Origin: Kribbella albertanoniae | GTDB lineage: Bacteria; Actinomycetota; Actinomycetes; Propionibacteriales; Kribbellaceae | Reading direction: 5' to 3' | Length of the DNA stretch: 64,000 nucleotides | NCBI RefSeq assembly: GCF_004348455.1 | Contig: NZ_SMKA01000017.1 | Span: 1-64,000, forward strand | Shown: piece after piece, positions 1 to 64,000 of the stretch | Numbering within the stretch: the stretch's first letter is position 1 | How the letters are laid out: each line of letters begins with the position of its first letter | The notes under the pieces: model-generated | Seen by the model: the letters and a program-made list of their open reading frames with translations, nothing else | What the model was told of the DNA's origin: nothing | Database searches by the model: none | Made by a program: the position numbers and the translations under genes

Positions 1-2
1 GC

Positions 3-251
3 TTAGTTCAGGTAGCCCTCGACGGTGGAGGCGGGGCGGGCTTCGGCGGTCTCGGGGTCCTCGCCGAACTCGCGCTTGGCGCGGCGCTGGCGGAGCAGGT
101 CCCAGCACTGGTCCAGCTCGACCTCGAGGGCCTTCAGGCGGTCGCGCTCCTCGCCGTCGCCGATCTCGCCGGCCGCGCGCTTGTTGCGGAGCTCGTGCTC
201 CTCGGCCACGAGGGCGTCGATCTTGGTGAAGATGTTGTTGTCATCGGTCAT
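3..251 (-). CDS. DUF2630 family protein
   Basis: Small, charged, probably cytoplasmic protein of 82 residues, very likely mostly helical: residues 7-65 are rich in Glu, Lys, Arg and Leu in a coiled-coil-like pattern (ALVAEEHELRNKR, then LKALEVELDQCWDLLRQRR). This pattern and length match the actinobacterial DUF2630 family, whose function is unknown. The ATG at 251 is chosen because it overlaps the stop of the upstream permease gene in an ATGA arrangement, which implies translational coupling. The same frame stays open far upstream, but that part is antisense to the permease. Family call is from memory of the sequence style. Confidence 0.8.
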   Translation of the reverse strand: MTDDNNIFTKIDALVAEEHELRNKRAAGEIGDGEERDRLKALEVELDQCWDLLRQRRAKREFGEDPETAEARPASTVEGYLN

Positions 252-1015
252 GAGGAAACGGTACGCCCGTCCGGTAGGCGGGAGCGGGAGAGCAGTTCGG
301 TGATGGTGAGGATGGCGATTGTTTCTGCTGCCATCAGGCCGATCAGTACGACGAGTTGCAGCGCGGCCGCGGCTGCGGGGGAGGCGCCGCCGAGGACCAT
401 GCCGACGAAGGCACCGGGCAGGGAGACCAGGCCGACGGTTCGGGTCTGGTCGAGGGCGGGGAGCAGCGCGTCGCCGGCGACCGGGCCGACGACGAGTTTG
501 AAGGCCTCGCGGGGGAGCAGTCCGATCGACAGACCGGCCTCGAACTCGCCGAATCGGGTGCCGTACTCGCTCAGCACCCGGCGTCCCGCGAGCGTGGTGG
601 CGGTCATGGCTCCGCCGACGATGATGCCGCCCATCGGCAGGATCGTGGCCGGGTTCCGCGGGACGACGCCGGGCAGGATGAGGATCAGCAGGACGCTGAA
701 CGCACCCGCCCCGATCGCGGCACCGCAGTACAGCCACTGATGGCGGATCTCCGCGGTTTGGTGCAACCGCCGCATGCTCGTGAACGTCGCGACACCGAAC
801 ATCAGCAGCACGAAGGCGATCGCCCCGAGCGTGTGCTGCAGTGCGAACCCGACGACCAGTCCAACCGCCGCCAACTGCACAACCGCCCGCAGCGCCGCGG
901 TGACAACCCCCTTGTCGTGCCGCAGCCCGGCGTACCGGGATCCCGCCACAGCGATCGCGATCAGCAGCGGCAGCACGATCAACGCAGCGGGCCCGAGCCC
1001 GGTGTCGAACGACAT
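248..1015 (-). CDS. FetB/YbbM-type ABC transporter permease
   Basis: Integral membrane protein of 255 residues with about six to seven hydrophobic segments. It resembles the UPF0014 family (E. coli FetB/YbbM), the permease half of an ABC exporter linked to iron and oxidative-stress resistance. Family-like motifs include GGIIVGGAMTATTLAG near residue 130 and LPGAFVGMVLGGASP near residue 205, typical of the cytoplasmic coupling region. E. coli FetB works with the ATPase FetA; no ATPase gene lies next to this one, so its partner must be elsewhere. It overlaps the DUF2630 gene by 4 nt. The ATG at 1015 lies just upstream of the E1 repeat element. Substrate is inferred from family only. Confidence 0.85.
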   Translation of the reverse strand: MSFDTGLGPAALIVLPLLIAIAVAGSRYAGLRHDKGVVTAALRAVVQLAAVGLVVGFALQHTLGAIAFVLLMFGVATFTSMRRLHQTAEIRHQWLYCGAAIGAGAFSVLLILILPGVVPRNPATILPMGGIIVGGAMTATTLAGRRVLSEYGTRFGEFEAGLSIGLLPREAFKLVVGPVAGDALLPALDQTRTVGLVSLPGAFVGMVLGGASPAAAAALQLVVLIGLMAAETIAILTITELLSRSRLPDGRTVSS

Positions 1016-1034
1016 CCGCCCATTTCAGCACGCG

Positions 1035-1139
1035 GCGTACAGAAGAACTGGTAGTACGCGGCTCCCGAGCGCGTCGCCAGGCGTGCACCGGGCGGAACGG
1101 CGGCATGTCTGGTGCACCACTAACAGTCCTTGTGTACGC
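1035..1139. repeat. Inverted-pair repeat element E1 (105 bp)
   Basis: A 25-bp unit at 1035-1059 and an inverted partner at 1115-1139. The left unit is itself a dyad, GCGTAC-N13-GTACGC, with AAGAACTG in the loop. The right unit keeps the ACAGTCCTTGTGTACGC side but is degraded at its inner end. It lies between the stop of the acyl-CoA synthetase gene and the start of the FetB-like gene. The same 25-bp unit recurs in E2 (17100-17203) and E3 (18106-18211) with the same overall size. No transposase is nearby. It could be a non-autonomous mobile element, a REP-like repeat, or a large transcription-terminating hairpin. Confidence 0.7.
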
Positions 1140-2861
1140 CTACTCGGTCTTGAAGTCCGCCTCGTCGTAGGAATGCTCGGTGCTTTCGCCGGCGGAGACC
1201 TTCGCGGCCTCGTCGGTGCGGAGTTCGACGCGGCGGATCTTGCCGGAGATCGTCTTCGGCAGCTCGGCGAACTCGATCCGCCGGATCCGCTTGTACGGCG
1301 CCAAGTGGTCGCGGCAGAACTGCAGAATCTCAGCGGCGAGTTCGCGGGACGGTTCGTGGCCGGCGGCCAGTACGACGTACGCCTTCGGAACGGCGAGTCG
1401 GACCGGATCCGGTGACGGCACCACGGCGGCCTCGGCGACGGCGGGGTGCTCGATCAGCACCGACTCCAGTTCGAAGGGCGAGATGCGGTAGTCGCTCGCC
1501 TTGAAGACGTCGTCCGAGCGGCCGACGTACGTGATGTAGCCGTCCTCGTCCCGGCTCGCGACGTCGCCGGTGTGGTAGAAACCGCCGCGGGTCGCCTCGG
1601 CGGTCAGCTCCTCGGCATCGCGGTAGCCGCGCATCAGCGGGACCGGCGGGGGAGCGAGCTCGATGCAGATCTCGCCGTCGTCACCGATCTCGTCGGTACT
1701 CGGGTCGATCAGCGCGATCGCGTACCCGGGCAGCGGCCGGCCCATCGAGCCGAGTTTGACCGGCTGACCAGGCGGGTTGCCGATCTGCGCGGTTGTCTCG
1801 GTCTGCCCGTAGCCGTCGCGGATCGTGATGCCCCACGCGTTGCGGACCTGGTCGATCACCTCGGGGTTGAGCGGCTCCCCGGCCGAGATGCACTCGCGGA
1901 TCGCGACCTCGACCGCGGACAGATCCGCCTGAATCAGCATCCGCCAGACCGTCGGCGGTGCGCAGAACGTCGTCACGCCGTACGTCTGGAGGACCCGCAG
2001 CATCTTCTCCGCGTCGAAGCGGGAGTAGTTGTAGAGGAAGACGGTCGCGCCGGCGTTCCAGGGGGCGAAGACATTGCTCCACGAGTGCTTGGCCCAGCCG
2101 GGCGAGGAGACGTTCAGGTGGACGTCGCCGGGCTGGAGGCCGATCCAGTACATGGTCGACAGGTGGCCGACCGGGTAGCTGACCTGCGTGTGCTCGACCA
2201 GCTTCGGCTGACTCGTCGTACCGGACGTGAAGTACAGCAGCAACGAGTCGTCAGCCGCGGTGTCCACGTCCGGCACGGGACCGTCGTACTGCGCGAAGTC
2301 GTCGTAGTGCAGCCACCCCTCGACCGGCTCACCGACCGCCACCCGCAGACAATCGTCCGCGATCCCGTCGTACCGGCCGGTCTCGTCGCTCGCGGTCACC
2401 ACCGCACGAACGTTGCCGCGGGCAATCCGGTCGGCCAGGTCGGCGTCTGTGAGCAGGGTCGTTGCCGGGATCATCACCGCGCCGGCCCGGATACAGCCGA
2501 GCATCGTCTCCCACAGCGGTACGACGTTGCCGAGCACGATCAGCACCCTGTCTCCCGGCTTCAGCCCGGCCTCGGTGAGCCAGCCGGCGATCTTGCGTGA
2601 ACGCTCGCCCAGCTCGGCGTACGTGCGCGAGTTGACCTCGCCGTCCTCCTCGACGATCGTCAGCGCCGCGACCTCGCCCTGCTCGACCGCCAGCGCGTCG
2701 AACCAGTCCCGCGCCCAGTTGAACCGCTCGAACACCGGCCACTTGAAGTCCCGGTACGCCGTCCTGTAGTCCTCCCGGTGCGCGACCAGGAAGTCCCGCG
2801 CCGCCCGGAACTCCCGCGTCACATCCGCCGTGCTCTGCTCGGTGCTGTCGGCTTCGCTCAT
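1140..2861 (-). CDS. Acyl-CoA synthetase (AMP-forming)
   Basis: ANL-superfamily adenylating enzyme of 573 residues that would activate a carboxylic acid to its acyl-CoA with ATP. Visible motifs: phosphate-binding loop YFTSGTTSQPK near residue 212, GYGQTE near 355, the ribose-binding TGDVASRDEDGY near 440, and the C-terminal lysine region PKTISGKIRR near 545. The N-terminal FNWARDWFD and overall pattern resemble medium-chain acyl-CoA synthetases; the true substrate is unknown. A GTG six codons upstream is an alternative start, but the ATG at 2861 follows a GGGTGGG stretch at a usable distance. A TACCGATCGGTA palindrome sits 23 nt upstream, suggesting repression by a TetR-type regulator. Confidence 0.88.
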   Translation of the reverse strand: MSEADSTEQSTADVTREFRAARDFLVAHREDYRTAYRDFKWPVFERFNWARDWFDALAVEQGEVAALTIVEEDGEVNSRTYAELGERSRKIAGWLTEAGLKPGDRVLIVLGNVVPLWETMLGCIRAGAVMIPATTLLTDADLADRIARGNVRAVVTASDETGRYDGIADDCLRVAVGEPVEGWLHYDDFAQYDGPVPDVDTAADDSLLLYFTSGTTSQPKLVEHTQVSYPVGHLSTMYWIGLQPGDVHLNVSSPGWAKHSWSNVFAPWNAGATVFLYNYSRFDAEKMLRVLQTYGVTTFCAPPTVWRMLIQADLSAVEVAIRECISAGEPLNPEVIDQVRNAWGITIRDGYGQTETTAQIGNPPGQPVKLGSMGRPLPGYAIALIDPSTDEIGDDGEICIELAPPPVPLMRGYRDAEELTAEATRGGFYHTGDVASRDEDGYITYVGRSDDVFKASDYRISPFELESVLIEHPAVAEAAVVPSPDPVRLAVPKAYVVLAAGHEPSRELAAEILQFCRDHLAPYKRIRRIEFAELPKTISGKIRRVELRTDEAAKVSAGESTEHSYDEADFKTE

Positions 2862-2883
2862 GCCCGCATGATTGCCCACCCAC

Positions 2884-2895
2884 TACCGATCGGTA
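2884..2895. promoter_or_regulatory. Perfect 12-bp palindrome, putative operator
   Basis: TACCGATCGGTA is a perfect palindrome 23-34 nt upstream of the acyl-CoA synthetase start. ACCGnnCGGT-type palindromes are common operators of TetR-family regulators of fatty-acid genes in actinobacteria. No regulator gene is adjacent, so assignment to a repressor is inference. Confidence 0.5.
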
Positions 2896-2912
2896 AACGT
2901 CCGCCGGGTGTG

Positions 2913-3953
2913 TCAGATCGCGAGTACGGCGCCGGTCACCACGAGCGGCGTCAGGATCAGGCCGCGCCAGAGGAAGGACCACCAGGTGATGGTGACGCTG
3001 GCGGCTTTGCAGCGGGCTCGCCACAGGAGGGTCGCCAGAGAGCCCCAGAGGGTGAGGAGGCAGCCGGTGTTGACGCCGATCAGGAGAGCGGTCATCCGGT
3101 GCGGGTCGGAGGCGGCGACCGGTTCTATCGCGAGGTAGGCGGGCAGGTTGTCGAAGAGGTTCGCGCCGAGGGCTGCGGTGGCGCTCAGGCGCAGGTCGGA
3201 GGTGGTTCCGGCGACCTGCTTGAGGAGGCCCTCCAGGCCGTGGTCGGTGAGGAACGCGACGATGGCGAAGAGGACAACGACCCCGACGACCAGTTTGGCC
3301 GGGATGAGCGACCAGCGGAGTTCGCTGCGGCGGCGGATCGCGAACAGAACGACCAGCATGAGCGCTCCGATACTCGCCGGCCAGGCGACCTCGATACCCG
3401 AGACGAAGGCGGGCCCGAGCAGTACGCAGACCGCGGTCGCGCTCCAGAACAGCACCTTGTCCTCGACCGCGGGAGTCGCCGGTACGTCGTACGTCCGGCC
3501 GAGGTCGCGATGGAACAACACCGCCAGCACGACGACCGTGATCACGATCGCGGCGATCGCCGGCCGCCAACTGACGCTCAGGTACGGCGTGTCCAGCTGG
3601 CGGAAATGGTGCAGCGCGAGCAGGTTGGTGAGATTCGACACCGGCAGCAGGAGGGACGCCGTACCTGCCAGCCAGACGGTCGTGAACGCGAACAGCTTCG
3701 GCGGGATGTCGAGCTGGCGAGCCATCGCGAGGACGACCGGGGTGAGTAGCACCGCGCAGGTGTCCAGCGAGAGCACAATCGTCAGCCCGGTGGCGAGAAC
3801 GACCACGAGCAACCAGAGCCGCCAGACCCGGCCGCGCGCCAGGTGGGCGGCCTCCCGGGCAGCCACGTCGAAGACCTTGGCCTTGTCGGCCAGCTCGGCG
3901 ATCACGGTCACTGCGATCAGAAACACCAGTACCGGTGCGATCCGCGCGACCAA
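2913..3953 (-). CDS. ArsB/NhaD-type ion transporter permease
   Basis: Polytopic membrane protein of 346 residues from the ion-transporter superfamily that includes ArsB, NhaD and CitM. Residues 45-110 contain the family-like pattern of a first repeat, with SLDTCAVLLTPVVLAMARQL and LLLPVSNLTNLLALHHF. A second half-repeat follows near ALGANLFDNLPAYLAIEP and LLIGVNTGCLLTLWGSLAT. It is shorter than typical 420-residue ArsB, so it may represent a compact subgroup. The start is a TTG at 3953, preceded by AGGAG at a spacing of nine, and is divergent from the Pat-like gene with only 41 nt between them. Whether it moves arsenite, sodium/proton or dicarboxylate cannot be told here. Confidence 0.75.
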   Translation of the reverse strand: MVARIAPVLVFLIAVTVIAELADKAKVFDVAAREAAHLARGRVWRLWLLVVVLATGLTIVLSLDTCAVLLTPVVLAMARQLDIPPKLFAFTTVWLAGTASLLLPVSNLTNLLALHHFRQLDTPYLSVSWRPAIAAIVITVVVLAVLFHRDLGRTYDVPATPAVEDKVLFWSATAVCVLLGPAFVSGIEVAWPASIGALMLVVLFAIRRRSELRWSLIPAKLVVGVVVLFAIVAFLTDHGLEGLLKQVAGTTSDLRLSATAALGANLFDNLPAYLAIEPVAASDPHRMTALLIGVNTGCLLTLWGSLATLLWRARCKAASVTITWWSFLWRGLILTPLVVTGAVLAI

Positions 3954-3994
3954 ATTCCCCGTCTCCTATCGGTTGCGTTGAGTACGCTGGCGGG

Positions 3995-6721
3995 GTGACC
4001 TCGCCGGATGACACGTCTGCTGGACAGCTTGCACAGTATGCCGTGCAGGCCCCGGCCGATTACCCGGTGGACTTCGAGGCCGATGTGGTGCTGCGGGACG
4101 GCGCCACCGCCCGCCTGCGCCCGATCACCCCGAGCGACGCCGACCTGCTGGTCCAGTTCTACGCACGGGTGTCGGAGCAGTCGAAGTACTACCGCTTCTT
4201 CGCGCCGTACCCGCAACTTTCGGACCGCGATGTGGCGCGCTTCACCCAGGTCGACTACCACGACCGGCTCGCGCTGATCGTGACCGTGGGCAACGAGATG
4301 ATCGGCGTCGGCCGGTACGAACGGACAGGCCGCCGTACGGCGGAAGTCGCGTTCCTGATCGAGGACGCGCATCAGGGCCGGGGCCTCGGGCAACTGCTGC
4401 TCGAGCACCTGGCCCAGGCTGCCCGGGAGAACGGGATCGCCCACTTCGTCGCCGAGGTGCTGCCGGACAACCGCAAGATGATCACCGTCTTCACTGAGGC
4501 CGGGTACAAGGTCGCGCGTGAGTTCGAGGACGGCGTGATCATGGTCGAGTTCGACATCGCGCCGACCGATACGTCGTTCGGGGTGATGCAGGCGCGTGAG
4601 CAGCGTTCGGAGGCGCTGTCGATCGCGCGGCTGCTGACGCCGTCGAGCGTCGCGGTCATCGGTGCATCGCGGCGCGATGGCACGATCGGGAACGCGCTGC
4701 TGCGGAACCTGCGCGACAGTGGATTCTCGGGTCGCATGTACGCCGTCAACGCGGACACCTCGGCGGCCGAGATCGAGGGAGTTCCGGCGTACCCGACCAT
4801 TCGCGATGTGCCGGACACGGTCGACCTCGTGATCGTCGCGGTCAAGGCCGAGATGGTGTCGGACGTCGTGTTGGACTGTGCCGCCAAGGGCGTGCGGGGT
4901 CTGGTCGTGGTGTCGAGTGGGTTCGCCGAGATCGGTGATGAGGGCCGTCGGCGGCAACGACAGTTGGTCGGGCTGGCCCGCTCGTACGGGATGCGGGTGA
5001 TCGGGCCGAACGCGCTCGGGCTGATCAACACTGCGGCTGGGGTTTCGCTGAACGCGACGTTGTCGCCGGTGATGCCGAGCCGTGGGCGGGTCGCGTTCTT
5101 CTGCCAGTCGGGTGCGCTCGGTGTGCCGATCCTGGCCGATATGGCCGCGCGTGGGGTGGGGTTGTCGTCCTTTGTCTCCGCGGGGAACCGGGCCGATGTC
5201 TCGGGCAACGACTTGATGCAGTTCTGGTACTCCGACGAGGCGACCGAGGTCGTGCTGCTGTACTTGGAGTCGCTGGGCAACCCGCGCAAGTTCAGCCGGG
5301 TCGCACGGCGGCTCGCGGGGCGGAAGCCGGTGATCGCGCTGAAGTCGGGCCGCGCCACGCAAGGTGTGCCGGTCGGTCAGCTGGTCCGGCGAAGCAAGTT
5401 GCCGGCCGCAACGATCGACTCGATGTTCCGGCAGAGCGGTCTGATCGGGGTCGACACGACCGGCGAGCTGTTCGATGTCGCGCAGTTGCTCGCCCACCAG
5501 CCGCTGCCGAAGGGCCGCCGGGTCTCGATCGTCAGCAACTCCGACGCGCTAACCCTGCTGGCCCTGGACACGATGGCGGGCGTCGGGCTCAAGGTCGCCG
5601 GCGATCCGCGCAACCTCAGCCCCGACGCGTCCGCCGCCGACTTCGGTACCGCGCTGGCCGAGGTGTTCGCCGACGATCGGGTGCACTCGGTCGTGGTCAT
5701 CTACACCCCGCCGGTGCAATCCAGCGGCGCCGAGGTGGCCGCCGTACTGGCTGCTGCCGCGGCTGGCTCGGACAAGCCGGTCGTCTCGACGTTCCTCGCG
5801 TCGCGGAGCGTGCCGAAGGAGTTGCAGGTTCCGGATGATGAGGGTGGTGCGGCGCGTGGGTCGATCCCGTCGTTCCTGAACCCGCAGTACGCCGTGGGTG
5901 CGCTGGCCAAGGCGACCCAGTACGCCGAATGGCGCCGGCGGTCGGACAGCGGCGTACCGGAGTTGCCGGACGTGGATACCGCCGGCGCCGAGGCCTTCGT
6001 CACGGAGTATCTGCAGCGGCACCCTCAGGGCGCGGACCTCGACGACTCGGACCGCCAGATGCTGCTGAGCTTCTATGGCATCTCCGTCCTGCCCGCGTTC
6101 CCAGTGCTGAGCGCGGACGAGGCGGTCGCCCGGGCCGAGGATCTCGGCTTCGAGGTGATCCTGAAGGCGACCGCCGAGCAGTGGCGGATGCGGCCCGACC
6201 TCGCCGACATCTGGCGACACATCCACGACGAGGACGACATGCGTGCGGCCTGGGCCGAGATGACCACGACCTTCGGGGTCGCGGCGGATCCGGCGCGTGC
6301 CCAGTTCGTCGTACAGAAGATGGCACCGCCCGGCGTACCGGTGGTGATCTCGGCCGAGGAGGACGTCTCCTTCGGCCCGGTCGTCACCTTCGGCCTCTCC
6401 GGCGTCGCCACTGACCTACTGGGCGACCGCTCCTACCGCATGCCGCCGCTCACGACCCGCGACGCCGCCGAGATGGTCCGCGAAGTCCGCGCCGCGCCGT
6501 TGCTTTACGGCTACCGAGGCACCGACCCCGCCGACATAGCCGCCATCGAAAACCTCCTCCACCGAGTCTCCCGCCTCACCCTCGACCTGGAAGAGGTCGT
6601 CAAGCTAGACCTCCGCTCAGTCCTGGTAGCCATCCAAGGCGCCACCGTCCTGGACGCCGCCATCCGCATCGCCCCGAACGAAAAACCCCGCCAGGACACC
6701 GCCGTACGACGCCTCACCTGA
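3995..6721 (+). CDS. GNAT + acyl-CoA synthetase (NDP-forming) fusion, Pat-like protein acyltransferase
   Basis: Large 908-residue fusion. Residues about 30-180 form a GNAT acetyltransferase with the acetyl-CoA loop HQGRGLGQLL. Residues 205-480 form CoA-binding and succinyl-CoA-ligase-like domains (SVAVIGASRRDGTIGNALL, FCQSGALGVPI). Residues about 680-905 form an ATP-grasp-like domain. This domain set is that of Pat/PatZ protein lysine acetyltransferases, which inactivate acyl-CoA synthetases by acetylation; here GNAT is N-terminal, as in actinomycete versions. Acyl-CoA synthetases at 1140-2861 and 51765-53663 are plausible targets. The GTG at 3995 is preferred because TACGCT lies exactly six nt upstream, as expected for a leaderless transcript; an upstream in-frame start has no support. 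Confidence 0.88.
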   Translation: MTSPDDTSAGQLAQYAVQAPADYPVDFEADVVLRDGATARLRPITPSDADLLVQFYARVSEQSKYYRFFAPYPQLSDRDVARFTQVDYHDRLALIVTVGNEMIGVGRYERTGRRTAEVAFLIEDAHQGRGLGQLLLEHLAQAARENGIAHFVAEVLPDNRKMITVFTEAGYKVAREFEDGVIMVEFDIAPTDTSFGVMQAREQRSEALSIARLLTPSSVAVIGASRRDGTIGNALLRNLRDSGFSGRMYAVNADTSAAEIEGVPAYPTIRDVPDTVDLVIVAVKAEMVSDVVLDCAAKGVRGLVVVSSGFAEIGDEGRRRQRQLVGLARSYGMRVIGPNALGLINTAAGVSLNATLSPVMPSRGRVAFFCQSGALGVPILADMAARGVGLSSFVSAGNRADVSGNDLMQFWYSDEATEVVLLYLESLGNPRKFSRVARRLAGRKPVIALKSGRATQGVPVGQLVRRSKLPAATIDSMFRQSGLIGVDTTGELFDVAQLLAHQPLPKGRRVSIVSNSDALTLLALDTMAGVGLKVAGDPRNLSPDASAADFGTALAEVFADDRVHSVVVIYTPPVQSSGAEVAAVLAAAAAGSDKPVVSTFLASRSVPKELQVPDDEGGAARGSIPSFLNPQYAVGALAKATQYAEWRRRSDSGVPELPDVDTAGAEAFVTEYLQRHPQGADLDDSDRQMLLSFYGISVLPAFPVLSADEAVARAEDLGFEVILKATAEQWRMRPDLADIWRHIHDEDDMRAAWAEMTTTFGVAADPARAQFVVQKMAPPGVPVVISAEEDVSFGPVVTFGLSGVATDLLGDRSYRMPPLTTRDAAEMVREVRAAPLLYGYRGTDPADIAAIENLLHRVSRLTLDLEEVVKLDLRSVLVAIQGATVLDAAIRIAPNEKPRQDTAVRRLT

Positions 6722-6741
6722 CCCGGCTTGATCGGCGCACG

Positions 6742-6841
6742 GTAGCTAAGGACACGTAGTAGTGGGTCTACCGCAACCTCGCGGCGCGCGGCTGAGCGTG
6801 GGGACCGCTCGGCGGGAGGACTACTACGTGTCGTTAGCGAC
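6742..6841. repeat. Inverted-repeat element E4 (100 bp)
   Basis: A 22-bp sequence at 6742-6763 (GTAGCTAAGGACACGTAGTAG plus T) recurs inverted at 6820-6841 with about two mismatches, enclosing 56 bp. It lies between the converging ends of the Pat-like and DUF2087 genes. Just inside the left arm it shares GGTCTACCGCA with repeat element E3. Size and layout match E1-E3, so it is probably a divergent family member. A hairpin here could terminate transcription from both sides. Confidence 0.65.
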
Positions 6842-6851
6842 AGACCGGGGG

Positions 6852-7361
6852 TCAGGGAGTGCGGCGGTAGATGCTGTTGGTTCGGGTGAGGAGGCGGGCG
6901 TCTACCAGTTCGCGGCGGAGGGCTGCGTGGTCGGGGTGCCAGTGGTTGAGTAGCTCGTTGACCTCGGGCTCGGGATAGGAGCGGCCCGGTTCGAACGATT
7001 TCACCACGTGCTCGAGGACGACGCGGAGTTTGTCCGGGTACGTCGGGAAGTGGGTCAGCCGGCCGTCGCGGATGAAGGCCTTGAGTACGGAGTCGCGTTC
7101 GGGGTCGGCGTCGAGGGGTGTCCGGGTAGGGCGCTCGGCGCGGACTGCGTTCTTGAACGCGTCCTGGTCGGCCTGTAGCGAGGGGGACGCCGTGACGAGG
7201 CCGGCCTTGATCAGCTTCTGCAGGGCTTTGCCGACCGCGGCTCCGGAGAGGCCGGTCGAGCCGGCTACCTGGTCGGGGGTGGTGGCACCGAGGACGACGG
7301 CGGAGTAGGTGCGCAACCGGGACGGTTCGGCCAGCAGACCACAGAGCTGATCGGTGTTCAT
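6852..7361 (-). CDS. DUF2087 domain transcription regulator
   Basis: Protein of 169 residues. Residues 1-75 look like an ArsR-type winged helix (LCGLLAEPSRLRTYSAVVLG, then TGLSGAAVGKALQKLIKAG as the recognition region). Residues about 95-165 match the DUF2087 pattern: LKAFIRDGRLTHFPTYPDKLRVVLEHVV and FEPGRSYPEPEVNELLNHWHPDHAALRRELVDA. DUF2087 proteins are presumed regulators with no well-known ligand. The ATG at 7361 follows GGTAGG; a longer frame upstream would run into the divergent P1 peptidase promoter. The divergent neighbour 52 nt away is the most likely target besides itself. Confidence 0.82.
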   Translation of the reverse strand: MNTDQLCGLLAEPSRLRTYSAVVLGATTPDQVAGSTGLSGAAVGKALQKLIKAGLVTASPSLQADQDAFKNAVRAERPTRTPLDADPERDSVLKAFIRDGRLTHFPTYPDKLRVVLEHVVKSFEPGRSYPEPEVNELLNHWHPDHAALRRELVDARLLTRTNSIYRRTP

Positions 7362-7413
7362 ACCTACCAAGCTAATGTCGGTGGCAACCAGATTTTCTGC
7401 CTGAGGAGCGCGC

Positions 7414-8463
7414 ATGCAGCCGGGTCCGTACAACGCGATCACCGACGTACCCGGGCTCCTGGTCGGACAGGTCGAGCGCGTCGACGCTCCCTACCTGACC
7501 GGTACGACGGTCGTCTACGTACCGGCCACTGCCGTCGCCGGTGTGGACGTGCGCGGCGGTGCACCCGGCACCCGCGAGACCGACCTGCTCGACCCGGTGA
7601 ACTCGAACCCAGGCGTGAACGCGGTCGTCCTGACCGGCGGCAGCGCCTACGGCCTCGACGCGGCCGGGGGAGTGATGCGCTGGCTCGAAGAGCGTGGTGA
7701 AGGAATCCGGGTCGGCCAAGGCGAGAAGGACGTCGTCCCGATCGTGCCGTCGGCGGTGATCTTCGACCTCGGCCGTGGCGGTGGCTTCCAGGCGCGCCCG
7801 GACGCGTCGTGGGGGACCGACGCGATCTCTCGAGCCTCCGACGGACCGGTTGCCCTAGGCAATCATGGTGCCGGGGCCGGTGCGCGGGCCCGGTCGCTGA
7901 AGGGCGGCGTCGGCTCGGCGAGCGTCCGGCTGGACGACGGGACCACCGTCGGTGCACTGGTGATCGTCAACGCGGCCGGTTCGGCGGTCGATGCGGACGG
8001 CGTGCTGCACGGCGCGCGCTACGGGCTTGGTGACGAGTTCGCCCACCTCAAGACCCCGACCGAGCCGCCGCCACCCGCAGCTCCGGGCCGCAACCTGATC
8101 CCGGGGCCGGCCATGAACACCGTGATCGCCGTCGTCGCGACCGACGTACCGCTGGACAAGGCCGCCACCAAACGGATGGCGATGATCGCGCACGACGGAC
8201 TGGCCCGGGGCATCGACCCGATCCACACCCTCGTCGACGGCGACAGCATCTTCGCGCTGTCCACGCTAGGAGACGACGGCCCACGGCTGAGCGTCACCGA
8301 CCCGACCGCACTCGCGCAACTCGAGGCGGTCTACGCGGGAGCGGCCCGCACACTGACCCGCGCGATCGTGCACGCGATGCTCAATGCCGAGACGGTCGAG
8401 ACCCCGACCGGCCCGATCCCGAGCTACCGCGACGCCTACCCGTCGGCCTTCCGAAGCTCGTAG
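7414..8463 (+). CDS. P1 family peptidase (DmpA/BapA-like)
   Basis: Ntn-type aminopeptidase of 349 residues. Members are made as one chain and self-cleave to give two subunits, the new N-terminal Ser/Thr being the nucleophile. Here NTVIAVVATDVPL at residues 235-247 matches the cleavage site region, making Thr236 the likely nucleophile. Other family-like blocks are the N-terminal YNAITDVPGLLVGQ, VVLTGGSAYGLDAAGGVMRW at 71-90 and GALVIVNAAG at 180-189. Substrates in the family include amino-terminal D- or L-residues and beta-peptides, so the true one is open. There is no signal peptide. Divergent from the DUF2087 regulator. Confidence 0.88.
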   Translation: MQPGPYNAITDVPGLLVGQVERVDAPYLTGTTVVYVPATAVAGVDVRGGAPGTRETDLLDPVNSNPGVNAVVLTGGSAYGLDAAGGVMRWLEERGEGIRVGQGEKDVVPIVPSAVIFDLGRGGGFQARPDASWGTDAISRASDGPVALGNHGAGAGARARSLKGGVGSASVRLDDGTTVGALVIVNAAGSAVDADGVLHGARYGLGDEFAHLKTPTEPPPPAAPGRNLIPGPAMNTVIAVVATDVPLDKAATKRMAMIAHDGLARGIDPIHTLVDGDSIFALSTLGDDGPRLSVTDPTALAQLEAVYAGAARTLTRAIVHAMLNAETVETPTGPIPSYRDAYPSAFRSS

Positions 8464-8516
8464 CGCAGTCGAAACTCGTAGGCGCCAGCCTGGCCGCCCG
8501 TGCCAGAATCCGGCTC

Positions 8517-9527
8517 ATGTCAGTGAGATACCCACGTCCGCTACGCCCCGGTGACCGCGTAGGCGTCACCTCTCCTTCGAGTGGAGTCGCGAAGGATCTG
8601 CTCGCACGCCTCGACGCAGGGATCCGCACAGTGGAGGCCCGGGGCTACAAGGTCGTCGTCGGTGACTGCATGGACGGCACCGGCCACGTGAGCGCACCGG
8701 CCGAGGATCGCGCCGCCGAGCTGATGGCGATGCTGACCGATCCCACCATCCGCGCGGTGATCCCGCCGTGGGGCGGTGAGACCGCGATCGACCTGCTCCC
8801 GCTGCTCGATTGGGACCGGCTCCGCAAAGCTGAGCCGACCTGGGTCGTCGGATATTCCGACATGTCCACGATCATGACGCCGCTGACGCTCCGCACGGGC
8901 GTGGCGACGATCCACGGCAACAATCTGATGGATACGCCGTACCGGACGCCCGAAGGCCTCCTGTCGTGGCTCGACATCGCCGCCGCGCAGCCGGGGCACC
9001 AGTTCACCCAGACGCCGCCCAACCGCTATCGATCCACCGGTTGGGACGAGTGGCAAACCCAACCTGACGTCAGCGAGTTCACGCTCGACACACCGGGCAG
9101 GTGGACGCGACTCGACGCCGACGGTGACGTGGAGGTCGAAGGACGCCTGATCGGCGGCTGCATCGAAACCCTCTGCAACCTCGCCGGTACGCCGTACCTC
9201 GACGTCTCGAATCTCGGCGACCTGATCGTGTACGTCGAAGCGGCCGGGGACGAGGCCTTCACGATCTGCCGGAATCTGCACGGGATGCGGCTGGCCGGCC
9301 TCTTCGACGACGCGAACGCGGTCCTGGTCGGCCGGACCAGAGCACCGGATGCCGCCTCGCTCACCCAGCACGAGGCGGTTCTCGACGCTCTCGGGTCCCT
9401 GAACGTCCCGATCATCGCCGACGTCGAGTGCGGCCACGTGCCGCCGTACCTGCCGATCGTCAACGGGGCCCACGGCCGCGTCGTACACACGTCGACCCGC
9501 AGTGAACTGACCCAAACGCTGACCTAG
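8517..9527 (+). CDS. S66 peptidase (LD-carboxypeptidase / MccF-like)
   Basis: Serine peptidase of 336 residues in family S66, which holds LD-carboxypeptidases that trim muropeptides and MccF-type enzymes that inactivate microcin C-like aminoacyl-nucleotides. The triad can be placed as Ser114 (VVGYSDMST), Glu241 (IVYVEAAGDE) and His307 (VECGHVPPYLP). There is no signal peptide, so it acts in the cytoplasm, consistent with peptidoglycan recycling or antibiotic detoxification. Sequence features alone do not separate these two roles. The ATG at 8517 has CAGAAT seven nt upstream, compatible with leaderless transcription. A small hairpin follows the stop codon. Confidence 0.88.
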   Translation: MSVRYPRPLRPGDRVGVTSPSSGVAKDLLARLDAGIRTVEARGYKVVVGDCMDGTGHVSAPAEDRAAELMAMLTDPTIRAVIPPWGGETAIDLLPLLDWDRLRKAEPTWVVGYSDMSTIMTPLTLRTGVATIHGNNLMDTPYRTPEGLLSWLDIAAAQPGHQFTQTPPNRYRSTGWDEWQTQPDVSEFTLDTPGRWTRLDADGDVEVEGRLIGGCIETLCNLAGTPYLDVSNLGDLIVYVEAAGDEAFTICRNLHGMRLAGLFDDANAVLVGRTRAPDAASLTQHEAVLDALGSLNVPIIADVECGHVPPYLPIVNGAHGRVVHTSTRSELTQTLT

Positions 9528-9550
9528 GCGTACGACTCCAGTACTACGCC
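9527..9550 (+). terminator. Short dyad after S66 gene, possible terminator
   Basis: GGCGTA at 9527-9532 pairs with TACGCC at 9545-9550 immediately after the S66 stop codon. The stem is short and no T-run follows, so termination is uncertain. The GCGTAC...GTAC pattern faintly resembles the unit of the E1-E3 repeats. Confidence 0.3.
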
Positions 9551-9636
9551 GGGTCGCCGAAGGACACCGGAAGGCGATGCGAAGACCGGTCCACGGACCG
9601 ACGAATCGAGGCTTGGTTCGCGGAAAGCTCGTCATC

Positions 9637-10344
9637 ATGAGCTTCCAGAGTCCCCAACTCGCCCCGCAGGTCGTCCTCAGTGGACACGGCCTGATCAAGT
9701 ACTACGGAGATGTCGTCGGACTGGCCGGCGTCGATGTCGGCGTCCGGTCCGGCGAGGCGCTGGCCGTGATGGGCCCCAGTGGCAACGGCAAGTCCACGCT
9801 GCTGCATGTGCTGGCCGGCATCCTCACTCCGGACCAGGGGGAGGTGTGGCTGGGCGGCGAGCGCGTCGACCAGTTGAACGACGCCGCCCGGACCGTACTG
9901 CGGCGCCGCCGGCTCGGGTTCGTCTTCCAGGACAACCAACTGCTGGCCGAACTGCCGGCCGACGAGAACGTTGCGCTACCCCTGATGGTTGACGGCCTTA
10001 GCCGCCGCGACGCGATCGGCCGGGCGCGGAACATGCTGGCCCAGGTCGGCCTGGCCAACGAGGCCGGCCGCCGGCCCGGTGAACTGTCCGGCGGCCAAGC
10101 GCAACGCGTCGCGATCGCCCGCGCACTCGTCGGCGAACCACAGGTGGTGTTCGCCGATGAGCCGACCGGTGCGCTCGACGCGACCACGGGCTCGCAGGTC
10201 ATCGACCTGCTGATCGGCGCGGCCACCCATCGCGGTGCCGCAGTCGTCGTGGTGACCCACGACAACTCGGTCGCCGCCCGCTGCCACCGCATCATGACGA
10301 TCGTCGACGGCCGCGTCCACGAAAACGTGGGGGCGACCCGATGA
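9637..10344 (+). CDS. ABC transporter ATP-binding protein (MacB/LolD type)
   Basis: ATPase of 235 residues that powers the FtsX-type permease encoded next. Walker A is GPSGNGKST near residue 47, the signature LSGGQAQRVAIARAL near 149, Walker B VVFADEP near 170, and the switch histidine in VVVTHD near 205. The ATG at 9637 gives the normal length; an earlier ATG at 9577 would add residues unlike the family. It overlaps the permease gene by 4 nt (ATGA), so the two proteins are probably made together. In this class the transporter usually moves lipoproteins, peptides or antibiotics, or acts as a mechanotransmitter, rather than importing nutrients. Confidence 0.92.
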   Translation: MSFQSPQLAPQVVLSGHGLIKYYGDVVGLAGVDVGVRSGEALAVMGPSGNGKSTLLHVLAGILTPDQGEVWLGGERVDQLNDAARTVLRRRRLGFVFQDNQLLAELPADENVALPLMVDGLSRRDAIGRARNMLAQVGLANEAGRRPGELSGGQAQRVAIARALVGEPQVVFADEPTGALDATTGSQVIDLLIGAATHRGAAVVVVTHDNSVAARCHRIMTIVDGRVHENVGATR

Positions 10345-11987
10345 ATCCCATGACAGATCTAGGGCTGCGTTTTGTACGGCGCCCTGGCCCGGGCGGCCGT
10401 GCCGCCAACCTGGCGGCGCTGGGGGCGACCGCGATCGTCGCGCTGCTCGTGACGTTCCTGATCGCAGGCTCGCTGGGGATCTCGCATCGCTCGGACCGGA
10501 TCGGCTGGCGGGGTGCCGATTCGGCCGACGCGGCCACGGCCATCGGTGCTCTGCACACTGTCGACGGCAAGAAGGTCGACGGGAAGCCGCTGCTGCAGGT
10601 CGACCTCGCCATCCTGAAGCCGACCAACCAGCCGCCTCCGCCGGGACTCGATCATCTGCCGAAGCCGGGCGAGGTGTTCGTCTCGCCGGAGGTGGCCAAG
10701 CACTGGGCCAGCCTCAAGGGTGAGTTCGGCCTGGACAAGCCGACCGGAGTGATCACCGACAAAGGTCTGTCCTCACCTGAAGAACTCGTTCTGATCCACG
10801 GCGTGGACAAGATCGACAGCAAGTACCCGGACTACGTCGCCAGCTGGCAGACCACCGCGATGGACGGCCGGTTGGGCGGTCTGCTGATCGCAGTGGCGTT
10901 CGGCATCATCCTGGTGCTGTTCCCGCTCCTCAGCCTGGTCGGCCAGGCAGCCGGGGTCGCAGCGAAGCGCCGCGAGCACAGACTGGCCGCTCTGCGACTC
11001 GCTGGCTCCACCCGCTCCCAGGTGCTCTGGCTGAGCGCTGTCGAACAGGCAGTACTGGGTCTGGCGGGCGCAGTGGTCGGTCTGGTCGGGTACGTCGTTC
11101 TGACGCCACTGATCGCGCAGATCCCGCTAGGTGGCGGCCGCTGGTTCGTTTCCGACATCGCACCGCCGTGGTGGGCCGTGCTGATCGTGCTGACCGCCGT
11201 ACCGGTGTTGTCGGTGCTCAGCGCACTGATCGGGCTCGGCCGGGTCAGCATCACCCCGCTGGGCGTCGTACGGGGTCAGACACGCAAGTCGACCACTGCG
11301 CTGCGGCTGCTGCCACTGCTCGTGGGACCGATCGCACTGGCCAGCCTGGGTATGGGGGCTGCGATCGTGCCGCTGCTCATCGCGATCGGGTTCGCAGCAC
11401 TCGCCGTACGGATCCTTGGGCCGTTCGCGGTTCAGATCATCGGCAAGATGATGGCCAACCTGGCCAACGGGCCCATCGCGTTGCTGGCCGGTCGCCGGCT
11501 CGCGGACGACCCGAAGGCCGCATTCCGGCCGGTCGCCGCGCTGGTACTGAGCGGATTCGTCACCGGGTTCATCTCGGTCTTCATGCCGGGCGGGGACGAC
11601 GACCCGATCTGGCAGGACATGCGGATCGGCGTCGCGCTGCTGATGGGGCTGGTGTTCCTGACCGCGGCCGCCTCCACGGCTGCCGGAGCAGTCGGTACGG
11701 CGCTCGACCAGGCCGGACCGGCCAAGGCGCTGCGCCGATCCGGCGTACCGCTCAGCGTGATCGAACGGTCGGCGCGTCTCGCCGCGCTGGTTCCGGTGGT
11801 CGGAGTCGGTCTGCCGGTGGTCGGGTTCGGTGCGTTGTGTGCGCTGGCACTGAGCGGCGGGCAGATCGCCACGGAGGGAAATTCCGGCATCCTGCTGCTG
11901 ATCGGGCAGGTCGTGGTCGGGCTCGTCCTGGTCGCCGCGGCCGGGATGGCGGGCGCACCGGTCCTGCGGAAGGCAAGTGCGAACTGA
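10341..11987 (+). CDS. FtsX-like ABC permease
   Basis: Membrane protein of 548 residues. A first hydrophobic segment at about 25-50 is followed by an extracytoplasmic domain to about residue 175. A three-helix FtsX-type bundle follows (LGGLLIAVAFGIILVLFPLL, a loop with KRREHRLAALRLAGSTRSQV, then two more helices), and a second set of helices fills the C-terminal half. The KRREHRLAALRLAGAT-type loop is typical of permeases paired with MacB/LolD ATPases. Partner is the overlapping ATPase upstream. No two-component regulator adjoins, unlike bacitracin-type exporters. The transported substrate is unknown. Confidence 0.88.
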   Translation: MNPMTDLGLRFVRRPGPGGRAANLAALGATAIVALLVTFLIAGSLGISHRSDRIGWRGADSADAATAIGALHTVDGKKVDGKPLLQVDLAILKPTNQPPPPGLDHLPKPGEVFVSPEVAKHWASLKGEFGLDKPTGVITDKGLSSPEELVLIHGVDKIDSKYPDYVASWQTTAMDGRLGGLLIAVAFGIILVLFPLLSLVGQAAGVAAKRREHRLAALRLAGSTRSQVLWLSAVEQAVLGLAGAVVGLVGYVVLTPLIAQIPLGGGRWFVSDIAPPWWAVLIVLTAVPVLSVLSALIGLGRVSITPLGVVRGQTRKSTTALRLLPLLVGPIALASLGMGAAIVPLLIAIGFAALAVRILGPFAVQIIGKMMANLANGPIALLAGRRLADDPKAAFRPVAALVLSGFVTGFISVFMPGGDDDPIWQDMRIGVALLMGLVFLTAAASTAAGAVGTALDQAGPAKALRRSGVPLSVIERSARLAALVPVVGVGLPVVGFGALCALALSGGQIATEGNSGILLLIGQVVVGLVLVAAAGMAGAPVLRKASAN

Positions 11988-12016
11988 TCGCGCTTGGCCG
12001 AAGGCCAACAGTGTCA

Positions 12017-12047
12017 TTGTCCACAAGGCGCAGCGTCATTGTCCACA
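12017..12047 (+). promoter_or_regulatory. Two tandem perfect DnaA boxes
   Basis: TTGTCCACA occurs at 12017-12025 and again at 12039-12047, within an 18-bp repeat (GTCATTGTCCACAAGGCG) with a 22-bp period, about two helical turns. TTGTCCACA is the preferred DnaA box of high-GC Gram-positives. The pair sits in the 102-bp gap upstream of the DUF5998 gene, so it could control that promoter or titrate DnaA. Confidence 0.65.
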
Positions 12048-12089
12048 AGGCGGAATCGCCGCGGGCGCGGGTCGTGCAAGGATGAGGGT

Positions 12090-12701
12090 ATGCGTGACCT
12101 GAATACACCGGAGCTCGTGGACGCCTCACCGGAGCTGCGCGCCGCGATCGACCACTGCGGTTACTACCCCGACGTCGTGACGGACTCGCTCGCGATTGCG
12201 ATCGCGAGCGAGCCGATCCGGGCCTTCGTGCTGCAGCACGAGCCGACGTTCGACCGCGACGAGGTCCGGCGGCACATCACCATCCTGGCGCTCACCCCGA
12301 CCCGGCTGATCGTCGGGCACACCGACGAGCACGCGGCCGACGATCTGATCCGGGCGCCGTACGCGTCGACCTCGACCGAGGCCATCCCGCTGTCCCGGGT
12401 GAACGCAGTGGTGGTGAACCGGGTGGTTCCGAACCCCGCGGGCTACGCGTCCGGCAAGTCCGACCCGGCGGTGGCCGGCGGTGGCGAGGTCGTGCTGACG
12501 ATCGGCTGGGGCATGGTGAACCGGATCGACCTCGAGCCCGCCGTCTGCGCCGACCCGAACTGCGAAGCCGACCACGGCTACACCGGCTCGGTCGCCGCCG
12601 ACGACATCTCGCTGCGGATCAGCGCCGCCGCCGACGGCCCGGCCGGTATCCAGCAGGTGCTGGACTTCGCGCGAGCGCTGTCGTTCGCGACCACGAAGTA
12701 G
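12090..12701 (+). CDS. DUF5998 family protein
   Basis: Protein of 203 residues that I recognise as the actinobacterial DUF5998 type, with no known function. It has no signal peptide or membrane segment. Visible blocks are RRHITILALTPTRLIVGHTDEH near residue 70, an acidic/aliphatic central part and CADPNCEADHGYTG near 160, where two Cys and a His could bind metal. The ATG at 12090 follows AAGGATGAGGG at good spacing. The gene is followed after 7 nt by a phosphodiesterase gene on the same strand, an arrangement I believe is common in actinobacteria, so the two probably form an operon. The tandem DnaA boxes lie directly upstream. Confidence 0.78.
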   Translation: MRDLNTPELVDASPELRAAIDHCGYYPDVVTDSLAIAIASEPIRAFVLQHEPTFDRDEVRRHITILALTPTRLIVGHTDEHAADDLIRAPYASTSTEAIPLSRVNAVVVNRVVPNPAGYASGKSDPAVAGGGEVVLTIGWGMVNRIDLEPAVCADPNCEADHGYTGSVAADDISLRISAAADGPAGIQQVLDFARALSFATTK

Positions 12702-12708
12702 TCGTCCC

Positions 12709-13833
12709 ATGATCGCTTCGGTGAGCCCGCAGTACGGCGGGGGTGCGCTCGCCGACGTACTGCCGTCGGTGGCCGGCGCCTTGTCGGTCCCTGACTTCAC
12801 GAACACCCTGCGACTGCCACTGGCCTCCCGGTACGCCGTCCTGCTGTTCGACGGCCTCGGGTGGAATAACCTGCAACGCTATGCGGAGTCCGCGCCGTAC
12901 CTGTCGTCGCTGTTGGCGACCGGGCGCAGCCTGACCGCCGGGGTGCCGTCGACGACCGCGGTCAGTTTGACCAGTCTTGGGACCGGGCTGCCGCCGGGTG
13001 CGCACGGGATGATCGGCTACACGTCGATCGTCCCGGAGACGGGTGCACTGCTGAATGCACTGCAGTGGGATGCGCCGGTCGATCCGTGGAAGTGGCAGCC
13101 GCACACCACGGTCTTCGATCGGGTGGCTGCGGCCGGCGTGGTGACGCGGAATGTGAGCAAGGCGCGGTTCGAGAAGTCCGGGCTGACCCGGGCGGCGTTC
13201 CGGGGGAGTATCCATCGGGGTGCGGACACGGTCGAGGACCGGCTGGACGCGACCCGGTTCGCCAGTCGGGAGGGCCGGTCGTCGCTGACCTACGTGTACG
13301 ACTCCCAGCTCGACTACACCGGTCACGGGCAGGGTTGCGACTCGTGGCAGTGGCGGAAGGAACTGGTGGCTGCGGATGCGTTCGCGTTCCAGGTCCGCGC
13401 GGCGTTGCCACGGTACGCCGTACTGGTGGTGATCGCCGATCACGGAATGATCGATGTCGCCCCGGAGAACCGGGTTGATCTCGATGCCGAGCCGGCGCTC
13501 ACCGACGGGTTGCGGCTGATCGGTGGCGAGTCGCGGTTCCGGCATCTGTACTGCGTGGATGGCGCGCAGGACGACGTACTGGCGACGTACCGGGAGCGGC
13601 TCGGCGACCGGGCGCTCGTGCTCAGTCGGGACGAGGCGATCGGGCGGGGATGGTTCGGAGCTGTCGAGGATCGGGTGGCGCCGCGGCTGGGTGATGTCGT
13701 GGTGGCCGCGCTCGGACCGCTGTCACTGGTGGCGAGCCGGCGGTTCCCGCAAGAGGCTGGGCTGATCGGGCTGCACGGCTCGCTGACGGCCGACGAGATG
13801 GAGATTCCGCTCCTCGTCGACCCCGGTCACTAG
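12709..13833 (+). CDS. Alkaline phosphatase superfamily nucleotide pyrophosphatase/phosphodiesterase
   Basis: Protein of 374 residues in the alkaline-phosphatase fold. Metal and catalytic motifs are visible: LLFDGLGWNNL near 46, PSTTAVSLTSLGTG near 82 with the nucleophile Thr, VYDSQLDYTGHGQG near 198 and VVIADHGMIDV near 240. The spacing matches type I phosphodiesterase/nucleotide pyrophosphatases (NPP-like) that hydrolyse phosphodiester or pyrophosphate bonds. No signal peptide is seen, so it appears cytoplasmic. It lies 7 nt after DUF5998 and its stop overlaps the stop of the convergent subtilase gene by 3-4 nt. Substrate is unknown. Confidence 0.85.
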   Translation: MIASVSPQYGGGALADVLPSVAGALSVPDFTNTLRLPLASRYAVLLFDGLGWNNLQRYAESAPYLSSLLATGRSLTAGVPSTTAVSLTSLGTGLPPGAHGMIGYTSIVPETGALLNALQWDAPVDPWKWQPHTTVFDRVAAAGVVTRNVSKARFEKSGLTRAAFRGSIHRGADTVEDRLDATRFASREGRSSLTYVYDSQLDYTGHGQGCDSWQWRKELVAADAFAFQVRAALPRYAVLVVIADHGMIDVAPENRVDLDAEPALTDGLRLIGGESRFRHLYCVDGAQDDVLATYRERLGDRALVLSRDEAIGRGWFGAVEDRVAPRLGDVVVAALGPLSLVASRRFPQEAGLIGLHGSLTADEMEIPLLVDPGH

Positions 13834-15473
13834 AAGCTCCAGACGTTCCAGAAGAAACTCTCGCTGGCGGTCTTCGCCTCGCCGTCGCGGGCGATGACCG
13901 TCACCTTGTAGCGCCCGGCGCCCGGAGTCAGTACGCCGGTGATCCAGCCGCGCTGCGGGTCGATCTCCAGGCCCGGGGGCAGACCGTTCGCGGAGTAGCT
14001 GATCACGCCGCTGCCGCCCATGCCCTTGATGAGCAGCGGCAGGGCCGGTGCGCCGCCGAAGCCGAGCTGCTCGGCCGGCTTCGTCACCGAGATCGCACCC
14101 TTCGGCTGACCGGCAGCCGCGCCGACGGCCTCGGCTGCGTCGACCAGACCTTCACCGAAGTACGAGTTGTTGGTCGCACTGCCCTTACAACTCGCCGACA
14201 TCCCGGTTGGGCAGGCGATGTCGTTGGCCTGCTGAGCAAGTTTGGCGCGCACCTGCTGCGGAGTGAGCTTCGGGTTCGCACTGCGCAGCAACGCGGCCAC
14301 TCCGGCCACATGCGGCGAGGCCATCGACGTACCGCTCATTGCCTGGTAGCCGCCACCGGGGACGGTCGAGTACACGTTCTCACCCGGGGCGGCGAGGTTG
14401 ATCTTGCCTTCACCGAAGTTCGAGAAGCGCGACTTGGCGCTGCTGGCGTCGACGGAGGACACCACGACGACATTCGGCAGCTCGGTCGGCAGACTCAGGC
14501 AGTCGTTGGTGACCTGGCGCGGGGCCGGGGTGGTGTCGTTCGGGCTGGAGTCGTCGGAACCCTTGCTGGCCAGGTCGTAGGTCTCGTTACCGGCTGCGGC
14601 GATGTTCACGACGCCCTTGGAGTCGGCGTACGCGACCGAGCGCTTGACCGCCTCCGAGATCGCGTCCTGGTCCTGGTTCGACGGGCACAGGAACATCCAC
14701 GGGTCGACGTAGTAGCTGTTGTTGGTGACCGAGACGCCCTTGTCGGCGGCGAACATGAACGAGCAGACCGTGTTCTCCGGGAAGAACAGGTCGCTACCGC
14801 TCTCAGCAACCCGGATGGACGAGACCTTCACACCAGGTGCCACCCCGATCATGCCGGTCCCGTTCTTGGCGGCGGCGATCGTGCCGGCCACGTGAGTGCC
14901 GTGATCGGCGATCGGTCGCCAGGCGCCGGGCCGGGTGTCAGCCTTGCCGTAGGCACAGGACGCCGACTTGCCGGCGTCGAAGTTCGCCTTGAGATCGGAG
15001 TGCTGGTCGTCCACGCCGGTGTCCAGGACTGCGACGGTGACCGTCTTCGCGCCGAGGGTCTTGGTCCAGGCCCGGTCCGCGCCGATCTGGGTCATGTCAG
15101 CGCGGTCGATCTCGGGAGTCGTGGTGGCCGTCTCGGTCTCGGCCGGGGGGAGCGGCGGGTTCGCCACGTCTGCGGGCAGGTCGCCGGTGCGGGTCGCGCC
15201 GACCTTCTGGACGCCCTCGGTCGTGCGCACCTTCGAGGCGAAATCGACGTTGCTCGAGTGCGCGACGATCACCCCGATCGCGTCGTACGCGGCATAGACC
15301 GTGCCACCGTTCTGCGTGATCGCGGCGGCGGCCTGGACGGTCTTCGCCGGCTCGGTGATCACGAAGTACGCACGCAGCCCGGCCGTGGACCGCACCGGAA
15401 CAGCGACGGCCGCCGGAGCGACGGAGGCGGTCGTGAAACAGACCGCGACGAACAGCAGCAGGGCTTTGCGCAC
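13830..15473 (-). CDS. Secreted S8 subtilisin-like serine protease
   Basis: Secreted protease of 547 residues. Residues 1-25 are a signal peptide (KALLLFVAV core, cleavage near AVA). A pro-domain runs to about 120 and the S8 catalytic domain spans about 130-440. The triad is Asp151 (VLDTGVDD), His191 (DHGTHVAGTI) and Ser383 (SGTSMASPHVAG), with Asn296 of AAAGNETY for the oxyanion hole. Residues 460-547 look like an Ig-like beta-sandwich. The GTG at 15473 is chosen because it places the positively charged residues directly before the hydrophobic core. Several paired Cys suggest disulfides outside the cell. It would digest extracellular protein. Confidence 0.9.
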   Translation of the reverse strand: MRKALLLFVAVCFTTASVAPAAVAVPVRSTAGLRAYFVITEPAKTVQAAAAITQNGGTVYAAYDAIGVIVAHSSNVDFASKVRTTEGVQKVGATRTGDLPADVANPPLPPAETETATTTPEIDRADMTQIGADRAWTKTLGAKTVTVAVLDTGVDDQHSDLKANFDAGKSASCAYGKADTRPGAWRPIADHGTHVAGTIAAAKNGTGMIGVAPGVKVSSIRVAESGSDLFFPENTVCSFMFAADKGVSVTNNSYYVDPWMFLCPSNQDQDAISEAVKRSVAYADSKGVVNIAAAGNETYDLASKGSDDSSPNDTTPAPRQVTNDCLSLPTELPNVVVVSSVDASSAKSRFSNFGEGKINLAAPGENVYSTVPGGGYQAMSGTSMASPHVAGVAALLRSANPKLTPQQVRAKLAQQANDIACPTGMSASCKGSATNNSYFGEGLVDAAEAVGAAAGQPKGAISVTKPAEQLGFGGAPALPLLIKGMGGSGVISYSANGLPPGLEIDPQRGWITGVLTPGAGRYKVTVIARDGEAKTASESFFWNVWSF

Positions 15474-15627
15474 ACCCCATTCAATCCGTCCCGAGGTGCA
15501 GAACCAAGCCGGGGTCCACCAAACCCACAACGTCCGAACCTCCGGAGGGCGTGGTCGGCGTGTTTTCGGACGTTGCGACATACCCCGACGTGCGGGGCGG
15601 GCGGTTGACTTGGCAGGATGATCGCCC

Positions 15628-16281
15628 GTGGCTGAGCTGCTCTACTTCACCGGGACCATGGACTGCGGAAAGTCCACGCTGGCGCTGCAGATGGATCACA
15701 ACCACAAGGCGCGCGGGCGCCGGGGGCGGATCTTCACCAGCCACGACCGGGCGGGTGAGTCGGTGCTGTCGTCCCGGCTCGGCCTGGTCGCCGAGGCGAT
15801 CGAGGTGCGGCCCGAATTCGACTTCTGGGATCACGTGGTCAACGAGCTCACGCAGGGTGGGCGGGTCGACTACGTGGTCTGTGACGAGGCGCAGTTCTAC
15901 TCCGCGCTGCAGATCGAGCAGCTCGCCCGGCTGGTCGACGAGCTGCAGATCGACGTCTTCTGCTTCGGGATCCTGACCGACTTCCGGGCAACCCTGTTCC
16001 CCGGATCCGCGCGGCTGGTCGAGCTCGCCGACCGGATGGAACTGCTCCAGGTCGAGGCGCTCTGCTGGTGCGGCGAGAGGGCCACTCACAACGCCCGTAC
16101 GATCGGTGGAGAGATGGTGACCGAGGGCGAGCAGCTGGCAGTGGGCGACATCGAGAGCAACGCGGCCCAAATGGCCTACGAGGTGCTCTGCCGTCGCCAC
16201 CACCGCCGTCGCCTCACCCAGGCCCGAGCCCGCGCGACCTTGTCACCCGAAGTCCTACCGTTCGGAGGAGCCCACTCGTGA
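15628..16281 (+). CDS. tdk: Thymidine kinase
   Basis: Type II thymidine kinase of 217 residues: ATP-dependent phosphorylation of thymidine in pyrimidine salvage. Walker A is FTGTMDCGKSTLA at 7-19; the catalytic/Walker B region is VVCDEAQFYS near 83-92; the lasso and substrate region is CFGILTDFRATLFPGS near 112. Zinc ligands are probably the Cys of CWCGERATHN near 145 and the late LCRRHH. The GTG at 15628 has no clear Shine-Dalgarno sequence but CAGGAT eight nt upstream, so it may be leaderless. Its stop overlaps the rhodanese start (GTGA), so the two genes are coupled. Confidence 0.92.
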   Translation: MAELLYFTGTMDCGKSTLALQMDHNHKARGRRGRIFTSHDRAGESVLSSRLGLVAEAIEVRPEFDFWDHVVNELTQGGRVDYVVCDEAQFYSALQIEQLARLVDELQIDVFCFGILTDFRATLFPGSARLVELADRMELLQVEALCWCGERATHNARTIGGEMVTEGEQLAVGDIESNAAQMAYEVLCRRHHRRRLTQARARATLSPEVLPFGGAHS

Positions 16282-17093
16282 CCAGCCCCCTGATCACCGT
16301 CGACGAACTGCGCACCCTGAACCCCGTGCTCATCGACGCCACCTGGAACCTGGCCGGCCCGCCCGGCCGCGAGGCGTACGACGCCGGCCACATCCCCGGC
16401 GCCTACTTCGTGGACCTCGACACCGAGCTCGCCGGACCACCCGGCCCCGGCCGCCACCCGTTGCCCGACGCAACCACAGTCACCGCCCTGGTACGCCGTA
16501 CTGGGGCGTCGGCGGACACCCCGGTGGTCGTGTACGACGCGGCGAACTCACTGGCGGCCGCACGTGCCTGGTGGATCCTCCGCTACTTCGGCCTCACCAA
16601 CGTCCGCGTGCTGGACGGCGGCCTGGCCGCCTGGCGTGCGGCCGGGGGAGAGGTGACCACCGTCGTACCGGCCGACGGCGACAGCGACTTCACCGCAACG
16701 CCCGGCCATCTACCCTTCGTCGACGCCGAAGGTGCCGCCAAGGTCGCCGCGTCCGGTGTACTCCTCGACGCCCGGGCCCCCGAACGCTTCGCCGGCGAGG
16801 TCGAGCCGATGGACAAGGTCGCCGGCCACATCCCCGGCGCAGTCAACACCCCCATGGCCGACCTCCTCACCCCCGACGGCCACTTCAAGCCAACGGAGGA
16901 CCTGGCCGCCTACTTCGCCGACCACGGAGCCACAGCCGACACCGACCTGGCCACCTACTGCGGCTCCGGCGTAACCGCCACCCACACCGCCCTGGCCCTG
17001 GAAGCAGTAGGCATCCAATCCCCCGTCTACATCGGCTCCTGGTCCGACTGGATCACCAACCCCACCCGCCCCATAGCCACCGGCCGCGACTGA
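16278..17093 (+). CDS. sseA: Thiosulfate/3-mercaptopyruvate sulfurtransferase (tandem rhodanese)
   Basis: Two-domain rhodanese of 271 residues. The N-terminal, usually inactive domain spans 5-130 (DAGHIPGAYFVDLDTEL, then AARAWWILRYFGLTNVRVLDGGLAAWRAAGG). The C-terminal domain spans 145-265 with LLDARAPERFAGEVEP, GHIPGAVNTPM and the active-site loop YCGSGVTA, whose Cys carries the persulfide. CGSGVTA is the loop type seen in 3-mercaptopyruvate and SseA-like enzymes. The GTG at 16278 is preceded by GGAGGA and overlaps the tdk stop by 4 nt. Role: sulfur transfer and cyanide or thiol detoxification in the cytoplasm. Repeat element E2 follows its stop. Confidence 0.9.
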   Translation: MTSPLITVDELRTLNPVLIDATWNLAGPPGREAYDAGHIPGAYFVDLDTELAGPPGPGRHPLPDATTVTALVRRTGASADTPVVVYDAANSLAAARAWWILRYFGLTNVRVLDGGLAAWRAAGGEVTTVVPADGDSDFTATPGHLPFVDAEGAAKVAASGVLLDARAPERFAGEVEPMDKVAGHIPGAVNTPMADLLTPDGHFKPTEDLAAYFADHGATADTDLATYCGSGVTATHTALALEAVGIQSPVYIGSWSDWITNPTRPIATGRD

Positions 17094-17099
17094 GCTTCG

Positions 17100-17203
17100 G
17101 CGTACACAAGAACTGTTAGTACGCTGCCTTCGTGGCGTCGTTTCCGCCCGACACGCTGTGAACAAGGCCGGTTGCGGTGCCTACTACCAGTCCTTCTGTA
17201 CAG
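17100..17203. repeat. Inverted-pair repeat element E2 (104 bp)
   Basis: Unit at 17100-17124 is the best-preserved copy, a 25-bp dyad GCGTAC-N13-GTACGC with ACAAGAACTG in its loop. The inverted, more degraded unit is at 17179-17203 and forms the last codons of the AbiEi-like gene (its C-terminal VQKDW and stop). It lies between convergent genes sseA and the AbiEi-like gene, where a long hairpin would make a bidirectional terminator. Confidence 0.7.
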
Positions 17204-18056
17204 CACCACGCTGAGCCAGGGCGGCCCGCACCGTGGCGATGACCCAGTCCGGGTCGTCGAGAACCTGGCGATAGGTGAAGCGAAGCACCAGCCAGCCCGC
17301 GGCGACGAGGTCGTCGTACCGTCGGCAGTCCTCCGCGAACTTGGGCGAGGAGCCGTGCCACTCGTAGCCCTCTGCCTCGATCGCGATCCGCGCTCGCCGG
17401 TGACCCAGATCGACCCGGGCCAGGCGTCCTGCTGTCGTCACCAGCACCTGCGGTTCGAAGTCGTAGATGCCGGCGGACAGCAGCAGGCTGCGCATGATCG
17501 ACTCCAGGAAACTGGCTGAGCGGGCGTCCGCTGCGGCTGCGACGGCCAGCGCATTGGCCCGGCCTCGGCCGCGTACCCCGTCGGCCGCAGCCTGAAGTTC
17601 CTCCGAGCTCAAGTGGCCGGAAGCCAAGGCGGCATCTCCCACTGCGAGCGCTTCGCCGAACGGAAGGATCCGGGCGCAGTCGACGACGGTTCGCTCCAAC
17701 GAGGTGAGTCCCCGCCGCAGGTCGGTCGCGGCCAGGTCGGCCCAATGGAGTACGGCCGGTGGACCGACCTTGACCTTGCGGTGCACCGGCAGCGTGACAT
17801 GCGGTTTGGGCGGCGATACCAGGAGTGGCAACCGCCAAGCCTGTGCCGCGCTGGTGTGCGACAGCGCACCGGCATAGGCGAGCGCGGTGGACCGGCGGGC
17901 GCTGAGCTGCGGATGGCCGTACACACCGCGGGTCAGCCGGACGATCTCCCCGCTCTTGACCGCCCGCGCCAGGGCGCGCCGCGAGGTCATTGCCGCCAGT
18001 TCGGCGAACGTGGCACTACCACCCAACTGAGCCAGCACCTCGGCAACGGATCTCAT
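17184..18056 (-). CDS. AbiEi-N-terminal / DUF559 domain protein
   Basis: Protein of 290 residues with two parts. Residues 1-70 resemble the AbiEi antitoxin N-terminal winged helix (ELAAMTSRRALARAVKSGEIVRLTRGVYGHP). Residues about 205-285 resemble DUF559, a Vsr-like endonuclease fold (RVDLGHRRARIAIEAEGYEWHG, then RRYDDLVAAGWLVLRFTYRQVLDDPDWV), with the possible active-site Asp/Glu/Glu cluster kept. Such proteins are abundant in soil actinobacteria and are often listed as solitary antitoxin-like or defence genes, but function is unproven. No AbiEii-type toxin gene is adjacent. Elements E2 and E3 lie at the two ends of the gene; its last codons are inside E2, so the repeat has supplied its C-terminus. 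Confidence 0.82.
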   Translation of the reverse strand: MRSVAEVLAQLGGSATFAELAAMTSRRALARAVKSGEIVRLTRGVYGHPQLSARRSTALAYAGALSHTSAAQAWRLPLLVSPPKPHVTLPVHRKVKVGPPAVLHWADLAATDLRRGLTSLERTVVDCARILPFGEALAVGDAALASGHLSSEELQAAADGVRGRGRANALAVAAAADARSASFLESIMRSLLLSAGIYDFEPQVLVTTAGRLARVDLGHRRARIAIEAEGYEWHGSSPKFAEDCRRYDDLVAAGWLVLRFTYRQVLDDPDWVIATVRAALAQRGAVQKDW

Positions 18057-18095
18057 CCCAATATCGTGCCGACTTTCCGCGAACCGCCGCAGAAG

Positions 18096-18104
18096 TTATC
18101 CACA
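18096..18104 (+). promoter_or_regulatory. Single DnaA-box match
   Basis: TTATCCACA, the E. coli consensus DnaA box, stands alone in the divergent region upstream of the AbiEi-like gene and touches element E3. A single 9-mer may be chance. Confidence 0.25.
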
Positions 18105-18105
18105 G

Positions 18106-18211
18106 GCGTACAGACGGACTGTTCATAGGTCTACCGCAGCCGATGGGAGCAGCCGTGGACCGGGGCTGGAGCAGACTGCAGGCGCCGCGTACTGACAGTT
18201 CTTGTGTACGC
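18106..18211. repeat. Inverted-pair repeat element E3 (106 bp)
   Basis: The right unit (18187-18211, inverted) matches the E2 left unit at 24 of 25 positions, including GCGTAC and GTACGC arms. The left unit (18106-18130) keeps GCGTACAGACGGACTGTTC but has lost its distal arm. It lies in the divergent space between the AbiEi-like gene and the DUF4185 gene, so here it cannot be a simple terminator for flanking coding genes. Confidence 0.68.
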
Positions 18212-18298
18212 CGTAAGGGTTGACTTCAGTCGGCGAGTCTTGGATGGTAGCCGGAGAAATCGATTTCCCGTCCGCCCCTTCAAGCTGGGAGTCAGTCG

Positions 18299-19357
18299 AT
18301 GGAGCTTTCTCGGAGAACGTTTTTGAGTGCGACGGCAGGTGCTGGTGCCGCGGTCGCGTTGCCTGGCACGGCGTTGGCCGGGGTGCAGGCGGTGACGACG
18401 AACAAGGTGAAGGATCTGACCGGGCCCGGGTTGACCGATCGGTTCCGGATGGCGGGTACCGACCTGGGGATTCCGGCGCGGGCGCCGGACGGGCGGATGG
18501 TGTTCGTGTTCGGCGACACGTTCGAGGAGGCTCGGGTCGGGGGTGGCTGGTGGCGGTCGCCGGTGGCTTTGTGGTCGAACACGACGAACCTGGCCGGAGG
18601 AGTGGAGTGGTCGGGGGCCGTGGGTGGTGCGGCGGCTCAGCAGTTGTGGGACTACCCGCATGACAACCCGACGTTCTCGACCGTGCTGCCGTCGGACGTG
18701 ATCACGATCGGCGGGTCGATGTACCTGCACGTGATGGTGAACAAGGGTCTCGGGAACGTGGTGTGGACCGAGATCTGGCGCAGCGACAACTCGGGCGCGA
18801 ACTGGTACCACACCGGCGCGAAGTTCGATCCGAACATCGACGGCGGTCTGTTCCAGTGCATCACCTGGGGCGAGGGCAACGACGGCTACGTCTACGTGTA
18901 CTCGACCGGCTTCCAGCGCAACAAGCCGATCATCCTGAAGCGGGTCCGCAGCAACCAGATCGCGAACCCGGCGGCGTACGAGCCCTGGGGTTTCCGCAAC
19001 AACGCCTGGGGCTGGGGCAACCCGGCCACCCCGATCCTGAACGGCAGCTTCGGCGAACTCTGCCTGCGCCCGCTCGGCGGCAAGTGGATCCTGACCTGGT
19101 TCAACGCCGGCGACTACCGCATCGACGGCATGATCATGGACACCCCCACCTCGAACCTCTACACCGCCTACCGCCAGACCCTCATCTACGGCGGAGCCTG
19201 GGGCCAGGAGAACGACAACCACGTCGCCCAACTGTACGGCGGCTACATCATCCCCGGCTCCACCCTGAGCGACCTCCACCTCTCAGTCAGCCAATGGAAC
19301 ACCGACGCCGGCTGGCCCTACCGCTCCATGCAATTCCGCGTCCGAGGCTTCGGCTAA
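18299..19357 (+). CDS. Tat-exported DUF4185 protein
   Basis: Secreted protein of 352 residues. It begins MELSRRTFLSATAGAGAAVA, a twin-arginine signal with RR at 5-6, and cleavage is likely after ALA at about 27. The rest resembles DUF4185, a predicted five-bladed beta-propeller related to sialidase/arabinanase folds, with repeats such as RMVFVFGDTFEEA, MYLHVMVNKG, GYVYVYSTGFQRNKPIILKR and KWILTWFNAGDYRIDGMIM. Trp and Asp residues are plentiful, as in carbohydrate-active propellers. Function is unknown, possibly a glycosidase or lectin. The ATG at 18299 follows GGGAG. The upstream region holds a TTGACT sequence just after element E3 that could be its -35 box. Confidence 0.82.
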   Translation: MELSRRTFLSATAGAGAAVALPGTALAGVQAVTTNKVKDLTGPGLTDRFRMAGTDLGIPARAPDGRMVFVFGDTFEEARVGGGWWRSPVALWSNTTNLAGGVEWSGAVGGAAAQQLWDYPHDNPTFSTVLPSDVITIGGSMYLHVMVNKGLGNVVWTEIWRSDNSGANWYHTGAKFDPNIDGGLFQCITWGEGNDGYVYVYSTGFQRNKPIILKRVRSNQIANPAAYEPWGFRNNAWGWGNPATPILNGSFGELCLRPLGGKWILTWFNAGDYRIDGMIMDTPTSNLYTAYRQTLIYGGAWGQENDNHVAQLYGGYIIPGSTLSDLHLSVSQWNTDAGWPYRSMQFRVRGFG

Positions 19358-19361
19358 AGAA

Positions 19362-19393
19362 CGCAGTGGTTAAAGACCGCAGTGGCTAAGACC
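19362..19393. repeat. 16-bp tandem direct repeat
   Basis: CGCAGTGGTTAAAGAC at 19362-19377 is followed directly by CGCAGTGGCTAAGACC at 19378-19393. It lies between the converging DUF4185 and beta-propeller genes and overlaps the stop region of the latter. Meaning unknown. Confidence 0.55.
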
Positions 19394-20363
19394 GGCACAC
19401 CCCACCCGGCTCCTGGGAGAACCGGCTCTCCCACAGGTGTGGATCGCCGGAGATGCCTTTCCACACCACACGGCCGGTGCCTAGGGCCGGCTTGCGGCTG
19501 GTACCGCCGGCGCCACAAACAACCGCTTGCGGCTGCCAGGCGCCCGGCCCGGTACGACGGGTGTACCAGAGATGGTTGTCGTTACCGATCCCTCGCCAGA
19601 TCACTATTCCGTCGTCGATCTCGGGAGCAAAGCTCGTTCCCCCACCGCCGCCGATCTCGCGCGGGGTGCTCCATTCCCCTGGGACGGTGTGGAAGCTGTA
19701 GAACATCTGCGTTGTCCCGAGCTTGCGCCAGACAACGGCCGTCGATCCGTCGCGATCCCAGTCGAGGTCCCCGACACTGACGCCGTCCGAGGACAGAGTG
19801 TCGCGGGTGGGAGGAATCTTGTCCCGGCCTCCCCAGCTTCCGGAGACGGTTCCATCGCCGTACATCACGGCATCGTTCGTCACCGGTGAAGAGTCGTCGT
19901 GCCAGGCGACACTGACGCCGTACCGTCCGTCCCAATAGCGATTCGCGCTGATCGAGGGCCCAGAGACGGAGCGGTCGTCGGTGCCGGTGAGGCGGTGCGG
20001 AGCCGACCAGTCCAGCATCGGTCCCCGGCCGACCGTGATGTACACGTGGTTGTCCAGCCCGGTCCACGCCACGATCCGTACGCCGCCGTCCAGACACTCG
20101 ACATCGGGAGCGAACCGCGTACGGACGGTTGTGTCGGGCAGCGTCCAGTTCCTCCCATCGATGTTGATGTAGACACGGTCCGGGTCGCTCTCGCCCTTCC
20201 AGACGGTGGTTCCGGTGCCACAGGCCCCCGGACCAGCCGATGTCAGCCCACTGATCTGCACCTGTTCGGTCCAGTACAGCGGGTCGTACGCCTGGGCTTG
20301 GGAGGCGGTGAGCAGGCTGATGGCCAGGATCGTTGCGCACGCGGCGGTCTTGATGAGTCGCAT
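19386..20363 (-). CDS. Secreted beta-propeller-like protein of unknown function
   Basis: Protein of 325 residues with a clear Sec signal peptide (MRLIKTAACATILAISLLTA, cleavage near AQA at 25). The mature part has about five repeating blocks of roughly 50-60 residues containing W-x-G or W-R/K-G patterns (TTVWKGESDPDRVYINIDG, VRIVAWTGLDNHVYITVGRG, TAVVWRKLGTTQMFYSF, GIVIWRGIGNDNHLWYTRR, GRVVWKGISGDPHLWESR). This repetition indicates a WD/sialidase-like propeller, perhaps a lectin. No catalytic residues can be assigned. The ATG at 20363 is chosen because it begins the signal peptide; an ATG eight codons upstream is possible. Convergent with the DUF4185 gene. Confidence 0.8.
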   Translation of the reverse strand: MRLIKTAACATILAISLLTASQAQAYDPLYWTEQVQISGLTSAGPGACGTGTTVWKGESDPDRVYINIDGRNWTLPDTTVRTRFAPDVECLDGGVRIVAWTGLDNHVYITVGRGPMLDWSAPHRLTGTDDRSVSGPSISANRYWDGRYGVSVAWHDDSSPVTNDAVMYGDGTVSGSWGGRDKIPPTRDTLSSDGVSVGDLDWDRDGSTAVVWRKLGTTQMFYSFHTVPGEWSTPREIGGGGGTSFAPEIDDGIVIWRGIGNDNHLWYTRRTGPGAWQPQAVVCGAGGTSRKPALGTGRVVWKGISGDPHLWESRFSQEPGGVCRS

Positions 20364-20410
20364 GGGGCAACGGTCGGCGGACCGCATGTCATGCGCATTA
20401 CACCGGGCTG

Positions 20411-20878
20411 TCAGAGGTTCAGGACCAGTGTTTCCGAGGTTCCGTTGATCTCGACGAACTTGAAGCCGGCGGACCTGTAGAGGGCTGCGGCTGGGTTGTT
20501 CGGGTCGACGCTCAATGACAAGCGCCGGTACGGCGCCGCTCGCGCGGTGTCGGCGAGGGTGGTGAGCAGTGCTCGGGCGATTCCGCGTCTGCGGTACGCG
20601 GGAGCCACGCCGAGAGTCAGCTCGGGTACGTCGTCGGCGACATACCCGTAGCCGCCCGGGACGAGGCGTGCCCACGTCGCCCCGGCCGGTGTGCCGTCGA
20701 TCTCTGCGATGACCCCGAAGTCATCGGCCTGGGGCCAGCCGTCGAGGTAGCGCCACACCTTGTCGTCGGCGCGGGCCTTCTCGAGGGTGAACCAGTTCTC
20801 GCCGGTCCAGTTGCAGGCCTCCAGCAGCATCGCGGCCAGGAAGTCGAGGTCGTCGGCGGTCGCCGGTCGGAGCAGCAT
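20411..20878 (-). CDS. GNAT family N-acetyltransferase
   Basis: Single-domain GNAT of 155 residues. Motif A, which binds acetyl-CoA, is LTLGVAPAYRRRGIARALL near 86-104, and motif B is LSLSVDPNNPAAALYRSAGFKFVE near 119-142. The N-terminus (MLLRPATADDLDFLAAMLLEA) is typical. The acceptor is unknown; the acidic, aromatic N-terminal region (CNWTGENWFTLEK) may bind it. No operon partner: a divergent 191-nt region separates it from the sugar transporter operon, and 47 nt separates it from the propeller gene start. Confidence 0.85.
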   Translation of the reverse strand: MLLRPATADDLDFLAAMLLEACNWTGENWFTLEKARADDKVWRYLDGWPQADDFGVIAEIDGTPAGATWARLVPGGYGYVADDVPELTLGVAPAYRRRGIARALLTTLADTARAAPYRRLSLSVDPNNPAAALYRSAGFKFVEINGTSETLVLNL

Positions 20879-21009
20879 GCGGTCATCATCGGCGACCGCT
20901 CAAACTCTGGCGAGCCTATTTCGGGCCGGGCGTTGGTGGTTCGGCATGTTTCTCCTCGGTCGGGGGCTGACGTCGGAGGCCGGTCGGTGAGATCGACACC
21001 GGCTAGGCA

Positions 21010-21039
21010 TTGAATTAGTAACACGCTTGGTTTAACTTA
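21010..21039 (+). promoter_or_regulatory. 30-bp operator/promoter copy 1 (ROK regulon)
   Basis: Thirty bases starting TTGAATTAGTAACACG and ending GGTTTAACTTA are repeated without mismatch, inverted in the window but in the same orientation to its gene, at 33210-33239. Inside lies a 19-bp imperfect dyad GTnAnAC-N5-GTnTnAC at 21018-21036. TTGAAT followed after 17 bp by TAACTT fits a -35/-10 layout, so the operator would overlap the promoter. It sits 30 nt before the solute-binding-protein gene. The ROK regulator encoded in the operon is the likely ligand. Confidence 0.8.
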
Positions 21040-21069
21040 CTCGAAATTCGGAAACCTGAGGAGTTCCGC

Positions 21070-22446
21070 ATGACGAGAGTGAACAGGTTGGGCGCCGGAC
21101 TGGGCGTGGCGGGACTGGCGCTCGGCCTGGTGGCGTGCGCCGACGGATCGACGCCCGCGGACAGTACCGGCGCGATCGACGAGAAGGCGCCGGTCACGAT
21201 CACGATCGGGGACCGCCCGACCCCGGACAAGCCGAACGACATCAAGGCGTTCGAGCAGAAGATCAAGGACTTCACGGCCAAGTACCCGAACATCACCGTG
21301 AAGTCGACCGAAACCGCCTGGCAGGCGCAGACGTTCCAGGCGCAGGTGGCCGGTGGGACGCTGCCGACGGTGATGAACATCAGCTTCACCGAGCCGGCCA
21401 ACATGATCCCGAACAAGCAGCTGCCGGACATCACCGACGAGCTGAAACTGGTCGACCTGACCAAGGACCTGAACCCGAACGTGCTGAAGATCGTCCAGGA
21501 CGACCAGGGGCGGATCTACGGCGTACCGATCGATGTCTTCTCGGTCGGGCTGGCCTACAACCGGGCGCTGTTCACGCAGGCCGGGCTCGACCCGGACAAG
21601 CCGCCGACGACCTGGGACGAGGTCCGCCAGTACGCCAAGCAGATCGCGGACAAGACCGGCAAGGCCGGTTACGCGCAGCTGACCACGAACAACACCGGTG
21701 GCTGGATGCTGACCACGATGACCTACAGCATGGGTGGGACGGTCCAGAGCCAGGACGGCAAGAAGAGCACGTTCAACGACGCGCCGACCAAGAAGGGGCT
21801 GCAGCTTCTCAAGGACATGCGCTGGACCGACAACTCGATGGGCAGCCGCTTCCTCTACAACCAGGAGGAGGTTCGCCAGGACTTCGCGGCCGGCAAGATC
21901 GGCATGGTCATGCAGGCGCCGGACGCCTTCGACATGAGCGTGAAGAACTTCGGCATGAAGCCGGCTGACTACGGGCACGCCGCGCTGCCCCAGGACGGCG
22001 GTCCGCACGGGACGCTGACCGGTGGTTCGCTGAAGATGATCAGCCCGAAGGCGACCAAGAACGAGATCGTCGCCGCGCTGAAGTGGATCAAGTTCGACCA
22101 GTTCGACAAGTTCACCGACGAGGCCGTCGCGGTGGCCGACGCCAAGACCACGATCGCGGACAAGGGCTTCGTCGGCCGTCCGGGGATCACGCCGCTGAGC
22201 CAGTCGACGTACGACCAGTACAACAAGTGGCGCGAGCCGTACGTAAACGTGCCGGTGAAGCAGTTCCAGGGCTACATCGACTCGACCACCTCGCTGAAGC
22301 TGCTGCCCGAGCCGGGCAACAAGGGCCAGGAGGTCTACTCGCTGCTCGACCCGGTCGTCCAGCAGGTGCTCACGAAGAAGGATGCGGATATCGACAAGCT
22401 ACTGAGCGAGACCGCCTCGAAGATCGACGCACGCCTCGCGCGGTAA
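21070..22446 (+). CDS. Sugar ABC transporter solute-binding lipoprotein
   Basis: Extracellular solute-binding protein (family 1) of 458 residues. The signal ends in a lipobox, LGLVACADG, so the mature protein is anchored through Cys near residue 20. The pattern ITIGDRPTPDKPNDIKAFEQ, LAYNRALFTQAGLDPDKPPTTWDEV and FAAGKIGMVMQAPDAF is typical of CUT1-class sugar and oligosaccharide binders. It is the first gene of an operon with two permeases; no ATPase gene is present, so a shared MsiK-type ATPase probably energises it, as in other actinobacteria. GAGGAG precedes the ATG. Substrate is probably the oligosaccharide released by the beta-helix enzyme at 29320-33162. Confidence 0.9.
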   Translation: MTRVNRLGAGLGVAGLALGLVACADGSTPADSTGAIDEKAPVTITIGDRPTPDKPNDIKAFEQKIKDFTAKYPNITVKSTETAWQAQTFQAQVAGGTLPTVMNISFTEPANMIPNKQLPDITDELKLVDLTKDLNPNVLKIVQDDQGRIYGVPIDVFSVGLAYNRALFTQAGLDPDKPPTTWDEVRQYAKQIADKTGKAGYAQLTTNNTGGWMLTTMTYSMGGTVQSQDGKKSTFNDAPTKKGLQLLKDMRWTDNSMGSRFLYNQEEVRQDFAAGKIGMVMQAPDAFDMSVKNFGMKPADYGHAALPQDGGPHGTLTGGSLKMISPKATKNEIVAALKWIKFDQFDKFTDEAVAVADAKTTIADKGFVGRPGITPLSQSTYDQYNKWREPYVNVPVKQFQGYIDSTTSLKLLPEPGNKGQEVYSLLDPVVQQVLTKKDADIDKLLSETASKIDARLAR

Positions 22447-22449
22447 CCC

Positions 22450-23370
22450 ATGTTCCAGACAACCAACCAGACCCGCAGCGGTACCAGGTCCCTCCTGACC
22501 TGGTACCGCTCCGGCGGGCTCAGCGCCGTCCTGTTCGCCGTACCGCTGGTGCTGACCTTCCTGTACTTCTCCTGGGGCCCGATCCTCCGCGGCCTGGTCC
22601 TCAGCTTCCAGAAGAACAACCTGGTCGCCGCCCCGGAGTGGGTCGGGATGGCGAACTTCAGCTACGTACTGACCGACCCGCAACTCCCACAGGCCGCGCT
22701 CAACACCCTGTACTTCGCTGCGCTGGCACTGCTGTTCGGATTCCCGGTGCCGTTGTTCCTGGCCGTGTTCGTCAGCGAACTGCGGACCACCGGCTGGCTC
22801 TACAACGTGCTGTCCTACCTGCCGGCCGTCGTACCGCCGGTGGCCGCGATCCTGCTCTGGACGTTCTTCTACGACCCGAGCGCGTCCGGCGTGTTCAACT
22901 CGATCCTGGGCTGGTTCGGGATCGGCCCGTTCGCCTGGCTGAACTCGCAGAGTCTGGCGATGCCGGCGATCGTGCTCGAGGCGACCTGGGCCGGCGCGGG
23001 CGCCACGTCGATCATCTACCTGGCCGCGCTGACCGGCGTACGGACGGAGTTGTACGAGGCGGCCGAGCTCGACGGGGCCGGGATCTGGAGCCGGATCTGG
23101 CACGTCACGCTGCCGCAGATCCGCGGAATCATCTTCATCATGATGCTCCTGCAGCTGATCGGGACGTTCCAGGTCTTCACCGAACCGTTCCTGTTCACCG
23201 GCGGCGGACCGAACAACGCCACCACGACGATCCTGCTGCTGATCTACCGCTACGCGTTCGTCAACGGCGACTTCGGCGCCGCGACCGCACTCAGCGTCCT
23301 GCTCGCCGGGGTGCTCTGCCTGCTGTCGGTCGTCTACCACTTCGTCACCCGCCGCTGGAGCACGACATGA
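22450..23370 (+). CDS. Sugar ABC transporter permease (MalF/UgpA type)
   Basis: CUT1 permease of 306 residues with six predicted helices (LSAVLFAVPLVLTFLYFSW as the first). The EAA loop that contacts the ATPase is ELYEAAELDGAGIWSRIWHV near residues 204-223. LFTGGGPNNATTTILLLIYRYAF near 255 is characteristic of the UgpA/MalF side. It starts 3 nt after the binding-protein gene and overlaps the second permease by 4 nt, so all three are one transport unit. Confidence 0.92.
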   Translation: MFQTTNQTRSGTRSLLTWYRSGGLSAVLFAVPLVLTFLYFSWGPILRGLVLSFQKNNLVAAPEWVGMANFSYVLTDPQLPQAALNTLYFAALALLFGFPVPLFLAVFVSELRTTGWLYNVLSYLPAVVPPVAAILLWTFFYDPSASGVFNSILGWFGIGPFAWLNSQSLAMPAIVLEATWAGAGATSIIYLAALTGVRTELYEAAELDGAGIWSRIWHVTLPQIRGIIFIMMLLQLIGTFQVFTEPFLFTGGGPNNATTTILLLIYRYAFVNGDFGAATALSVLLAGVLCLLSVVYHFVTRRWSTT

Positions 23371-24248
23371 CCCATGAGCGCGGAATCATCTCGACCCAGG
23401 ACCGACGCCGTACGGCGGTCCGCTACGGCCTGCCCGCGATCCAGGTGCTGATCTTCATCGCGGTACTGATCGCCGGCGTCGGACCGCTGCTCTGGCTGCT
23501 GAAGTCCGGTGTCTCCACCAGCCAGGACATCCTGAGCGGCCCGATGCAGCTGTGGCCGTCGGGTATCCAGCTGAAGAACATCCCCGACGCCTGGAACCGC
23601 GTCCAGATCGGCGCGTATCTCGGCAACACGGCGTTCATCGCGATCGGCTCGATGATCTCGACCCTGTTCGTCTGTACGACGGGAGCCTTCGTCCTGAGCG
23701 TGCTCCGGCCGAAATGGGGCCCGATCGTCACGGGCGCCGTACTCGCGACGCTCTTCCTGCCCGGCGTCATCTCACTCGTCCCGCTCTACATGACGATCCT
23801 GAAGATGCCGGTGCTCGGGATCAGCCTGCAGAACACGTTCTGGGCGGTTTGGCTGCCGTCGGCGGCCGGTGCGTTCAACGTGCTGGTGATGAAGCGGTAC
23901 TTCGACTCGATCCCGCGCGAACTGATCGAGGCCGCCCGGATCGACGGCGCGAGCAACCTGCGGATGTTCACCGCGCTGATCCTGCCGCTGTCCAAGCCGA
24001 TCGTCGGCGTAGTCGCGCTGCTCACGGTGATCGGTTCCTGGAAGGACTACCTCTGGCCGCTGCTCGTCCTGCCGGACCCGAAACTGCAGCCGATCTCGGT
24101 CGCCCTGCCCCGGGTGGCCAAGACCACTGAGATCTCCCTGCAGATGAGCGCGTTGTTCCTGGCGGTACTGATCCCGGTCGTGCTGTTCTTGGTCTTCCAG
24201 AAACAGTTCCTGAGAGGTGTTGGCATGTCAGGCGGTATCAAGGAATGA
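23367..24248 (+). CDS. Sugar ABC transporter permease (MalG/UgpE type)
   Basis: CUT1 permease of 293 residues, partner of the previous gene. Six helices are visible, and the EAA loop is ELIEAARIDGASNLRMFTAL near residues 190-209, followed by the typical P-L-S-K-P segment. The ATG at 23367 overlaps the upstream stop (ATGA); a longer frame upstream is antisense-like and rejected. Its stop overlaps the SDR gene start. Together with the SBP it forms an importer lacking its own ATPase. Confidence 0.92.
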   Translation: MTHERGIISTQDRRRTAVRYGLPAIQVLIFIAVLIAGVGPLLWLLKSGVSTSQDILSGPMQLWPSGIQLKNIPDAWNRVQIGAYLGNTAFIAIGSMISTLFVCTTGAFVLSVLRPKWGPIVTGAVLATLFLPGVISLVPLYMTILKMPVLGISLQNTFWAVWLPSAAGAFNVLVMKRYFDSIPRELIEAARIDGASNLRMFTALILPLSKPIVGVVALLTVIGSWKDYLWPLLVLPDPKLQPISVALPRVAKTTEISLQMSALFLAVLIPVVLFLVFQKQFLRGVGMSGGIKE

Positions 24249-25117
24249 CGTCTGCTCTCAATGGCCGACGGGTGCTGGTTACAGGAGCCAGTGGCCGGAT
24301 CGGTCTGGTTACCGTGCAGCGGCTCAACGAGCTCGGTGCGCTGGTGACGACCTTGTCGGCTGCCGAGCATCCCGATGTGAAGGCGGATCGGGTGCTCGTG
24401 GGTGACACGCGGTCGGAGGCCGATGTGGCCGACGCGCTCGACGGTGCCGAGTTCGTGGTGCACCTGGCCGCGTTGGCTCATCCGTCGGCCGGTACGCCGT
24501 ACGACGTGTACTCGATCAATGTCGTGTCGACGTTCAACGTGCTGGCGCAGGCCGGTGCGCTCGGGATCAAGCGGGCGGTGATGGCGAGCAGCATCAACGC
24601 GACCGGGCTGATCTTCAACCAGCACGACGTGCACCCGGCGTACTACCCGCTCGACGAGCGGATCCCGGCCGACATCGCCGATCCGTACTCGCTGTCCAAG
24701 CAGAACGACGAGAACACCGCCCGGATGGCGTGGCGGCGGTGGGGGATCGACGTGGTCGCCCTGCGGTTCCCGCACACGAACTCGGCCGAGATCCTGCAGG
24801 CACAGGCCGACCACATGCGCGACGAACCGGCCAGCGGACTGCGCGAGGCGTGGAGCTACCTCGACAACCGGGACGCGGCGTACGCGATCGAGCTGGGACT
24901 CACCAGGCCGCTGACAGGTGCGCATACCTTTTTCGTCGCAGCCGGTACGACGAACGCGCCGTACCCGACCGAATCCCTGCTGGACGCCCTGGCGCCGGAC
25001 GTTCCCCGGCTGCGACGGTTCATCGGACGTGAGGTGCCGATCGACCTGACCGCGGTGCGCACAGTGCTGGGCTTCCAGGCGCAGCACGAACTTGACCTCC
25101 CGAATCTGGAGATGTGA
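24245..25117 (+). CDS. NAD-dependent SDR, uronate-dehydrogenase-like
   Basis: Extended short-chain dehydrogenase/epimerase of 290 residues. The Rossmann motif is TGASGRIG at 13-20; the catalytic set is Ser116 (VMASSIN), Tyr148 and Lys152 (DPYSLSKQNDE). In the family, small NAD-dependent enzymes with this pattern include uronate dehydrogenases, which oxidise galacturonate or glucuronate to the lactone, and nucleotide-sugar epimerases. The next gene is a mannonate-dehydratase-like enzyme, which favours a role in uronate or aldonate breakdown; this is inference. ATGA overlap with the permease gene and immediate junction with the next gene show a tight operon. Confidence 0.82.
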   Translation: MTSALNGRRVLVTGASGRIGLVTVQRLNELGALVTTLSAAEHPDVKADRVLVGDTRSEADVADALDGAEFVVHLAALAHPSAGTPYDVYSINVVSTFNVLAQAGALGIKRAVMASSINATGLIFNQHDVHPAYYPLDERIPADIADPYSLSKQNDENTARMAWRRWGIDVVALRFPHTNSAEILQAQADHMRDEPASGLREAWSYLDNRDAAYAIELGLTRPLTGAHTFFVAAGTTNAPYPTESLLDALAPDVPRLRRFIGREVPIDLTAVRTVLGFQAQHELDLPNLEM

Positions 25118-26371
25118 ATGCCCTCGAACTTCGACCAGCCGTGGCCGGTCCGCGACGACGTGCGGATCCGGGAGGTGAAGGCGATCGTCACCGCGCCGCA
25201 GGGCATCCCGCTCGTGGTGGTGAAGGTCGACACGACCGAGCCTGGGTTGTACGGGCTCGGCTGCGCGACGTTCACCCAGCGCTGGAAGGCGGTGCAGACA
25301 TTCGTCGACGAGCACCTGGCCCGGCTGGTAGTCGGCCGCTACCCCGGAGACATCGGCGACCTGACCCGGCTGGCCGGATTCAGCGGCTACTGGCGTGGTG
25401 GGCCGGTCACGAACAACGCGATCTCCGGGATTGACCAGGCGCTGTGGGACATCGCCGGCAAGCGCGCCGGGATGCCGGTGTACGAGCTGCTCGGTGGCAA
25501 GGTTCGTGCGGCCGCCGACACCTACTTGCATGCCAGCGGGCGGACGATCGAGGAGGCGCTCGACCACGCGCAGAAGCTGGTATCGCAGGGGCTGCGGCAC
25601 ATCCGCCTGCAGATCTCGACACCTGGCGGCGGCGGGTACGGCGCTCCCGCCGTACCGACGCTCTACCCGGACGCGCCGTACCGCAACGGCTGGTCTGCCC
25701 GCGACTACCTGCGGGCGACGCCGGAGCTGTTCGCGGAGGCGCGGCATGTGCTGCCGGACAACCTCGAGTTGCTGCATGACGTTCACTCGCGGCTGACGCC
25801 GAAGGAGGCTGTGCTGCTCGCGCGGTCGCTGGAGGAGTACGGGTTGTTCTTCCTCGAGGACGTGCTGCCGCCGGAGCATTGGGACCGGCTGCCCGAGGTG
25901 CGGGCCGCCTCGCCGGTTCCGCTCGCCGTGGGTGAGCTGACGACCTCGATGGGCGATGCCGTCCGACTCGTCCGGGACGGCGGCGTCGACTTCATCCGCT
26001 CACACGTCTCCGACATCGGCGGCCTCACACCGGCGCGCAAACTCGCCGACCTGGCCGAGCTGTGCGGCGTACGGACCGCTTGGCACGGCCCCGGCGACAC
26101 CTCGCCGATCGGCGCCGCGGCGAATGTTGCCCTCGACGTGAGTTCTGTTGCCTTCGGCATCCAAGAGGGCCATCTGTACGACGACGCCGTGCACGAGGTG
26201 TTCCCGGGGACGCTCCGGATCGAGGACGGCTGGCTGACCCCGAACGACACACCGGGCTGGGGAATCGATCTCGATCTCGAGGCCGCGGCCCGTTATCCGG
26301 CGGAGTTGTCCGGACACGACGAGTGGGCGGCCGGGGTACGACGCATCGACGGTGCGCTCGAAGCGCCGTGA
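25118..26371 (+). CDS. Enolase-superfamily dehydratase, D-mannonate dehydratase (ManD) type
   Basis: Protein of 417 residues in the mandelate racemase/enolase superfamily. Metal ligands are Asp221 (LLHDVHSRL), Glu247 (FFLEDVLPPE) and Glu273 (LAVGELTTS), and AWHGPGDTSPIG near 322 carries a catalytic His. The blocks GCATFTQRWKAV, GFSGYWRGGPVTNNAISGIDQALWDIAGK (read in two parts) and a long insert near 165-195 (GGGGYGAPAVPTLYPDAPY) are typical of the ManD subgroup, which dehydrates D-mannonate and/or D-gluconate to 2-keto-3-deoxygluconate. Which acid it uses, and how well, cannot be read off; some ManD enzymes are very slow. It starts directly at the SDR stop. Confidence 0.85.
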   Translation: MPSNFDQPWPVRDDVRIREVKAIVTAPQGIPLVVVKVDTTEPGLYGLGCATFTQRWKAVQTFVDEHLARLVVGRYPGDIGDLTRLAGFSGYWRGGPVTNNAISGIDQALWDIAGKRAGMPVYELLGGKVRAAADTYLHASGRTIEEALDHAQKLVSQGLRHIRLQISTPGGGGYGAPAVPTLYPDAPYRNGWSARDYLRATPELFAEARHVLPDNLELLHDVHSRLTPKEAVLLARSLEEYGLFFLEDVLPPEHWDRLPEVRAASPVPLAVGELTTSMGDAVRLVRDGGVDFIRSHVSDIGGLTPARKLADLAELCGVRTAWHGPGDTSPIGAAANVALDVSSVAFGIQEGHLYDDAVHEVFPGTLRIEDGWLTPNDTPGWGIDLDLEAAARYPAELSGHDEWAAGVRRIDGALEAP

Positions 26372-26422
26372 GCACGGTGTTCTCGCAGTACGATCACGGC
26401 TGACATGACGGGGAGGTGGACG

Positions 26423-27673
26423 ATGGTGGCGGCGGACGACGGATTCTCAGGGGCGAACCAGTTGGACCTGGGGTCCTTCAACGAGGCTGTGATCATCGAG
26501 ACGATCCGGCTGGCCGGCATCATCAGCCGGACCGAGATCTCCCGCCGGACCGGGCTGACCCAGCAGTCGATCTCGCGGATCCTGCGGATCCTGCTGCAGC
26601 AGGGGCTGCTGGTCGAGGAGGCGCAGGAGCGGGCCGAGCGGCTCGGCAAACCGCGCACGCCGGTGCGGCTGCGGTCGAACGCTGCGCACGCGGTCGGCAT
26701 CCATCTGGATCCCGAGCTGCTGACCGTTGCAGTCGTCAATCTCGACGGCAAGATCGTTCGCCGGGAGACGGTTGATCTGGCCGATGACCTGCCGACCGAC
26801 AAGTTGATCGATCTGACTGCGGCGACCGTGACCGCGGCGCTCAGCATCAGCCAGGTGGATCCGAAGTCCATGCTGGGCGTGGGCGTCGCCGTACCGGGTC
26901 CGATCGATGCGGATGGGTCGTTGCTGGCGCTGCCGTTGCAGCCGGCGTGGCGCGGGTTGAAGATTCGGCATCTGTTGCAGGAGAAGCTGAACCATCCGGT
27001 GCTGGTCGAGAAGGACGGTACGGCGGCCGCGATCGGCGAGCGCTGGATCGGCCGCTCGGCCCGGGCTCGCGACTTCGCGTACCTGTATCTCGGGACCGGG
27101 GTGGGGAGCGGCCTGATCCTGAACGGCTCGATCTATCGCGGTGGGACAGCCAATGCCGGGGAATTCGGGCAGGTGGCCGCGCTGCGGATGGGGGAGTGGG
27201 ACGTCTCGACCGGCCCGGCGATGGTTCCCGAGTGCAACCCGACCGCTTCGCTGCCGGTGATCGCCGCGTCGTACGGGTATGTCGAGACCGACCTGGAGGC
27301 GACCGACGAGGCCAAGCGCTACAAGGCGGTCTGCCGGGCCGCGGCCGCTGGTGACGAAGCAGCTTTGCGAGCAGCCACCCGGATTGGTCAGGTGATCGGG
27401 CAGGGTGCGGTCGGGCTGGTGGATTTGCTCGACATCGACCTGGTCGTGGTCGGTGGTCCCGCTTATGCGCCGGAGATCTCGACGATTCTGCTGACCGAGA
27501 TCGGTCGTGCGGTGAACCTGCATCCGGTAGCGCGGGAGATCCGTCCGGTGGTCGTCGAGGAGTCGATGCTGCAGGCCGACGCGGCCGCCGTTGGAGCGGC
27601 CTCGACGATCTTCCACGACGCGTTCACCCCGCGGGTCAGCGGCTCGAGTCAGGCTCGTAGGCTTCCGAAGTGA
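26423..27673 (+). CDS. ROK family transcriptional regulator
   Basis: Repressor of 416 residues. Residues about 15-80 form a winged helix (EIIRLAGIISRTEISRRTGLTQQSISRILRILLQQ, read in pieces). Residues about 85-400 form the ROK sugar-kinase-like domain with VGVGVAVPGPID, EKDGTAAAIGERWIG and YLGTGVGSGLILNGSIYRGG. The usual zinc motif CxCGxxGC is not kept; only one Cys remains in PECNPTAS. The ATG at 26423 is preferred over one at 26405 because GGGAGGT ends five nt before it. As the only regulator in the cluster it is the natural binder of the 30-bp operators, with an inducing sugar acid or oligosaccharide as ligand. Confidence 0.9.
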   Translation: MVAADDGFSGANQLDLGSFNEAVIIETIRLAGIISRTEISRRTGLTQQSISRILRILLQQGLLVEEAQERAERLGKPRTPVRLRSNAAHAVGIHLDPELLTVAVVNLDGKIVRRETVDLADDLPTDKLIDLTAATVTAALSISQVDPKSMLGVGVAVPGPIDADGSLLALPLQPAWRGLKIRHLLQEKLNHPVLVEKDGTAAAIGERWIGRSARARDFAYLYLGTGVGSGLILNGSIYRGGTANAGEFGQVAALRMGEWDVSTGPAMVPECNPTASLPVIAASYGYVETDLEATDEAKRYKAVCRAAAAGDEAALRAATRIGQVIGQGAVGLVDLLDIDLVVVGGPAYAPEISTILLTEIGRAVNLHPVAREIRPVVVEESMLQADAAAVGAASTIFHDAFTPRVSGSSQARRLPK

Positions 27674-28227
27674 TCAAGCCCCGCCAACTCACTCCAGACG
27701 TTGAACTGCGCCTGGCCACGCTCGATGACGCGGCCGCGCTGGCCGATGCGTACACCCGCAGCTGGGACCACCTGCAGCGTTGGGAGCCGGCCCGGCCTTC
27801 GAACTGGTTCACTGCCGAGGGTCAGCGTTCGCGGCTGGCTGCTGCGCTGGAGGGATTGGCCAGCGGTAGGTCGGTGCCGTGGCTGCTCGCTTCGGGCGAT
27901 CGGATCGTCGGTGCAGTCACGCTCAGCGACATCGTGCCGGGCCCGTTCCGCAACGCGCATCTCGGCTACTGGCTCGCCGCCGACGCGGTCGGCCGTGGGC
28001 TGATGACAATGGCAGTCGAAGCCGCCGCGGAGATCGCTGACACCGAACTGAAGTTGCACCGGCTCCAAGCCAGCGTGTTCGTGCACAACGCCGCGTCGCA
28101 CGCCGTACTCGAACGCACTGGCTTCACCCAGATCGGCTTCGCCCCGAACTACCTCTACATCGGCGGCCGCTGGCAAGACTCCAACCTCTTCCAGCGAATC
28201 CTCAACGACCGCGCCCCCGGCACCTAG
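27670..28227 (+). CDS. GNAT acetyltransferase (RimJ/RimL-like)
   Basis: Protein of 185 residues. AHLGYWLAADAVGRGLMTMAV near residue 95 is the acetyl-CoA-binding motif and LHRLQASVFVHNAASHAVLERTGF (in two parts) near 125 is the typical RimJ/RimL end, so it probably acetylates an amino group on a protein or small molecule. It starts with GTG overlapping the ROK stop (GTGA) and its stop overlaps the convergent dehydrogenase stop by 3-4 nt. It is thus the last gene of the plus-strand operon; its part in sugar metabolism is unclear. Confidence 0.85.
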   Translation: MIKPRQLTPDVELRLATLDDAAALADAYTRSWDHLQRWEPARPSNWFTAEGQRSRLAAALEGLASGRSVPWLLASGDRIVGAVTLSDIVPGPFRNAHLGYWLAADAVGRGLMTMAVEAAAEIADTELKLHRLQASVFVHNAASHAVLERTGFTQIGFAPNYLYIGGRWQDSNLFQRILNDRAPGT

Positions 28228-29312
28228 GCCGGCGGCAGGCCGATCCCTCGGGAGACGTCTACGTCGTCGTAGCGACCTTCTAGTACGTCGAGGAACTTGA
28301 CCGGGCGCTGGAGGGTCGAGGCGATGTAGACGGCCTTGACCGTCGCGAGTGCCTCGATGGCGTGCTGGACGGTGATGCCGGGCTGCTCGCCGTTCGCGAT
28401 CGCCGTGAGGATGTCGTCGTACTGCGCTTTGTGGCCGCCGGGCGGACCGGCGTCGATGGATTGGTCGTCCTTGAGGTTGTCGGCGTTGAAGCGGGACAGG
28501 AGGTCGTCCTCGAGTTCGGCGCCGCCCTCGGTGCCGTGGACCGACAGCCGTGTCCGGCCGCCGGGGAAGGCCGCGGTGGTTGCGTGCAGTGTGCCGACGG
28601 CGCCGTTCTCGAAGGTGATCGTGGCGACGACTGTGTCCTCGACCTCGATCGCCTGGTGGGCGGCGCGGATCGCCTGGGCATAGATGCTGACCGGGCGGCC
28701 CATGAACCACAGCAGCAGGTCGACGGTATGCACGCCCTGATTCATCAGAGCGCCGCCGCCGTCCTGTGCCCAGGTGCCACGCCAGCCGGCGGACGCGTAG
28801 TACTCGTCGCTCCGCCACCAGGCGACCGTCGCGACGGCTGACGTCAGCTGACCGAACCGGCCGGCGTCGATCGCCTGCTTCACCTGCGCGCTGCCGGCGT
28901 CGAAGCGGTGCTGGCTGATCACCGACGCGACGACGCCGTGGTTGGCCGCACGGTCGGCGGCCGCCCCGAGCCGGCGGGCCCGGGTCAGGTCGACGTCGAG
29001 CGGCTTCTCGATCACCACGTGCTTCTTCGCGTCCAGCGCCTGCTCGGCCAGGGCAGCGTGCGTACCGCTCGGCGTACAGATCGCGACCAGCGTCACGCCG
29101 GACCCGGCGAGCGCTCCGGCGAGGTCGTCGTACACCTGCGGCTCCGGGTGCCCGGCTTCCTTCAGCCGGGTCGCCAGCGCGTGCCGGGCGTCCGCGTCGT
29201 TGTCGACGAGCGCCGTGACGGTCGCGTCCGGTCGTGCCGCGATGGTGTCCGCGTGGGCGCGGCCGATGATGCCGCATCCCACGATCGCGACCTGCTGGTC
29301 TGTGTCAGCCAT
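28224..29312 (-). CDS. Gfo/Idh/MocA family dehydrogenase
   Basis: NAD(P)-dependent oxidoreductase of 362 residues. The Rossmann motif is VAIVGCGIIGRAHADTI at 8-24, and the conserved EKPLDVDLTRAR near 100 carries the catalytic Lys. The C-terminal half (about 130-345) is the substrate-binding alpha/beta domain. Members oxidise sugars, inositols or sugar acids, or deoxygenate or de-glycosylate them by an NAD-dependent route. The gene starts 7 nt after the stop of the giant secreted enzyme, so both are on one mRNA from the 33210-33239 operator. It probably handles a sugar made available by that enzyme. Confidence 0.9.
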   Translation of the reverse strand: MADTDQQVAIVGCGIIGRAHADTIAARPDATVTALVDNDADARHALATRLKEAGHPEPQVYDDLAGALAGSGVTLVAICTPSGTHAALAEQALDAKKHVVIEKPLDVDLTRARRLGAAADRAANHGVVASVISQHRFDAGSAQVKQAIDAGRFGQLTSAVATVAWWRSDEYYASAGWRGTWAQDGGGALMNQGVHTVDLLLWFMGRPVSIYAQAIRAAHQAIEVEDTVVATITFENGAVGTLHATTAAFPGGRTRLSVHGTEGGAELEDDLLSRFNADNLKDDQSIDAGPPGGHKAQYDDILTAIANGEQPGITVQHAIEALATVKAVYIASTLQRPVKFLDVLEGRYDDVDVSRGIGLPPA

Positions 29313-29319
29313 CTCGCTC

Positions 29320-32300
29320 CTACTGGGCAGTGAAGTTCGCGGTCAGAATCTGGTCCGTGGTCACGGTGAAGCTGTACTCCGGATCGGTCGAGACGACCGC
29401 TCCGGCCACGGTCCAGTTCTGGAAAACGCTATCCGATTCCGGCGTCGCCGTCACGGTCACCTGCGCGCCCGGTTCGTACTTCCCGGGCTCGGACTCGTTC
29501 CCGGCGATCCGGACGTCACCCTTCCCGTTCGCGGTGACGCTCACACTCCGCTGCACCATGTTGATGGCCATCACGTTGCGCAAAAGCGCCGGACCTTCGA
29601 GGGTGGCGCCGTTGTAGCGGGCGATGTTGGTCACCGCGACCTCGCCCTGGGCCACCTTGACCGTGAAACCGCCGTCGCCGAGGTTGTCGGTGCCCAGGTT
29701 CATTGCGTTTACTTCACCGCTACGCACCACCAGGCCGTCGTGGAAGCCGTAGGCGAACACGTTCAGCAGCGTCACACCGGTGGTGCCGTCGACCGTGACG
29801 ATCTTGGCGGTCTTGCGCATGTACTTGTCGATCACGAGCTCGAAGATCCGGCCCTCGTTCATCCAGTACGGCTGCTGGTAGCCGGTGCGGGTGACCGCGT
29901 TCCCGTTCGAGAGCACGCCCTCGATCCGGGCGTCGTGGCCGGCGCCGAGGTGGATGGCGTGGTCGAAGAACGCGCCGGCGACCTTGCGGACGAGAGTGTG
30001 GTCCCCGCGCAGGTCGATGCCGTTCCAGGTGTTCGGGAAGCCGGAGTTGATGACGTAGTTGCCACCGGCGTGACCGCGGATGGCGTACGGGTACGGGACG
30101 ACGCCGTCGGCGCTGCCTGGGTTGTTCTCGGGGTAGAAGACGCGCAGCCCGCGGACTCCGGCGCTCTTGCCGAGTGTGATGAGCGGAGTGCCTTCGGCGT
30201 TGCCGCGGCCCTCGAAGGCGTGCAGGACGGTTCCGTAGCTGGCGCCGCCTTGATCCCGGTTCGGTACGGCGGACGCGCCGCGCAGCTCGACGTTCGCCGG
30301 AACGCGGAGGTGCGTGCTGATCCGGTACCAGCCCGCGGGCAGGTAGACGATGCCACCGCCGTACCGGCCGGCCTTGTCGAGCACCTTCTGTACGGCGCTG
30401 GTGGCGTCGGCGGCCGGGAGATACCCGATCCCGTGCGGTGCGTTCACGACGTACAAGCGCTGGGTGGCACCAGAGAGCGCTCTCTGGGTGTAGGTCGGGG
30501 CCGTGCCCTGCATCTGGTGAACGGTTCCCGCGAGAGCGCCGGAGAGCGCGACTCCGGTGAGCTTCACGTACCCGTGAGAGTTGTTCACGATCGCGTGCTC
30601 GCTGCCCTCGATCCGGCCGCCCGCGATCTGCCAGCCCCAGCGGCTGTCCATCTCGTCCACGAGAACGCCGATCTGAGAACGCCGGATCTCGAGCTGCAGG
30701 AAGCTCCCGGTGAACTGGGCGCGCTGACCGGTGATCACGTGGATCCCGATCTTGTAGTCAGAGAGCGCGATCTGGTGAAACTGATCCCACTCGAGATCGC
30801 CGAGCGCAAGACCGGTTCCGTTGGCCCGGGTCCACGCGTCCAGAGCGGCGCGGGCCGGCGGCCGGTAGGCGGCGGGCGCGGTAGCCCAGTAAGAGTTGCT
30901 GAAGGCAACGTTCTCCCAGGTGCCGACGTCGGCGCCGTTGTAGGCCCGCGCACCCTCGAAGAGAGCGGTTCCCCGGATGTTCCGGATCGTCGTGGACTCG
31001 TGCACCTGGCCGGAGCTCGGGGCGTTACCGCGGTCGTTCGGCATCGTGCTGATCCCGATCCCGCGGTACGAGTTCAGCATGGTGATGTCGGCGATCGTCG
31101 ACATCATGTAGTTCTCATTGCCGATCCAGGCACCGCCCGGCACCTCGAACGTGTAGTTGTACGGGACCGGGTTGGCGGCGTTCTGGTGAGGGTAGTAGGT
31201 CGTGACGCCGAGGACGCCGGCACTCCCGCCGATCCGGAACAGGCTCGGCCCGTCGTCGCCGGACTTCAGATCGGCGATCACCACGGTGCCGTAGTCGCCA
31301 CGGCTCTTGTCCGGGTCACGGCGGTCACCGCGCAGCGTGCAGAACGCGTGCACCTCGATCGTGTCGGTCACCTGGTACTTGCCGGCCGGCAGCCAGACCG
31401 TTCCACCACCGGCATCCTGGCAGGCGTAGATCGCGGCCTGGATCGCCTTGGTCGAATCCTTCCGGCCGCCCCGATCAGCGCCGTACGCGGTCGCATCGAA
31501 GTCCGCGACCACGCCGTCCTCGGTCGGGTTCACCGTGTTCACCAGCCGCGGGGTCGGGGTGACGACCGGCGAAACGCGGAGCTGCAGCTCACGGACGCCG
31601 TACGACTCGGCGCCGGTCATCGCGACCCGGACGTAGCGTGCGCTCGTCGTAGCGAACCGCGTCCGGCTGAACTGGTTCCCACCCGGAGACCCGGTGCGGC
31701 CGACGGTCGTGAACTGCTGGCCGTCGTTCGAAACCTGCACGCTGTAGTCGGGGGAGTAGGCCTGCGCCCACTCGACCCGGACATCGTTGACCGGTCGCGC
31801 CTCGCCCAGATCAAGCTGCAGCCACGAGTCGCCTGGCCCACTGGTCCACGCACTCTCGTGGTTGCCGTCGTTGACATTCTCAGGCGCCGTGCCACCGCTG
31901 GCGCTCGCCGTACCGGCCTTGGCGAAGTTGGTGTCCACAGCCGACGCCGTGAACGCGTCAAGCTTGGACTGCAGCGTCTGGAGCGCCTGCTTCACCTGTA
32001 CGTCGGTCGCCCCCGGCGTGGTCGCGACCGTCCGCGCGTCCTCGATCGCCTGCCGCAGCGTCGCGCGGCTGCCGGCCGGGTACTGCCCGTCGCGCGTGCC
32101 CTCACGAGCAGCCTTCTCGACACGGGTCGCGGAACCAATGAGCTCAAGCAAACCCTCGGTGACGTTCAGCGTGGTCGCGACCTTGGCCACGCGCACCGCC
32201 GCGACCTTGAGGTCGACGGCACCGTCACCGTTGTGGATGCGGAAGTCGCTACCGTTCGACCGGTTCGTCAGAACGGCGTCCGGCAGCGCGAACGTGTAGG

Positions 32301-33162
32301 TCTTCCACGTCTTGGTGTCGCCGTACGTCACAACTTCGGAGTTCTTGAACATCTCCGGAATCGTCGTGCCAGGGGAGTCGTAGTGCATGCCGAACTGCCC
32401 GTTGCCCGCGTCGAAGTAGTCAACGCTGACGAGCACCAGATTGCGGTTGTTGTAGAGGTAGGTGTCGGCCACGTTCATGTAGAAGAAGCTCATGCCCGGC
32501 GCGGGAGCAGTCCGGTCGGTCTGCCAGTACGACCGACCATCCTGTACGCCGGTCACCAGGAACGAACCGTTGTCCCCGGCCCGCGGGCTGATGCCGGCCT
32601 GGACCGGCGAAGCACCGAGCTGAACCGACGCACCCGCCGTACTGATCCGCAGCCCGGCGACGGTGATATCCGCGCTGCCGAACAAGCGGATGTCCGCATC
32701 CCCGAGGCGGTTGGTGAAACCGATGCCGGTCAGCTCGAAGATGCCGGTCTTCCACTGGCCACTGCCGGTCAGCTGGAGATCGGTCGCATCGGCCTGCGGA
32801 TCGGCGGCGGCGTCGTACTGGAGCTCGAGGCTGCCGGTCCCACGGTCGAGATACGTCACCGTCACCAGGACATCGTCGGTGCCGATCTCATCCACGTAGT
32901 CGCGGTCCACGTCGAACTCCAGGTACCCGGTCCCGGCCGCCTGGTCGGTCTGCCAGTAGCCGCGGCCCTGCTCGGTCCCGGTCCGCAACCCGGCGGGGTC
33001 GTCACCGGCCGCCGGTTTCACGCCCAGAGTCGTCGGAGCCGCGCCGAGATCGGCACCGACTCCGCTCGGATACATCGTCGCCGCCTGCGCCTGCTGCGGC
33101 ACGGCAATCGCACCGGCAAGCAGGAGGGCGGGCAGGAACCGGGCAAGCAGACGTCTGGTCAT
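29320..33162 (-). CDS. Giant secreted beta-helix polysaccharide-active enzyme (twin Pectate_lyase_3 domains)
   Basis: Secreted protein of 1,280 residues. Order: signal peptide 1-27; two similar beta-sandwich modules at about 28-178 and 179-330, each with a G-x-x-YWQTD start and a VxVxYxDxGxG strand; a FIVAR helical module at 335-405; an F5/8C discoidin domain at 411-532; a first Pectate_lyase_3 right-handed beta-helix from about 550 to 900 (GGGTVWLPAGKYQV); a second from about 915 to 1200 (GGGIVYLPAGWYRI); and a C-terminal InlB-like B-repeat at 1205-1280. Twin helices of this kind occur in GH55-like glucanases and in lyases, so the exact chemistry is open. It heads the minus operon and probably degrades a plant or fungal polysaccharide. 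I cannot assign catalytic residues. Confidence 0.85.
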   Translation of the reverse strand: MTRRLLARFLPALLLAGAIAVPQQAQAATMYPSGVGADLGAAPTTLGVKPAAGDDPAGLRTGTEQGRGYWQTDQAAGTGYLEFDVDRDYVDEIGTDDVLVTVTYLDRGTGSLELQYDAAADPQADATDLQLTGSGQWKTGIFELTGIGFTNRLGDADIRLFGSADITVAGLRISTAGASVQLGASPVQAGISPRAGDNGSFLVTGVQDGRSYWQTDRTAPAPGMSFFYMNVADTYLYNNRNLVLVSVDYFDAGNGQFGMHYDSPGTTIPEMFKNSEVVTYGDTKTWKTYTFALPDAVLTNRSNGSDFRIHNGDGAVDLKVAAVRVAKVATTLNVTEGLLELIGSATRVEKAAREGTRDGQYPAGSRATLRQAIEDARTVATTPGATDVQVKQALQTLQSKLDAFTASAVDTNFAKAGTASASGGTAPENVNDGNHESAWTSGPGDSWLQLDLGEARPVNDVRVEWAQAYSPDYSVQVSNDGQQFTTVGRTGSPGGNQFSRTRFATTSARYVRVAMTGAESYGVRELQLRVSPVVTPTPRLVNTVNPTEDGVVADFDATAYGADRGGRKDSTKAIQAAIYACQDAGGGTVWLPAGKYQVTDTIEVHAFCTLRGDRRDPDKSRGDYGTVVIADLKSGDDGPSLFRIGGSAGVLGVTTYYPHQNAANPVPYNYTFEVPGGAWIGNENYMMSTIADITMLNSYRGIGISTMPNDRGNAPSSGQVHESTTIRNIRGTALFEGARAYNGADVGTWENVAFSNSYWATAPAAYRPPARAALDAWTRANGTGLALGDLEWDQFHQIALSDYKIGIHVITGQRAQFTGSFLQLEIRRSQIGVLVDEMDSRWGWQIAGGRIEGSEHAIVNNSHGYVKLTGVALSGALAGTVHQMQGTAPTYTQRALSGATQRLYVVNAPHGIGYLPAADATSAVQKVLDKAGRYGGGIVYLPAGWYRISTHLRVPANVELRGASAVPNRDQGGASYGTVLHAFEGRGNAEGTPLITLGKSAGVRGLRVFYPENNPGSADGVVPYPYAIRGHAGGNYVINSGFPNTWNGIDLRGDHTLVRKVAGAFFDHAIHLGAGHDARIEGVLSNGNAVTRTGYQQPYWMNEGRIFELVIDKYMRKTAKIVTVDGTTGVTLLNVFAYGFHDGLVVRSGEVNAMNLGTDNLGDGGFTVKVAQGEVAVTNIARYNGATLEGPALLRNVMAINMVQRSVSVTANGKGDVRIAGNESEPGKYEPGAQVTVTATPESDSVFQNWTVAGAVVSTDPEYSFTVTTDQILTANFTAQ

Positions 33163-33209
33163 GCTGGTCTCCAGGTGGCGGTCCGGAAGCGCACAGGGGC
33201 AGGCGCCGA

Positions 33210-33239
33210 TAAGTTAAACCAAGCGTGTTACTAATTCAA
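33210..33239 (-). promoter_or_regulatory. 30-bp operator/promoter copy 2 (ROK regulon)
   Basis: Exact reverse complement of 21010-21039 over all 30 bases; the match ends sharply on both sides. Read on the minus strand it points at the giant enzyme gene, whose start is 47 nt downstream. It therefore repeats both the candidate promoter and the GTnAnAC-N5-GTnTnAC operator, putting the two convergent operons under one regulator. Confidence 0.8.
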
Positions 33240-33249
33240 GACCTCAGAA

Positions 33250-34620
33250 TCAGGCCGGTCCCAGCCGCCTCGGCAAGGCGAGGGCCGGCGCAGCCGCCAG
33301 TGCTGTGAAGGCGATCGCCCAGGCGAAGCTGCCGGCATAGGCGCTCGCCGGGTCGTGCCCAGTGAGCTGCGTCTGCAGGATGACCGCCAGTGCGGCCGCG
33401 CCGACGGCTCCGCCGAGCTGCTGCACGATGCGGGTCATGCTGCTGGCATCAGGGATCTGCTCCGGCCGCAGGTCGCGGAATGCGCCGACCATGACCGACA
33501 GGTTCACCGCACTCAGCCCGGCGCCCCGCACGACCAGGCCGATCGCCAGCACCCAGTACGCCGCACCTGGCACAGCGAACGGGATCGTGCCGATCACGCT
33601 CAGGGCAACGCCGGCCAGAACAACCGGCCGGGGTCCGATCCGGTCGGACAACCCGCCAGCGGTTCGCGCGAGCAGACTGCCCAGTCCCTGAGGTACGAGG
33701 AGCAGGCCTGCGGCGACGACCGACGCGCCGCGCTCCTGCTGGTAGAAGAGCGGCAACAGGAACATCGCGCCGTACAAGGCGGCGCCGGTCAGGAAGAGCA
33801 GGGCTGTCGAGGCGGCGAACGAGCGAGTCCGGAACAGGCTCAGGTCGATGAGCGGGTGCCGAGGCTTGCGCACGACGTACGCGACGAGCAAGCCGGCGCC
33901 GACGATCGTTGGAACGAGTACATCGACGTGCCCGAAGCCTCCGTCGGGTCCGGTCCGGGTGAGTCCGTAGATCAGCGCCGCGACGGCTGGCGAAACCAGC
34001 AGCAGGCCGGTCAGGTCCAGCGGGCGCGCTGTCCCCGGCCCGTCGGTCGGAAGTACTCGAACGGCCAAGGCGATGGCGGCGAGGCAGATCGGGATGTTGA
34101 CGTAGAAGATCCATCGCCAGCCGAGGTGGCCGACCACGAGTCCGCCCACCGCAGGTCCCAGGATCGGCCCGACCAGCGCGGGCAACGTGACGACGGCCAT
34201 CAAGCGGCCGAGCTGTTCCCGGCCCGCGGCCTGCATCAGCAGGGTCTGCAGCGTCGGCAGCATCAGGCCGGCGCCGATGCCCTGCAGGACGCGGAACCCG
34301 ATCAGCGCACCTGCGTTCCAGGCCAGTCCGGACAGGATCGACCCGAGCAGGAACAGCGTCAGCGCCACGATCCACAACCGTTTGGCGCCGAAGCGGGTCG
34401 ACGCCCACGCGGTCACCGGGATCACCACGGCAAGAGCGAGGAGGTACGCCGTACTCACCCATTGGATCGTGGCGACGCCGGCCCGGAGTTCGGTGCCGAG
34501 GGTGTGGATGGCGACGTTCACGATGGTGCTGTCGAGCAGCGGGGCCAGTGCGCCGAGAACCAGTACGGCGGCGAGTTTGAGGACCGCTTGGTCCAGGCGA
34601 TCGGTGGTTCTGGTGGTCAT
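33250..34620 (-). CDS. MFS drug-efflux transporter (DHA2 type)
   Basis: Membrane exporter of 456 residues with about 13-14 predicted helices. LAPLLDSTIVNVAIHTLGTELRAGVATIQW (in parts) near 20-45 with its conserved D-x-T-I-V-N-V-A is the DHA2 motif D1; GFRVLQGIGAGLMLPTLQTL near 110 is motif C-like. It should expel a toxic compound using the proton gradient. The ATG at 34620 follows GGAGG and begins MTTRTTDRLDQ; the frame upstream passes through the operators and is rejected. Divergent TetR gene 34711-35292 with two operators in between shows classical drug-responsive control. Confidence 0.9.
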   Translation of the reverse strand: MTTRTTDRLDQAVLKLAAVLVLGALAPLLDSTIVNVAIHTLGTELRAGVATIQWVSTAYLLALAVVIPVTAWASTRFGAKRLWIVALTLFLLGSILSGLAWNAGALIGFRVLQGIGAGLMLPTLQTLLMQAAGREQLGRLMAVVTLPALVGPILGPAVGGLVVGHLGWRWIFYVNIPICLAAIALAVRVLPTDGPGTARPLDLTGLLLVSPAVAALIYGLTRTGPDGGFGHVDVLVPTIVGAGLLVAYVVRKPRHPLIDLSLFRTRSFAASTALLFLTGAALYGAMFLLPLFYQQERGASVVAAGLLLVPQGLGSLLARTAGGLSDRIGPRPVVLAGVALSVIGTIPFAVPGAAYWVLAIGLVVRGAGLSAVNLSVMVGAFRDLRPEQIPDASSMTRIVQQLGGAVGAAALAVILQTQLTGHDPASAYAGSFAWAIAFTALAAAPALALPRRLGPA

Positions 34621-34633
34621 GATTCCTCCGGAT

Positions 34634-34697
34634 AAGAGACGTGGCGTCTCTTTGTTCTTCACGGTAGGCTGCGTGAATAAGAGACGCAAGGTCTCTT
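34634..34697. promoter_or_regulatory. Two 19-bp TetR operators
   Basis: AAGAGACG-TGG-CGTCTCTT at 34634-34652 and AAGAGAC-GCAAG-GTCTCTT at 34679-34697 are perfect palindromes sharing 7-bp arms; centres are 45 bp apart. They fill the 90-bp divergent space between the MFS and TetR genes, so the regulator probably represses both directions and is released by the exported drug. Confidence 0.88.
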
Positions 34698-34710
34698 GTG
34701 GGGAGTGCTC

Positions 34711-35292
34711 ATGGACCAGACGCAGCGACGCCGAGGCGCCGCACTGGAGAGCGCGTTGCTGGACGCGGCGTGGGACGAGCTGCTCGAGTCGGGCTACGCG
34801 CGGCTAACGATGGAGGCGGTCGCGGCGCGGGCGCAGACGGGCAAACAGGTCCTGTACCGGCGCTGGCCGAACCGGGCGGAGCTGGTGGTGGCGGCCATGC
34901 GGCACCGGACCGGTTCGATCGTTCAGGACGTGCCGGACACCGGCAGCCTGCGTGGCGACGTACTGGCAGTGCTGCAGCGGATGGCGGATCGCTTCGCCGC
35001 ACTCGGGCCCGACTTGATCCATGGCTTGCTGTCGGAGGCTCCCGATGTGAGCCCGGAGATCACGAGCCGGATGAGCGGCGTGATGTTGGCCATCGTGCTG
35101 CGAGCTGCGGAACGCGGCGAGATTCCGTCGGCCGCGCTACCACTCTCGGTGTTGCTGGCCCCGACCAACCTGCTGCGTCACCAGATGCTCTTGACCCGGG
35201 AGGCGCTGGAGCCGGCGACGCTCACCACGCTGGTGGACGACGTCTTCCTGCCGCTGGCTGGTGCAGGCGCTCAGGCCACGCCGACGAGCTGA
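34711..35292 (+). CDS. TetR family transcriptional regulator
   Basis: Repressor of 193 residues. Residues 9-58 form the TetR helix-turn-helix (LESALLDAAWDELLESGYAR, then MEAVAARAQTGKQVLYRRWPNRAELVVAAM, read in two parts). The C-terminal half should bind a ligand (TetR_C-like, with LDPxLI-style helices such as FAALGPDLIHGLLSEAPDVS). The ATG at 34711 follows GGGAG; a GTG slightly upstream is disfavoured because it lies against the operator. It probably controls itself and the divergent MFS exporter through the operators at 34634-34697. Its end overlaps the end of the next, convergent gene by 22 nt. Confidence 0.9.
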   Translation: MDQTQRRRGAALESALLDAAWDELLESGYARLTMEAVAARAQTGKQVLYRRWPNRAELVVAAMRHRTGSIVQDVPDTGSLRGDVLAVLQRMADRFAALGPDLIHGLLSEAPDVSPEITSRMSGVMLAIVLRAAERGEIPSAALPLSVLLAPTNLLRHQMLLTREALEPATLTTLVDDVFLPLAGAGAQATPTS

Positions 35293-35690
35293 CGTTCGGA
35301 GACGGCCGGCATCGATTCGTCGAGCAACTGGAAGAAGTAGCCGGCAGCGTCAGCGAGGGACAGTAGCCCGGCCTCGTACGACGTCCAGCCGAACTGGAGT
35401 TCGCCGTCGATGACGCGCTCGTCGGTGGCGACGGCGTACCGGCTGAGGGTTACTCGGGCTGGGCCGGTTTGGGGGTGGTGGTCGCCGCAGCCGCACTCGG
35501 CGGCGATGGTGATCGTGGTGAGGGCTTCGGCGGGGTAGTGCTGGAGTTGCAGGGTGGTGCCGCGGGCGGTGAAGCGGGCGATCGTGGCGTCAGGCAGCTG
35601 GACGAGCAGCTCGACCGGCACGGCGTGGGAGCCGGGCAGCAGGCGAAGGCCGCGGGACGCGAGGAGATCGGCGAAGGCCGGGAGATTCAT
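35271..35690 (-). CDS. Hypothetical protein behind a poly-Cys leader
   Basis: Protein of 139 residues that I do not recognise. It is soluble, with no signal peptide. Residues 60-75 hold ITIAAECGCGDHHPQTG, in which two Cys and two His could bind a metal or a redox centre. The end (YEAGLLSLADAAGYFFQLLDESM) is probably helical. The start ATG at 35690 follows CACAGGATCC, with AGGA ten nt upstream. What makes it notable is its leader: a leaderless 12-codon frame with six Cys codons (35772-35810) and an RNA segment complementary to that frame just before the ribosome site. If the leader senses cysteinyl-tRNA, this protein may serve cysteine or thiol metabolism. The function itself is unknown. Confidence 0.75.
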   Translation of the reverse strand: MNLPAFADLLASRGLRLLPGSHAVPVELLVQLPDATIARFTARGTTLQLQHYPAEALTTITIAAECGCGDHHPQTGPARVTLSRYAVATDERVIDGELQFGWTSYEAGLLSLADAAGYFFQLLDESMPAVSERQLVGVA

Positions 35691-35702
35691 GGGTGCAGGA
35701 TC

Positions 35703-35720
35703 CTGTGGGTGCTGGTGTCG
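35703..35720 (-). promoter_or_regulatory. Leader segment complementary to the poly-Cys frame
   Basis: On the minus-strand RNA, 35720-35703 (CGACACCAGCACCCACAG) can pair with the Cys-codon stretch at 35798-35776 through three blocks of five base pairs: CTGTG/CACAG, TGCTG/CAGCA and TGTCG/CGACA. The pairing would end right at the AGGA ribosome site of the 35690 gene, so occupancy of the Cys codons by a ribosome could open or close that site. Confidence 0.5.
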
Positions 35721-35771
35721 GCGGGCGGGCCTGGGAAAGGGCAGGGCCTCGTGCGCCGGAGACGGCGCGCG

Positions 35772-35810
35772 TCAGCGACAACAACAGCAACAACACAGCA
35801 GGTTCTGCAT
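35772..35810 (-). CDS. Leaderless poly-cysteine leader peptide (uORF)
   Basis: Twelve codons reading MQNLLCCCCCCR then stop. Five of the six Cys codons are TGT, a rare choice in DNA this GC-rich. Upstream on the same strand lies TTGTCG, a 17-bp spacer, CATGAT, seven bases and the ATG, which is the layout expected for a leaderless mRNA whose first bases are the start codon. Poly-Cys leaderless small ORFs act as cysteine-responsive attenuators in mycobacteria. Here the target would be the hypothetical gene starting 81 nt downstream at 35690. Too short to be found by coding statistics; the case rests on the codons and promoter fit. Confidence 0.6.
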   Translation of the reverse strand: MQNLLCCCCCCR

Positions 35811-35816
35811 GCGGAC

Positions 35817-35845
35817 GATCATGGCAGAGCCTGCGCCCGGCGACA
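35817..35845 (-). promoter_or_regulatory. Promoter of the poly-Cys leader
   Basis: On the minus strand TTGTCG (35845-35840) is followed after 17 bp by CATGAT (35823-35818), which stands seven nt before the ATG at 35810. This fits a housekeeping sigma promoter initiating at or next to the start codon. Confidence 0.5.
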
Positions 35846-35883
35846 ACACCGTCCGCGATCTGGGACAACTGTCCGTAGAAACA

Positions 35884-35917
35884 ACGAACCCCGCCTCCGG
35901 CAGGAGGCGGGGTTCGT
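35884..35917 (-). terminator. Strong hairpin terminator of sepH
   Basis: A perfect 15-bp stem (35884-35898 with 35903-35917, core CCCCGCCTCC/GGAGGCGGGG) with a 4-nt loop lies 13 nt after the sepH stop; on the minus strand it is followed by TGTTTCT. It separates sepH from the poly-Cys leader promoter. Confidence 0.8.
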
Positions 35918-35929
35918 CGGTGATCGGGG

Positions 35930-37354
35930 TCAGTCGGCCTTCTTGCCGAACATGATCTCGTCCCAGCTCGGCACGCTGGCGCGCTTCGAACCGCGCCGGG
36001 CGGGCTTCTTCTTGGGCTCCTCCGCAGGGGCAGCCTCGGCGGCCGGCTCCTCGGGAAGCTGCTCCTGAGCGGCAGGCTGGCTCGGCGCAGGCTGGCTCGG
36101 TGCAGGCTCCTCAGCCGGGCGCGCAGGGGCAGTCGGCTGGGGACGAAGCTCGGTCGGTCGTGATTCCACCGGCCGCTGCTCGGCAGGGCGAGGGGTGGCA
36201 TCCATGGGGCGACGCTCGACCGGGCGCGGAGGCGCCGAGGGAGTCGCCGCGGCAGGACGCTCGTACGGCGGTTGGGCCGGCGGCTGCTCGTTGCGGGGCG
36301 GCTGCGGTTCGGCGGGACGCTCGGGAGCGTTGCGCGACTCCGGGAACGGCGGCGCATCCCGTCGCTCGGTGAACGGGTTCGATGGCGGTGCCGCGCGCTC
36401 CTCCGGGGGAGCGAATGCCGCGGACTCGGCCGGCGGCTGCGCCGGACGCTCGACCGCGCGAACCGTCGGGTGCAACGCCGGCGGCTGCTCGATCGGTACG
36501 TCGATCAGCGTCGGCTCTTCATCCGGATTCGGCACCGAGTGCACCCGCCGCGGACCACGCTCGGCATCGCGAGAAACCGGCTGGTTTCCGGGCTGGTTGC
36601 GGCGCGGAAGACTGATCGTGTCCTCGAAGCCGGCCTCGTACGAATCGGCGCCATGATCCGGAGCCACCGACAGGTCGATGTCCGCGACAGCGGTCAACCG
36701 TCGCTCGCCCACAACCGGCTGCACCGGCGGCGGCAGCACCTGCGCCTGCTCACCGACCAGCCAGCGCGCCTCGTCGTCGTCCGGAACGGCGTAGCGCCCC
36801 GGAGCGTCGTACGCGAAGAGCGCGATTTTCTCTTCCTTCTGCTCGGAATCAGGATCCGAGAGGTCTTCGGCCTCGACGAAGTACGAGACCCGGACCTGCC
36901 AGCGGCCGTCGTCGCGCCGCCAGGCGTCCCAGTCGGCGGTGGTCGGATCGACGTGCCGGGTCCGCAGCCGCTCGGTCACCCACGCACCGAGATTGCGGGT
37001 CGGCGCGTCGGCTCCACCGCGGCGCCGTACTGAGGCACGCTGGGCCAGGTTCGCGATGTGGTCCCGCTCGGCCAGGACCGGCCCGGCGAAGGCCATCACG
37101 CGTTCCATCGGCATCTGGGCGACCGCGGCAACCGCCTCGGGACTCTCCCCGGCACGGATCCGAGCCTGGATGTCTCGTGGGCGCAGCGCGCTCTCCATTT
37201 GAATCTCCAGCTGGCCGAGTCGGGCACGGTCGCCGCGCAGGGCCGCACGCAACCGGTCGTCGACCGGGACGGCGAACTCCTCACCCGTCTCGGGCATTGC
37301 CAGGATCAGCTGTGTGCCGTCCTGGCTCAGTCCGACGAGCCTCGCCTCGCGCAT
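35930..37354 (-). CDS. sepH: Septation protein SepH
   Basis: Cell-division protein of 474 residues. Residues 1-165 match the DUF3071/SepH domain: MREARLVGLSQDGTQLILAM, then a helix-turn-helix-like region LRPRDIQARIRAGESPEAVA at about 57-76 followed by VAQMPMERVMAFAGPVLAERD. The remaining 300 residues are Pro/Glu/Arg-rich and disordered, ending in a conserved-looking basic tail (KKKPARRGSKRASVPSWDEIMFG, in two parts). In Streptomyces and mycobacteria SepH binds FtsZ and promotes Z-ring assembly. It appears to be transcribed alone, with a strong terminator. The length of the disordered part varies widely in the family. Confidence 0.93.
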   Translation of the reverse strand: MREARLVGLSQDGTQLILAMPETGEEFAVPVDDRLRAALRGDRARLGQLEIQMESALRPRDIQARIRAGESPEAVAAVAQMPMERVMAFAGPVLAERDHIANLAQRASVRRRGGADAPTRNLGAWVTERLRTRHVDPTTADWDAWRRDDGRWQVRVSYFVEAEDLSDPDSEQKEEKIALFAYDAPGRYAVPDDDEARWLVGEQAQVLPPPVQPVVGERRLTAVADIDLSVAPDHGADSYEAGFEDTISLPRRNQPGNQPVSRDAERGPRRVHSVPNPDEEPTLIDVPIEQPPALHPTVRAVERPAQPPAESAAFAPPEERAAPPSNPFTERRDAPPFPESRNAPERPAEPQPPRNEQPPAQPPYERPAAATPSAPPRPVERRPMDATPRPAEQRPVESRPTELRPQPTAPARPAEEPAPSQPAPSQPAAQEQLPEEPAAEAAPAEEPKKKPARRGSKRASVPSWDEIMFGKKAD

Positions 37355-37492
37355 TGCCTTTGTTCTCCTGTGCGGTTCTCGACAGTCTCTCCCGGGACGG
37401 GGGCCTGACCAAAGACCGGCACGCCGTACCAGTCGGTCATTGTGGAGATTACGTCACGAAATCACCTTCACGCTGCTCACCAGGGCCCTTTA

Positions 37493-37531
37493 AGTCACAT
37501 CAGTCACAGTAGTCACAACCGCTGGTGACTG
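37493..37531. repeat. Three 9-bp direct repeats (AGTCACAnn) plus inverted half
   Basis: AGTCACA starts at 37493, 37502 and 37511, an exact 9-bp period, and GTGACT follows inverted at 37525-37530. The array lies between the stop of pepN and the start of sepH, about 140 nt before sepH. It could be a regulator array or part of a pepN end structure (GTCAC/GTGAC can form a hairpin). Confidence 0.5.
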
Positions 37532-37563
37532 CGACGACACAAGACCCTGGTGAACATTACAAA

Positions 37564-40020
37564 TCAGATCCCGTACGCCGCGCGCACGGCCAGCGCACGC
37601 TGCACATCGTCCGCGCGGTCACCGACCGAACGCCGGATTCCCGCCGCCACGGAGTCGTCCGCCACCAGATCCGCGGACCGGGCGACGATCTCCTCCTCGA
37701 TCTCGAACCGCGGGAAGCTGCGGCTCGCCGAGGAGGCCGCGACCCAACCGGAGCGCAGCTTCTCGGCACCGGGGATCTCCGCGAAGTAGCGCTCGACGTA
37801 CGGCGCTGTGAGCTCGCGCTGGGCCGGATGCCAGAAGCCTTCGCAGGCCGCGTCGAGTTCGTAGTTCGACAGGTCGGCGTCGGTCATGATCAGCGACCAT
37901 GCCTTCTCCTTGGCGGCCGCCGTCGGCAGCGCCGCGCGGCAGCGGACCGCGTGCTCGTGGCCTTCGGAGGACGTGTCGCGCACGAGCTCCGCGTCGATCT
38001 CGGGATCGCCGATCGCGCCGAGCCGGGCCAGCTGCAGCAGGACGAGCCAGCGCAGGTCCGCGTCCATCGTGACGCCGTCCGGCACACCGGCGCCGGTCAG
38101 CCAGCCCTGGAGCCGCTCGACGTCCGTGCTGTGCTTCGCGTACGCCCGGACGACCGCGAGCTGGAGGCTGGAGCCGGCCGGCAGCTCGGACAGCCGGTCG
38201 GCCAGGACCTTCTCGATCCGGGCGCGGTTCTCGTCGTACGGCAGGTAGCCGCCGAGGATGTGGGTGCGGGCCCAGTCGCTCATCGTGCCGATGCCGATGT
38301 CGCTGGCCTCGCCGGCCAGCATCCCGAGCAGAATGTCGAAAGCCAGCCGAGGGTCGAGCTCGCCGTCGGCGGCCGAGTCGCGCACGCTGTTCAGGACGAC
38401 GGCGCGGGTGACGCCGTCGGTGATCTTCGGCAGCACGGCCGTGAGGTTCGCCAGGCTGTCGGCGTCGAGGCGGATCTTGGCCCAGGTGTCGTCACCGGTG
38501 TCCGGAATGACCACGAGCGTCGAAGCATCCAGCGGTACGTCGACCTCGTCCGCGTCGACCACGACGTCGACGATGGTGGCGTTGCCGTCCGCGTCGTACC
38601 CACCGACCGTCAGCTTGTGCGGCCGCTGCGCCGGGAACTGCGCGGGCGCCGTACGGCGAAGTTTGAGGCCGTCGGGCGTCCGTACCGCGGTGATCGTGTC
38701 CAGGCCGGGTGTGCGCAGCCAGTTCTGGGCCCAGGTGTCGATGTCGACCGCGCCGGCCTCGGTCCACTTGGCGAGCAGGTCACCGAAGGTCGCGTTGCCG
38801 AACTCCGCGGCCCGGATGTGGGCGATGACGCCGGCCAGGAAGATGTCGTCCCCGAGGTAGTTGGCCAGCTGCTTGAGCACGGCCGCGCCCTTGGCGTACG
38901 AGATGCCGTCGAAGTCCTGGAGCGAGGCGATCGCGTCCTTGACCGGATCGGCGGCGACCGGGTGCGTCGACGTCCGCTGATCGGCCTGCAGGCCCCACCA
39001 CTTGCGGATGTAGGCGAAGTCGATCCAGTTGTCCTGGTAGTCGGTGGCCGTGGTCGAGACCCGGTGCGCCATGTACTCGGCGAACGACTCGTTCAGCCAC
39101 AGGTCGTTCCACCACTTCATCGTGACGGTGTCGCCGAACCACTGGTGGGCCATCTCGTGCACGATCGTCCGGGCCCGGTTGCTGCGCTCCTGGTCGGTCG
39201 CGGCCGAGCGGAACACCATCGGGTCGCGGAACGTCACGCAGCCCGGGTTCTCCATCGCGCCGGCGTTGAACTCCGGGACGAACGCCTGGTGGTACTCACC
39301 GAACGGGTACCGGTAGCCGAACATCCGGTGGTACTCGTCGAAGGCCTGCTTGGTGACCCGGAAGATGTCCGCGGCCTCGCGCTCCAGCGCGTCCTTCAGC
39401 GACTGCCGCGCGACCACGCTCAGCGGGATCCCGTCGTGCTCGTCGGTGATCTGGTGGTACGGCCCGGCCACGATCGTGACGAAGTACGTCGACAGTGGCA
39501 TCGTCTCGGCCAGCTCCCAGCGGCCGGGGGAGACCTGCGTCGCCGCACCGTTGCCCAGCACCAGCCACTCGGTCGGCGCGGTCACCTTGACCTTGTACGG
39601 CGCCTTGAGGTCGGGCTGGTCGAAACACGCGAAAACCCGCGGTGCCGCGTCCAGGAACGACATCCCGTAGGTGTAGACGAGACCGTCGGCGGCGTCGACC
39701 GCGCGGTGGATGCCCTCACCGTCGTGGGTGTAGGCCATCGTGGCCACCACGACGAGCTCGTTCTCGGCCTGCAGCCCGGTCAGCTCGAGCCGTCCGTCGT
39801 TGAGCCCGGCCACGTCGACCGGCTCCCCGTTCAGCGTCACCGACAGCAGTTCGTCGGGTTTCACATCGACCCAGCTGCTGGGCTCGGTCGCAGCGAACCG
39901 GACGATGGTGGTGGATCCGAACGTTCGCTCGCCCTGGGTGAGGTCGAGATCGACGTCGTACGACTGGACGGAAAGTGCGGCGGCCCGGGTACGGGCGCCG
40001 TCGACGGAGAGACTCGGCAT
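37564..40020 (-). CDS. pepN: Aminopeptidase N (M1 family)
   Basis: Zinc aminopeptidase of 818 residues, removing N-terminal residues from peptides in the cytoplasm. The exopeptidase motif GAMEN lies at 254-258. The zinc site is HEMAHQWFG with His288, Glu289 and His292, plus Glu311 in NESFAEYMA. A catalytic Tyr follows near 375. The C-terminal half (about 440-818) is the ERAP1-like helical domain usual in the actinobacterial and eukaryote-like M1 branch. Length is normal. The ATG at 40020 is divergent from the aldo/keto reductase start by 22 nt, so their promoters overlap. No export signal. Confidence 0.95.
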   Translation of the reverse strand: MPSLSVDGARTRAAALSVQSYDVDLDLTQGERTFGSTTIVRFAATEPSSWVDVKPDELLSVTLNGEPVDVAGLNDGRLELTGLQAENELVVVATMAYTHDGEGIHRAVDAADGLVYTYGMSFLDAAPRVFACFDQPDLKAPYKVKVTAPTEWLVLGNGAATQVSPGRWELAETMPLSTYFVTIVAGPYHQITDEHDGIPLSVVARQSLKDALEREAADIFRVTKQAFDEYHRMFGYRYPFGEYHQAFVPEFNAGAMENPGCVTFRDPMVFRSAATDQERSNRARTIVHEMAHQWFGDTVTMKWWNDLWLNESFAEYMAHRVSTTATDYQDNWIDFAYIRKWWGLQADQRTSTHPVAADPVKDAIASLQDFDGISYAKGAAVLKQLANYLGDDIFLAGVIAHIRAAEFGNATFGDLLAKWTEAGAVDIDTWAQNWLRTPGLDTITAVRTPDGLKLRRTAPAQFPAQRPHKLTVGGYDADGNATIVDVVVDADEVDVPLDASTLVVIPDTGDDTWAKIRLDADSLANLTAVLPKITDGVTRAVVLNSVRDSAADGELDPRLAFDILLGMLAGEASDIGIGTMSDWARTHILGGYLPYDENRARIEKVLADRLSELPAGSSLQLAVVRAYAKHSTDVERLQGWLTGAGVPDGVTMDADLRWLVLLQLARLGAIGDPEIDAELVRDTSSEGHEHAVRCRAALPTAAAKEKAWSLIMTDADLSNYELDAACEGFWHPAQRELTAPYVERYFAEIPGAEKLRSGWVAASSASRSFPRFEIEEEIVARSADLVADDSVAAGIRRSVGDRADDVQRALAVRAAYGI

Positions 40021-40042
40021 GGCGCCACTCTATGCTCTGACT

Positions 40043-40987
40043 ATGAGCACGATGGAGTACCGGCAACTGGGTGACTCGGGCCTCACCGTGAGTGTGGTGG
40101 GCCTGGGCTGCAACAACTTCGGACGCAGGCTGGACGCGAGCCGAACCGATGCGGTCGTGAACGCCGCGATCGACTCCGGGATCACGTTGTTCGACACCGC
40201 CGACATCTACCGCGGCGAGCACGGCTTCAGCGAGGAGCTGCTCGGCAAGGCGCTCGGCTCGCGTCGTGACCAGGTGGTGCTGGCGACCAAGTTCGGCGGC
40301 GACATGCACGGCGAGAACGGCCCTGACTGGGGTGTGCGCGGTTCGCGCCGCTACATCCGGCGCGCGGTCGAGTCGAGCCTGCGGCGGCTGGGGACCGACT
40401 GGATCGATCTGTACCAGCTGCACTTCCCGGACCCGGTCACGCCGATCGAGGAGACCCTCGCCGCGCTCAGCGAGCTCGTTGCCGAAGGCAAGGTTCGCTA
40501 TCTCGGCAGCTCGCAGTTCGCCGGCTGGCAGGTGGTGGACGCCGACTGGGCGGCCCGGACCGGCGGCCACGAACACTTCATCAGCGCCCAGAACCAGTAC
40601 TCACTGCTCGAACGCGATATCGAGGACGAGCTCGTGCCCGCCTGCGAGCACCTCGGCATCGGCATCCTGCCGTTCTTCCCGCTCGCCTCCGGTCTGCTCA
40701 CCGGCAAGTACAAGCGGGGCGAGGCCGCTCCTGAGGGTGCCCGCCTGGCCACGCAGCCGGAGCGGCTGGCCAAGGCCGACTTCGACGTGATCGAGGCGCT
40801 CGAAACCTTCGCGGCCGAGCGTGACCTGACCATGATCGACGTCGCGATCGGCGGTCTCTCCGCGCAGCCTGCGGTTGCCTCGGTGATCGCCGGCGCCTCG
40901 ACGCCGGAGCAGATCACACAGAACGTCGCAGCCGGCACCTGGAACCCGACGCTCGAGGACCTCGCCGTACTGGACAACCTGACGTGA
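40043..40987 (+). CDS. Aldo/keto reductase
   Basis: NADPH-dependent oxidoreductase of 314 residues, TIM barrel. The tetrad is visible as Asp in FDTADIYRG (D about 52), Tyr about 55, Lys in VLATKFGG (about 82) and His in DLYQLHFPD. The C-terminal cofactor segment IAGASTPEQITQNV near 285 is typical of AKR proteins related to YajO/Tas. The substrate is unknown, probably an aldehyde or ketone sugar. The ATG at 40043 is chosen because TATGCT sits six nt upstream, giving a leaderless start; a much longer frame upstream is antisense to pepN. Its stop overlaps the yaaA start. Confidence 0.92.
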   Translation: MSTMEYRQLGDSGLTVSVVGLGCNNFGRRLDASRTDAVVNAAIDSGITLFDTADIYRGEHGFSEELLGKALGSRRDQVVLATKFGGDMHGENGPDWGVRGSRRYIRRAVESSLRRLGTDWIDLYQLHFPDPVTPIEETLAALSELVAEGKVRYLGSSQFAGWQVVDADWAARTGGHEHFISAQNQYSLLERDIEDELVPACEHLGIGILPFFPLASGLLTGKYKRGEAAPEGARLATQPERLAKADFDVIEALETFAAERDLTMIDVAIGGLSAQPAVASVIAGASTPEQITQNVAAGTWNPTLEDLAVLDNLT

Positions 40988-41745
40988 CCCTGATCCTCCT
41001 GCCCCCGTCCGAGGGCAAAACCGGCCGGACCCGCGGCCGCGCCGTCGACTTCGGCACACTCTCGTTCCCCGAACTCAACCCGGTCCGCGAGCAGGTCCTC
41101 GAGACCCTGGCCAAGGTGTCCGCCTCCGAGGACGCGTACGGCGTGCTGGGCGTCGGCGCATCCCTCCAGGCCGAGGTCGATCGCAACACCCGCTGGCGCA
41201 CCGAGCCCGCCGTACCGGTCTCTGAGCTCTATTCCGGAGTCCTGTACGACGCTCTCGGCTACTCCACGCTGTCCGCCGGCACGAAGCGCCGCGCGGCCAA
41301 CCGCCTGCTCGTCGTATCCGCCGCCTGGGGCGCACTGCGCCCGGCCGACCGCGTACCGCCGTACCGGCTCTCCATGGGTACGACGCTCCCCGGCCACGGA
41401 CCGCTTGCCGGTGTCTGGCGTGAGCCCCTGGCCGCGGCACTCGCCGAGGCGGACGGTGTGATCGTGGACTGCCGCTCGTCAACGTACGTCGCAGCCTGGC
41501 GGCCGAGCGGTGACCGGGCGGCCAAGTGGGTCTCGGTCAACGTGGTGCGCGAGCGCGACGGCGTCCGCACGGTGGTCTCGCACATGGCCAAACACACCCG
41601 CGGCCTGGTCGCCCGGCACATCCTCGAGTCCGGCAAGGACCCCGGCACCCCAAAGGCCCTGCACAAACTGGTCAGCGCCCGCTGGACCGCCGAGCTCGAG
41701 CCTGCAGCGTCTGGCTGGACCCTGACTGTGGTCGAGCGCGACTGA
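40984..41745 (+). CDS. yaaA: YaaA family peroxide-stress protein
   Basis: Protein of 253 residues in the YaaA/DUF328 family. Recognised by the start MTLILLPPSEGKT, by TRWRTEPAVPVSELYSGVLYDALGY (in two parts) near 70-95 and by a C-terminal basic stretch with SHMAKHTRGLVARHIL near 198. E. coli YaaA lowers free iron and protects DNA during peroxide stress, and the fold is linked to DNA binding. The GTG at 40984 overlaps the preceding stop (GTGA), so it is translationally coupled to the aldo/keto reductase, hinting at a shared stress role. Confidence 0.9.
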   Translation: MTLILLPPSEGKTGRTRGRAVDFGTLSFPELNPVREQVLETLAKVSASEDAYGVLGVGASLQAEVDRNTRWRTEPAVPVSELYSGVLYDALGYSTLSAGTKRRAANRLLVVSAAWGALRPADRVPPYRLSMGTTLPGHGPLAGVWREPLAAALAEADGVIVDCRSSTYVAAWRPSGDRAAKWVSVNVVRERDGVRTVVSHMAKHTRGLVARHILESGKDPGTPKALHKLVSARWTAELEPAASGWTLTVVERD

Positions 41746-41753
41746 CCACCCTC

Positions 41754-41778
41754 GGTAGCGGTCCGGCTGCGGGCTACC
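41754..41778 (+). terminator. Weak hairpin after yaaA
   Basis: GGTAGC at 41754-41759 pairs with GCTACC at 41773-41778 just after the yaaA stop. No T-run follows. It could end the AKR-yaaA transcript or simply shape the leader of the next gene. Confidence 0.3.
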
Positions 41779-41811
41779 ATCTCTCCCGGTAGGCGGATTC
41801 TGGGGGAGACG

Positions 41812-42114
41812 ATGACTGGGGAAGTTCCGAACCCGTACAAGCATGCGGTGGGCAGGGCTCTGCCGACCTTGCGCTCACAGGCACACGCTGCGGCAATCGC
41901 GCTCGAAGCGGCTAAGAAGGCCTTCGCGGCGGGAGCGTGGACCGGAGGAGCGTCGGGTGCGTTCAGCGCCGATCTCCAGGGCCGGGACAGAGCCGTGAAG
42001 GCAGCCGCGACAGCATGCGTCACCGAGCTCGAGACCATCTACCGAGGCGAGCCGGAGCAGGTCGCGCCGACCGCCTGGCAGGTCCGTTGGCGCAACCAGG
42101 GGCGCGTCGAGTGA
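41812..42114 (+). CDS. Small WXG100-like helical protein
   Basis: Protein of 100 residues, Ala-rich and mostly helical: residues 8-65 form two predicted helices (VGRALPTLRSQAHAAAIALE and DLQGRDRAVKAAATACVTEL) joined by the turn AWTGGASGAFSADL, where W-T-G-G takes the place of a W-x-G motif. Length and form resemble WXG100/ESAT-6-like proteins secreted by type VII systems, but the match is not strong. Its stop overlaps the start of the next, large gene (GTGA), which suggests that the two products are partners. GGGGGAG precedes the ATG. Confidence 0.65.
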   Translation: MTGEVPNPYKHAVGRALPTLRSQAHAAAIALEAAKKAFAAGAWTGGASGAFSADLQGRDRAVKAAATACVTELETIYRGEPEQVAPTAWQVRWRNQGRVE

Positions 42115-44297
42115 CGATCGCAAGTATCGACCTGGTCATCCTGAACGACCTGATCCGGCGGATGACAGACGCTGCAGGTGCGTTGATGAGTTCAGCCGGC
42201 CAGATCAAGCGCACCAGCACCGGCGTTCTCGGCGGGGCGTCGCAGACGGCCACCATCAACCAAGCGGCCGGGTGGGTGAACGACCAACTCCCAGGCCTCC
42301 GCCGCAGGCTGGCGCTGGCTCAGCAGATCGAGAACCAAGCCATCACCTTCGGCCAGCGAGCCGCAGGCCAGCGAGGCATCGTCAAGATCGACGAGTCGCT
42401 CCTGTCAACTCTCCCGCCGGACCAGGCCCGTGCCCTGGGCGCCGACGCCGCCAAGCAGGTCAACGGAGCGCACAGCACGCTCAGTCCCGAATTGATCGCC
42501 GTACTGGCCAAGAACCAGAACGACCCGTACTTCGCGCTGGGTTTCGCCGGCAACGCGGACCTCAAGCAGGTCTCCTGGGCTCTCCGCCTAGCCTCTCGCG
42601 AACGCGAGCGAATCATTGCCGAGTCAGGACCGAAGTCCGCAGAGCTCGAGCAGTGGAAGGTCCAGTACACCTCGCTGGTAACGGGCCTGGGCACGACCCT
42701 CGGCACCGCAACCCGCGACCTCGAGGGTGTCGGCCTGCCACCCGGCTTCGCCGAGAAGTACGCGGACGCGATCACCGAGGGCAAGACCCGAAGTTCTACC
42801 CCTTCCGACGTCGCCTACGGCCAAGGCCAGTCCCTTTCGATGCTCCTGCCCTACGGCCGCTTCTCCACGAAGTTCCTGGACACCGTCAGCACCAAGGTCT
42901 ACGACTACGAGTACGCCCACAAGGAAGACCCGGTCTGGGAACCACGCAGCTACTGGGAGCCCTACCACTCCTTCGCCGGCGCCTACCAGCCCGACGGCAA
43001 AGCCATGCCGGACCCGATGGCAAACATCCTGGAAGCCCTCTCCCACAACCCCCAGTCCGCCCAAAACTTCTTCGACGTCGCCAACTCCCATGCCGCTCCC
43101 ACCACCGTCGAGATCAACGGCCAGCAAGTCGTCGTCAACAATCGCCTGAAGTACCTCCTCCAGGACCGCACCTGGCACTACGACAACGGCGACGGCCTGG
43201 GCAACGCCCTCCAAACAGCCACCACCACCTGGCGAGACCGCACCGACAACGGCCGAACCTCCGCCACCATCGCAAGCCAAACCTTCGCCCTGATGGGCCA
43301 GCAGGTCGGCCAGGGCAAAGACGGCGGCTGGTTCATGGGCCTGAACGAGAAGCAGGGCTGGGAACCTGGCATGTCCATGCGAGACAGCCTTGCCCACATG
43401 TTCGCCAGTTATGCTCCCGATCTCATTCGTGTCGCTGGTGTACCGACTCTGGAGAGCGACGACCTCACCAAGGGCTGGATACAGAAAAGCGACAAGTACG
43501 CCCCGGATGAGGGACAGTTCTTCCCAAGTGACGGCCCACTCGGTGCGACCATGGATGCGAATTCACTAAAGAACTTGCTGAAACTCATCGGTGCGGACGA
43601 AGGCAACGTAATGATCGTATCCGTCGGAGTGTTGGCGGCTGGTCAGTTGCTCTTCGGTCAAGGTCTCGCAGCCGGCCTCGCCAAGGACCCGGGCAATGCA
43701 GTCAAGTTGCTGACGGGACATGAGAACTCACCGGCGGCTGATGCCGTCGCAGGCCAGCTCGCAAACACTCTGAGCGAGGTGATGAATGATGCATATCTCG
43801 GAGACAGCGCGGATCAAGCCTTCCAGAAGCGCAAGGCGGAGGCTGTCTCGCGTGCGCTCGGCCTCGCACTCAAACTGCCGATCATTCCCGCACCCAAGGG
43901 ACCCTGGACGGGCCTGTTACTCGACAACGCCAAGTCGGCAGTGCTCGACGCAATCGCCAAGGGTCCCAAACAGGATGCCGACGAGGTCTGGAACGCGGCA
44001 GCCGCCTCAGGTCAAACGCGTCTGAGGGACTTGGCGATGACCAGTCTCTTGGATGCCGGCTATTTCGCGCGAGAGGTCTACGCCGGTGCGAACACGCCGC
44101 AGGCACCAGACAAGTTCGTCCCGCCGCCGAATGCTGCGTTCAAGCTGGGGCCGGATGGGCATCCGGTCGAGCCGCTCGCGTTCGACTTCACAAGCCGCGC
44201 CTATACGAACTGGGCCGTGCGTGCACAGCAAGCCCCGATGAAGTGGATCAATTTATCGGTGATCCTTCCGTACCGCCTGAAATTCCCGGCTCTCTGA
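42111..44297 (+). CDS. Large WXG-like/DUF6571-type protein, probable type VII-associated
   Basis: Protein of 728 residues, unfamiliar in detail but like the actinobacterial DUF6571 group. Residues 1-90 are helical (LIRRMTDAAGALMSSAGQIK, then WVNDQLPGLRRRLALAQQIE). Residues 105-160 include LPPDQARALGADAAKQVN and LSPELIAVLAKNQNDPYFAL. The middle is rich in aromatic residues and the C-terminal part holds Ala/Gly-rich helices. No signal peptide or clear enzyme motif. Codon use after about 43,400 is less GC-biased than before it, as if the 3' part had a different history. With its 100-residue neighbour it may be exported by an ESX machine encoded elsewhere. Start GTG overlaps the upstream stop. 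Confidence 0.68.
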   Translation: MTIASIDLVILNDLIRRMTDAAGALMSSAGQIKRTSTGVLGGASQTATINQAAGWVNDQLPGLRRRLALAQQIENQAITFGQRAAGQRGIVKIDESLLSTLPPDQARALGADAAKQVNGAHSTLSPELIAVLAKNQNDPYFALGFAGNADLKQVSWALRLASRERERIIAESGPKSAELEQWKVQYTSLVTGLGTTLGTATRDLEGVGLPPGFAEKYADAITEGKTRSSTPSDVAYGQGQSLSMLLPYGRFSTKFLDTVSTKVYDYEYAHKEDPVWEPRSYWEPYHSFAGAYQPDGKAMPDPMANILEALSHNPQSAQNFFDVANSHAAPTTVEINGQQVVVNNRLKYLLQDRTWHYDNGDGLGNALQTATTTWRDRTDNGRTSATIASQTFALMGQQVGQGKDGGWFMGLNEKQGWEPGMSMRDSLAHMFASYAPDLIRVAGVPTLESDDLTKGWIQKSDKYAPDEGQFFPSDGPLGATMDANSLKNLLKLIGADEGNVMIVSVGVLAAGQLLFGQGLAAGLAKDPGNAVKLLTGHENSPAADAVAGQLANTLSEVMNDAYLGDSADQAFQKRKAEAVSRALGLALKLPIIPAPKGPWTGLLLDNAKSAVLDAIAKGPKQDADEVWNAAAASGQTRLRDLAMTSLLDAGYFAREVYAGANTPQAPDKFVPPPNAAFKLGPDGHPVEPLAFDFTSRAYTNWAVRAQQAPMKWINLSVILPYRLKFPAL

Positions 44298-44311
44298 AGG
44301 TGTAGGCATTC

Positions 44312-44935
44312 ATGACACTTGGGACACGTCACGTCTGGATCCGAAGTTTTGTTGTGACAACGGTGCTGCTGGTCACCGCGGGCTGTACCGATTCGTCCAA
44401 GGGCGAGGACCAGCGGCCGTTGCCGACGACTGCGGCGTCAGGGGAGCTCGCGTGCGGATTCGTGTCACAGGAGAGTGTTGCGGTTGCGCTGGGCACCACC
44501 GATTTCACGGCGACGGGGTCGAAGGTCGACGCTGGGACCAATCCGGATGGGTCGAGTCTGGCGCAGGCAATCTGCGACTTTTACGCAGATACTGTGAAAG
44601 GAGACAGGGCGCTCATCGTCGCGGTTCAGCCGCTTGGGCTTGCCGCGAAAGCAGACGCCATCGTTCCTCGCGTTCTTGCTGCAGGCGGCGCTCAGTTTGT
44701 CTTTCCAGCGTCCGATGGGGAGGGCTTCGCCACCTCCGACCAGGTTGTCTACAGCGGGGCCGGCGTCTCGCATCTGATTCGTGGTGACTGGCACTACACG
44801 GTGGCCATCCAGAAGGCAGTCGAGGGCAGGAACGCGGTCGATGACGCGGTTGCGTTGACTCGGCAGGTAGTGGCGACGTTGAACCTGCCGAAGGTGGGGA
44901 CTAAGCCACGACCGACGGTGACGCCCGCCAAGTGA
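44312..44935 (+). CDS. Lipoprotein, DUF3558-like (copy 1)
   Basis: Lipoprotein of 207 residues. Signal and lipobox are VVTTVLLVTAGCTDSS, anchoring at Cys25. The mature part has LACGFVSQESVAVALGT near 45-62 and a second Cys in AICDFYAD, which could form a disulfide; this arrangement resembles DUF3558 actinobacterial lipoproteins of unknown role. It lies 14 nt after the large gene and is followed by a paralogue; the last 35 residues of the two are nearly identical. The pair and the two genes before it may form one operon at the cell envelope. Confidence 0.75.
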   Translation: MTLGTRHVWIRSFVVTTVLLVTAGCTDSSKGEDQRPLPTTAASGELACGFVSQESVAVALGTTDFTATGSKVDAGTNPDGSSLAQAICDFYADTVKGDRALIVAVQPLGLAAKADAIVPRVLAAGGAQFVFPASDGEGFATSDQVVYSGAGVSHLIRGDWHYTVAIQKAVEGRNAVDDAVALTRQVVATLNLPKVGTKPRPTVTPAK

Positions 44936-45543
44936 GGATGGTTCGCGGTTTCGCGGCTGCATCGGTGGCGCTGATCGGTGTGGCGGCATGTTCGGCGATG
45001 GCGGAGGATCGGCGGCCGTTGCCGTTGCCGACGACCTCCGTGTCCGGCGATCTCGCCTGCAGGTTTGTCTCCAAGGAGAGCCTGTCGATCGCTCTGGGGA
45101 CAGCCGAGTACGACGCACAGGGAGACAGACGGGACGCCCACAGGAAGAATCCTGACGGGTCGACCCTGGCGGCGGCGACCTGTGAGGTGTCCACTGCATC
45201 GACGAAGGGCAAGCGCGCCATCTCTATATCTGTCCAGCCGCTTGGCCTCATCGGAGAGGATGACGCGCAAGTGGCGGAGGTTCTGGCGTCTGGACGTGCG
45301 GACTATGTCTTTCCGGCTGCTGAAGGGATGGGTTTTGCAGCGTCCGACGCGACCCTTCATCTCGGCGCGGGGACCTGTGACCTGATTGTTGGAGACTGGC
45401 ACTACGGCGTGACCATTCACGACGCGGTGGAAGGCCGGAAGGCGGTCGATGACGCGGTTGCGCTGACTCGGCAGGTGGTGGCGACGTTGAATCTGCCGAA
45501 GGTGGGGACTAAGCCTCGGCCTACGGCGTCGCCTGCTAAGTGA
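44932..45543 (+). CDS. Lipoprotein, DUF3558-like (copy 2)
   Basis: Paralogue of the preceding gene, about 203 residues with lipobox IGVAACSAM. It repeats the pattern DLACRFVSKESLSIALGT, Cys in TCEVSTAS and the C-terminus AVDDAVALTRQVVATLNLPK, where even the DNA is almost the same as copy 1, so duplication or gene conversion was recent at the 3' end. The GTG at 44932 overlaps the upstream stop; the ATG at 44938 is an equally possible start. Function unknown; ligand binding at the cell surface is a guess. Confidence 0.74.
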   Translation: MRMVRGFAAASVALIGVAACSAMAEDRRPLPLPTTSVSGDLACRFVSKESLSIALGTAEYDAQGDRRDAHRKNPDGSTLAAATCEVSTASTKGKRAISISVQPLGLIGEDDAQVAEVLASGRADYVFPAAEGMGFAASDATLHLGAGTCDLIVGDWHYGVTIHDAVEGRKAVDDAVALTRQVVATLNLPKVGTKPRPTASPAK

Positions 45544-45617
45544 CTGGGGTTCACGCGGGTTTCATCACCAGGTGGTTTCCGGGATGAGCGGGTCGGGGAA
45601 GGCTTGAGGGCAGCAAC

Positions 45618-45650
45618 GTCAGGGGGGATCCGCCCTTCGGAAGGCCTGAC
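45618..45650 (+). promoter_or_regulatory. Hairpin covering the ribosome site of the HNH gene
   Basis: GTCAGG at 45618-45623 pairs with CCTGAC at 45645-45650, and the likely Shine-Dalgarno GGAAGG (45639-45644) lies within the loop side of this hairpin. The start codon is at 45653. Opening the structure would be needed for translation. Confidence 0.4.
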
Positions 45651-45652
45651 TG

Positions 45653-46273
45653 ATGCGACGTTTCACCGCCCTACTGATCTCCGTCCTAGCGGTCTGGGTG
45701 CTCACCTCGAGCCCAGCCTTCGCCTATCCGCCGACCCCGCCGAGTGCCAGTACGGCGACCACCCAGCTGAACGGCCTGACGGTGAAGGCCGAGGGGTCGA
45801 GTACCGGGTACTCGCGGGACAAGTTCCCGCACTGGCACACCGTGTCGGGTACCTGCGACACCCGCGACGAAGTCCTCAAACGCGACGGCACCAACGTCAC
45901 CGTGGACAGCCAGTGCGAACCGACCGGTGGTCGTTGGTACAGCGTGTACGACGCCGTCTGGGTCACCGACGACTCGACCATCGACATCGACCACATCGTC
46001 GCGCTCTCCGAGGCCTGGAAGTCCGGAGCGAGCGGGTGGACGACCGCGAAGCGCGAGCAGTTCGCCAACGACCTGACCATCGCGCAATTGATCGCGGTCA
46101 CGGCGTCGAGCAACCGCTCCAAGGGTGACAAGGACCCGGCCGCCTGGAAGCCGCCGAACGCCTCGGTGCATTGCGTCTACGCCCGCGAGTGGATCTGGGT
46201 GAAGCACACCTACGGCTTGTCGCTGCAGGCCGCCGAGAAGACCGCGCTGCAGGGCATGCTCGCCACCTGCTGA
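45653..46273 (+). CDS. Secreted HNH endonuclease family protein (DUF1524-like)
   Basis: Secreted protein of 206 residues: signal peptide 1-24 (LLISVLAVWVLTSSPAFA), then an HNH/His-Me nuclease core. The key segment is DIDHIVALSEAWKSG near 103-117, where Asp-His starts the metal site; ASSNRSKGDKDPAAW near 144-158 supplies Asn and Lys. These features match the GmrSD C-terminal DUF1524-like nucleases that actinobacteria export, thought to degrade extracellular DNA or act on competitors. Two Cys pairs suggest disulfides. No immunity gene is evident next door, as expected for a scavenging enzyme. Confidence 0.85.
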   Translation: MRRFTALLISVLAVWVLTSSPAFAYPPTPPSASTATTQLNGLTVKAEGSSTGYSRDKFPHWHTVSGTCDTRDEVLKRDGTNVTVDSQCEPTGGRWYSVYDAVWVTDDSTIDIDHIVALSEAWKSGASGWTTAKREQFANDLTIAQLIAVTASSNRSKGDKDPAAWKPPNASVHCVYAREWIWVKHTYGLSLQAAEKTALQGMLATC

Positions 46274-46286
46274 CTACTGGGTCTGA

Positions 46287-47201
46287 CTACTGGGCACGCC
46301 AGATCGTGCGCTGGACGAGCAAGGTGAGTACCCCGGCCGCCGTCATACCGGCCAGGTTGATGCCGAGCTGCGCGGCCGCGCCGCCGATGTGATGGGGTGC
46401 CCACAACGCGACGGACAGCGCCAGGTCACCGGCAGCCGGCACGGTCGTCACGGAGATGAAGACGCCGACCAAGGCGTTCGACCGGCCGGCTGTCTGTGAC
46501 AGCACCCCGGCACAGCCGGCGAGTACGGCGACCACGGCCGACCACTTGTCCGGTCGCCAGATGAATCCGGTCAGCGGCCGGGCCGCGGTGATCGACTCGG
46601 TGTCGACCCACCCCACCGCGCGGGCCAACAGGGCAGCGATCGCGGTGAGCACGATCGCGATCGCAAAGCCCTGGACGAGCAGTACGGCGGCCCTCCAGGT
46701 CAGACCGCGGCTGCGCAGGGCCAGGCCGACCGCGAGTGCCGCCACGACTCCGAACTCGGGGCCGACGACCATCGCCCCGACCACCAGGATCGACGAGTCG
46801 GTCACGACGGCCACCGCGGCGATCATCGTGGCCAGCGTGAGGAAGGTGTAGTAGCTCCACGAGCCACTGGCCTCGCTGTACGCCTTGTCGACGACCGCGT
46901 CCCAGATCACGGCGTCATCAGGTGCACCGGGTGCCGCCTTCTCGGTCGCGCGGGCGTTGCGCGACGGCGCCGACTCGACAACGGCGACCGCGACCGAGCC
47001 TTCGTCGTACAGTCCCTGATCTTTCAGGAAGTCGAGGATGTCCGAGGTCGCCTCGCGGGTGACATCGCACTCGATGACGTCACCGGCCGGTCGCTGAGCG
47101 GCGCCGGGCAGGCAGACCACGCTCGTGACCCGTGGATCGTCGACGAGCGTGTCCCGGACGCGGGTGCTGCGGTCCGGTGGGACGATGAGACGAAGGTGCA
47201 T
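46287..47201 (-). CDS. DUF389 membrane protein
   Basis: Protein of 304 residues. Residues 1-85 are a soluble ferredoxin-like domain (LRLIVPPDRSTRVRDTLVDD). Residues 110-300 carry about six helices and match DUF389 by LATMIAAVAVVTDSSILVVG and AMVVGPEFGVVAALAVGLAL. Function of the family is unknown; a membrane channel or transporter role is assumed. The ATG at 47201 directly follows a GTG; neither has a ribosome site, but CATATG stands about seven nt upstream, so a leaderless message is likely. Divergent from the APC permease gene. Confidence 0.88.
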   Translation of the reverse strand: MHLRLIVPPDRSTRVRDTLVDDPRVTSVVCLPGAAQRPAGDVIECDVTREATSDILDFLKDQGLYDEGSVAVAVVESAPSRNARATEKAAPGAPDDAVIWDAVVDKAYSEASGSWSYYTFLTLATMIAAVAVVTDSSILVVGAMVVGPEFGVVAALAVGLALRSRGLTWRAAVLLVQGFAIAIVLTAIAALLARAVGWVDTESITAARPLTGFIWRPDKWSAVVAVLAGCAGVLSQTAGRSNALVGVFISVTTVPAAGDLALSVALWAPHHIGGAAAQLGINLAGMTAAGVLTLLVQRTIWRAQ

Positions 47202-47319
47202 CACGGGCCATATGTTCGCAGGCGAAGCCGGTCACCTTCCGGCCACACCCCGCAGCGTGAGCCGTGGCGATTGCACCCTTGGATATGGTCCACTGACGCA
47301 CCGAATCCAGGGAGGCACA

Positions 47320-48738
47320 ATGAGCGACACCTCAGGCGCGGTCGCAGCGCCTGCGACGGGTGACCGGCCCGAACTGAAACGGGTCATGGGGCCCGGGCTG
47401 TTGCTGCTGTTCGTGGTCGGCGACATCCTCGGCACCGGCGTCTACGCGCTGACCGGGAAGGTGGCCGGTCAAGTCGGCGGCGCGGTCTGGCTGCCCTTCC
47501 TGTGCGCGTTCGTGGTGGCGCTGCTGACCGCGACCGCCTACCTCGAGCTCGTCACCAAGTACCCGAAGGCGGGTGGCGCCGCGGTCTACACGCACAAGGC
47601 GTTCGGGATCCACATCCTGACCTTCCTGCTCACCTTCGCGGTGATGTGCTCCGGTCTGACCTCGGCCTCCAGTGCATCGAAGGCGTTCGCGGCGAACTTC
47701 TTCACCGCGGTCGGGCTCGACAAGGAACGCGGCTCGGTGCTGATGATCACCTCGCTCGCGTTCATGACGCTGATCGCGCTGGTGAACCTGCGTGGCGTCG
47801 GCGAGAGTGTGAAGGCGAACGTCGTCCTGACCGTGATCGAGCTGAGCGGTCTGCTGATCGTGATCGGCGTCGGCGCCTGGGCCCTGATCGGCGGTGAGGG
47901 CGACACCTCGCGGCTGACCGAGTTCAACGTGCCGGCGGGGGAGTCACCGTTCAGTGCGGTGACCGCGGCGACCGCGCTGGCCTTCTTCGCGATGGTCGGT
48001 TTCGAGGACTCGGTCAACATGGCCGAGGAGACCAAGGACCCGGTCCGGATCTTCCCGAAGATCATGCTGATCGGCCTGAGCGTCACCGGTGTCATCTACG
48101 TGGCCGTCGCGATCTCCGCGATCGCGCTGGTGCCGCCGGCCGAGCTGACGAAGGGCGATGCTCCGCTGCTCAAGGTGATCGAGGCCGGCGCTCCGGGCTT
48201 CCCGCTCGAGATCTTCGCCTGGATCACCATGTTCGCGGTCGCCAACTCGGCGCTGATCAACATGCTGATGGCCAGCCGCCTGCTGTACGGCATGTCGCAC
48301 GAGAAGGTGCTGCCGGGTCCGCTCGGCCGCATCCTGCCCAAGCGCCGGACGCCGTACATCGCGATCATTTTCACCACCGCACTCGCTTTCGTCCTGATCG
48401 GGTACGCCGACCTGACGGCGCTCGGCGGTACGACGGCGTTCCTGCTGCTGTGCGTGTTCGCGATCGTGAATGTCGCCGTACTGGTGCTGCGCCGGGACCG
48501 GGTCGAGCACAAGCACTTCCACGCACCGACCGTGCTGCCGGTGCTCGGAGCCGTCCTGTGCGTCTACCTGGCCAGCCCGCTGTCCGGGCGGGCGACGAAG
48601 GACTACAAGATCGCGGGCTGGCTGATGCTGCTCGGCCTCGGTCTGTGGGTGCTGACCTGGCTGCTGAACAAGTACGTGTTCAAGCGGAAGGCCGACTTCG
48701 ATCCGTCGCACCTCGACCCGAGTGGTCCGGTGAACTGA
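47320..48738 (+). CDS. APC family amino-acid permease
   Basis: Transporter of 472 residues with 12 predicted helices. GPGLLLLFVVGDILGTGVYALTG (in parts) near 24-46 holds the GxGIx-like helix-1 break that binds the amino group, and FFAMVGFEDSVNMAEETKDP near 225 is the helix-6 region of the APC family (G-F-E/D motif). It probably imports an amino acid or polyamine with protons. GGAGG lies four nt before the ATG at 47320. The final 59 nt of the gene overlap the end of the convergent MFS gene. Substrate unknown. Confidence 0.9.
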   Translation: MSDTSGAVAAPATGDRPELKRVMGPGLLLLFVVGDILGTGVYALTGKVAGQVGGAVWLPFLCAFVVALLTATAYLELVTKYPKAGGAAVYTHKAFGIHILTFLLTFAVMCSGLTSASSASKAFAANFFTAVGLDKERGSVLMITSLAFMTLIALVNLRGVGESVKANVVLTVIELSGLLIVIGVGAWALIGGEGDTSRLTEFNVPAGESPFSAVTAATALAFFAMVGFEDSVNMAEETKDPVRIFPKIMLIGLSVTGVIYVAVAISAIALVPPAELTKGDAPLLKVIEAGAPGFPLEIFAWITMFAVANSALINMLMASRLLYGMSHEKVLPGPLGRILPKRRTPYIAIIFTTALAFVLIGYADLTALGGTTAFLLLCVFAIVNVAVLVLRRDRVEHKHFHAPTVLPVLGAVLCVYLASPLSGRATKDYKIAGWLMLLGLGLWVLTWLLNKYVFKRKADFDPSHLDPSGPVN

Positions 48739-49879
48739 CCGGCAGATAGGCGGCCACCACGACCGTCGCGAGGGCCGTGAGCCCGGTGGCGACCGCGATC
48801 CAGCCGAGGAAGCGATACCCGGCCCCTGCGTTGATCGCGATCCCACCGAGCCACGGCCCGAGCGTGATGCCGATGTTGAACGAGGAGAAGTTCGTCGCGG
48901 TCGCCAGCGTGGGTGCGTTGCCGGCCAGGCTGAAGACGCGGGCGTTGAGCGCCGGGTTCACGGCGAATCCGAAGCCACCGAGCAGGAAGATCGTCGCGAC
49001 CGCCACGATCGGGCTGCCGGCGGTGAGCGCGAGGACGGCTGACAGGATGACCAGCCCACTGATTCCGGTGAAGAGCGTGTGGAACGGCATCGCGTCCGCG
49101 GTCCGGCCGCCGAGCGCGATCCCGATGAACGAACCGAGCCCGTAGAGCGCGAGCACTCCCGGTACGGCGCCTGGTGGCAGGCCGGTGGTCTGGATGAGCA
49201 GCGGTGCCAGGTAGCTGAACACGACGAGGATCGACGCCGTGACCAGTGCCGTCGTGGCGAACGCAAGCCACAACCGCGGGCTCCGGAGGGCTCTGAGCTC
49301 CTCCCGCAACCGGGGCGCGGCTGCGGGATCTGGCCGGCCCGCTGGGATGGTTCGTACGACGCCGACCATTGCGAGCAGGCACAGTCCGGCGACCGTCCAG
49401 AAGGCTGCGCGCCAACCTAGGTGCTGGCCGAGGACGGTGCCGATCGGGAGACCGACGATGGTGGCGATGGTCAGACCGCCGGTGACGATGCTCATCGCGC
49501 GCGCCCGGCGGTTGGTGGGCACGAGCGCCACGACTGTGACGGCAGCGACTGACCAGAACCCGGCGTACACGAAGGCGCCGATGATGCGGGTAGCGAGCAG
49601 GACGGCGTAGTTCGGAGTCAGGGCGCCCGCGACGTGGGTCAGTGCGAAGATGCCGAGGAACAGCAACAGCGCCGTACGGCGGGACCACTTGAGCGTGAGC
49701 ACGGCAAGGATCGGGGCACCGAGCAGCATGCCGAGCGCGAACGCCGAGATCAGCAGGCCGGCGGCCGGAATGGATACTCCGAGGTCCGTGGACAGCTCGG
49801 GCAGCAGTCCGGCCAGCATCAGCTCGGACGTTCCCTGCGCGAAGATGCTCAACCCGAGCACGTAGACAGCGACCGGCAT
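48680..49879 (-). CDS. MFS exporter, DHA1 type (chloramphenicol-exporter-like)
   Basis: Twelve-helix exporter of 399 residues. FAQGTSELMLAGLLPELSTD near 14-33 and SIVTGGLTIATIVGLPIGTVLGQHLGWRAAFW (in parts) near 120-150 are typical of the DHA1 arabinose-efflux/chloramphenicol-efflux group (Cmx, CmlR). It would expel a hydrophobic drug by proton antiport, but the actual drug is not fixed by sequence. The ATG at 49879 starts directly at the first helix. Its 3' end overlaps the APC gene by 59 nt on the opposite strand, so both C-termini share DNA. Confidence 0.87.
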   Translation of the reverse strand: MPVAVYVLGLSIFAQGTSELMLAGLLPELSTDLGVSIPAAGLLISAFALGMLLGAPILAVLTLKWSRRTALLLFLGIFALTHVAGALTPNYAVLLATRIIGAFVYAGFWSVAAVTVVALVPTNRRARAMSIVTGGLTIATIVGLPIGTVLGQHLGWRAAFWTVAGLCLLAMVGVVRTIPAGRPDPAAAPRLREELRALRSPRLWLAFATTALVTASILVVFSYLAPLLIQTTGLPPGAVPGVLALYGLGSFIGIALGGRTADAMPFHTLFTGISGLVILSAVLALTAGSPIVAVATIFLLGGFGFAVNPALNARVFSLAGNAPTLATATNFSSFNIGITLGPWLGGIAINAGAGYRFLGWIAVATGLTALATVVVAAYLPVSSPDHSGRGATDRSRPSA

Positions 49880-49993
49880 CGCGTTTCCCCCAGCCCCACT
49901 CGACAGCCACCTTGAGTATCCCAGAGATCACGCTGCGCTGTCGCCGCGCCCGCCGCGTCCTGAGACTTGGTGCAGTACGGCATCGTTGGTGGC

Positions 49994-50596
49994 ATGAGCT
50001 TTCAGACACCCGCGAAGCGCACCGGGCGGGCGGTGGACACATCCCGGATCGGGAGTGGGCTGAAGCTGCTGGCCGCGCTGATCGGGCTGATGTGGCTCAG
50101 CGAGATCATCGACACGGCCTTGAGCGGCCGGCTCGATCAGTACGGGATCATCGCCCGCGACCCGGAGGGGCTCGTCGGCATCGTCACGTCGCCGTTCCTG
50201 CACCTCGGGTTCGGGCACCTGATCTCGAACACGCTGCCCCTCGTCACCCTCGGCGCGCTGATCGCCCTCAGCGGCGCCGCCCGACTGGCCGCGGTCACAG
50301 CGGTCGTCGCGGTGATCGGCGGCTTCGGCACCTGGCTGATCTCCCCACCGAACACGATCACCATCGGCGCCAGCGGCGTCGTCTTCGGCTACGCCGCCTA
50401 CCTGGTCGCCCGCGGCATCTTCAACCGCCGCCTCACCCAGGTCCTCGTCGGCATCGTGGTGATCGTCGTCTGGGGCAGCGCTCTGCTCGGCGGCCTCCTG
50501 CCCCAGGACGGCATCTCCTGGCAAGGCCACCTCTTCGGCGCCATCGCCGGCATCCTCGCCGCCTGGCTCCTAGCCGACGACAAACCCAAAGTCAGA
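49994..50596 (+). CDS. Rhomboid family intramembrane serine protease
   Basis: Intramembrane protease of about 200 residues with six helices. The catalytic dyad is Ser127 in IGASGVVFGY and His179 in QGHLFGAIAG; HLISNTLPL near 75-83 is the conserved HxxxN region. Compact size matches basic bacterial rhomboids. It would cleave membrane proteins within the bilayer. The ATG at 49994 is preferred to an earlier start in the same frame because it begins just before a normal N-terminal tail. Downstream is a tandem dyad repeat, then a convergent dehydratase gene. Confidence 0.9.
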
Positions 50597-50652
50597 TAGC
50601 CCCACCGCCGTCCCTCGGCGCCCCCTACCCGAGATCGCCGGCGCGGGAGTCA

Positions 50653-50784
50653 CCTTGAGCATCCACCAACCATCCGACACCCGGCGCAACGGTTGAACCG
50701 TGCTCAAGGTCGCCCGGCCGCTCGCCTTGGGCACGCGTCAACCACCTTCCGGCCGCGTACATGGTTGAACCGTGCTCAACGTCG
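50653..50784. repeat. Two tandem 60-bp dyad units (REP-like)
   Basis: Unit A at 50653-50712 and unit B at 50725-50784 are the same length and align base for base. Each is an imperfect palindrome with nested arms. In A the outer arms are CCTTGAGCA and TGCTCAAGG (perfect); in B the inner arms TCAACCA and TGGTTGA pair. GGTTGAACCGTGCTCAA is conserved in both. They lie between converging rhomboid and dehydratase genes, so a bidirectional terminator or REP-type element is likely. They share no sequence with E1-E4. Confidence 0.65.
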
Positions 50785-50818
50785 TACTGGCTCGGCACGC
50801 CGGCTCGGGAGGTTCGTG

Positions 50819-51739
50819 TTAGGGGAGGGTTGCGGGGTCGGTGTTGGCTCCGCAGACGAGGACGACTACGCGTTCGCCGTCGGCTGGTTGGTAGACGGCT
50901 GAGTCGAGGGCGGCGAAGGCGGTGGCGGCGCCGTGTTCTACGGCGAGGTGGTAGTCGTGCCAGAGCTTGCTGCGCGCCGCGATGATCGCTTCCTCCTCGA
51001 CCAGCAGCGAGCCGATGCCTTCCTTCTGTGCGACCGCGAACGCGATATCCCCGAGCCGCCGCGCACCGAGCGAATCAGCCGCGACTCCACCCACCGGTCC
51101 GTCGACCGGCTGACCGGCCTCCAGCGCGCGATGCAGGGCAGGCGCCAGAACCGGTTCGACTCCGATCACCTTGGCCCGGTCGCCGATCGCCGTCGCGATC
51201 CCGGCGACGAGACCACCACCGCCGACCGCGACCAGGACGGTGTCGAAGGCCTCAACCTGCTCCAGCAGCTCGAGCCCGACCGTGCCCTGACCGGCGACGA
51301 TCTCCGGCTGGTCGAAAGCATGCACCAGCAGCGCGTCGGTCTCGTCGCGCGAAATCACGGCCGCCGCGTAAGCCTCGGCGTACTCATTCCCGACCTGCAC
51401 CACATCCGCACCGAGCGTGCGCAGCTTGGCGACCTTGGGCGCGGGTGCGTTGACGGGGACGAAGATCCGCGCCGGTACGCCGAGTTCGCGCGCCGCGTAC
51501 GCCGAGGCCAGCCCCGCGTTCCCGCCTGAGGCCGCGACCACACCCTGCCCGGTGAGTTCGCCGTTCTCCTTCGCGAGCAGAAGGCGGTTGAACGCACCCC
51601 GCGGCTTGAACGAACCGGTGTGCTGCAGCAGTTCGAGCTTGAACACGATCCCGGGTGACACCTCGATCACCGGAGTCCGCCGTACCCGTCCGGTGATCCG
51701 CTCTGCCGCTGCCCGCACGTCCTGGACATTTACCGTCAT
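50819..51739 (-). CDS. PLP-dependent threonine/serine dehydratase-like enzyme
   Basis: Fold-type II PLP enzyme of 306 residues. The PLP lysine is Lys45 in TGSFKPRGAFN; SGGNAGLASAYAA near 70-82 binds the substrate carboxylate and VAVGGGGLVAGIAT near 165 the phosphate. It lacks the C-terminal ACT domain, so it is like catabolic threonine dehydratase or serine racemase/ectoine-type threonine dehydratase-like proteins. It would deaminate Ser or Thr to a keto acid. The divergent neighbour is PrpE; 2-ketobutyrate from threonine can give propionyl-CoA, so shared regulation is plausible but unproven. Confidence 0.88.
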   Translation of the reverse strand: MTVNVQDVRAAAERITGRVRRTPVIEVSPGIVFKLELLQHTGSFKPRGAFNRLLLAKENGELTGQGVVAASGGNAGLASAYAARELGVPARIFVPVNAPAPKVAKLRTLGADVVQVGNEYAEAYAAAVISRDETDALLVHAFDQPEIVAGQGTVGLELLEQVEAFDTVLVAVGGGGLVAGIATAIGDRAKVIGVEPVLAPALHRALEAGQPVDGPVGGVAADSLGARRLGDIAFAVAQKEGIGSLLVEEEAIIAARSKLWHDYHLAVEHGAATAFAALDSAVYQPADGERVVVLVCGANTDPATLP

Positions 51740-51764
51740 GCGTCAACCCTGCCACGATGCTGGC

Positions 51765-53663
51765 ATGGGTGCGTATGAGGAGAGTTACCGGCGGAGCCTG
51801 GACGATCCGGAAGCGTTCTGGTTGGAGGCTGCCCAGGCCATCACCTGGACGACCCCACCGACCCGCGCGCTGGATGACTCGGCTGCACCGCTGTACCGAT
51901 GGTTTCCTGACGCGGCCCTCAATACGTCGTACAACTGTCTGGACCGGCACGTCGAAGCCGGGCACGGCGACCGCGTTGCGCTGATCCACGACTCACCGGT
52001 GACCGACAGCTCAAGATCCTTCACGTACGCCGAACTGCGCGACGAGGTGGCCCGATTCGCCGGAGCGCTCGCGGGGCTCGGCGTCGGCCACGGAGACCGG
52101 GTGATCATCTACATGCCGATGGTCCCGGAGGCGGTCATCGCGATGCTCGCGTGCGCCCGGCTGGGCGCGATCCATTCGGTCGTGTTCGGCGGCTTCGCCC
52201 CGAAGGAGCTCGCGGCTCGGATCGATGACGCGACGCCGCGGGTGATCGTGTCCGCCTCCTGCGGGATCGAGCCGACGCGTGTGGTCGAGTACAAGCCGAT
52301 CATCGATGAGGCCCTGACACTGAGCATGCATCAACCCGAGCACACGATCGTGCTGCAGCGGTCCGCCGCACAGGCAGCTCTCGGCGAGCGCGATCTCGAC
52401 TGGGCCACGCTCGAAGCCGCACCTGCCGACCCGGTCCCGGTCGCGGCGACCGACCCGCTCTACATCCTCTACACGTCCGGAACGACCGGGAAGCCGAAGG
52501 GCGTCGTCCGCGACAACGGCGGCCACGCGGTCGCTTTGGCCTGGTCGATGCGAGCGATCTACGACATCGGCCCAGGTGACGTGTGGTGGACAGCTTCCGA
52601 TGTCGGCTGGGTGGTTGGCCACTCCTACATCGTCTACGCACCGCTGCTGGTAGGCGCGACGACTGTGCTCTACGAAGGCAAGCCCGTCGGTACGCCGGAT
52701 GCGGGCGCGTTCTGGCGGGTGATCGCGGAGCACGGAGCCAGCGCTCTCTTCACCGCACCGACCGCGATCCGCGCGATCAAGAAGGTCGACCCCGAAGCCA
52801 AGCTGGCTGCCGGCTACGACCTGAGCCGCCTGCGCACACTGTTCCTGGCCGGGGAACGCCTCGACCCCGAGACCTACCGCTGGGCGCACGAGCACCTCGG
52901 CGTCCCGGTCGTCGACCACTGGTGGCAGACCGAAACCGGTTGGCCGATCGCCGCGAATCCCCGCGGCCTCGAACCGCTCGCCACCAAACCTGGCTCAGCC
53001 ACCGTCCCGGTCCCCGGATGGGATGTGCAGATCCTGGACGGTGCCGGCGATCAGCAGCCGGCGGGGGAGGAGGGTTCGATCGCGATCAAGCTGCCCCTGC
53101 CGCCCGGCGCCCTGCCGACCCTGTGGGGCGACGATCAGCGTTATGTCGACAATTACCTGACCCGGTACGACGGCTACTACCTCACCGGCGATTCCGGCTA
53201 CCTCGACGAGGACGGCTACGTCTTCGTGATGGGCCGCACCGACGACGTCATCAACGTCGCCGGCCACCGCCTCTCCACCGGAGCCATGGAAGCCGTCTTG
53301 GCCGCCCACCCAGCGGTCGCCGAATGTGCAGTCATCGGAGTCCGCGACGCCCTGAAAGGCCAGCTCCCGCGCGGCCTCGTCGTCCTCAAAGCCGGCGCCG
53401 ACATCGACCCCGGCAGATTGCAGGCCGAGCTCGTCGCCGCAGTCCGCCGTGAGATCGGCCCGGTCGCCGCCTTCCGCGACGTCTCCGTCGTCGACGGTCT
53501 CCCCAAGACCCGCTCCGGCAAGATCCTCCGCAAAACCATGCGCGGTATCGCCGACGGCCGCGACGAACCGATCCCCTCCACCATCGAGGACCCCACCGTC
53601 CTCGAAACCCTCCGCCCCATCCTGCGCCACAGCCCGAACAACAATCCGAACGACAGGATGTAG
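51765..53663 (+). CDS. prpE: Propionyl/acetyl-CoA synthetase
   Basis: Acyl-CoA synthetase of 632 residues, forming propionyl-CoA or acetyl-CoA from the free acid, ATP and CoA. The N-terminus YEESYRRSLDDPEAFWLEAA is the ACAS_N domain; the P-loop is LYTSGTTGKPKG near 240; WWQTETGWPI near 385 fixes the acyl pocket, with Trp limiting chain length; PKTRSGKILRKTMRGIA near 587 carries the lysine acetylated by Pat-type enzymes, one of which lies at 3995-6721. The pattern favours PrpE over Acs. The ATG at 51765 has CACGAT just upstream, possibly leaderless; the longer frame is antisense to the dehydratase. Confidence 0.9.
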   Translation: MGAYEESYRRSLDDPEAFWLEAAQAITWTTPPTRALDDSAAPLYRWFPDAALNTSYNCLDRHVEAGHGDRVALIHDSPVTDSSRSFTYAELRDEVARFAGALAGLGVGHGDRVIIYMPMVPEAVIAMLACARLGAIHSVVFGGFAPKELAARIDDATPRVIVSASCGIEPTRVVEYKPIIDEALTLSMHQPEHTIVLQRSAAQAALGERDLDWATLEAAPADPVPVAATDPLYILYTSGTTGKPKGVVRDNGGHAVALAWSMRAIYDIGPGDVWWTASDVGWVVGHSYIVYAPLLVGATTVLYEGKPVGTPDAGAFWRVIAEHGASALFTAPTAIRAIKKVDPEAKLAAGYDLSRLRTLFLAGERLDPETYRWAHEHLGVPVVDHWWQTETGWPIAANPRGLEPLATKPGSATVPVPGWDVQILDGAGDQQPAGEEGSIAIKLPLPPGALPTLWGDDQRYVDNYLTRYDGYYLTGDSGYLDEDGYVFVMGRTDDVINVAGHRLSTGAMEAVLAAHPAVAECAVIGVRDALKGQLPRGLVVLKAGADIDPGRLQAELVAAVRREIGPVAAFRDVSVVDGLPKTRSGKILRKTMRGIADGRDEPIPSTIEDPTVLETLRPILRHSPNNNPNDRM

Positions 53664-53735
53664 GCGTCTACGTAGATGCTGTCCCACGCCTGAGCCGGCG
53701 CGCAGTCGCTCCGATTCGGCGGAGACCTCCTGTCC

Positions 53736-54515
53736 TTACGGTTGTCCCTCAGCCAGGAAGGACAGCGCCAGCGGGCCGGCGACGGGGTGGTACTCGTGGA
53801 AGTAGGCGTGGCGGGCGCCGCGGATGATCTCGGTGCGGGAGTTGGGGATCCGGTCGGCGAGGACCTGGGCGTTGGCGACCGGGCTGAAAACGTCCTCGGA
53901 GCCGTGCAGAATCAGGGTCGGCGCGGTGATGTCCGGCAGGCGGTCCCAGGACTCGTGCTTGTTGCTCGCGACCAGGTGCCGGGCCTTCGCGTACGGCGGC
54001 ATGTCGCGATCGCCGAGCACCGGATACGGACCGGGGTTCGTGGCCCGCCACTGAGGTGTGTACATGAGGTCGACGAGCACCCGCCCACCGCGCACCGGAT
54101 CGGCGAGCGCCCGGCGGAGTTCCTGACTGCGCTCAAACCCGTGCGCCGGACCAGGCGACGTACAGCCGAGAATCAGCCGGTCGAGCCGGTCCGCGTGGTT
54201 GATCGCGATCCACTGCGCGACCCGCCCGCCCATCGACGTCCCGTAGACATGCGCGCTCGGCAGACCGAGTGCGTCGAGGACCGCGATCACGTCTTCGGCG
54301 AAGCCCGGGGTGCTGTAGACCTCGTCCGGCTTGTCGCTGATCCCGGTACCGCGCCAGTCCAGTGTGATCGTCCGGTACGCCGCCTCGTAGTCGGCGCGGA
54401 CCGGGTCCCACCAGGTGTGATTGTTGGACTGACCGGCCAGCAGGACCAGTGGTTGCCCCGCGCCACTGACCTGGTAACCGATCCGGACACCATCAAGTGC
54501 TGTTGCATACGGCAC
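53736..54515 (-). CDS. Alpha/beta hydrolase
   Basis: Hydrolase of 259 residues. The nucleophile is Ser94 in VYGTSMGGRVA; the acid Asp is in LILHGSEDVFSP and the His in IIRGARHAYFHEYHP. HTWWDPVRADYEAAYRTITLDWRGTG (in parts) shows the usual oxyanion and cap entrance. It may be an esterase, lactonase or C-C hydrolase. The GTG at 54515 gives the usual start (MPYATALDG); a far longer upstream frame is antisense to the SDR gene. Divergent from that gene by 36 nt and convergent with prpE. Confidence 0.88.
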   Translation of the reverse strand: MPYATALDGVRIGYQVSGAGQPLVLLAGQSNNHTWWDPVRADYEAAYRTITLDWRGTGISDKPDEVYSTPGFAEDVIAVLDALGLPSAHVYGTSMGGRVAQWIAINHADRLDRLILGCTSPGPAHGFERSQELRRALADPVRGGRVLVDLMYTPQWRATNPGPYPVLGDRDMPPYAKARHLVASNKHESWDRLPDITAPTLILHGSEDVFSPVANAQVLADRIPNSRTEIIRGARHAYFHEYHPVAGPLALSFLAEGQP

Positions 54516-54551
54516 CCGCCCAGTCTGCCCGACGCGAGCTAGGCTCTGAAC

Positions 54552-55202
54552 ATGCGAGTCGTGATTGCGGGTGGACACGGGCAGATCGCTCTCCGGCTGA
54601 CCAAGCTGCTGAGTGGTGACGGGCACGAGGTGGTCGGGCTGGTTCGCAACCCCGATCACGAGGCGGATATCGCCGCGGCCGGCGGACGGGCCGCCGTACT
54701 GGATCTGGAGCGGGCCGGGACCGATGCAGTCGCCGACGTACTGGCGAAGGCCGATGTGGCGATCTTCGCCGCCGGCGCCGGGCCGGGCAGCGGGAACGAC
54801 CGCAAGGACACCGTGGATCGTGGAGCTGCCGCATTGTTCGCGGAGGCGTCCGAGCAGGCCGGGGTACGGCGGCACATCCAGGTCGGCTCGATGGGTGCGG
54901 ACCGGGCCGACACGCTGACCGGCGACGAGACGTTCACGGTCTACCTGCGCGCGAAGAAGGCGGCCGAGGACGATCTGCGCGGCCGCGATCTGGACTGGAC
55001 CATCCTGCGGCCGGGGCACCTGACCAACGACGCCGGGACCGGGCGGATCCTGATCGCCGACCGGACCGGCGACGGCAGCATCAGCCGGGACGACGTGGCG
55101 CTGACACTGGCCGGACTGTGTACGACGCCGGCCTCGATCGGCCGGATCCTGGAACTCGTGGCCGGGGAGACTCCGGTCGCCGAGGCACTCGCGAACCTCT
55201 GA
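54552..55202 (+). CDS. NAD(P)-binding protein (NmrA/SDR-like)
   Basis: Atypical short-chain dehydrogenase of 216 residues, YwnB/NmrA-like. The nucleotide motif is VVIAGGHGQIALRL at 3-16 (GGxGxxA). Tyr and Lys of the active site may be YLRAKKAAE near 130-138. The LDWTILRPGHLTND segment near 150 is typical of the group, whose members bind NAD(P) for sensing or reduction. The ATG at 54552 has TAGGCT exactly six nt upstream, so a leaderless start is likely. Followed on the same strand, after 24 nt, by an OsmC gene. Confidence 0.88.
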   Translation: MRVVIAGGHGQIALRLTKLLSGDGHEVVGLVRNPDHEADIAAAGGRAAVLDLERAGTDAVADVLAKADVAIFAAGAGPGSGNDRKDTVDRGAAALFAEASEQAGVRRHIQVGSMGADRADTLTGDETFTVYLRAKKAAEDDLRGRDLDWTILRPGHLTNDAGTGRILIADRTGDGSISRDDVALTLAGLCTTPASIGRILELVAGETPVAEALANL

Positions 55203-55226
55203 CGTTGCCGCGGGCAACAGATTGTG

Positions 55227-55658
55227 ATGGCTATGGGCGACTCTCTGCGTCAGGTCGGCTTCGAGCGCCTGGCGAACAGCAGCTACCGGGTGACCAACGA
55301 CCGCGGTGGCAGCATCACCGTCGGTTCGGGCGGCGAGGACACCGACTTCACGCCGGTCGAGCTGCTGCTGGCCGCGATCGGGACGTGTTCGGCGATCGAC
55401 GTCGACGTCGTGGTCAGCCGGCGGGCGGAGCCGACCGAGTTCAGCGCGGTGGTCCGTGGTGACAAGATCCGCGACGCCGAGCAGGGCAACCGGATGGAGA
55501 ACCTGGCGGTCGAGTTCACGATCCGGTTCCCCGAGGGCGAGGACGGCGACAAGGCCCGCGAGGCGCTGCCGCGCGCGGTGAAGATGTCACACGACCGGCT
55601 CTGCACGGTCAGCCGCACCGTCGAGCTCGGTACGCCGGTCACGTCCGAAGCGGTCTGA
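55227..55658 (+). CDS. OsmC family peroxiredoxin-like protein
   Basis: Protein of 143 residues in the OsmC/Ohr/YhfA class. Two conserved Cys are present: one in AAIGTCSAIDVDVVV near 58 and one in SHDRLCTVSRTVE near 126, as needed for thiol-based reduction of organic hydroperoxides. GGEDTDFTPVELLLAAIG is the typical helix leading to the first Cys. It is nearer YhfA-like than Ohr proteins. The ATG at 55227 follows a GTG; ATG at 55233 is also possible. The gene ends 20 nt inside the convergent SDR gene. Confidence 0.88.
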   Translation: MAMGDSLRQVGFERLANSSYRVTNDRGGSITVGSGGEDTDFTPVELLLAAIGTCSAIDVDVVVSRRAEPTEFSAVVRGDKIRDAEQGNRMENLAVEFTIRFPEGEDGDKAREALPRAVKMSHDRLCTVSRTVELGTPVTSEAV

Positions 55659-56424
55659 GGAATTCACTCACCGGACGCAGCCTGGTCTTGAGGACCTGCT
55701 GCGTCCGCGTGCTGTCCAGCCGGATGTGCGAGATCGCACCCGGCAACGCCGGCAGGGCCTCCGGATCGAGACCGTCCCGGACAGCGATCAGCCGTCCGAG
55801 CTCCAGCCGGCTGACGGCCTCTGGACCGCCTAGGTGTACGACGCCGGTGCGGTCGGACGGCGTGAGCTCGAGCAATGCGGTCGCGAGGTCGGTGACGTGC
55901 ACTGGGCAGCGGATGTTCTCGGCGAACAACGCGCCTGACGCGCCACCAACGAGCGCGTGCGCCAGCCGTTCCGACTCCGACATGCCCTCGGATCCGACGA
56001 TCAACGACGTACGGGCAATCACGGCGTTCGGGTGGATCGCCCGGATCGCGGTCTCGGCAGCCGCCTTCGCAGCGCCGTACGGCGTAGTTGGGCACGGCGC
56101 GGCGTCTTCGTCGTACGGGTCGGGTCCACTGCCGAAGACGGCGTCGGTCGAGACGAAGACGAGCCTGATGTCGCGAGCGGCGAGCGCGAGGTTGGCGGGG
56201 CCGTTCGCGGTGGTGACCCAGTCGCTCTGCTTGAAGGCTGCGTGGATGATCGCGTCCGGCCGGACTCGCTGGATGACCGCATCGACCTCGGCCTGATCGC
56301 GTACGTCGAGGCGCACGCCGCCGTCGACCGGTGTCGAGTGATAGGTGGGGACCACGTCGTGCTCGGCCAGGCGCACCACTTCACGTCCGAGCAGCCCGGC
56401 CGCGCCGGTGACCAGTAGCCTCAT
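55639..56424 (-). CDS. dTDP-4-dehydrorhamnose-reductase-like SDR
   Basis: Extended SDR of 261 residues of the RmlD type. The cofactor loop is LVTGAAGLLGREVV at 4-17; the active-site Ser/Thr is in LVFVSTDAVFG near 87 and YGAAKAAAE near 113 contains the Tyr/Lys pair. RmlD proteins reduce nucleotide sugars, but stand-alone copies without rmlA-C genes often serve other sugar nucleotides or act as sugar epimerases. None of the other rhamnose genes lies here. Its start overlaps the stop of the next gene upstream (ATGA), so the two are co-translated. Convergent overlap of 20 nt with the OsmC gene. Confidence 0.87.
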   Translation of the reverse strand: MRLLVTGAAGLLGREVVRLAEHDVVPTYHSTPVDGGVRLDVRDQAEVDAVIQRVRPDAIIHAAFKQSDWVTTANGPANLALAARDIRLVFVSTDAVFGSGPDPYDEDAAPCPTTPYGAAKAAAETAIRAIHPNAVIARTSLIVGSEGMSESERLAHALVGGASGALFAENIRCPVHVTDLATALLELTPSDRTGVVHLGGPEAVSRLELGRLIAVRDGLDPEALPALPGAISHIRLDSTRTQQVLKTRLRPVSEFLRPLRT

Positions 56425-57260
56425 CCGATCAGCCTATGGCGCGACAACCGCCAGCCGGCGGTCCGCGTAGCGCGGCGTACCTCGGCGACTGAGCGGACCT
56501 TCCGTGGCGACCACCACGTCTGCGCGGGCTTGTGCAGCATCCACCCGTCGCCGATGGTGATCGCGGCATGCTGCACGCGCGCCTCGTTGCGCCAGACGAA
56601 GACAGTGCCTGGTACGTCGTCTCGGCCGCCAGGCGCGGTGTGCTCGGCGAGCCACTCCTCGAAGGGCTCGCACATCATCCAGACCGTGTCCGCGCCCTCG
56701 ACTCCGGCGGCGGCCATGACGGTACCGAAGCAGTTCGGTCCGCTGCCGTCGGCGAACGTGCCGGCCAGCTCGCGTGCGCGGGGGAGCGCGGCGGGCCAAT
56801 TCGTCACCTCGGCATGCCTGCTCGGGCTAAGCAGGTCTTCGCTGATGAACGTCTGCAGGATCTTTTCCGCATGCTCGGCGAGCAGGGATTTCCACCAGAC
56901 GAAGCGGTGTCCGTCGGCCTGCGCCTTGAGCTCAGGACCGAGCAGTCCCTGCCACTTGCGAACCGTCGGGACCGAACTACGGCCGTGCCGCACCTGGGCG
57001 CGGACGAGCTGAGCACGGATCGGCTTGTCGAGCACGGCGAACTGCTGCTCGGTCAGCCACGCGATCACGCTCGCGGTCGAGTCGACGGCGTACGTCCGGA
57101 AAGTGTCGCGCTCCTCGCCGCGGGGCTCGCGGCCATCGTTCTCGAACCCCCAGGCCTGCGCCTGTTGCGGGGTGAGGAAGAACGGCTGCGTGTCAGGGGC
57201 GAGCCAGCCGACCCACTTGTCGAGCAGGGCCGGCGGGACGTCGATACCGAGAGCTCTCAC
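56421..57260 (-). CDS. Unknown protein with NlpC/P60-like Cys-His pattern
   Basis: Protein of 279 residues that I cannot name. The C-terminal half has a Cys in SGPNCFGTVMAAAG (near 170) and a later His in VQHAAITIGDGWMLHKP (near 240), spaced as in papain-like NlpC/P60 or amidase folds; TWWSPRKVRSV follows. The N-terminal half (LDKWVGWLAPDTQPFFLTPQ and QAWGFENDGREPRG) looks globular and helical. No signal peptide, so an intracellular enzyme or transferase is more likely than a wall hydrolase. The GTG at 57260 is chosen because it follows AGGGTGA; a longer in-frame start is possible. Coupled by a 4-nt overlap to the RmlD-like gene. Confidence 0.7.
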   Translation of the reverse strand: MRALGIDVPPALLDKWVGWLAPDTQPFFLTPQQAQAWGFENDGREPRGEERDTFRTYAVDSTASVIAWLTEQQFAVLDKPIRAQLVRAQVRHGRSSVPTVRKWQGLLGPELKAQADGHRFVWWKSLLAEHAEKILQTFISEDLLSPSRHAEVTNWPAALPRARELAGTFADGSGPNCFGTVMAAAGVEGADTVWMMCEPFEEWLAEHTAPGGRDDVPGTVFVWRNEARVQHAAITIGDGWMLHKPAQTWWSPRKVRSVAEVRRATRTAGWRLSRHRLIG

Positions 57261-57284
57261 GCGGTCACCCTGACACAGAAGGTG

Positions 57285-57321
57285 CCTGAGGGCCCGGCCT
57301 TTTCCGGCCGGGCCCGTCAGG
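57285..57321 (-). terminator. Very stable hairpin terminator
   Basis: A perfect 10-bp GC stem (57290-57299 GGGCCCGGCC with 57306-57315) and a TTTTCC loop, extended by CCTGA/TCAGG with one bulge. It starts at the stop codon of the LppU-like gene (minus strand) and should end that transcript before the next gene. Confidence 0.8.
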
Positions 57322-58200
57322 TCACTTCGAGCCGAGACAGAGCGTGTAGCGGGTGTAGCGCTCCTTCTTCGTGTACGACGCTTCGAAGCCGGGGAACTGC
57401 TCACACCGGCTGTCGTCGGTGGTGTTGTCGAGCTTGCCGACGACGCGGTACTGCGCCTCCGAGCTGCTGCAGTCGACGACCTTCACGTCCGGGTTGGAGT
57501 CGGTGCCCTTGTTGACGACACAGGACCCGACGGTCGCCTCGCTGGTCGACGTGGTTGTCAGGTTGCCGATCACGATCGCCGCGATGATCGCGATCGGGAC
57601 GAGCAGCATGAGAGCCTGCGGCCGCTTGAACAGCGGCTTGCCCACGTTCATCGGCTGACGCTGACCGGGCTGCGGCTCGGGGAGCTGCTTGAACTTCTGC
57701 GCCGGGCCGATGTTGGACAGCATGACGAACGGCGTCACGATCGCCGAGCCGATACCCCACCAGCCCTGGACCATGGTCTTCGCGGTCATGTCGCGGACGG
57801 TCGCCGTACCGCAGGTCTTGCAGAACGGGCCGGTCAGCTTCAGCCAGCGCATCACGATCAGCATCCCCTGGTGGCCGCGCACGGTCGCGTCGACCGCCGG
57901 GAAGCCACCGCAGAACCGGCAGGTGCCCGGCTGGTACTGCGCCTGCTGGGGGAACTGCTCCGGCTGCGGGAACTGGCCGCCCGGCTGCGCGTACTGCTGC
58001 TGGTACGGGCCCGGCTGCTGCTGTCCGTACGGCGCCTGTGGCTGTCCGTACTGGGGCTGGTCGTACTGGGGCTGCTGCGGCTGAGGGGCCTGCGGCTGTC
58101 CGGGCTGGGTGTACTGGGGGAACTGCTCGGCCTGGGGACCGTAGTTGGCGGGCTGGCCGCCGTACGGGTTCTGCGGCGGTTGGGGAGGGGATGTGGTCAC
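57322..58200 (-). CDS. LppU/SCO3897-like membrane protein with Pro/Gln-rich N-terminus
   Basis: Protein of 292 residues. Residues 1-90 are low-complexity PQ, QY and YGQPQ repeats, probably disordered. Residues 91-145 contain CRFCGG and CKTCG pairs, a likely zinc ribbon, followed by a short amphipathic stretch. A membrane helix lies at about 199-218 (ALMLLVPIAIIAAIVIGNL). The C-terminal 70 residues (TVGSCVVNKG, VVDCSSSEAQYRVVGKL, RCEQFPGF, YTLCLGSK) carry four Cys and match the LppU/SCO3897 extracellular domain. Role unknown. A strong terminator follows. Divergent from the WYL regulator. Confidence 0.82.
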   Translation of the reverse strand: MTTSPPQPPQNPYGGQPANYGPQAEQFPQYTQPGQPQAPQPQQPQYDQPQYGQPQAPYGQQQPGPYQQQYAQPGGQFPQPEQFPQQAQYQPGTCRFCGGFPAVDATVRGHQGMLIVMRWLKLTGPFCKTCGTATVRDMTAKTMVQGWWGIGSAIVTPFVMLSNIGPAQKFKQLPEPQPGQRQPMNVGKPLFKRPQALMLLVPIAIIAAIVIGNLTTTSTSEATVGSCVVNKGTDSNPDVKVVDCSSSEAQYRVVGKLDNTTDDSRCEQFPGFEASYTKKERYTRYTLCLGSK

Positions 58201-58315
58201 GAAAAACTTCCTGGGACTAGAAGCCTGAAAAAGACGAACTCCCGAACCTTACTCACCTCCGGAGTCCAACTACCTTCTCGGTTAGGCTTTTGCACCGGAC
58301 GAGCGAAGGGACGCG

Positions 58316-59266
58316 ATGGCACACGACGTGAGCCCGACCGCGCGGACGCTGACGGTGCTCGAACTGATCCAGAACCGCCCGGGCATCACCGCCGAGCAGC
58401 TGGGCGACAAGCTCGGCGTCTCCGAACGCGCCGCCCGCCGGTACGTCGCGATCCTGCGCGAGGCCGAGATCCCGATCGAGTCCGTCCGCGGCCCGTACGG
58501 CGGTTATCGCGTCGGCCGCGGCCTGCGGCTGCCGCCCCTGATGTTTAGCACCACTGAAGCGCTCGGCCTGGTGATGGCCGTGCTCGAGGGACCGCGCGGT
58601 GCCGATGATCCGGTGGAGAGCGCACTCGGCAAGATCATCCGCGTCCTCCCGGAATCGATCGCCCGCACGACCGATGCGGTCCGCAAGGTGAGCACTCGCG
58701 CCGCCGATCCAGGGATCCGCGCCCCGGAGCCGGCGATCACCGCAGCACTCGTCTCAGCCAGCACCGAGCGACGCCGCATCGTGATCGACTACAGCCTCCG
58801 CCCCGACAAGGTCACCCCGATGGACGTCGACCCGTGGGCGGTCGTCGTACGGCGTGGTCGTTGGTATCTGCTGTGCTGGTCACATGCGAAGGAAGCGCAG
58901 CGTGTGCTCCGGGTAGACAAGGTGCGAGGTGTCGAGGAGACCGGCGGCGAGTTCTGCACGCCTGACGACCTGGACCCGCTGGCGGTCGTCGAAGAGCATC
59001 TCGCGATGGGCTGGAAGTACCCGATCGACATCGTCATCGACGCGCCGATCGATCAGGTCCGGCACCGGATCGCCCCGAGCATGGGCCGGCTGGAGGCGAT
59101 CTCGGACACTCAGACCCGGCTGCTGGCGAGCACCAGCGAGCCGCTCTGGTACATCGGCAAGCTCGCGGAGCTGGACGCGCCGTTCCGGATCCTCGGTTCG
59201 CCGGAAATACAGGAAGCGTCCCGGGATCTCGGGCGACGATTGCTGGAGGCAAGTAACAGTGCGTGA
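58316..59266 (+). CDS. WYL-domain transcriptional regulator (HTH_11)
   Basis: Regulator of 316 residues. Residues 8-62 form an HTH_11 winged helix (LELIQNRPGITAEQLGDKLG then SERAARRYVAILREAEIPIE). The WYL domain spans about 140-215 and includes VDPWAVVVRRGRWYLLCWSH, and a WCX-like C-terminal part follows. Such proteins (PafBC, Sll7009-type) sense nucleic acids or nucleotides and often respond to DNA damage. GAAGGGA lies before the ATG. The stop overlaps the next gene by 8 nt. Targets are unknown. Confidence 0.9.
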   Translation: MAHDVSPTARTLTVLELIQNRPGITAEQLGDKLGVSERAARRYVAILREAEIPIESVRGPYGGYRVGRGLRLPPLMFSTTEALGLVMAVLEGPRGADDPVESALGKIIRVLPESIARTTDAVRKVSTRAADPGIRAPEPAITAALVSASTERRRIVIDYSLRPDKVTPMDVDPWAVVVRRGRWYLLCWSHAKEAQRVLRVDKVRGVEETGGEFCTPDDLDPLAVVEEHLAMGWKYPIDIVIDAPIDQVRHRIAPSMGRLEAISDTQTRLLASTSEPLWYIGKLAELDAPFRILGSPEIQEASRDLGRRLLEASNSA

Positions 59267-59549
59267 GCTGGAGTTCAGCGGAGAGATCTGGTTCTGGCGC
59301 GGGCCGGCGCCGTGGTACTTCATCACGGTCCCCGAAGAGGAATGCGCCTACCTGGAAGCCGAGTCCGGCTTCGTCAGCTACGGCTGGGGGATGATCCCGG
59401 TCACCGCCGAGATCGGCGCCAGCACCTGGGAAACCTCTCTGTTCCCGAAGGACGGCAACTACATCGTCCCCATCAAGGCCGCGGTCCGCCGAGCCGAGTC
59501 CCTCGACGACGGCGACGCCCCCACCGTCCGCCTCCGCATCCGCACCTGA
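59259..59549 (+). CDS. DUF1905 family protein
   Basis: Small soluble protein of 96 residues whose pattern (LEFSGEIWFWRGPAPWYFIT, then VSYGWGMIPVTAEIGASTWE and SLFPKDGNYIVPIKAAVRRA) fits the DUF1905 beta-barrel family. Function is unknown; in related proteins it is sometimes joined to a YdeI-like domain. The GTG at 59259 is supported by GGAGG ten nt upstream and overlaps the WYL stop by 8 nt, so it is translated from the same message and may act with the regulator. Confidence 0.82.
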   Translation: MRELEFSGEIWFWRGPAPWYFITVPEEECAYLEAESGFVSYGWGMIPVTAEIGASTWETSLFPKDGNYIVPIKAAVRRAESLDDGDAPTVRLRIRT

Positions 59550-59610
59550 CAAAAACTGTCGGAGGCGCCAGCTACTGTCACGGACACGCTCAAGTCCGAG
59601 GAGAGATGAC

Positions 59611-60165
59611 ATGACTACGCTGACTGATCGGCCGAATACGGCGTTGCTGGTGATCGACGTGCAGACCGGTGTTGTCTCCGGCGCGCATGAGCGTGATCAG
59701 GTGGTTGCGAACATCAACACCGCGATCGACGCGGCCCGCACGCAGGGTGTGCCGGTGATCTGGATCCAGCACTCGAGCGAGAATCTGGTGAAGGACAGCG
59801 AGGCGTGGCAGTTCGTTCCTGAGCTCAAACCTGACGCCTCGGAGGCGCTCGTTCCGAAGACCTTCCCGGACTCGTTCGAGGACACCGAGCTCGAGTCCGT
59901 ACTGGCGGCCGGCGGTATCGGCCGGGTGTTCATCACCGGCGCGCAGACCGACGAGTGCATCCGCTCAACCCTGCACGGCGCGATCACGCGTGGCTACGAC
60001 GTCACGCTCGTCTCCGACGCCCACACCACCGAGGACCTCTCCGAGTACGGCGCTCCGACCCCGGACAAGGTGATCGCCCACACCAACCTCTACTGGCAGT
60101 ACCACCGAGCACCGGGTCGCGCTGCGGGCGTCCAATCAGCTGCCGAGTTGTCGTTCACCAGTTGA
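59611..60165 (+). CDS. Isochorismatase-family cysteine hydrolase
   Basis: Hydrolase of 184 residues. The triad is Asp16 (LLVIDVQTG), Lys83 (VPKTFPDSF) and Cys116 (GAQTDECIRSTLHGA), with the usual cis-peptide region before Cys. The fold holds isochorismatases, nicotinamidases and N-carbamoyl amidases; sequence alone does not choose between them, though lack of the metal site His pair argues against nicotinamidase. Its 3' end overlaps the convergent HAD gene by 11 nt. GAGGAGA precedes the ATG at 59611. Confidence 0.9.
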   Translation: MTTLTDRPNTALLVIDVQTGVVSGAHERDQVVANINTAIDAARTQGVPVIWIQHSSENLVKDSEAWQFVPELKPDASEALVPKTFPDSFEDTELESVLAAGGIGRVFITGAQTDECIRSTLHGAITRGYDVTLVSDAHTTEDLSEYGAPTPDKVIAHTNLYWQYHRAPGRAAGVQSAAELSFTS

Positions 60166-60814
60166 GTTCGTCGAGGCTGGCGATCCGCCGTACGCCGATG
60201 TCGGCGTGCTGACCGGACCTCGCCAGCAGGACGGCCCCCATGCCGACAGCGAGCGCTCCGTGGATGTCGTTCGTGAGTGAGTCGCCGACCATCAGTGCCT
60301 GATCGGGCTCGACCCCGATCAGCGTCAACGCCTGCCGGAACGCCCGCGGGTCGGGCTTCCCGGCAGGCAGGTCCTCGGACGAGATGAATCGGTCGATCTC
60401 CGCGGTGAGCCTGAAGCGGTCGAGCTTCTGCTGCTGGTGGGCCGAGTTCCCGTTGGTGAAGACCACCACGTGCAGGCCGGCGGCGCGAGCCCGTCGTACT
60501 GCGGGGACGGCATCGTCGTACAGCCGCCAGCCAGCCTCATACCGCCACAGATAGCCGTCGAAGATCGCATCAATCTCAGTGTCGTCGCCGTGCAGACCGA
60601 GGAACTCGCGCACCCGAGCACGCCGCTGCTCGTCGAACGTCAGTTCCCGGCGCTGATAACGGCGATAGTGCCGGTCGGAAACCACTGCCCAGCGCTCGGC
60701 GACATCAGGCCCCTTGATCCCGTACTGCGCGGCCCAGTCGACCACCGCCAGGGCCGCCGCGTGCTCTTGTTCGACCAGGGTGCCGTCGAGATCGAACAAC
60801 ACTGCCTTGAGCAC
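60155..60814 (-). CDS. HAD superfamily hydrolase (phosphatase)
   Basis: HAD-like phosphatase of 219 residues. Motif I is LFDLDGTLVEQ with Asp8/Asp10; motif II is VVFTNGN near 118; motif III Lys is in AGKPDPRAF near 152; motif IV is LMVGDSLTNDIHGA near 177. A helical C1 cap lies at about 18-85, as in phosphoglycolate- or YjjG-like enzymes. Substrate is unknown; such phosphatases often clean up odd nucleotides or sugar phosphates. The ATG at 60814 is 37 nt before the stop of the AKR gene, so both may share a transcript. Confidence 0.9.
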   Translation of the reverse strand: MLKAVLFDLDGTLVEQEHAAALAVVDWAAQYGIKGPDVAERWAVVSDRHYRRYQRRELTFDEQRRARVREFLGLHGDDTEIDAIFDGYLWRYEAGWRLYDDAVPAVRRARAAGLHVVVFTNGNSAHQQQKLDRFRLTAEIDRFISSEDLPAGKPDPRAFRQALTLIGVEPDQALMVGDSLTNDIHGALAVGMGAVLLARSGQHADIGVRRIASLDELNW

Positions 60815-60851
60815 GCGGCGCCTCCAGATCAGTCAGCCGGATCAGATCGGT

Positions 60852-61706
60852 TCAGCTAGACGGTACGGCGTCCAGCGCGGCGATGTCGGTGGGGGAGAGG
60901 TGGATGAATTCGGCGGTCAGGTTCTCCGCCAGGTGCTGCACGCTGCTCGTGCCGGGAATCGCGAGCATGTGCTCACCGCGGCTCAGCGTCCACGCGAGCC
61001 GGATCTGGGCCGGTGTCGCGTCATGTGCCACAGCGATCTGCTGCACCACGTCGGGGGTGTTGACTCCGCCGGTCTCACGAGACGCCCCGGCCAATGCGAA
61101 GTACGGGACGTAGGCGACACCCTGCTCGCCACAAAGCCGGACGAGTTCGTCATTGACCCGCCCGAACCCCACGCCGTACCGGTTCTGAACGGCGACGACC
61201 GGCGCGATCTCCTGCGCCTGGGCGAGATGGTGCACCTTGATGTTCGACAACCCGAGTCCGCGGATGAGGCCCTTGTCCCGCAACTCCGCCAGTACGCCGA
61301 AGTGCTCGGCCACCGACTCCAGCCCTTGCTGGCGCAGGTAGACGACATCGAGCGTGTCCCGGCCGAGATCGCGCAGTTCGCGCTCCACCAGCCCCGGCAA
61401 TTCGTCCGGGCGCGCCAGCGGACGGTCCAGCGCCCCGACCTTGGTCGCGATCACCACGTCACCGTCGTACGACGTCAACGCCTCCCGGACGGCCTCGTTG
61501 GCCCACCGCAAACACTCCATCTCCCGCACATTGTCGGACGGCGAAATCGTCGGATAGAACGCGGCCGTGTCCAGGTGATTCACGCCCAGCTCGACCGCTC
61601 GCCGTACCAGCGAGACAGCCTTCGCCCGGACCTCGCTGCCGGAGCCGGGCCCCGCCAGCCGCTTCGTACCGAACCCGACCCGCCGCACACCCTGCCAAAA
61701 CTCCAC
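60852..61706 (-). CDS. Aldo/keto reductase
   Basis: AKR of 284 residues. Catalytic Asp lies in HLDTAAFYPT (D about 47, Tyr about 52), Lys in VIATKVGA near 86, and VVYLRQQG takes the place of the usual His-bearing LxH segment, so the His is missing. GLGLSNIKVHHL and LAIPGTSSVQHLAENL are typical cofactor regions. The change at the His position may alter activity. The GTG at 61706 follows GAGGTG at seven nt. A longer frame upstream runs through the AT-rich leader and FemAB gene antisense and is rejected. Confidence 0.86.
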   Translation of the reverse strand: MEFWQGVRRVGFGTKRLAGPGSGSEVRAKAVSLVRRAVELGVNHLDTAAFYPTISPSDNVREMECLRWANEAVREALTSYDGDVVIATKVGALDRPLARPDELPGLVERELRDLGRDTLDVVYLRQQGLESVAEHFGVLAELRDKGLIRGLGLSNIKVHHLAQAQEIAPVVAVQNRYGVGFGRVNDELVRLCGEQGVAYVPYFALAGASRETGGVNTPDVVQQIAVAHDATPAQIRLAWTLSRGEHMLAIPGTSSVQHLAENLTAEFIHLSPTDIAALDAVPSS

Positions 61707-61733
61707 GGACTTGCACCTCGCAATTTCAGCTGA

Positions 61734-61832
61734 TATGTTTATTGATAGGAATGCATTTCCATTCCATTTGGGCATTCGCTCAGAATAAAACAGAAATTGA
61801 TTCCAGTCCACCCTTTCCGGGTGGATTTTTTG
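61734..61832 (+). ncRNA. AT-rich leader or small RNA ahead of FemAB-like gene
   Basis: This stretch is far more AT-rich than anything around it. TTGCAC (61711-61716), a 17-bp spacer and TATGTT (61734-61739) form a promoter-like pair. About 15 nt later GGAATG/CATTCC can form a small hairpin (61748-61765), and an intrinsic terminator ends the unit. It could be a free small RNA of about 85 nt or a transcription attenuator for the FemAB-like gene 100 nt downstream. No known riboswitch was recognised. Confidence 0.4.
61807..61831 (+). terminator. Intrinsic terminator in FemAB leader
   Basis: TCCACCC (61807-61813), loop TTTCC and GGGTGGA (61819-61825) followed by six T: a textbook Rho-independent terminator, unusual for this genome. 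No plus-strand gene lies upstream, so it must end a leader or small RNA. Confidence 0.75.
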
Positions 61833-61936
61833 TTGCCCCGACGCCTGGCCCCGTCCGGCGGATCTCCAGCCCACGTGTGACTTTTCGGCGCTCCGCACCG
61901 TCTCTACTGGTAGAGGCGATCGCTGGGGAGGCACTT

Positions 61937-63088
61937 GTGAGGACCGAAGTCCGGACACGTTCGGAAGTACTGGAGATCGGAGTAATCGCTCCGGAGGAAT
62001 ACCACCCGCTGGCCGACATCCACGGCGGCCGGAGCTTTCTCCAAGTGGCATCCTGGGCCGACGTGAAAACGGAGTGGAGCTCTGAATTACTGGCCTGGCG
62101 CGACAGCGACGGTTCAGCCGTCGGCACCACGCTCGTGCTGTACCGCCGGCTCCCGGGCGTCTCCCGCTGGTACGCCTACCTCCCAGAAGGCCCCGACATC
62201 GACTGGGCCGATCCCCGACTCGAACGCTGGCTGGATCCGCTCCTCGAGCACCTGGACCGGCGCCAGGTCTTCGCAGTCCGATTAGGGCCGCCCGCCGTAC
62301 TGAAACGCTGGCAGGCTTCAACCCTCAAGAACTCAGTACGACGGGGACGCCGCGTCGACGACGTACTTCCGGATGTCGTCGAGCCGGTCGGATCCTCGGT
62401 CGCCGAGCGCTTGCGCGACCTAGGCTGGAGTCGCGGTGGCGAGGAGGGAACGGGCGGCGACGCTCAGCCGCGGTACCTGTTCCAGGTCCCGATCAGCGGC
62501 CGGACACCTGCGGAGCTGTGGGCCGGCCTGAGCAAGGAGTGGAAGCGCAACATCCAGAAGGCCGAGAAGTCCGGGATCGAGATCCGGCAAGGCACAGAGA
62601 GCGATCTCCCCGCGTTCTTCGAATTGCTCCAGACCACCGAGCATCGCAACGGCTTCCGCCTCGGGCGCAGCCTGGCCTACTACCAGCGGCAGTACCGCGT
62701 GATGAACGCCGAGCGACCCGGGCGAATGCGTCTCTACCTCTCCACCTGGCACGGCGAAGTGCTGGCCGCACACACGATGAACGTCGTCGGCCGGCGAGTC
62801 TGGTACCAGTCCGGCGCCTCCGCCAACCACCATCGCGACGTACGCCCGAGCCACATCCTGCAATGGCGGATGATGACCGACGCCCAGCAACTAGGCGCCG
62901 ATCGCTACGACATGCGCGGTGTCTCCGACTCACTCGACCCCGAAGACCGAGCCTTCGGCCTACTCCGCTGGAAACTCGGCACCGGCGGCGAACTAGTCCA
63001 AACAGTCGGCGAATGGGAACGCGCCCTCCCCGGCCCCATCAACCAACTGCTCCTCCGCGCAATGACCCGCTACCGCACCCGCGGCTGA
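61937..63088 (+). CDS. FemAB/FemX-like peptidyltransferase (GNAT fold)
   Basis: Protein of 383 residues with two GNAT-like halves, as in FemXAB enzymes that add amino acids from aminoacyl-tRNA to the peptidoglycan peptide, or in related lipid-II ligases. Recognised by FLQVASWADVKTEWSSELLA near 36, SVRRGRRVDDV near 135, AGLSKEWKRNIQKAEKSGIE near 197 (the K-R-N-I-x-K-A motif) and the C-terminal WYQSGASANHHRDVRPSHIL and YDMRGVSD region. The GTG at 61937 follows GGGGAGG, with the open frame further up crossing the terminator and not taken as coding. Donor amino acid is unknown. Its end overlaps the CPT-like gene by 50 nt. Confidence 0.85.
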   Translation: MRTEVRTRSEVLEIGVIAPEEYHPLADIHGGRSFLQVASWADVKTEWSSELLAWRDSDGSAVGTTLVLYRRLPGVSRWYAYLPEGPDIDWADPRLERWLDPLLEHLDRRQVFAVRLGPPAVLKRWQASTLKNSVRRGRRVDDVLPDVVEPVGSSVAERLRDLGWSRGGEEGTGGDAQPRYLFQVPISGRTPAELWAGLSKEWKRNIQKAEKSGIEIRQGTESDLPAFFELLQTTEHRNGFRLGRSLAYYQRQYRVMNAERPGRMRLYLSTWHGEVLAAHTMNVVGRRVWYQSGASANHHRDVRPSHILQWRMMTDAQQLGADRYDMRGVSDSLDPEDRAFGLLRWKLGTGGELVQTVGEWERALPGPINQLLLRAMTRYRTRG

Positions 63089-63671
63089 AGAACCCACCCG
63101 CCTCGGCAGTTTTGACGACGGCCGCGGCGCGTCCCTCCGGCGTGAGGACGGACGAGTCCAGCCGGAGGTCGAAGTGACCGTCCAGACCTATCCCGTGATG
63201 CCCGCGCGCATTGCCGAGATGCCGCCCATGGTTGCGCTCCAACTCGCGCGCCTCGATCACCTCAAGCGGCGCCTCGACCGCAACCCAGTAGACCGCTCTC
63301 CCTTCCAGCGCGTGCCGCCAGGCCGGCACGATCGATTCGTCCACCGGCATGTCGTCAAGGATGACGTGGTTCCCTGCATCCAGCAGCGCCAGTACGGCGG
63401 CGCGCATCCCGGCGAACATTCGCCGGCCCGCATCGCCGTAGTGGGTCACGATCCGCGGCTTCCCATCCGGATCGCTCAGCGTCTCCTGCCAGAACCCAGG
63501 TCCCGGCCCCCGTCGATGGCCGCCCCAGTCCGCCGGGAACATGTCGTAGAAGTGATCCAGGCCGACCAGCAGATAGGGCTCGGGCAGCACGAGCTGCAAC
63601 TGCTTCGCGGTGCTCGACTTCCCAGCACTCGACGTACCGATGAGGGCAATCAACCTGCCGTCGTCCTTCAC
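63039..63671 (-). CDS. Chloramphenicol-phosphotransferase-like P-loop kinase
   Basis: P-loop protein of 210 residues. Walker A is LIALIGTSSAGKSSTAKQL near 6-24. The catalytic Asp may be in GLDHFYDMFP near 39, and VILDDMPVD and RELERNHGRHLGNARGHH (lid Arg region) follow. This is the CPT family, in which some members phosphorylate chloramphenicol and others act on unknown hydroxyl groups. It is longer than CPT (about 178 residues) through a basic, Gly-rich C-terminal tail, coded in the stretch overlapping the FemAB gene. The GTG at 63671 follows GGCAGG; another GTG five codons upstream is possible. Drug resistance is not implied by sequence alone. Confidence 0.8.
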   Translation of the reverse strand: MKDDGRLIALIGTSSAGKSSTAKQLQLVLPEPYLLVGLDHFYDMFPADWGGHRRGPGPGFWQETLSDPDGKPRIVTHYGDAGRRMFAGMRAAVLALLDAGNHVILDDMPVDESIVPAWRHALEGRAVYWVAVEAPLEVIEARELERNHGRHLGNARGHHGIGLDGHFDLRLDSSVLTPEGRAAAVVKTAEAGGFFSRGCGSGSLRGGAVG

Positions 63672-63706
63672 CCTGCCATCATCCACCAGATTCCGGGGGT
63701 AGTGAC

Positions 63707-63751
63707 GTGTGGGCAAGTTGAGTGTGCAACCAGCCCACAAGCAGCCCACAC
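63707..63751. repeat. GTGTGGGC/GCCCACAC inverted repeats
   Basis: GTGTGGGC at 63707-63714 is matched by GCCCACAC at 63744-63751, with an extra GCCCACA at 63733-63739. They stand between the divergent CPT-like and HNH-like genes and could be operator sites or a hairpin. Confidence 0.45.
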
Positions 63752-63815
63752 TTTCCTTGTATATAAAGGGTTCTGAGCTCGAAAAATGTCGGTGGAGGTG
63801 GCTAGGCTTTGGGGT

Positions 63816-64000
63816 ATGGAGATCTTGGCGATGCCCCCGGTGTACACCCAGAGCGTCAGCGAACTGCTGACGCGCCTGGACACCATTCAGGCTGCCAAGG
63901 CCCTGCTGAAGACCGACGAGCTGCAGACCATGGGCCGACTGGAAGAGATGGGCGCCGCCCAGGAGCTGGGCGCCCGAGACACCATCGAACTGGTCTCGGA
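63816..64000 (+). CDS. DUF222/HNH endonuclease-like protein (partial, 5' end)
   Basis: Only the first 61 codons are inside the window; the frame is open to the edge. MEILAMPPVYTQSVSELLTR and the Ala/Leu/Glu-rich helices that follow resemble the N-terminal DUF222 region of the many HNH-motif proteins of soil actinobacteria; the HNH motif itself would be beyond the window. The ATG at 63816 is chosen because TAGGCT stands seven nt before it, giving a leaderless start; an in-frame ATG at 63786 is the alternative. Function is not established for this family. Confidence 0.65.
   Translation, partial: MEILAMPPVYTQSVSELLTRLDTIQAAKALLKTDELQTMGRLEEMGAAQELGARDTIELVS

Follow-up and report, generated by a model that had tools for sequence, protein, structure and literature searches.

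A frame of twelve codons, six of them consecutive cysteine codons, stands directly ahead of a gene with no recognised relative on the minus strand of the 64-kb stretch of DNA analysed here (the window), and the question that it raises is what such a frame could be for. The frame at 35772-35810 (-) translates as MQNLLCCCCCCR followed by a stop codon, with the cysteine codons TGT TGT TGC TGT TGT TGT in an uninterrupted row at 35778-35795 (-), as the initial annotation had described. The gene that follows it (35271-35690, -) is real and conserved, and codes for a 139-aa protein, hereafter P139, that carries the CGCGDHH motif given for it at the outset and for which a comparison with Pfam, NCBIfam and PDB sequences returned nothing credible. 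A run of six TGY codons occurs once in the window, both strands considered, and in none of 100 dinucleotide shuffles of it. Genome-wide, the pattern of at least four TGY codons and then TGA within 9 nt, which covers uninterrupted cysteine runs ended by TGA, has 12 matches in 9.7 Mb, among which only 35772-35810 resembles a short ORF with a start codon and a promoter.

The promoter is laid out exactly as first claimed, with a -35 element TTGTCG (35841-35846, -), a 17-bp spacer, a -10 element CATGAT (35818-35823, -) and seven bases leading to the ATG at 35810. Almost every Kribbella genome has CATGAT or CATCAT as the -10 element, the -35 element is TTGGCA-like in many relatives, and 37 of the 38 Kribbella genomes have 7 nt between the -10-like hexamer and the ATG of the short ORF. 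In a second family the short ORF likewise starts 6-7 nt after hexamers of the CAGACT, CACAAT or TATAGT type. We infer from the sequence that the transcript would start at the AUG of the short ORF itself. An in-frame ATG further upstream (MIVRMQNLL...) was considered as the start codon and rejected, as it falls within the -10 hexamer and disappears in genomes that have CATCAT there (L016, L023, L027, L028 and L038).

The initial annotation had suggested comparing orthologous leaders for runs of cysteine codons, and the comparison bears the reading out. P139 is present in all 38 genomes searched of the Kribbella family, all of one genus, and an order-wide query with the single sequence also recovered it from eight genomes of the second family (three of them named Actinopolymorpha) and from a single third-family genome; the single-sequence query of 295 other genomes across the phylum gave no match. 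All 47 readable leaders (38 Kribbella, 8 second-family and 1 third-family), which come from genomes related to each other so that tests across them are not independent, hold a cysteine-rich short ORF that ends 58-100 nt 5' of the P139 gene. The start, stop, frame and cysteine codons are kept in 38/38 Kribbella genomes (for example MQMLCCCCCR, MRISLCCRCCCR and MQMLCCCCCQCCH), and cysteine-rich counterparts are found in the nine further orthologs, those of the second family including MRSGVLHRCCCCC, MRFDVLCRCCCR and MSFRVLCRCCCC. A record titled Streptomyces sp. SID13031 (L079, NZ_JAAGLV010000005.1) holds a Kribbella-type locus, at 70% identity, with a Kribbella-type leader, and the Streptomyces name on this record is probably wrong.

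Within Kribbella, the cysteine tract has indels of 3, 6 or 9 nt, in contrast to the spacer 3' of the stop codon, whose length ranges freely between 77 and 100 nt. Gaps in multiples of three in the tract, set against a spacer that varies, are the mark of a frame that is translated. In several genomes an arginine, serine or leucine codon takes the place of a single inner cysteine codon, as expected if the codons, and not a peptide, matter. These swaps, which fit codon sensing, make it extremely improbable that the short ORF encodes a functional cysteine-rich micropeptide, binding metal or thiols for example, and is merely co-transcribed with the next gene; the residues flanking the cysteine run are moreover variable and the mRNA of the short ORF pairs with the ribosome-binding site (RBS) of the next gene, although a micropeptide would agree with the conserved C-terminal CCCCCR pattern and P139 itself also has a CxC motif.

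The choice of cysteine codon points to the same pairing. In the window, 31 long ORFs with high GC3 use TGT for 16 of their 88 cysteine codons (18%), and at least five TGT among the six codons of the short ORF has a probability of about 0.001 against this usage. The initial count of five TGT codons in six is correct, but the rarity of a disfavoured codon is not the better explanation of it: since U can pair with A as well as with G on the facing strand, the preference more probably reflects a pairing constraint with the RNA 5' of the RBS of the next gene. The six cysteine codons would also form the 5' strand of a sequestering helix, in which the 3' cysteine codons (UGCUG...UGUCG) are predicted to pair with CGACACCAGCA (35710-35720, -) and CCUG..CUGUG of the short ORF is predicted to pair with the RBS itself, CACAGGA (35701-35707, -). 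Across Kribbella the pairs of UGUUG or UGUCG with CGACA and of UG(C/U)UG with CAGCA, just 5' of the RBS, are nearly invariant, and CACAGG of the Kribbella RBS has its partner in CCUG/CUGUG, where the cysteine tract starts. A separate hairpin, GCGCCG-TCTC-CGGCGC (35753-35768, -), lies directly 3' of the stop codon of the short ORF.

Folding places the probability that the RBS is paired to the short ORF at 0.75 in the window and at a mean of 0.64 over the 47 leaders, and pairing between the short ORF and the RBS zone exceeded the mean of dinucleotide-shuffled spacers in 26 of the 26 leaders tested (mean z 1.9). If the ribosome is assumed to cover the P and A codons and 12 nt on each side of them, opening the region from the Shine-Dalgarno (SD) sequence to the AUG costs on average 8.8 kcal/mol in the free RNA, 4.9 with a ribosome at the first cysteine codon, 5.3 with one at the third and 6.8 with one at the stop codon; with the ribosome at the third cysteine codon, opening the RBS costs less than in the free RNA in 42 of the 47 leaders. 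Little pairing between SD and short ORF, and no release, is predicted by folding for five Kribbella leaders with MQMLCCCCC(H/Q)CCH short ORFs (L008, L014, L015, L018 and L037). What these calculations predict is an mRNA structure that hides the downstream RBS and that a ribosome on the cysteine codons would break.

Conservation of the Kribbella helix is mostly invariance, with three double changes only. The pairing of SD and anti-SD is kept with other letters in L038 (CCUGU:ACAGG) and, in the second family, in L040 (GGCGUCCU:AGGACGCC), L041 (GACGUCCU:AGGACGUC) and L043 (GGGUCC:GGACCC), and complementarity to the RBS is in this way shown, at the level of sequence, to be retained with lineage-specific compensating changes. 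In the alignment of the second family 90% of cells are paired, against 31-52% when the partners are slid by one to three columns, and its double changes number three, which is not clearly above shuffles (36 of 500 reached this number).

Base-paired cysteine codons, a TGT bias in excess of codon usage and the invariance of much of the leader would all be in keeping with a role for RNA structure only, as a riboswitch, thermosensor or protein site, with the cysteine codons arising incidentally from a UGU/UUG-rich strand and not translated for sensing. We hold this to be very unlikely, as the frame survives the 3-, 6- and 9-nt indels, the start codon stays at the leaderless position except in the most divergent leaders, and cysteine codons are kept across families with different spacers and, interspersed, in Frankia. 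Furthermore, Rfam covariance models gave no match to the leader up to E 5.

The model that most reasonably fits these observations, and that the comparative and folding evidence makes highly probable, is that the leader acts as a translational cysteine-sensing attenuator of the P139 gene, of the mycobacterial type. Transcription would begin at the AUG of the short ORF, on which a 70S ribosome would initiate without a leader. When cysteinyl-tRNA is ample, the ribosome would pass the cysteine codons and depart, and the freed cysteine tract, together with the codons preceding it, would pair with CGACACCAGCA...CACAGGA and lock the P139 RBS. When cysteinyl-tRNA is scarce, the ribosome would stall on the cysteine codons and mask that strand, leaving the P139 RBS free and allowing the 139-aa protein to be produced. 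Both the stalling on cysteine codons and cysteine as the signal are what we infer for this leader. For the poly-cysteine short ORFs of mycobacteria, Canestrari et al. reportedly described in 2020 a stalled ribosome that prevents an mRNA structure from sequestering the RBS. The initial annotation had already read the frame as a poly-cysteine leaderless attenuator, a reading that the 47/47 cysteine-rich leaders, the 7-nt spacing from the -10 hexamer (37/38 in Kribbella) and the short ORFs of Frankiaceae support; RNA folding supplies the mechanism absent from it, namely that the mRNA of the short ORF is predicted to sequester the downstream RBS.

No T-tract follows the spacer hairpins, and a terminator of the classical transcription-attenuator kind is not found in the leader. 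The leader might instead sense cysteine but control transcription, a stalled or absent ribosome altering Rho-dependent termination in the spacer, which is C-rich (GAGGCCCUGCCCUUUCCCAGGCCCGCCCGCC); Rho-dependent termination has been proposed for mycobacterial cys leaders (Seliverstov et al. 2005, PMC1262725), and a leader without a visible T-tract terminator would suit it. We consider control by Rho unlikely, since pairing between RBS and short ORF is kept across families in differing sequences and Rho control alone would not need such pairing. For the ribosome-release model that we prefer, the set of leaders is in addition a natural test, because the RNA sequence differs between leaders while the pairing of the RBS persists.

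A profile search adds Frankiaceae to the set of P139 orthologs. Most of these orthologs have a leaderless-looking cysteine-rich short ORF, for example VTLRSQTTPATARRRAGALAACPRCCPCPRAH followed by a stop codon, whose GTG start lies 6-7 nt downstream of CATAAT, and the same criterion applied to control windows gave 2 matches in 357. The cysteine codons are interspersed in the short ORFs of Frankia, and the 3' end of the Frankiaceae short ORF (CCCUCGCG) has a complementary stretch further downstream. The spacer between short ORF and gene is 270-420 nt, far longer than the 58-100 nt seen elsewhere; in L085-L097 and L099-L125 the short ORFs lie about 430-620 nt before the P139 match, and in nine loci examined no ORF of at least 50 aa was present in the spacer. 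The Frankiaceae short ORFs are probably relatives of the Kribbella leader with a different architecture.

Actinobacteria were already known to have poly-cysteine leaders. The poly-cysteine leaderless short ORFs of Mycobacterium smegmatis and M. tuberculosis are cited as cysteine-responsive attenuators in PMC9031893, PMC9094748 and PMC13236596, after Canestrari et al. (2020, 10.1111/mmi.14498), who reportedly demonstrated this action in M. smegmatis. Common to these and to the Kribbella leader are a leaderless-looking short ORF, contiguous cysteine codons and a place as first ORF of the transcript, the last being predicted in Kribbella; they differ in that several cysteine-metabolism operons are controlled together in mycobacteria, whereas in Kribbella a single uncharacterised gene family is involved and the cysteine loci tested are without a leader. 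Cysteine leader peptides have also been predicted for cys operons of Mycobacterium and Propionibacterium acnes and for cbs of Bifidobacterium longum (Seliverstov et al. 2005, PMC1262725), and the P. acnes leader is the precedent we found closest to the order of Kribbella. Those leaders are likewise short ORFs with a cysteine run near the stop codon and no intrinsic terminator, but they have other targets, no conserved terminator hairpin and a mechanism that was left open, where the Kribbella set has a conserved structure predicted to sequester the RBS. The leader peptides LeuL1, LeuL2 and TrpL1 of Streptomyces lividans (PMC8079986), for leucine and tryptophan, are leaderless regulatory short ORFs of a GC-rich actinobacterium as well, yet serve other amino acids, and several end in terminator-like hairpins. 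Of the extension to another lineage and a new target that was suggested at the outset, the lineage is new in part only, cysteine leaders having already been reported in P. acnes and B. longum (PMC1262725). Our literature searches found no paper linking a poly-cysteine leader with Kribbella or Frankia; new here are the gene that is targeted, the lineages concerned and an explicit structure for release of the RBS. Cysteine-codon sensing would in this way reach further actinobacterial families, and stand ahead of a gene without a link to cysteine synthesis.

The gene 5' of the leader codes for the septation protein SepH (35930-37354, -; NF040712, E 1.4e-76), and 3' of the P139 gene lies a convergent TetR-family gene (34696-35292, +), by which the P139 gene appears to be monocistronic. 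Upstream of the -35 element a tandem dyad, GGACAGTTGTCCCAGATCGCGGAC (35851-35874, -), is kept in at least 35 of the 38 Kribbella genomes. Its pattern is GGACNNNNGTCY-N8-GGAC, which has three further matches elsewhere in the genome, all apparently within coding sequence on inspection, and its GGAC-N4-GTCC half resembles sites of the DosR/DevR type. In several second-family genomes, too, similar GGAC repeats are present at a distance of 20 nt from each other (TGGACATCGTGTCCGGATGCTGGAC). The tandem dyad is likely a transcription-factor site and would provide a second, transcriptional control.

The leader is a first clue to the purpose of P139 and provides a testable hypothesis, that the protein is induced upon cysteine shortage. 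Indeed the leader argues that P139 would serve under such shortage, and a role in cysteine or thiol homeostasis may be supposed. The AlphaFold2 model of P139 is confident (mean pLDDT 87.5), and a Foldseek search of it against PDB gave no match better than E 2. Residues C66 and C68 are invariant in 30 sequences from Kribbella, the second family and the third-family genome; in Frankiaceae the CxC motif is lost, and GW..HEAGLL and the AVPV region are kept. The fuller proposal, that P139 takes part in cysteine or thiol homeostasis as a component so far unrecognised, and has a fold unseen in solved structures, being controlled through cysteine codons in Kribbella, Actinopolymorpha and Frankia and at the level of transcription through the dyad, is put forward tentatively, at somewhat below an even chance. 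When cysH, rhodanese and PALP/cysteine-synthase-like loci were tested in the Kribbella genome, no plausible cysteine leader was seen. The window also holds a gene for a two-domain rhodanese (sulfurtransferase) at 16314-17054 (+), near which no short ORF of the cysteine-leader type was found. Finally, one Kribbella genome carries a second, frameshifted copy of the P139 gene (L032, 12383-12710), 9.4 kb downstream and without the cysteine leader.
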